This document shows, one piece after another, positions 1 through 22,334 of a stretch of DNA of 22,334 nucleotides. Position 1 is the first letter of the stretch. The number at the start of each line of letters is the position of its first letter. The translations under genes were made by a program, and so were the position numbers. The DNA comes from a virus: positions 1 to 22,334 of the IMG/VR virus record IMGVR_UViG_3300042291_000846; one strand, 5' to 3'. The notes below the pieces were generated by a model. It saw nothing but the letters and a program-made list of their open reading frames with translations, was not told the DNA's origin and did no database searches.

Positions 1-1
1 A

Positions 2-94
2 AATCAGTACTGCACCGACCCAAAAAAGTTAGCGGCAAGAGATGATATTTTTAATTTGTTAGAACCTAAAAAGAAAGGCAGTAAAAAGAAATGA
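2..94 (+). CDS. 3' end of an unidentified phage gene (partial)
   Basis: An open frame enters from the left edge and ends at TGA 92-94. It gives about 30 residues, beginning NQYCTDPKKLAARDDIF and ending in a lysine-rich tail (KKKGSKKK). The stop overlaps the next start codon in an ATGA junction, as in translationally coupled phage genes. The fragment is too short to assign. A basic C-terminal tail and position upstream of packaging genes would fit a structural or packaging protein, but this is only a guess. Confidence 0.6.
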   Translation, partial: NQYCTDPKKLAARDDIFNLLEPKKKGSKKK

Positions 95-309
95 CAGAAG
101 AAATGAAAAAAGACCCGCTGGACGACGAGATCATTAACTTCTCGTTCACCGTGGCGCAGGTAAACGGGCTGCTACAAATTTTAGCCAATACGCCCTACGT
201 AGTATCCGCGGGCTTGATTGGCTTGATTAACATGCAGGGAGAGCCGCAGTTTAGGGCCGCGATAGAACGAGCAGGAAAGGCCAAAGATGAACCTGAAACA
301 GCTTCTTAA
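91..309 (+). CDS. Small phage protein, 72 aa, function unknown
   Basis: The 72-residue protein starts at an ATG that overlaps the upstream stop (ATGA). The N-terminus is acidic. The centre, about residues 18-52, alternates hydrophobic and polar residues (FTVAQVNGLLQILANTPYVV and onward to MQGEPQF). This resembles a class of short phage proteins with an F-T-x-x-x-x-N-x-x-L start and a closing Q-x-x-P-Q-like motif that I recall from marine phages; no function is known to me. The 3' end overlaps the next gene by 23 bases in another frame, so the two are probably expressed together. No cysteines, signal peptide or membrane segment are visible. Confidence 0.65.
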   Translation: MTEEMKKDPLDDEIINFSFTVAQVNGLLQILANTPYVVSAGLIGLINMQGEPQFRAAIERAGKAKDEPETAS

Positions 310-484
310 ACACGCCGGCGTCAGCAACGACATCGCCAAAGAGGTCGAACGGAAGTCCAAAAAGACTACCGAGCAGATGGAGCAAGAGCACCAAGAAAAG
401 GCGCTGGCGCTCACCAAGATGATGCTAAACGACGCCCTGCGCTACCGTAAGGAGCACGGCCAAGACAAGCCTGACGAAAAATAG
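287..484 (+). CDS. Small charged helical protein, 65 aa, function unknown
   Basis: The 65-residue protein begins inside the end of the preceding gene, with a purine-rich GGAAAGG stretch just upstream of its ATG. It is very rich in Lys, Glu and Gln and is predicted by eye to be almost entirely helical (MNLKQLLKHAGVSNDIAKEV, then a charged helix to the end). I do not recognise a family. Transcription probably comes from further left, because the first visible promoter-like element lies after this gene, at 504. A T-run follows the stop codon but I see no convincing terminator hairpin with it. Confidence 0.6.
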   Translation: MNLKQLLKHAGVSNDIAKEVERKSKKTTEQMEQEHQEKALALTKMMLNDALRYRKEHGQDKPDEK

Positions 485-503
485 GGCGGTTTTTTGGTAA
501 AAG

Positions 504-514
504 ACGTATTAGTA
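504..514 (+). promoter_or_regulatory. Conserved promoter-like motif, copy 1 (ACGTATTAGTA)
   Basis: This copy differs from the other plus-strand copies only in its first base (A for G). It is followed by GATATAGGACA, whose TATAGGA part resembles the melting and start region of single-subunit phage RNA polymerase promoters. It lies between genes and points towards the 85-aa gene at 645 and the small-protein and terminase cassette. The promoter role is inferred from recurrence and placement. Confidence 0.6.
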
Positions 515-520
515 GATATA

Positions 521-620
521 GGACACGCCGGGAGGCGCTCCTTGCAGGTGGCTTAAAACGCCACTTCGCTTTGGCTGCCTAAGTACACGGCGCTGACAGC
601 CCGGAAAGACGGGCACCTTT
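521..620 (+). ncRNA. Structured leader downstream of promoter-like motif 1
   Basis: The 130 bases between the motif and the 85-aa gene contain several possible hairpins and no good ORF. One is CGCC-GGGA-GGCG at about 526-537. A second has a 7-bp stem 546-552/560-566 with loop TTAAAAC. A third is GCCCG/CGGGC at 599-603/610-614 with loop GAAAGA. A Shine-Dalgarno sequence AGGAG follows at 634-638. It could be a 5' UTR regulator, a stabilising leader or an independent small RNA. Folding was judged by eye. Confidence 0.4.
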
Positions 621-644
621 ACACACAACACACAGGAGATTTAC

Positions 645-902
645 ATGAACCCATTTGAACTACGCTTTTCCGTATTTAACACAGCCAAAGACTTCTTAGA
701 GCAACAGTACAAGGCTAACCTAGCCGCGTTTGAGGCACTGGACAAGGCAACTAAAGAGGCGGCCGAACTGGCGCCTAAGTTCCCGACAATGGAAGAAGTC
801 ATTGAAAAAGCAGTAGAAATTAACAAGTTTGTTAGCGACGCCAACGAGCGTGAGCTGACTAAGATCGTCAAACGTGCCAACGGCATTGGCATCGTATTTT
901 AA
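645..902 (+). CDS. Conserved-type phage protein, 85 aa, function unknown
   Basis: The 85-residue protein is preceded by the strong ribosome binding site AGGAG (634-638), which fixes this ATG. It opens MNPFELRFSVFNTAKDFLEQ, a start I recall from small hypothetical proteins of aquatic tailed phages. The rest is helical and charged, with a Pro-containing hinge near residues 63-68 of the middle region and a short hydrophobic end (GIGIVF). No enzymatic motif is visible. It is the first gene after promoter-like motif 1 and stands alone between two structured non-coding stretches, so it may be controlled separately from the downstream cassette. Confidence 0.75.
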   Translation: MNPFELRFSVFNTAKDFLEQQYKANLAAFEALDKATKEAAELAPKFPTMEEVIEKAVEINKFVSDANERELTKIVKRANGIGIVF

Positions 903-909
903 GTCTCAA

Positions 910-979
910 TGAGTAGGAGTTGCGGAGGCACCGTAACTTAATAAGAGGTAACCCAAAAAAGTATTCCCTGTCCTACTCA
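910..979 (+). promoter_or_regulatory. Folded intergenic element (9-bp outer stem, 7-8-bp inner hairpin)
   Basis: The 95-base gap between the 85-aa and 50-aa genes contains a perfect 9-bp inverted repeat, TGAGTAGGA (910-918) against TCCTACTCA (971-979). Directly inside it lies a second hairpin, AGTTGCGG (918-925) against CCGTAACT (931-938), with one G-U pair and loop AGGCA. The inner and outer stems share base 918, so they could stack. A Shine-Dalgarno sequence AAGGAA follows at 987-992. No T-run follows the outer stem, so it is not a standard terminator. A translational control element, an RNase processing site or a protein-binding RNA are possible. Confidence 0.5.
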
Positions 980-997
980 CCCATATAAGGAAATCCC

Positions 998-1150
998 ATG
1001 GCAGCTAAACCCGGCTTGTACGCCAATATTCAAAAAAAGAGAGAACGTATCGCTGCGGGCTCAGGCGAAAAAATGCGAAAGCCCGGCACCAAGGGCGCTC
1101 CAAAGGCAAGTAACTTTAAAGAGGCAGCAAAGACTGCGAAGACAAAATGA
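998..1150 (+). CDS. Tiny basic protein, 50 aa (KPGLYANI type)
   Basis: The 50-residue ORF runs from ATG 998 to TGA 1148-1150, with AAGGAA 6-11 bases upstream. The protein begins MAAKPGLYANIQKKRERIAA and continues with a G-S-G-E-K-M-R-K-P-G-T-K-G-A-P core and an Ala/Lys-rich tail. This pattern is familiar from small conserved proteins of phages and Proteobacteria with no known function. The charge is strongly positive, about one third Lys and Arg, which fits nucleic acid binding, but no fold is known to me. The stop overlaps the next start (ATGA), making it the first gene of a coupled cassette leading to the terminase gene. Confidence 0.75.
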   Translation: MAAKPGLYANIQKKRERIAAGSGEKMRKPGTKGAPKASNFKEAAKTAKTK

Positions 1151-1233
1151 ACGAACTAGACCCACCATTAGAAAATCTAACAGCGCCATCAAACGAGGCT
1201 CCCCCTGAACCAAAACCAGAGGAGCAGGAATGA
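1147..1233 (+). CDS. Very small acidic, proline-rich peptide, 28 aa
   Basis: A 28-codon frame (MNELDPPLENLTAPSNEAPP, then EPKPEEQE) begins at the ATGA junction with the 50-aa gene and ends at the ATGA junction with the 113-aa gene. Its support is positional: without it there would be an 80-base gap in an otherwise gapless cassette, and both ends are coupled stop-start overlaps. The peptide is rich in Pro and Glu, so it is likely disordered and acidic, in contrast to its basic neighbours. It could be a translated linker that carries ribosomes to the next gene. Confidence 0.5.
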   Translation: MNELDPPLENLTAPSNEAPPEPKPEEQE

Positions 1234-1571
1234 AAGACTTTAAAAAAATGCCTAAAATGGCTGACGGCGGTAGTGTTGACGCAGAAGTTAGCGAAACTAA
1301 AAAGTACGTAAAGCCAGGTAAACCGGATCTTAGCGGCGATTCTAGGGGACTTTTAAGCAGATTAAAAGAGTCCAAGGAAAAACCACAAAAACCATTAGGG
1401 CCTGTTGATATGACAGGTTCTATGGGAAACATCGGCGGAAAACCAGAAACAGGCAATTATAGAAGGCCACCATCAGCTCGCGGCAGCAGCAGCAGCATGG
1501 GCGGCGGAGATATGAGCGGCATGAAGGGCCTAGACAAGCCATACAAACGCGGCGGTAAGGTAAAGAAGTAA
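1230..1571 (+). CDS. Low-complexity basic protein with GG motifs, 113 aa
   Basis: The 113-residue protein is probably disordered. Near the start (residues 9-16) it has KMADGGSV and it ends in YKRGGKVKK. Between these lie Lys-, Gly-, Ser- and Pro-rich stretches, including a short serine run and Met-Gly repeats (residues 83-101). The A-x-G-G-x-V type motif recurs in the large virion proteins of the minus strand (see findings). The ATG overlaps the previous stop, with GGAGCAGG a few bases upstream. The last base of its stop is the first base of the next start (TAATG). Function unknown; a small virion-associated or scaffold-like role is possible but unproven. Confidence 0.65.
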   Translation: MKDFKKMPKMADGGSVDAEVSETKKYVKPGKPDLSGDSRGLLSRLKESKEKPQKPLGPVDMTGSMGNIGGKPETGNYRRPPSARGSSSSMGGGDMSGMKGLDKPYKRGGKVKK

Positions 1572-1837
1572 TGGCAACTAAAAAGAATGCTCCCTCGCTT
1601 GCGATTGGTCGTGGTGAAAAGCTGCCTGCGTCTAAGGGCGCTGGGCTTACCGCCAAAGGTCGTGCTAAATATAATGCGGCTACTGGCTCGAATCTAAAGG
1701 CTCCGCAGCCCGAAGGCGGCGCCCGTAAAGACTCGTTCTGCGCCCGTATGTCTGGTGTAAAAGGCCCGATGAAGGACGAGAACGGCAAACCAACACGTAA
1801 AGCCGCGGCTTTGAAAAGGTGGAAATGTGGTAGTTAA
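1571..1837 (+). CDS. DUF6321-like small basic protein, 88 aa
   Basis: The 88-residue protein contains KLPASKGAGLTAKGRAKYNA (residues 17-36), then the G-S-N-L-K-A-P-Q-P-E-G-G block, DSFCARMSGVKGPM and a closing KRWKC. I associate this pattern with DUF6321, a family of unknown function found in phages and bacteria; the family name is from memory. It is strongly basic, with two conserved-looking cysteines (C57 and C86) that could bind a metal or form a pair. It overlaps its neighbours on both sides (1 base upstream, 11 bases downstream), so it is made together with the terminase small subunit-like protein. Confidence 0.75.
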   Translation: MATKKNAPSLAIGRGEKLPASKGAGLTAKGRAKYNAATGSNLKAPQPEGGARKDSFCARMSGVKGPMKDENGKPTRKAAALKRWKCGS

Positions 1838-2213
1838 AAGAGCAGAATCTAAATTCAAGCCCGAGATGTGCGAGCGCATGATCGAGATGGGCAAGCAAGG
1901 CGCCTCACAGAAGATGATCTGGAGCGAGCTTGGCATCAGCAAGAACAACGCCGAGTCGCTAAAGAAAAGCAACCCAGAGTTTGCCGAGGCACTAGACATG
2001 GCACTGGTACACGCTCAGGCGTACTGGGAGCGTGAGCTACTGGCCAACATTGAAAACAAGGGCTACAACTCCCGCCTAGCCGAGATAGCGCTCCGTGGCC
2101 AGTTCCAGTCAGACTACCGCGAGACCCGTGACACCAAGGTAGATCTAAAGGCGGAAGTTAAAATAGACTTTAACAAAGAGGTACAAGATTTAATTAAGGC
2201 GTTAAAAGCATAA
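1827..2213 (+). CDS. Terminase small subunit-like DNA-binding protein
   Basis: The 128-residue protein has the layout of phage terminase small subunits. A KFKPEMCERMIEMGKQGASQ start leads into a helix-turn-helix (about residues 24-50: GASQKMIWSELGISKNNAES), followed by an EALDMALVHAQAYWERELL helix, an R-L-A-E-I-A-L-R-G-Q-F segment and a lysine-rich C-terminus. Such proteins recognise viral DNA and regulate the large terminase at the start of packaging. The start is GTG at 1827, supported by AAAAGGTGG just upstream and by coupling with the DUF6321-like gene. A different DNA-binding regulator with the same N-terminal fold remains possible because no large terminase is visible in the window. Confidence 0.7.
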   Translation: MVVKRAESKFKPEMCERMIEMGKQGASQKMIWSELGISKNNAESLKKSNPEFAEALDMALVHAQAYWERELLANIENKGYNSRLAEIALRGQFQSDYRETRDTKVDLKAEVKIDFNKEVQDLIKALKA

Positions 2214-2235
2214 TCCGCCCCATTAAAAAATAAAT

Positions 2236-2263
2236 AAAAAAGGACTCTTCGGGGTCCTTTTTT
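2236..2263 (+). terminator. Rho-independent terminator after the packaging cassette
   Basis: Stem GGACTC (2242-2247) pairs with GGGTCC (2252-2257, one G-U) around a TTCG tetraloop. It is flanked by an A-run (2236-2241) and a T-run (2258-2263) that extend the stem. The T-run ends exactly where promoter-like motif 2 begins. The A/T flanks make it potentially active in both directions. Confidence 0.85.
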
Positions 2264-2274
2264 GCGTATTAGTA
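2264..2274 (+). promoter_or_regulatory. Conserved promoter-like motif, copy 2 (GCGTATTAGTA)
   Basis: An exact copy of the 11-bp motif, abutting the terminator T-run and followed by AGTATACGA. It ends 31 bases before the ATG of the DUF2800 gene, so it probably drives 2306-4093. Confidence 0.7.
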
Positions 2275-2305
2275 AGTATACGATTAACCTGAATAAGAGA
2301 ATACC

Positions 2306-3439
2306 ATGACCGCACACGCACTCCTCAGTGCCTCCGGGTCAAAGCGATGGCTGTCCTGTACGCCATCCGCCAGACTAGAGGCCACACTACCAGAACAAAA
2401 ACGCTCTGCCAATGGCTTCGACTTCTCGCAAGAAGGCACCATGGCGCATTCATTGGGCGAAATCAAACTTAGACAATACTACGGACAAATTGGAATTGAG
2501 GAATATCAACGTGAATACGAAATCATTAAAAACACACCCTACTACAACGACGATTTTGAGGCTAACGTCGATAATTACGTACTATACGTCCGCTCTCAAA
2601 TTGGTGAAGGAGACAATCCCCTCTTTGAGCAGCGTGTGGACTTCAGTGACTGGGTGCCTGACGGCTTTGGTACAGCCGATGTGGTTATACTTTCTAAGCA
2701 CGCCATTCGCGTCGTCGACCTCAAGTTTGGAAAGGGTGTGCCAGTCAGCGCACTCGACAACACGCAGCTACGACTTTACGCTCTCGGAGCATGGTCAAAG
2801 TTTAAAGAAGAATATCCAGATATTAAAGAAGTTTCCTACACGATCCACCAGCCTCGCTTGGACAGCATATCAACTGACGGGACTACCATTGCTAAGCTGG
2901 TCGACTGGGCAAACTACTTCGTCAAACCAAAAGCAAAAAAGGCGTGGTCAGGATCGGGCGAGTTCCTCCCGGGAGAGTGGTGCCAGTTCTGCCGCGCCAA
3001 AGCGCAATGCCGTGCGCGCTCGGACTTCAACACTGAACTAGCAAGGCTAGAGTTTAAAGACCCGCCGCTACTGGACGACAATGAAGTTAGTCTGGTACTT
3101 ACCAAGGCGCAGAACTTACGCACTTGGGTAAACGACGTAGAAGAGTTTGCGCTAAGCCGGGCAGTAGAACAAAACGTCATACCTCCGGGCTACACGCTGT
3201 CAACGTCAGTGACCCACCGTAAGATCAGCGACTCAGCGTTAGCCGCCACAGTGCTAGTAGAAAAGGGCATGGACCCAGTAGTCATTTGGGAGCAGCCAAA
3301 GCTCAAGTCTATTGCGGCGCTGGAAAAGCTAGGACCAAAGGGGCAGGTCACTGCGTGGCTGGGAGATCTTGTGCAAAGGCCTGAGGGCTTACCCAAGCTA
3401 GTCAAGGCCAAGGAAGACGCAAAGGAGGACTTCGCATGA
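2306..3439 (+). CDS. DUF2800 protein, PD-(D/E)XK nuclease-like, with four-cysteine cluster
   Basis: The 377-residue protein matches DUF2800, a family regularly found in phage replication modules and related to Cas4/RecB-type nucleases. Visible signatures are SASGSKRWLSC near the start, E-G-T-x-A-H (residues 43-48) with E52, then GTADVVI (D125) and VVDLKFGKGV (D138, K140). The last two supply the D...D-x-K active site, followed by QLRLYALGAW (Q154 onward). Cysteines C18, C226, C229 and C235 reproduce the one-plus-three spacing of the iron-sulphur cluster in AddB and Cas4 nucleases. A role in processing replication or recombination DNA ends is inferred. It is the first gene after promoter-like motif 2. 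Its 3' end overlaps the next gene (ATGA). Confidence 0.85.
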   Translation: MTAHALLSASGSKRWLSCTPSARLEATLPEQKRSANGFDFSQEGTMAHSLGEIKLRQYYGQIGIEEYQREYEIIKNTPYYNDDFEANVDNYVLYVRSQIGEGDNPLFEQRVDFSDWVPDGFGTADVVILSKHAIRVVDLKFGKGVPVSALDNTQLRLYALGAWSKFKEEYPDIKEVSYTIHQPRLDSISTDGTTIAKLVDWANYFVKPKAKKAWSGSGEFLPGEWCQFCRAKAQCRARSDFNTELARLEFKDPPLLDDNEVSLVLTKAQNLRTWVNDVEEFALSRAVEQNVIPPGYTLSTSVTHRKISDSALAATVLVEKGMDPVVIWEQPKLKSIAALEKLGPKGQVTAWLGDLVQRPEGLPKLVKAKEDAKEDFA

Positions 3440-3687
3440 CCAGAGATGAGATTGCAGAGAACTACCCTGAGCTTTTAGTGTTAGACCCTGAATACTTTGA
3501 CGAGGCCATACTGGGGGTCGCAAGCCGCATTAACACCGTCGCGGTCTGCTACAGTGAGTCTAAGATCATCGAGATACTGATGAGAGAAGACGGCATGGAC
3601 TACGACGAGGCTTTTGAGTACTATCAGTTCAACATTATTGGTGCGTGGATGGGCGAGCACACACCAGTCTATTTGGAGACACTATGA
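3436..3687 (+). CDS. Small acidic protein, 83 aa, function unknown
   Basis: The 83-residue protein follows the DUF2800 gene with an ATGA overlap and has a near-ideal ribosome binding site, AAAGGAGG (3421-3428). It is acidic and helical (TRDEIAENYPELLVLDPEYF, later REDGMDYDEAFEYYQFN), with many Tyr and Asp residues. No known domain is recognisable. Small acidic phage proteins are often inhibitors or DNA mimics, but nothing here shows it. Its stop overlaps the start of the next gene. Confidence 0.65.
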   Translation: MTRDEIAENYPELLVLDPEYFDEAILGVASRINTVAVCYSESKIIEILMREDGMDYDEAFEYYQFNIIGAWMGEHTPVYLETL

Positions 3688-3827
3688 GCACGTGGTTAAT
3701 AGCAGGAATGGGTGTGGTGTACTTTATCGTAGCCTGCGATCAGTTTTACAAGGGAGGCGTCGGTACGGGCATCATGTTTTTAGGTTACGCCATGGGCAAC
3801 GTCGGGTTGGTTATGGTGGCTAAGTAG
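3684..3827 (+). CDS. Small membrane protein with two predicted helices, 47 aa
   Basis: The ATG at 3684 overlaps the preceding stop (ATGA). It is preferred to an in-frame ATG at 3645 because it matches the coupling pattern of the operon and gives a compact protein. Residues 4-18 (WLIAGMGVVYFIVAC) and about 26-46 (a Gly-rich hydrophobic stretch, MFLGYAMGNVGLVMVA) would form two transmembrane helices around a short loop, DQFYKGG. Similar short proteins occur in other aquatic phages; I know no assigned function. It sits among replication genes, not with lysis genes, so a membrane anchor for replication or a superinfection or defence-related role is as plausible as a holin. Confidence 0.65.
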   Translation: MSTWLIAGMGVVYFIVACDQFYKGGVGTGIMFLGYAMGNVGLVMVAK

Positions 3828-3835
3828 GAGTCACT

Positions 3836-4093
3836 ATGGTGGTAGAGTGCTATGGTTCGGAGTTTGAAGTGCCGGATTTATTAGTCGATAAGTTTTTCAA
3901 AGATTTTGAAACTCTGCCGGGAAGTGGGTACCGTGAAGGTGTCTACCAAATACGAGATTCAATTAGTGAAATTTTAGACATAGTAGTAGAAGACCCAGAG
4001 ATCCTGCACGAGCCTGAGTATCTTACAGACTTCATCAGGGCTCTGGCAATGCGGCAGGCGATGGAAAAACTAGGGATTTTGTTAGACTCATAA
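3836..4093 (+). CDS. Small acidic protein, 85 aa, function unknown
   Basis: The 85-residue protein has the ribosome binding site AGGAG directly upstream (3826-3830), nine bases after the stop of the membrane protein gene. It begins MVVECYGSEFEVPDLLVDKF and is rich in Asp, Glu, Ile and Leu, with amphipathic helices to the end (ALAMRQAMEKLGILLDS). I recognise no domain. It is the last gene before promoter-like motif 3, so it closes the DUF2800 operon. The following 114 bases to the next gene hold only that motif, a weak small hairpin near 4100-4110 and the leader. Confidence 0.6.
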   Translation: MVVECYGSEFEVPDLLVDKFFKDFETLPGSGYREGVYQIRDSISEILDIVVEDPEILHEPEYLTDFIRALAMRQAMEKLGILLDS

Positions 4094-4129
4094 CCTATCT
4101 CACATCGTGAAATAACAAGTTGTAGATTT

Positions 4130-4140
4130 GCGTATTAGTA
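4130..4140 (+). promoter_or_regulatory. Conserved promoter-like motif, copy 3 (GCGTATTAGTA)
   Basis: An exact copy of the 11-bp motif, 36 bases after the stop of the 85-aa gene and 67 bases before the ATG of the DUF2815 gene. It is followed by ACAACAGTAA, which fits the A/T-rich downstream part less well than copies 1 and 2. No terminator with a T-run precedes it. Confidence 0.65.
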
Positions 4141-4207
4141 ACAACAGTAAAAGGTTAGACGTGCTGGCACCTATTGAAGTCCAGTACTTAAGTTAATAAG
4201 GCATATC

Positions 4208-4726
4208 ATGACACAAGCAACTAAAGTAAAAATCGTTACCGGTAAAGTTCGTTTTTCTTACGCTAACGTATTCTCACCAAAGGCATCAATCGAGGGCGGC
4301 ACACCAAAGTACTCCGTGTCCATCATCATCCCTAAGTCCGACAAGGAAACCATCGCCAAGATAACCAAGGCGTACGAAGACACCAAGGCAGGCGCAGCAG
4401 CCTACTTCGGTGGCGCAGTACCTAAAGGTCTTAAAGGTGGCTTGCGTGACGGCGACGAAGAGAAAGACGACCCAGCATACGCAGGCTCATTCTTTATCAA
4501 CGCCAACTCAGCACAGAAGCCCGGCGTAGTAGACCAAGACCTCAATCCTATTATGGACATGAACGAGTTCTACAGCGGCTGCTACGGCCGTGCATCAATC
4601 ACCTTCTATCCATACAACGCACAAGGTTCTAAGGGCATCGCCTGTGGTTTGAACAACGTACAGAAGTTGGAAGACGGCGAGAAGTTGGGCGGCGCAACAT
4701 CCGCAGCAGCAGACTTCGCAATCTAA
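4208..4726 (+). CDS. DUF2815 single-stranded DNA-binding-like protein
   Basis: The 172-residue protein fits DUF2815 in length and sequence. It shows VKIVTGKVRFSYANVFSPKA near the start, a Y-S-V-S-I-I-I-P-K-S-D strand, then a helix, AYAGSFFINANSAQKPGVVD in the middle, YSGCYGRASITFYPYNA and a GIACGLNNVQKLEDGE end. Members of this family have an OB fold and have been linked to single-stranded DNA binding in phages (Enc34-type). The acidic, Ala-rich C-terminus ending in ADFAI resembles the acidic tip of SSB proteins. It has its own promoter-like motif and its own terminator, so it appears to be a single-gene transcription unit, as might be expected for a protein needed in large amounts. Confidence 0.85.
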   Translation: MTQATKVKIVTGKVRFSYANVFSPKASIEGGTPKYSVSIIIPKSDKETIAKITKAYEDTKAGAAAYFGGAVPKGLKGGLRDGDEEKDDPAYAGSFFINANSAQKPGVVDQDLNPIMDMNEFYSGCYGRASITFYPYNAQGSKGIACGLNNVQKLEDGEKLGGATSAAADFAI

Positions 4727-4748
4727 TAGTAGTACCCAGTAGTGGGCG

Positions 4749-4778
4749 GCCCGGCGTAGAAACTGCGCCGGGCTTTTT
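4749..4778 (+). terminator. Rho-independent terminator after the DUF2815 gene
   Basis: GCCCGGCG (4749-4756) pairs perfectly with CGCCGGGC (4766-4773) around a nine-base loop, followed by TTTTT. It lies 22 bases after the stop of the DUF2815 gene. Unlike the other two terminators it has no TTCG loop and no promoter motif behind it, so the reductase gene downstream may depend on read-through or on a promoter I cannot see. Confidence 0.85.
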
Positions 4779-4816
4779 GCCCTTTAACATAACCATATAA
4801 CCGTAGAGAAAAATAA

Positions 4817-6691
4817 ATGGACCAGTATCAAGAGTACATCGCCGCCAGCCGTTACGCCCGCTACCAAGACGACAAGGGCCGTCGTGAGTCATGGGACGAA
4901 ACCACACAGCGTTTTGTAGATTATATTTTTAGTCGTACCCCAGCAATCACCGCAAATGGCGCGTTGAAAGACGAGCTGTTCTCCGCAATTAAAAACTTAG
5001 AACTTATGCCTTCCATGCGCGCCATGATGACGGCAGGAAAGAGTGCCGATCGTGACAATACTTGCGTCTATAATTGCTCGTATCTCCCAGTGGATGACCC
5101 CAAGTCCTTTGACGAGGCCATGTTCATCCTGCTCTGCGGTACTGGCGTTGGATTCTCGGTTGAATCCAAGTACATTAACCAACTGCCCGAGGTGCCAGAA
5201 AAGCTGTTTGATTCAGAGCACACGATCTCGGTACACGACTCCAAAGAAGGCTGGGCCAAGTCACTACGTCTACTCCTCGCAAACCTCTGGGCCGGAGAGA
5301 TCCCAAAGTGGGACGTCTCCAACGTCAGACCTGCCGGAGCACGACTCAAAACATTTGGTGGACGAGCTTCCGGGCCGCAACCACTGATTGACTTGTTTGA
5401 GTTTACTGTGGCGGTATTTAAACACGCTAAGGGCCGTAAGCTGCATTCGTTAGAGTGCCACGACCTGATGTGTAAAATTGGTGAGGTGGTAGTGGTTGGC
5501 GGTGTTCGTCGATCAGCTATGATTTCACTTTCCGACCTTGATGATGAAAGGATTCGACATGCCAAAGCTGGCCCATGGTGGGATACTGCACCTCACCGTG
5601 CGCTCGCCAACAATAGCGCGGTTTATAATGAGACACCTACCGTTGGAAAGTTTATGGAAGAGTGGCTATCTCTATACAATTCACACAGTGGGGAACGAGG
5701 GATATTCAACCGTGAGGCTGCGCGTAAGACGGTGGAGAAGTACGGGCACCGTGATCCTAACTTTGAATTCGGAACTAACCCCTGCTCAGAAATTGTTCTT
5801 CGGCCGTACCAATTTTGTAACCTTAGCGAGGTAGTAGTACGACATGATGACACCAAAGAAACCTTACTGCGCAAAGTGCGGCTTGCCACCATCCTTGGTA
5901 CAATCCAAAGTACCTTCACAAAGTTCCCTTACCTGCGAAAAGTGTGGCAACGCAATACCGAGGAAGAACGTCTACTCGGAGTCTCCCTCACAGGAATCTA
6001 CGACAACAAACTCTTGTGTACACAAGGAGAGGAATTAAATGTTTTACTGGACGAACTTAGAGAGTGCGCTCGAGCAACAAATACAGAATGGGCAGCAGCT
6101 CTCGGAATCCCTGTCAGCGCTTCTATCACATGCGTCAAGCCAAGTGGAACAGTATCCCAGCTTGTTGATTCGGCGAGCGGCATCCACCCTCGCCATGCTA
6201 AATTCTATATCCGAAGAGTGCGAGGAGATAAAAAAGATCCTCTCACCCAGTTCCTTGTTGGACAAGGAGTTCCAGCTGAAGACTGCGTTTACAAGCCAAC
6301 CCAGACTACCGTCTTCAGTTTTGCACAGAGAGCACCTGACGGACTTACTCGAGACGACGTCACCCCAATCGCCCACCTCGAGCTCTGGCTCACCTACCAG
6401 CGACACTGGTGCGAGCACAAGCCAAGCGTTACTATCTCAGTTGCGGAAAAAGACTGGCCAAGCGTCGGAGCGTGGACATGGGAACACTTTGGAGAGATCA
6501 GCGGAGTTAGCTATCTCCCGTACGACGGCGGAACATATCGCCAAGCTCCGTACGAAGAGTGTACGGAAGAAGAGTACAACAAGCTCAAAGCCAGCATCCC
6601 AGTCGTCGACTGGAGCCAGCTCAGAGAAAACACCGACAACGTAGAGGGCGCGCAGATGTTAGCCTGTAGTGCAGGAAGTTGCGAGATATAA
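4817..6691 (+). CDS. nrdJ: Class II (adenosylcobalamin-dependent) ribonucleoside-triphosphate reductase, monomeric
   Basis: The 624-residue protein makes deoxynucleotides from ribonucleotides using a B12-generated thiyl radical. Signatures in order: DNTCVYNC (the first redox cysteine, probably C87), LLCGTGVGFSVES (101-116), TNPCSEI with the radical cysteine C323 flanked by N321 and E325, and CNLSEV with C334. C323 and C334 are eleven residues apart, as C408 and C419 in the Lactobacillus leichmannii enzyme. Then come KPSGTVSQLVDSASGIHPRH (441-460) and the C-terminal ACSAGSCEI, whose C617 and C622 have the five-residue spacing of the reducing pair. At 624 residues it is shorter than the 739 of that enzyme, so part of the regulatory region may be reduced. 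The ribosome binding site is weak (AGAG). No B12 riboswitch is visible upstream. Confidence 0.93.
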   Translation: MDQYQEYIAASRYARYQDDKGRRESWDETTQRFVDYIFSRTPAITANGALKDELFSAIKNLELMPSMRAMMTAGKSADRDNTCVYNCSYLPVDDPKSFDEAMFILLCGTGVGFSVESKYINQLPEVPEKLFDSEHTISVHDSKEGWAKSLRLLLANLWAGEIPKWDVSNVRPAGARLKTFGGRASGPQPLIDLFEFTVAVFKHAKGRKLHSLECHDLMCKIGEVVVVGGVRRSAMISLSDLDDERIRHAKAGPWWDTAPHRALANNSAVYNETPTVGKFMEEWLSLYNSHSGERGIFNREAARKTVEKYGHRDPNFEFGTNPCSEIVLRPYQFCNLSEVVVRHDDTKETLLRKVRLATILGTIQSTFTKFPYLRKVWQRNTEEERLLGVSLTGIYDNKLLCTQGEELNVLLDELRECARATNTEWAAALGIPVSASITCVKPSGTVSQLVDSASGIHPRHAKFYIRRVRGDKKDPLTQFLVGQGVPAEDCVYKPTQTTVFSFAQRAPDGLTRDDVTPIAHLELWLTYQRHWCEHKPSVTISVAEKDWPSVGAWTWEHFGEISGVSYLPYDGGTYRQAPYEECTEEEYNKLKASIPVVDWSQLRENTDNVEGAQMLACSAGSCEI

Positions 6692-6714
6692 AATATTTCA
6701 CATGGTGGTGAGTT

Positions 6715-6738
6715 GGGGCCCTTCGGGGCCCCTTTTTT
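6715..6738 (+). terminator. Rho-independent terminator after the reductase gene
   Basis: A perfect 7-bp stem GGGGCCC/GGGCCCC (6715-6721/6726-6732) with a TTCG tetraloop is followed by TTTTTT (6733-6738). Promoter-like motif 4 begins on the next base. Confidence 0.92.
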
Positions 6739-6749
6739 GCGTATTAGTA
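6739..6749 (+). promoter_or_regulatory. Conserved promoter-like motif, copy 4 (GCGTATTAGTA)
   Basis: An exact copy of the 11-bp motif, directly abutting the terminator T-run and 36 bases before the polymerase ATG. It is followed by TTTGTACAGA and then by a small perfect hairpin, ACAGA-TACG-TCTGT (6755-6768), that could cap the 5' end of the polymerase mRNA. The ribosome binding site AAGGAG is at 6775-6780. Confidence 0.7.
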
Positions 6750-6785
6750 TTTGTACAGATACGTCTGTTTGCCTAAGGAGCCTAT

Positions 6786-8696
6786 ATGATTTACAGCATT
6801 GACTTTGAGACACGTAGCCACATTGACCTAACTGAGCGTGGCCTTGACATCTACGCCAACGACCCCAGCACAGACGTGTTATGTATTGCGTACGGAATAT
6901 ATCCTGACAGGATACGTTTGGTGGACTCCAGTATAATTGACAAAAACTTTCCTTTGCTAGACCACGTCAAGAACGGCGGCAAAATACAAGCGTGGAACGC
7001 CATGTTTGAGTACGCTATCTGGAACTGTGTCTGCGTGCCAAAGTACGGCTGGCCACCTCTAAGGCTGGAGCAGTGCATTGACACCATGGCCATAGCCGCG
7101 GCTAACAACGTGCCACAGTCACTCGGCGACGCAGCCACCTTCATGGACGCCAGCCAGCAGAAAGACACCCGCGGCAGGTACTTGATCCAGAAGCTGTGCA
7201 AGCCCCACAAGGGCGCCTTTAACGAGGACGCTGAGTTGATGCGTGAGTTGTTTGATTACTGCGCACAGGACGTACGCACAGAGATGGCCATAGGAAGCGT
7301 TTTAAGGCCCCTTAGCGACGTCGAACAGGAAGTCTGGACCCTTACCCAGCGGATCAATTTAAAGGGCGTACCGGTCGATCCTGACGAGCTTGTAAACGCC
7401 TGCACGGCGGTCTGTGACGCCCAGAGAAACATTGACCAAGAGTGCCTGTGGCTGACCGGCTACAAGCCCTCAGAGCGGGCCAAGCTGCTGGATTGGATGA
7501 AGACCTTTGACGTCGAGATACCCGACCTGACCGCAGAGACCGTATCAAAATTACTGCAGTGCAACATACCAGCCAACCTAAAGCGTGCGCTGGAGCTGAG
7601 ACAAGAAGGAAGCCAAACTAGCGTGGCTAAGTACGCTAAGATGATGGAGATACAACGTGAAGGACGAATTCGGAATACACTGGTATATCATGGCGCTAGT
7701 ACCGGCCGCTGGGCGAGCCGTGGTGGCCTTAACCTGCAGAATATTGCTCGCCCCACAATACAAGATGGAGAGATTGAACGAGCTATACCAAGAGTCTTTG
7801 ATGGAGGACTGGGATCAATGTCCGAGCTCTCGTCGCTCGTACGTAGCGCCATCAAGGCTCCCCTTGGAAAAACCTTCGTTGACGTGGATTTTAGCTCAAT
7901 TGAAAACCGAGTTGGGGTTTGGCTCGCAGGACAAAGAGACAAAGTCGAGCTCTTCAGAAAGGGACTAGATGAGTACAAAGTTTTCGCTGCGGAAAGCCTT
8001 TACCACGTGCCTTACGAAGCTGTCACGAAGGATCAGAGACAGATTAGCAAATCAGCAGTCCTCGGCGCAATGTTTGGTCAGGGAGCGAAAGGGCTGGTTA
8101 AGTACGCTGAAGGAATGGGGGTCAAGCTAAGTGAGAGGGAGGCTAAGAACGCGGTAGATAATTACCGCAGCTCGTACGCTAAGGTGAAGAACCTATGGGC
8201 GCTGTGCGAGACCGCTGCGATTGATGCGGTGCAGAACCCTGGAGTTGGGTACGCCGCGGGGAGTAAGATCAAGATGAAGTGCGCCAAGGAGGCGCTGTGG
8301 ATGCAGCTGCCGTCAGGTCGTCTGATCTGCTGGCAGCGGCCACAGCTCGAGCTGCTCACCACACCATGGGGCAGCGAGAAGCTCGGCGTCACTGTCCATA
8401 GCCAAAGTACTTACACTCGCCAGTGGACAAGGAACCCGCTCATCGGGAGTTCCATTTTTCAGTCTGCTGTACAGGGAACGGCACGTGACTTTCTGGCAGA
8501 TGCGACACTCAATATTACCAAAGCGGGGTATGAGGTCATCAACTTGATCCATGACGAGGTGCTACTCCTAACAGATGAGGATGGTAGTGATGCGGCGCTG
8601 GCCGATGTGCTCAAGATTATGACCACACCACCAACATGGGCGTCTGACTTCCCTCTAGCGGCGGAGGGCTGGGTCAGCAAGCGCTACAAGAAGTAA
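6786..8696 (+). CDS. polA: Family A DNA polymerase with 3'-5' exonuclease domain
   Basis: The 636-residue protein is a phage-type DNA polymerase I without the 5' nuclease. The N-terminal proofreading domain has SIDFETR (D6, E8), NAMFEYAIW (E75 at the usual second-motif acid) and YCAQDVRTE (D162). The polymerase domain has the TGRWAS motif (306-311), motif A VDVDFSSIENR (D368), motif B RQISKSAVLGAMFG (418-431) and motif C LIHDEV (H589, D590). Aligning motif B with E. coli Pol I places Leu426 at position 762 and Phe430 at position 766 (normally Phe and Tyr). AAGGAG six bases upstream fixes the start. It replicates the phage genome. Its stop touches the stop of the converging minus-strand gene with no gap. 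Confidence 0.93.
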   Translation: MIYSIDFETRSHIDLTERGLDIYANDPSTDVLCIAYGIYPDRIRLVDSSIIDKNFPLLDHVKNGGKIQAWNAMFEYAIWNCVCVPKYGWPPLRLEQCIDTMAIAAANNVPQSLGDAATFMDASQQKDTRGRYLIQKLCKPHKGAFNEDAELMRELFDYCAQDVRTEMAIGSVLRPLSDVEQEVWTLTQRINLKGVPVDPDELVNACTAVCDAQRNIDQECLWLTGYKPSERAKLLDWMKTFDVEIPDLTAETVSKLLQCNIPANLKRALELRQEGSQTSVAKYAKMMEIQREGRIRNTLVYHGASTGRWASRGGLNLQNIARPTIQDGEIERAIPRVFDGGLGSMSELSSLVRSAIKAPLGKTFVDVDFSSIENRVGVWLAGQRDKVELFRKGLDEYKVFAAESLYHVPYEAVTKDQRQISKSAVLGAMFGQGAKGLVKYAEGMGVKLSEREAKNAVDNYRSSYAKVKNLWALCETAAIDAVQNPGVGYAAGSKIKMKCAKEALWMQLPSGRLICWQRPQLELLTTPWGSEKLGVTVHSQSTYTRQWTRNPLIGSSIFQSAVQGTARDFLADATLNITKAGYEVINLIHDEVLLLTDEDGSDAALADVLKIMTTPPTWASDFPLAAEGWVSKRYKK

Positions 8697-11600
8697 TTAC
8701 TTTTTAGGCACAGAGTAGTACCGGTCACCCTTTTTCACAATCTCAGATCCGCGTTCGTTTTCAGCGACTTTTGCTTTGTGAAATGTTGGGTGACTTTTTC
8801 CTTTAAGGACAACGTAGCTGTCAGATGGTAAGTCATGTAACTGCTGCTCATCGTCGGATACAGGCGCTACAGATCCCCAGTGACCTTGATTGTCACCAAG
8901 CCCAGTTGGGCCCATACCATAAGCTAAAGCTGTCTGGTAATCATAATCAGAACCTTGTGGGTCAAATACAGAACCACCAGCAGCGTATTGCTTACCGAGG
9001 AAGTCGGATAGGTTTAGTCGTGGATCGTCCCAGCTCGTTGTCTCTAAGCCTTTTTTAGGTGCTAGGATCAACGGGCCAGACTGAAGTTTTTCTTCAGCAG
9101 AGAAGACAGGCATGCCGGTAGACTTGTCGTAGAACTGGGAGTGCTTGCGTGGATCCATGCCGATCTGAGTATAGCGTGGGTCCTTCATCATCTCTTCCAT
9201 CATGCGACGAACCTCGTCGTCTGGTGTGCCTTGATGAATACCCTTAATCTGGGCCTTTGGGGTTTTCTCCGTTCCCATTACAGCGCCCATTGGTGTAAGT
9301 GCCTGTGGTTTGGTGCCGAGGCCTACACGCACAAACGTATCTGGTGATGAATAAAACTCAACATCTTTTAAGTGACCGGTTCTGCCGTAACTAATTGCTT
9401 TACCAGTAGCAGCATCATGTGTTGTGTCAACGTAGACACCTTGCCGGGTATACGCTGGAATATCTAAACGATTACCGACTCTCATACCTGTAGGCACTGG
9501 CGCCAGTGCCTTAGCTTGTTTGTCTGATGTTAGCGCGTTTCTGATCTGTTCGTCAGTGTAGTTAGGTGGCAGTTCATTCCACTGGCGGATTGGCAAGAAC
9601 TGATTTGCAATACGAATGCGCTCTTCTTGGCTGATGTTGCCCTTGAGGTACTCCTCTAATGCCTGCGCCACTTTAGGGTCTTGGCCGTGCGGGTGGCGGG
9701 CGAGTTTAGCTATTTGGTCTAAACCGCTTTGTAGCACGCGCTTACCAGCTTGGAAGTGCTGCACAGGACCACCCTCGGCCTTCATAAAGTCAGGGTCGGC
9801 TGCGTCTTCGGGGTTGAACTTAGCGAACTTGCCACGGATATTAGTTGGATCGAATACTCCAACGTTTTTAAATCCGCTTTCTCGCACTTCAAAGGATTTA
9901 TGTCCTGTATTTTTTAGGTGGTCTAAAAAATCAGTTCCCTCCATTGTAGTCCAATTGCTGTGCGGATCTGATATGTTAGTTAAAAATTTTGCAGCCGCTT
10001 TTTTATTGGGGTTTTCTCCAGATAAATATTTTTGCTTTACAAAATCTGCCAACACCGCCTGACCTTCTTTTGTTTTTGGATCAAAATGGTTTGACATATT
10101 GATATTTACCGGATATACAGTAGACCCCGGAGCAAACGGATGTACCACAGTATTGGTTGCCTCATCAAAAGTGTCCGGCAAAATCGAATTTGAAAAATTT
10201 GGATTTCTTGCAGCAAAAGTAACTCCCGGGGTCACTTTTTCAGGACCCTTTGGAGATTTCAAAGAATCAAACGCTGTAATGTCATTTGCTGGACTGGCGT
10301 GGTAGAAGCCCGGCGTGAACTTGGCCTTATAGGCCGCCTGAGCTTCGTCCGACATCTTTTTTATAGCACTCAGCACCTTACCGCCGGGAGCAAAACCTTC
10401 AGCTTGGGCGCGACGCCACATCTGTTCGGTGATAGGTTGATTAATTGTGTTACGCATTAAGTCCATTGCAGTAATGTCGCGACCAATTCCTCGAGACGCT
10501 AGATTTGCTTTGATTCTGGCAATTTCGTCTGGGTATCCAACTTCTTTAGGAACGTACCCAAAGTGGCCGCTCTTAAGTTCGCCAAAGTTAGCGTAGTCAA
10601 ATGCGTTGTGTAGGTCTGGTCTGTACTCTGGTGGCTTAGAGCCAACGGTAAACAAACGACTACCAATAGAATGCGTAGGAGCGCCGATTAAAGACTCTTC
10701 GGTGTTACGCATCAATATGTCTTCGTACGGAATAATTTTACCGGTGCCGCGGGGAAGCCCTTGACTTACACCCTTGCCGCCCATGATGTCTGCTAAGTGA
10801 CCGCGTTGGTGAAAGCCTGTAGCCATCTCGTTAAACGCGTCGCGGTCACGAATGTCAAACTGGGTTGGGAAGGTTTGAATGTTTTCTTTACCGTGTCTTA
10901 ATGTTGGCAGCCTTGCTTGAATCTTCGCCTGCAATTCAGGCGTCATCTTGCCTTCTTTAATTGCCTTAAAGTACTCGTCAGCAATCTCACCAAACACGGA
11001 GCGATTTGTTTTTAACTGAGTTGGGGATCCAAGCAAACCGGTAACCAAGGTCTTGTTATCTTTACCCATGTTGTATAGTTTGCTTGCTGCACCAAGGCTA
11101 TCGTTAGCAAAAATCCAACCAGACTCTTTGTGGGGTTGACTAATTTCTTGTAAGTAAGGCGCCTCTGGACCAGCCATTCTACCCGCAGCCAAGTCTAACT
11201 TAGTCTTGTCTACGATAGTTGGGTGTAAAGAGTGTGTGCCAATGAACGGTTCAATGGCCTCACTAAACTTTTGTGGCTTTGAGGCGAACGACTTTTTTGC
11301 TAAGTTTGCACCAGCTTTAAGTACTTCTTTACCGGCGCTAAACTTTGGAATGTTACGCACTTTTTGCGATTCTTGTTCTTGCAAAAACTTAGGCGCGTTA
11401 ACACCAACCCTAGTGCGCATAAACTCTTCTTGCTCAAATTGTTTTTGTGCGCGTTGGCGAGCAGCCGCTTCGGCAGCTTTTTGTTTTTCCCAATCTACTC
11501 TAGTAGAGCCAGCACCGGCCTCGCTGGGAACCATAAAGCTCATGGCGGCTGTAAGAGGGTTAAGCGGTGCCATGGCTAAGGCCAAGGCCGCGGCGTCCTC

Positions 11601-12596
11601 TATCGCTGGTGCGTACGCGCCCTTACCGGCGTTCTTAGCCATACTTGCCGCTGAGGGGGCAATAGTTAACGGGGTGTTGATGGCTGTCTGTGTAAGAGCG
11701 TTAGTGAGACCACCACCAGCCAGATGAACTAAACCGCCTTTAGCTTTTTGCTCGCCTGTCAGTTCATTGACGCCTTGAACTGTTCGAGTAACGCCAGAGC
11801 CAAGACCCAGTAGTGTGCCAAGGGCTTTACCTTTTGGCGTCCTTGCTAGTCCGTGCAGAATGTTACCAACACTAATTCCAGTGTCGGCCGCGGCGGTGCC
11901 GTAGTTGCCTTGTGCAATTTGTTGCGGAATATCTGCAAGGGCCGCGCCAGTGATTGCTCCCCGAGTTCCGCCCTTGACAATACTAAACGGACTCATAGGT
12001 TGAGGATCACCAGCAACTCCTTGTAGCAGGCTCTTGCCGGCTTGTGTTGCTTGTGAAGCCATGGTGCGTGGAGCTGGAGCTGCTGGTTTAGCGTTACGAT
12101 CCGGAGGCAGCATAATGCCACTCTCAGTAATACGACCGCCCGCCAGTTCACCACCGCGACCAACCGTAGCGGCCATGCGCTGCGCGGTGTCTAGGCTGCC
12201 CTTGTTCATCTGTGCGTTTGGAACGTCAACACCAGTCAACGACTTTGTCCAGTTTTCACCGCCTTGACCAAGTTGACCAGACAGCGAAGACGGAGCAGGT
12301 GCGCTCATCTTTGGAGGCGCTTTAACTTCTTGAGGGGTAATGATGTTGTGAACCGCGCCGCGCACTGGGTTAACCACAGCGCCGGCCAATGCGCCCGCGC
12401 CTGCGGCTATCATTGGGTTGCGAAGGTCTGTGCCGGCCTGAGAAGACTCTGTAGCAGTCTGATCTAATGTGGCCTTTTGAGCTTGAAGACTACGAACGTG
12501 GTCTGCCAGTGCCTGAGCGCCTGCCGTATCTTTAGCCTCGTGCGCAGCCAAAAAAGCGGCTTGTGCCTCTTCAATCTGATCTTCTAACAGTGCCAT
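8697..12596 (-). CDS. Large polyvalent virion protein with ADP-ribosyltransferase-like domain, 1299 aa
   Basis: The 1299-residue protein has a modular structure. Residues 1-60 look like a coiled coil. Residues 62-80 and about 315-355 are Gly/Ala-rich hydrophobic stretches. About 450-700 resembles the polyvalent-protein module of phages (FDIRDRDAFNEMATGFHQRG, later SIGSRLFTVGSKPPEYRPDL). About 762-927 resembles the ADP-ribosyltransferase domain of polyvalent proteins (GFYHASPANDITAFD, VTFAARNP, a SFEVRE motif and a VFDPTNIRGKFAKFNP end). About 1037-1182 is another recurrent polyvalent module (LDIPAYTRQGVYVDTTHD; QIGMDPRKHSQFYDKSTGMP). A-x-G-G-x-V motifs separate the modules. These proteins are thought to be packaged and ejected into the host. 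The start overlaps the previous stop (TAATG). Confidence 0.75.
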   Translation of the reverse strand: MALLEDQIEEAQAAFLAAHEAKDTAGAQALADHVRSLQAQKATLDQTATESSQAGTDLRNPMIAAGAGALAGAVVNPVRGAVHNIITPQEVKAPPKMSAPAPSSLSGQLGQGGENWTKSLTGVDVPNAQMNKGSLDTAQRMAATVGRGGELAGGRITESGIMLPPDRNAKPAAPAPRTMASQATQAGKSLLQGVAGDPQPMSPFSIVKGGTRGAITGAALADIPQQIAQGNYGTAAADTGISVGNILHGLARTPKGKALGTLLGLGSGVTRTVQGVNELTGEQKAKGGLVHLAGGGLTNALTQTAINTPLTIAPSAASMAKNAGKGAYAPAIEDAAALALAMAPLNPLTAAMSFMVPSEAGAGSTRVDWEKQKAAEAAARQRAQKQFEQEEFMRTRVGVNAPKFLQEQESQKVRNIPKFSAGKEVLKAGANLAKKSFASKPQKFSEAIEPFIGTHSLHPTIVDKTKLDLAAGRMAGPEAPYLQEISQPHKESGWIFANDSLGAASKLYNMGKDNKTLVTGLLGSPTQLKTNRSVFGEIADEYFKAIKEGKMTPELQAKIQARLPTLRHGKENIQTFPTQFDIRDRDAFNEMATGFHQRGHLADIMGGKGVSQGLPRGTGKIIPYEDILMRNTEESLIGAPTHSIGSRLFTVGSKPPEYRPDLHNAFDYANFGELKSGHFGYVPKEVGYPDEIARIKANLASRGIGRDITAMDLMRNTINQPITEQMWRRAQAEGFAPGGKVLSAIKKMSDEAQAAYKAKFTPGFYHASPANDITAFDSLKSPKGPEKVTPGVTFAARNPNFSNSILPDTFDEATNTVVHPFAPGSTVYPVNINMSNHFDPKTKEGQAVLADFVKQKYLSGENPNKKAAAKFLTNISDPHSNWTTMEGTDFLDHLKNTGHKSFEVRESGFKNVGVFDPTNIRGKFAKFNPEDAADPDFMKAEGGPVQHFQAGKRVLQSGLDQIAKLARHPHGQDPKVAQALEEYLKGNISQEERIRIANQFLPIRQWNELPPNYTDEQIRNALTSDKQAKALAPVPTGMRVGNRLDIPAYTRQGVYVDTTHDAATGKAISYGRTGHLKDVEFYSSPDTFVRVGLGTKPQALTPMGAVMGTEKTPKAQIKGIHQGTPDDEVRRMMEEMMKDPRYTQIGMDPRKHSQFYDKSTGMPVFSAEEKLQSGPLILAPKKGLETTSWDDPRLNLSDFLGKQYAAGGSVFDPQGSDYDYQTALAYGMGPTGLGDNQGHWGSVAPVSDDEQQLHDLPSDSYVVLKGKSHPTFHKAKVAENERGSEIVKKGDRYYSVPKK
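9807..10319 (-). other. ADP-ribosyltransferase-like domain inside the 1299-aa protein
   Basis: Residues about 760-930 begin with F-T-P-G-F-Y-H-A-S, placing H766 at the NAD-binding histidine of H-Y-E type transferases. T793-N800 (TFAARNPN) would be the second motif, and E903 or E906 in SFEVRESG the catalytic glutamate. The end, NVGVFDPTNIRGKF, is the characteristic closing motif of ART domains in polyvalent proteins. The residue roles are assigned by pattern only, without an alignment. Confidence 0.6.
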
Positions 12597-14458
12597 TATT
12601 TAGACGCTTTCTTAGGAGTGTATTGATCTAATAGTTCTTTAATGTTAGGGCCAGAATTAGACGGGGTTACTTTATTGCCCTTACTACTAACACCCATTTT
12701 ACTTGCCATTGCGTCAGTCTTCGCAATGTAGTCGTTTTCTATTTGCTCGTACTCGGGGGACTGTCTAAACTTAGCGTAGGACTGGTTAGGATTTTTCTTT
12801 TCCCAGTCTAGTAGTGCGTCACCGACCTGTTTGTCAAACGTGTTACGAACACGATTCCAACGAGTAAAGTCTTTTAACACCTCAGGCGAGTTGGCTGTGC
12901 TACCAGTTACCTTAGCAACAATGTTGCGCTCGTTGTCAGAGACGGCGCCTTGACCTTTTAGGTCGCGCTTGGCAATGTTCAACTGCATCTGAGCAAAGTC
13001 ACGGGCCAAGTTTTGTGCGGCGTCAATAGTTTTCTGATCTCCGCCAGCAACGCGAACAGCATCATCCAAATCTTTAAATGCAAAAGAACCGAAGTTACCG
13101 GCTTGTATGCCTTTACTAAGAACCTGTCCAAAAGCAGAGACAACGCCAGGCTTATTAAATATACCAACAGCCTGAACACCTTCCGGTGTGTTTAATATGT
13201 TTTCAATGCGACCAATTGCGTTGCCTGTCTCAATAGCGCCCTTACGAACTTGTAAAACATCATCACGCTCTGCTTGAGATTGCTTAACGTTAGACTCCAT
13301 AACTAAGTTCTCTTCTTTAACGCGGCGTTCGTACTCTGAGCGAGACTCATTGGGTTTCGCTGGGATTGCTGCGACAGAAGGAGCTTGAGTGGCAGGAGCA
13401 GAAGTAAACAAGCCCTTACCTTTTTCTTGAATCATAATTGCGGTGCCGATTGCTTGACGAACTGCTGGGTTCTTTAAGTCAAGCGGCTGATTTGGGTCGA
13501 TGCTAAGGCGCTGCGCTGCCGCTTTAATTAGCGCTTGTGTGTCATTTTCGTTAGGCGGTGCCCAACGACTGATGACACCAGCTAAAGTATTAATTCCCTT
13601 GTCGCCGTAAGCCTTCAGGTTATTGTCAAGAATTTGCAAGCCTTCTTCAGGAGTCTTAGGCTGCTGGAAACCTGTAGACGCGCCCACTGGACGCACGTTA
13701 CCAAAATTATTTGCGTTTACGCCGCCTGTAGTAGGCGCAGCTGGAGCTTGGCTAATAGCCTGTGCAGCAGGAACTTTAGTGCCGTTAACAATAGCTTGTA
13801 AGTTAGGATTTGCGTTTAGCATTCTTTCAGCTTGAGCTTTAGTCATCTGAACGTTGCCTTCATTTGGGACATAAATGTCCACAATGTCGCGCATGCCGGG
13901 AGCGTTTTGTAATTTAATATTTTCAGTTACTACAGTATCTAAGTATTTCTTTTCAATTGCTCTTCTTCCTGCTATATCATTTTTTGGAAGTTGGTCAAGT
14001 TGGCGCTGAACTTCTGGTGGTATTGTTACGCCACCAGCTGCAGGAGCAGCACCAGTAGCGCCAGTAGCGCCACCAGCCACGCCACCAGTAGTAGGAGCGT
14101 TTGTTCCGTAATACGCAGCGGCTTCGTTTTTAGCTTGAGCCTGAGCGGCACGGTACGCAGCCATCTGGGTGCGGTAGTCCATTATCTGCTTGTCTTGTAG
14201 GTTTTCTTGTTGCTGGTACGCAGTAAGAGCGCTAGGGCCAGCCAATCCAGCGCGTGCCTTGTTAATGCCGCCCATTAACTGGCTCATTGGACTTTGACGC
14301 TCGTCAATGTACCTTTGCATGTTTGCAAGAATAGATTCTGTCTGGGTAGGATCTAATGCAATCTTACCCGTAATGCCTGTAGACTTTGGCGCGGTTGTCT
14401 GAATAGCACCTTCTGAAACAGGAGCTTCTGGAATATTAAGTGAGTCTAATGCGGCCAT
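12596..14458 (-). CDS. Internal virion-type protein with muramidase-like module, 620 aa
   Basis: The 620-residue protein has a helical N-terminus (to about 110), an Ala/Gly-rich linker, then at about 249-346 a module with NNFGNVRP, QQPKTPEEGLQILDNNLKAY, INTLAGVISRWAPPNENDT and IMIQEKGKGL. This pattern occurs in phage virion proteins thought to cut peptidoglycan during DNA entry. The first part, N-N-x-G-N-V-R-P, and the W-A-P-P-x-E-N-D-T block are the most typical. The C-terminal half is helical, with QLNIAKRDLKGQGAVSDNER, a motif I associate with internal virion proteins. The ribosome binding site AAGGA precedes the ATG. It lies ten bases after the 323-aa gene and couples to the 1299-aa gene. 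Muramidase activity is inference. Confidence 0.65.
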   Translation of the reverse strand: MAALDSLNIPEAPVSEGAIQTTAPKSTGITGKIALDPTQTESILANMQRYIDERQSPMSQLMGGINKARAGLAGPSALTAYQQQENLQDKQIMDYRTQMAAYRAAQAQAKNEAAAYYGTNAPTTGGVAGGATGATGAAPAAGGVTIPPEVQRQLDQLPKNDIAGRRAIEKKYLDTVVTENIKLQNAPGMRDIVDIYVPNEGNVQMTKAQAERMLNANPNLQAIVNGTKVPAAQAISQAPAAPTTGGVNANNFGNVRPVGASTGFQQPKTPEEGLQILDNNLKAYGDKGINTLAGVISRWAPPNENDTQALIKAAAQRLSIDPNQPLDLKNPAVRQAIGTAIMIQEKGKGLFTSAPATQAPSVAAIPAKPNESRSEYERRVKEENLVMESNVKQSQAERDDVLQVRKGAIETGNAIGRIENILNTPEGVQAVGIFNKPGVVSAFGQVLSKGIQAGNFGSFAFKDLDDAVRVAGGDQKTIDAAQNLARDFAQMQLNIAKRDLKGQGAVSDNERNIVAKVTGSTANSPEVLKDFTRWNRVRNTFDKQVGDALLDWEKKNPNQSYAKFRQSPEYEQIENDYIAKTDAMASKMGVSSKGNKVTPSNSGPNIKELLDQYTPKKASK

Positions 14459-14467
14459 ATTTTTTCC

Positions 14468-15439
14468 TTAATATCCGTAGTCGTAATCACTGCCGTAATC
14501 AACGCCGTTGTAGTCACCACTATCTAAGTAGTCGCCTTCGGTATCCGGTAAAACAGGACCCGTGTTACCGTAGTCAACGCCGTTGTAATCACCGCTATCT
14601 AAGTTATCGCCTTCGGTAGGTGGTAACGTGCCACCACCACCAGAACCAATTCCACTAAACAATGTGCCGATTCCTAACTTGTCAAGAATACTTTTTCCGG
14701 CTTGTGTTGAGTATAAGCTGCGCAATGAGTTTAAACCACCCTGCGCCGCGTTTCCAACTGCTTGGATTTGACCTAAGGGTGAGTACTGAACCTGACTCTG
14801 AGTTGTTGTCGGGACAGGCATGCTGCTAATTAAGTTAGAGTAGTTTGCCAAGTTATTGAACGGCGCGTTCATCTGTGTCTGGCCAACGTTCATGGCTGCG
14901 TTAATTCCTTGCTGGCCGACGTTGCCTAGGCCGGTTGCTGCGCTTACGCCAGTCTGTTGGTTTGTCAAGGCGGCCTGTAGTTGCTGAGCATTCAACTTAG
15001 CAAACGCGTCGCCTCTACCTTTTTGAACGGCTGTCTGACCGCGCAAGCTACCAAAGTTGCCAGAGCCAATTGCGCCGGCTTGCATAGGGGCAGAGTAGTT
15101 TGGCATTAACTGGTTAAGTTCTTGTTGCTGAGCGGCAAACAAACCACCCATAGCAGTGCCAGTGTTTGGAGTAACCGCACCGGTAGACTGGTCAACGATC
15201 CAAGGATTAGCGGCGCCACTAGAGATTTGTTGTAGAGTGCCCTGCGCTTGAGTAAAAGGATTTTGAGGACCTTGTAGTGTATTGATCGCGCCCTGAGCGG
15301 TTGTCTGACCTAACGTAGGCGCGTTGGTTAACGCCTGACTACCTTGACTAACAACGTTTTGTTGTGCTTGGTCGTACCAAGCCGGCATCGTGGTCGATGT
15401 CTGTTGGGTATCCGATAAGAAGTTATTAAGTCCTGCCAT
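14468..15439 (-). CDS. Low-complexity virion-type protein with C-terminal acidic repeat, 323 aa
   Basis: The 323-residue protein is rich in Gln, Asn, Gly and Ala, with few charges until the end. It contains MPNYSAPMQAGAIGSGNFGS (about 112-131) and a long Q-rich helical segment, followed by a Gly-rich linker. The C-terminus has two copies of EGDxLDSGDYNGVDYG (276-291 and 301-316) and ends in DYDYGY. AAGGTAGG precedes the ATG, and the gene is two bases from the end of the 1202-aa gene. Position between two large internal-type proteins suggests a tail or internal virion component. No enzymatic motif is visible and I do not know the family's function. Confidence 0.65.
   Translation of the reverse strand: MAGLNNFLSDTQQTSTTMPAWYDQAQQNVVSQGSQALTNAPTLGQTTAQGAINTLQGPQNPFTQAQGTLQQISSGAANPWIVDQSTGAVTPNTGTAMGGLFAAQQQELNQLMPNYSAPMQAGAIGSGNFGSLRGQTAVQKGRGDAFAKLNAQQLQAALTNQQTGVSAATGLGNVGQQGINAAMNVGQTQMNAPFNNLANYSNLISSMPVPTTTQSQVQYSPLGQIQAVGNAAQGGLNSLRSLYSTQAGKSILDKLGIGTLFSGIGSGGGGTLPPTEGDNLDSGDYNGVDYGNTGPVLPDTEGDYLDSGDYNGVDYGSDYDYGY
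14492..14614 (-). repeat. Duplicated 48-bp segment coding the acidic repeats
   Basis: Two copies (14492-14539 and 14567-14614) encode EGDxLDSGDYNGVDYG. They are separated by 27 bases coding NTGPVLPDT. The nucleotide identity between copies is high, suggesting recent duplication. Confidence 0.75.
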
Positions 15440-15441
15440 GA

Positions 15442-19049
<3,608 letters not shown>

Positions 19050-19050
<1 letters not shown>

Positions 19051-19442
19051 TACTTAGAACCCTCCACGGTAGCCATCCATTGGTATCCAGGTTTATTTGA
19101 TTTTTGAACATCAACACCCAGTCTATCCAATACGTCAAGGGTCTTTTTTAATTTAGCGTCCTGGGCCATGTTACCGCTCCCATACACACGATCAATATCA
19201 GAGTCTTTAATTTTGTCTACAAAATATTTTACCGCTTCTATAACCCTAGCCGGGCGGTCAACAGTAAAAATGTGTAGCTCAGCCATGCCTTTTGCAATAG
19301 CTATAAGTAATAAAACTGTGTCATTTTTTTGTAAAAGAACCGCTGCTTTTGAGTCAACCAACTTATCAATTTTACGAAGCAAAACATCGGCATCTCCGCC
19401 GATAGATTGTGTTTCTTGTGTGATAATTTCGGATGGTGTCAT
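19050..19442 (-). CDS. 130-aa virion-operon protein, possible acetyltransferase-like fold
   Basis: The 130-residue protein has a helical N-terminus, a hydrophobic strand VLLLIAIAKGMAELHIFTVD (about 43-62), a helix AVKYFVDKIKDSDIDRVYG and an ending GVDVQKSNKPGYQWMATVEG. The E-L-H-I-F-T-x-D and R-V-Y-G motifs recall small proteins annotated as putative acetyltransferases in T7-like aquatic phages, where they sit next to internal virion proteins. I make this link from memory and see no acetyl-CoA binding motif. The ATG is only ten bases from promoter-like motif 5 and no ribosome binding site fits between, so translation might be leaderless. It overlaps the 1202-aa gene by one base. Confidence 0.65.
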
Positions 19443-19452
19443 GTTCTATTTA

Positions 19453-19463
19453 CACTAATACGC
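19453..19463 (-). promoter_or_regulatory. Conserved promoter-like motif, copy 5 (GCGTATTAGTG, minus strand)
   Basis: It matches the plus-strand motif except for the last base. It lies in the 45-base gap between the 86-aa and 130-aa genes and is followed by TAAATAGAAC and the ATG at 19442. It would drive the internal virion protein genes 8697-19442. It is the only copy on the structural arm within this window. Confidence 0.62.
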
Positions 19464-19487
19464 AGAAATGTTGTTTTGTGCCCCAAA

Positions 19488-19748
19488 TCAACGACTTGGA
19501 CCATTAATTGTTAGCGTCAGATCTCTTGCCCAATCCTGCCAGTTTTCATAAATTGCTGGGTCAGATACCGGGTACGCTGAAAAGGTTTGTAGCTGCGCTA
19601 TCTGTGACGCAACGGATTTCCAGTCTTCCTCTGAGCTTGTGCCAATTGGCTCTTGCCCGTAGTAAATAATAAAGTTGCCGTTCCAGTCTTCCCAGCTCAT
19701 GTAGTCCGGTAAAAACGGAAAGAACGCCTCGGTCTTACGGTCGCTCAT
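19488..19748 (-). CDS. Small phage protein in the tail region, 86 aa, function unknown
   Basis: The protein begins MSDRKTEAFFPFLPDYMSWE and contains DWNGNFIIYYGQEPIG, a helix, then FSAYPVSDPAIYENWQDWA and an ending TLTINGPSR. The many Trp, Tyr and Phe residues suggest a compact folded domain. Similar short proteins occur beside tail and internal protein genes in marine phages, without known function. I chose ATG 19748, which overlaps the end of the 702-aa gene by 14 bases; an in-frame TTG at 19754 would add two residues. The next 45 bases to the 130-aa gene hold promoter-like motif 5. Confidence 0.65.
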   Translation of the reverse strand: MSDRKTEAFFPFLPDYMSWEDWNGNFIIYYGQEPIGTSSEEDWKSVASQIAQLQTFSAYPVSDPAIYENWQDWARDLTLTINGPSR

Positions 19749-21843
19749 CGCCAAACTCGGCAGTAATTAAGTTACGGCCCATCTCGTAGTTGCCGTTAAT
19801 GTCGTTAGACTCAAACTTTAAACGAACAAGGCGGTGCTCTACGCGCAGGTCAATCTTACCCGTATCTTGTGTAAAGTAATACGGGCCAGAGTTTTCTTCG
19901 TACTGACCAGACGCAAACTTACGACCTAAAACCGTCATCGCCATTGTGCCGGATTGTAAAAAGTTAGGCTCTACTCGGCGTAAGTGCATACGGCGATTAA
20001 TTCCAACAAGCCCTCCTTGGCTCGGCGTACCTGTTAACCAGCTGATGTCGTTGGTAGTAATGCTAGAGTACACAGCCAATTCGTTTTGTGGCGTTACTTG
20101 GTTTAATCCGTGCTCATGCTGCCAAATTGTATAGCCACCAGAAATTGGAAATACCAACGTGCCGGCGGGGATAGACACCGTAATTGGTGTTGATAGAGTG
20201 ACTAACGTGGCGTTGTACGTAAAGTCAAAAACACTGGCGGTTACACCATAAACTTTTTTTGGATTAGTTAAGTCAGTAGAAAACACAACGTTACTGCCCG
20301 GGGGCAAAGTCCCGGAGATGTTGCCGGCTAAATAAAATTGACTTGATGTTGGCGCTGTAGCGCCTACGGGCGTTGCAATAACAGTATTTGGATTGCTAAT
20401 TATTGTTTCGTATTCCCAACCAGCCCAAATGGGTGTGGGAAACAACTCAGTAGTATACCCACAAGAACGACGTGCGCCAATAGCCTGACCGGCGTCATAC
20501 CACAGCTTGTCTTTTACGTTGTAGATAATGGCGTCGGTACACTCTGTCGCCGTGTCTCTAGGGTAAAAGAACCAAATCTCGTTGTACCTTGGAACCTTAG
20601 TAGCCCAAACTTTTTGGCGCTGTGTGTAATTCATGTTGTTAAACAACCAGTTTACATTCTTGTCGTTTGGTAATACTGCAACGCTACCGTTGTATTGATA
20701 GAACCTATCAACGCCCATCCAGAAAAATATACCGTCCATTTCAACCACAGAGTTGGACGACATAATAGAGATTTGGCTTGAAATAATATCATAAGACCCG
20801 TATATTTCTGTGGCTTGTGAATTAAACGAAACACGAATTAAGCTATCAGTAGACCAAAATAAACCAGACGGAGCGTTTGTACCACCACGCATTGTTACGC
20901 CCTTAACAATCTTGGATGATGATATGTTGACTTGGTTAGCTAATGGACCATTCCAATCAAATAGTGTTTGCTCGTTGTAAACAGTGCTGACGTTGTTGTT
21001 AGCAATGTATCCATTTGATCCGTAAACAAAAATAAACGGGTACAGTACACAGACGCCACCGTCTACAGAAACGGTTTGATATGTTGGGTTTTGACCAGCA
21101 CTATCAGATAACCCAGTAAAATTAAACTGATTATTTGCGTCAGGAAATACGTTACCAACTATTACTTGAGACTCAACACCACTGTCAACGTTTTGTAAAT
21201 TTAAACCTGGGTGAGCTATTAAGTTTAATGCCCCACCAGACGGACTAAACTGTGCGTCAAACTGCCAGTTATTTCTGTCGTCTGCTGTGAATGAAGTACC
21301 TTTTTTCCAAGCCTGCGTAATAGTTCCCGCGGGTGCTGCCGGACTAAATACAATAGCCGTGCTATTTGTCATCCCACCAGTGTACGTTGCGGAACTAACA
21401 GTGTACGTTGTTGCTGCACTAGAATTGGTAAAAATAATTTGTGTGCCTGCGGCAAAAACTGTAGACCCATCGCCAGGAATAGTAATCTGGGTTGTAGTAT
21501 TTGCCGTTACTGTAGCCTGAACAATTCCAGGTAACGTGTTGGCAATGTACGGACCGCTACCAGAACCGTAAGTTGTTCCTGTAGTAAATACATCTAAACT
21601 ATCCGCAGTTCCAGCAAAAACATAGTTAACACCATTATATGGAATATTAATCATTCCGCGGTAAATGCCATTAAAGCTATTAAATAAAGTGGCGTAGCCA
21701 CCCATTTTTTTAGGGTCGCCACGTTGAAAACGACACCACACGCCATCCGTGTACTGTTCTGATTGGAATACTGTACCGTCGCGTTTAATCCCAGCCTGTA
21801 CTACTAGGCTGTAAATTTTTGCGTACTGATCATCAACCGCCAT
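19735..21843 (-). CDS. Tail nozzle or beta-propeller-like structural protein, 702 aa
   Basis: The 702-residue protein begins with VVQAGIKRDGTVFQSEQYTD, then WCRFQRGDPKKMGGYATL. It is almost wholly beta-strand, with repeated short blade-like units such as YNGVNYVFAGTADSLDVF, PFIFVYGSNGYIANNN, GLFWSTDSLIRVSF and FFWMGVDRFYQYNGSV. The segment NEIWFFYPRDTATECTDAII, then YNVKDKLWYD and later YTIWQHEHG, resembles the propeller of phage tail nozzle or DNA-stabilisation proteins (P22 gp10 or T7 gp12 type); I judge this by pattern only. Ser/Thr-rich strands at about 105-180 and 490-560 look like inserted beta domains. Its ATG directly follows the stop of the tail-fibre-like gene with no gap. Confidence 0.65.
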   Translation of the reverse strand: MAVDDQYAKIYSLVVQAGIKRDGTVFQSEQYTDGVWCRFQRGDPKKMGGYATLFNSFNGIYRGMINIPYNGVNYVFAGTADSLDVFTTGTTYGSGSGPYIANTLPGIVQATVTANTTTQITIPGDGSTVFAAGTQIIFTNSSAATTYTVSSATYTGGMTNSTAIVFSPAAPAGTITQAWKKGTSFTADDRNNWQFDAQFSPSGGALNLIAHPGLNLQNVDSGVESQVIVGNVFPDANNQFNFTGLSDSAGQNPTYQTVSVDGGVCVLYPFIFVYGSNGYIANNNVSTVYNEQTLFDWNGPLANQVNISSSKIVKGVTMRGGTNAPSGLFWSTDSLIRVSFNSQATEIYGSYDIISSQISIMSSNSVVEMDGIFFWMGVDRFYQYNGSVAVLPNDKNVNWLFNNMNYTQRQKVWATKVPRYNEIWFFYPRDTATECTDAIIYNVKDKLWYDAGQAIGARRSCGYTTELFPTPIWAGWEYETIISNPNTVIATPVGATAPTSSQFYLAGNISGTLPPGSNVVFSTDLTNPKKVYGVTASVFDFTYNATLVTLSTPITVSIPAGTLVFPISGGYTIWQHEHGLNQVTPQNELAVYSSITTNDISWLTGTPSQGGLVGINRRMHLRRVEPNFLQSGTMAMTVLGRKFASGQYEENSGPYYFTQDTGKIDLRVEHRLVRLKFESNDINGNYEMGRNLITAEFGDERP

Positions 21844-22334
21844 TTAGAACGTTCCGCCACTAATTAAATCTGCTGTTAGTGTTGCGTTTACTTTCATCTT
21901 TGGCAACAGGGTGTTGGTATTGTCCATGTTTGCGATCTGTACGCCGTTAGCAGCAAATCCTAAAATGTTAGCTCCGACTAAGTACATACCGGTTGTTGCG
22001 TCGGATATAAAAGAAAATGACGGCGCCGTAGCGATTCCGTTAACCGCGTAAAAAATATTACTTGTTGATGACGTTAGTATGTATAGGTTTTGACCGTCAC
22101 TTAACACCGTGGCAATGTTTCCGTTACCTACAACTAACGGAGGCTGTGCGCTTCCTTGAATTTGAAACTGAATGTTGTAGGCGCTAGACCCGGTGTCATT
22201 ATTAAAAATATAAAGCTGGGTGGTTGCAGGTAACGTAACTGTTAACGTCGTAGTACGACTGCCGGTCTGTGCAATGTAAGTCTGAATGATCGGAGCAAAC
22301 GTCACTAAGCTAAACGTAGACCCTGGGATAGAGT
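21844..22334 (-). CDS. Tail-fibre-like protein, C-terminal part (5' end outside the window)
   Basis: The frame is open to the right edge. A GTG at 22305 is in frame, but upstream codons (SIPGSTFSLV) continue without a stop, so the gene probably begins outside. The visible 162 or so residues are beta-rich and polar. SFISDATTGMYLVGANILGF followed by AANGVQIANMD matches the G-x-Y-x-x-G-A-x-x-x-G-x-A-x-x-G motif often found in the shafts of phage tail fibres, before chaperone or tip domains. The end, NATLTADLISGGTF, carries no such domain. Host attachment is the likely role, by inference. Confidence 0.65.
   Translation of the reverse strand, partial: SIPGSTFSLVTFAPIIQTYIAQTGSRTTTLTVTLPATTQLYIFNNDTGSSAYNIQFQIQGSAQPPLVVGNGNIATVLSDGQNLYILTSSTSNIFYAVNGIATAPSFSFISDATTGMYLVGANILGFAANGVQIANMDNTNTLLPKMKVNATLTADLISGGTF

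Follow-up and report, generated by a model that had tools for sequence, protein, structure and literature searches.

Internal head proteins of phages are already known as a kind. The T4 internal proteins IPI, IPII and IPIII are reported to be highly diverse, with only their capsid targeting sequence (CTS) conserved (PMC3012670), and a 10-amino acid CTS is reported to send even foreign proteins into T4 heads (PMC10229621). The polyvalent proteins, as they have been described, are large multi-part proteins that are encoded in virion gene regions and are thought to be packaged and injected (PMC5512222). In addition, the T4-GC119 proteins of cyanomyoviruses (about 490–850 aa) carry a DUF6321 domain (PF19846) as their C-terminal end; in phage S-SM1 the gene annotated T4-GC 119 (SSM1_115) lies two genes past gp16. 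DUF6321 and a second domain, here called KPGLYANI, are already in databases without a function; phrog_16028 and phrog_11180 are the same family as KPGLYANI, and PHROGs gives neither a function. A literature search for DUF6321, KPGLYANI, GLYANIHAK and MKDFKKMPKM found no paper.

We analyzed a 22,334-base record from an uncultured virus, the whole of which is called the window below; its gene content indicates a tailed phage. Five genes on its plus strand are joined by overlaps of 4, 4, 1 and 11 nt: a KPGLYANI gene (positions 998–1150, 50 aa), a 28-aa ORF (1147–1233), a 113-aa gene (1230–1571), a DUF6321 gene (1571–1837, 88 aa) and a terminase small subunit-like (TerS-like) gene with a GTG start (1827–2213, 128 aa). 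A previous sequence-only reading of this DNA had described the four small genes as coupled into the TerS-like gene and three of their products as strongly basic, and both descriptions hold; net charges of the five proteins are, in order, +11, -7, +12, +15 and +1, the 28-aa protein being acidic. Median dN/dS between window genes and their relatives is 0.11 for KPGLYANI (37 of 43 pairs usable), 0.05 for DUF6321 (52 of 60) and 0.07 for the TerS-like gene (all nine, some of these relatives being nearly identical to one another), and these low values indicate that all three are real genes. Past its N-terminal leader, the 113-aa gene differs from its counterpart in contig L249 by a dN of 0.064 and a dS of 0.77. 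The 28-aa ORF is present in few relatives only, with phmmer relatives at five other loci (L258, L175, L014, L015 and L016), and the 11-nt overlap between the DUF6321 and TerS-like genes is kept at 33 of the 35 distinct loci compared, one of which is the window. The reading that we favor, at about an even chance, is that this cassette encodes small basic proteins that are carried inside the head, rather than packaging machinery.

The 113-aa gene begins with a conserved leader, MKDFKKMPKMADGGSV (1230–1277), and ends with a basic tail, RGGKVKK (1548–1568), similar tails being present in most proteins of the set compared with it. Neither Pfam, PHROGs nor the phage records yielded a significant match to the whole protein; it has 16 related viral loci, at 11 of which the match extends no further than residue 39. 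So as not to select on the leader, we measured its conservation in slots found independently of it: the KPGLYANI–DUF6321 gaps at loci that had been retrieved by searching with the three other proteins (eight including the window, seven distinct). The longest ORF in each such slot starts MKDFK, and among the seven distinct slot proteins (21 pairs) residues 1–14 are 81% identical while the bodies are 23% identical, against 20% for shuffled sequences. In a wider set chosen by motif (27 distinct proteins, 18 of them starting MKDFKK) the leader codons differ synonymously, so it is the protein sequence that is conserved. An earlier leader identity of 96% (12 body-distinct proteins, 60% cut) was partly circular because those proteins had been picked by motif; it is 88% at the five positions free of motif choice, and the 81% from unselected slots is used instead. 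The lower figure does not change our confidence in head carriage, since leaders and bodies still differ sharply in identity. The exact MKDFKKMPKM coding pattern occurs in 20 viral contigs and so is uncommon.

The slot itself varies. Where DUF6321 adjoins TerS (35 distinct loci), it holds one leader gene at 15, two at 2 and none at 11, with KPGLYANI and DUF6321 fused at 4 and the contig ending early at 3, counts that include loci from the 113-aa query, which favor filled slots. Leader variants also begin KPGLYANI genes at 10 loci (L026–L032, L039–L041), a DUF6321 gene at one (L091) and proteins of 173–242 aa in the leftward or late block of three contigs (L250, L263 and L272), where their neighbor is a conserved gene for a protein of roughly 355 aa (phrog_12985, function unassigned in PHROGs). 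Like the T4 internal proteins, the otherwise diverse small slot proteins share a short conserved N-terminal leader; unlike them, they have a different leader sequence and are encoded beside a TerS-like gene with replication genes. We regard this as a likeness of design, and do not claim common descent. The combination of leader and slot, neither of which the sequence-only reading had noticed, seems to be new, as it was not met in the literature searched.

The flanking pair is more widespread. The window DUF6321 protein matches PF19846 at 81 bits (1e-22; curated cut-off 28.5), and the KPGLYANI protein matches phrog_16028 at 1.7e-24. At an E value of 0.01, KPGLYANI is found in 85 and DUF6321 in at least 524 of 50,697 phage records, their carriers including phages of Prochlorococcus, Synechococcus, Pelagibacter and Roseobacter; P-SCSP1u carries both. 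The two genes are usually close together: of 96 distinct pairs on one strand, 54 are no more than 30 nt apart and 84 no more than 1 kb; the pairs occur in both orders, seven ORFs contain both modules, and the 141-aa profile phrog_11180 matches the two modules in separate parts. Some similarity between them is visible by eye (GxGEK..SKGA), but an hhalign probability of 0.2 (E 0.28) led us to reject the idea that they are a single family. Neither has a real match among solved structures, and a model of a natural KPGLYANI-DUF6321 fusion (pLDDT 63) has no fold match, so no function can be assigned from fold. The KPGLYANI type is, as the sequence-only reading had proposed, also bacterial: at least 22 relatives were confirmed in GTDB genomes among at least 593 candidate matches, and 19 of the 22 sit on MAG contigs. 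PF19846 was matched in none of 14 control genomes. The gene neighborhoods of eleven of the 22 bacterial loci were judged by eye; KPGLYANI-like stretches on four Variovorax and Xylophilus contigs (L280, L282, L287 and L290) had, by eye, no evident phage genes near. Among the phage records, the roughly 52-aa KPGLYANI gene of CRP-810 (gp49, L010 4504–4662) bears the annotation ribonucleotide reductase A subunit, the KPGLYANI match in S-B28, WH11-B and 7B11-B likewise falls on genes labelled ribonucleotide reductase, and the 39-kb record of Limnohabitans phage DC33 (L007) is classed as Inoviridae, which its size does not fit.

Both modules also occur within large proteins, another feature that the sequence-only reading had overlooked. 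A search with the TerS-like protein retrieved 80 loci, and at nine of them DUF6321 lies 6.7–8.4 kb downstream on the other strand and, where the downstream ORF is long, forms the C-terminal end of a large protein. The same place in the window is occupied by a 1299-aa protein of the leftward block, which has no Pfam match at 0.01; the counterpart at that place in relative G001 is a 1010-aa protein with an ART-PolyVal domain. The leftward block also contains a virion structural protein (phrog_3287). DUF6321 thus shifts between standing free beside TerS and forming the C-terminal end of a virion-block protein. The cassette proteins resemble polyvalent proteins in that DUF6321 and KPGLYANI also form parts of large proteins of this type, whose positional relative has ART-PolyVal, and differ from them in being single small modules without known effector activity. 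Likewise, the domain that ends the long T4-GC119 proteins is in the window a free 88-aa protein. A DUF6321-bearing protein of contig L039 has a sub-threshold match to Methyltransf_23 (3.6e-4), and the ART-PolyVal domain of the positional relative of the window 1299-aa protein (L272 201–3233) is near the C-terminal end (1.1e-24).

We examined 21 annotated regions, hand-picked from the 85 and at least 524 records, with flanks of 2.5–5 kb; a head or packaging gene is present in 16 of them, in T7-like, podovirus-like and T4-like phages, six of the 21 being cyanomyoviruses that share a similar gene order. In the T7-like order, portal, scaffold (annotated or positional), one or both of our genes and capsid follow one another (KBS-P-1A, where psbA intervenes, S28-C3, Bylgja and HTVC168P), and in P-SCSP1d KPGLYANI and DUF6321 come after the capsid gene. 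They are located between the large terminase (TerL) and portal genes in DSL-LC05 and MW202483; DUF6321 precedes TerL and portal in Venkman, a virion gene and the terminase genes follow KPGLYANI in MW202701, and in CRP-810 KPGLYANI lies four genes before the capsid gene. In T4-like cyanophages DUF6321 is the end of a large protein whose gene is flanked by gp16 and gp17 or is close to either. The stretches from CRP-4, S-CRES3 and MW202825 hold no head gene, those from S-CRES3 and MW202825 having a lysozyme gene near, and in DC33 and P-GSP1 every gene is hypothetical.

A comparison that relied less on choice by hand took 80 viral contigs with KPGLYANI and, no more than 3 kb from that gene, its closest neighboring ORFs on the same strand with a length of 90 aa or more (n = 143). 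These neighbors matched TerL (phrog_2) 28 times, portal (phrog_156) 20, head assembly 11, scaffold 7 and TerS 4, as well as phrog_5902 (22) and phrog_14911 (20), two families without known function. Among 143 random other ORFs from the same contigs, phrog_2 was matched 3 times, phrog_156 4 and a second portal family 3, and the most frequent matches were to head-tail adaptor families (6 and 4). The lists cover the 25 commonest PHROGs, and the contrast is somewhat flattering because families overlap, ORFs were called mechanically and 30 of the 143 control ORFs are on the minus strand. Thus the genes are linked across phages both to packaging genes and to each other, the two links on which the sequence-only reading had staked its case. 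The tie to TerS seen in the window is local. Of the 80 TerS-queried loci, 71 extend 1 kb or more upstream; among these, DUF6321 abuts TerS in 11 and does not in 60, 20 have KPGLYANI no farther than 3 kb upstream, and elsewhere the pair adjoins TerL, portal, scaffold or capsid genes.

Such clustering might arise passively, if the terminase side were an insertion hot spot that gathers small selfish or neutral genes. HNH genes do lie near the cassette in DSL-LC05 (annotated) and L249 (by eye), and the gp16–gp17 interval is termed a hot spot in an account of cyanomyoviruses (PMC3037559), but dN/dS values are low, and the same pair recurs, in either order, by one head gene in some lineages and by another in others, so that we consider this very unlikely. 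In two contigs, L269 (7189–8181) and L270 (7224–8216), a 330-aa ORF overlaps the TerL start; the L269 copy matches TerL profiles (phrog_15, 1e-10), and by eye these ORFs look like a Hint or intein piece.

Virion proteomes also bear on the question. Phage S-CREM2 gp137 (108049–109521, between the terminase genes) matches PF19846 at 3.5e-10 and, as ORF137, appears in the mass spectrometry virion table of that phage with four unique peptides (PMC10665884), whose 4.1% coverage may fall anywhere along the 490 aa of a protein with DUF6321 at one end. Phage S-SCSM1 gp029 matches PF19846 at 3e-22 and its record label is "virion protein"; 45 proteins of that phage are reported as found by mass spectrometry (PMC9602691), and from the labelling pattern of the record this label appears to reflect that experiment. 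A DUF6321 protein is thus probably present in the virion of T4-like cyanophages. The GenBank label of the S-SM1 protein is no guide to virion presence, since T4-GC969, which is reported to have been detected, is labelled hypothetical. For podovirus carriers, no virion data were found in the literature searched, including passages of the CRP-810 paper. By cryo-EM the shell of P-SCSP1u is reported to consist of capsid protein only (PMC10575957), which disfavors an ordered place in the shell and is still compatible with one in the interior; a role as shell decoration protein is likewise disfavored, since P-SCSP1u is reported to be without any and yet carries both genes.

The chief rival to head carriage is that these are assembly or packaging accessories that leave the particle, made together with TerS and aiding prohead assembly, DNA condensation or the motor. 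The location of the genes between TerL, portal, scaffold and capsid genes would suit such aids, as would the conserved 11-nt overlap with TerS and the undecorated P-SCSP1u shell, but the presence of a DUF6321 protein in the S-CREM2 virion table, the modules within large proteins of the virion gene block, and slot protein bodies too variable for one conserved assembly role lead us to think it rather doubtful. The sequence-only reading had left packaging and virion roles side by side; the S-CREM2 proteome gives the virion role somewhat better support than that of a packaging accessory.

The TerS-like protein matches phrog_309 over residues 8–119 (6.2e-10), and its phage relatives are 26–31% identical, most of them being annotated as TerS. 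Its AlphaFold2 model (pLDDT 82) has Sf6 TerS at Foldseek ranks 1–6, with probabilities of 0.72–0.98, E values of 0.37–1.9 and TM-scores no higher than 0.50, so that the predicted identity is backed by the sequence profile and weakly by the fold. Terminase_6N gave no match in the 22-kb window record, which is a fragment; in G001 TerL lies about 18 kb from the TerS-like gene on the opposite strand. Upstream of the cassette on the same strand is an 85-aa gene (645–902) with no family match in Pfam or PHROG searches, and a similar ORF was seen by eye in L177, L173, L035 and L258. About 130 bases ahead of it is a promoter-like motif, CGTATTAGTA (505–514, plus strand), exact plus-strand copies of which lie between genes at window positions 505, 2265, 4131 and 6740 and precede the same genes in three of ten relatives inspected (L173, L035 and L258). 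The motif is a possible phage-specific promoter; its 11-base form, with two mismatches, occurs 10 times in the whole window against 6.1 expected, which is not significant. Past the TerS-like gene is a terminator-like hairpin with a T run (2236–2263, 10-pair stem), reported on the minus strand only, although the plus strand likewise ends in TTTTTT; such hairpin hits number 6 against 4.7 in shuffles, that is, chance level. Since CGTATTAGTA stands ahead of the cassette, and the hairpin followed by the second CGTATTAGTA copy stands after the TerS-like gene, the cassette may be a separate transcription unit. Further downstream the window encodes a phage ribonucleotide reductase (4817–6691, phrog_367, 1.2e-183) and a DNA polymerase (6786–8696, phrog_17, 9e-86).

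These features bring in another explanation, that the small proteins of the cassette act early, in host takeover or regulation, and are transcribed together with the replication genes; the TerS-like protein, with its HTH, would then be a regulator. It would account for the rightward block shared with replication genes, the cassette's own upstream CGTATTAGTA, the strong divergence of the leader-protein bodies and a match of the TerS-like protein to the transcriptional regulator phrog_3910 (1.6e-5); we nevertheless find it unlikely, given that both families lie in the head gene block in other lineages and that Sf6 TerS tops the fold list.

Returning to carriage in the head, a constant basic pair, a changing slot under one leader and head-building neighbors together fit proteins of the particle interior. 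This reading draws directly on gene structure, purifying selection, head-gene neighborhood, the contrast between leader and body, and one DUF6321 virion protein. Several observations count against it: the window cassette runs rightward with replication genes, outside the leftward block; the P-SCSP1u shell is capsid-only; three of 21 regions have no head gene; DUF6321 fails to abut TerS at most TerS-queried loci; and phrog_5902 and phrog_14911 are common neighbors. If it is right, the small basic proteins would be loaded into the head during assembly and would either stay there or be ejected with the DNA. KPGLYANI and DUF6321 would form the constant pair, with the slot between them taking genes that have a common leader, usually a basic tail, and unrelated middles. 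The leader would be a sorting signal for the head, analogous to the T4 internal-protein CTS, the basic ends would hold DNA, and the changing middle would be cargo for the assembling head or the new host. That the stand-alone proteins would enter the virion, be sorted there by the leader, bind DNA and perhaps act in the host is our inference.

More tentatively, and with distinctly less confidence, we suggest an undescribed cargo-loading system of non-T4 phages, in which the leader MKDFKKMPKM..GG would direct to the head a fast-changing set of small proteins, encoded in a dedicated slot flanked by KPGLYANI and DUF6321, the constant basic pair that many aquatic phages share. Their bodies would serve, once injected, in counter-defence or takeover, and could be found by sequence through the leader. 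Whatever their role, two small families without assigned function are linked with the head gene block in phages of different types. Should the leader prove to be a head-targeting tag, injected proteins could be listed directly in phages without a T4-like system, and there would be a short tag with which to load other proteins into such heads.

Some further observations concern protein starts and repeats. Contig L165 has tail fibre genes and a cytidyltransferase gene (PHROGs), and modules on proteins that start MKTYNQFIAE and MKSFKQLRE, which we take to resemble the T4 capsid targeting sequence. Its cytidyltransferase (4027–5922, phrog_3041, 1.2e-56) starts MNFKDYIKEATEK, presumably also a resemblance to that targeting sequence. 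The motif [MFY]AxGG is present in many small proteins (205 against 41 expected in shuffles, homologues included) and often stands ahead of modules within large proteins, where it is possibly a linker or cleavage site. It resembles the adenovirus protease site, but homologues inflate the excess and no protease was linked to the motif, so that we offer a proteolytic site as a remark only. A cytidylyltransferase is listed in the S-CREM2 virion table (PMC10665884). Finally, 15-nt tandem repeats at window positions 16599–17108 encode a Pro-rich EPTPV/PPTPV tract within a 1202-aa minus-strand protein.
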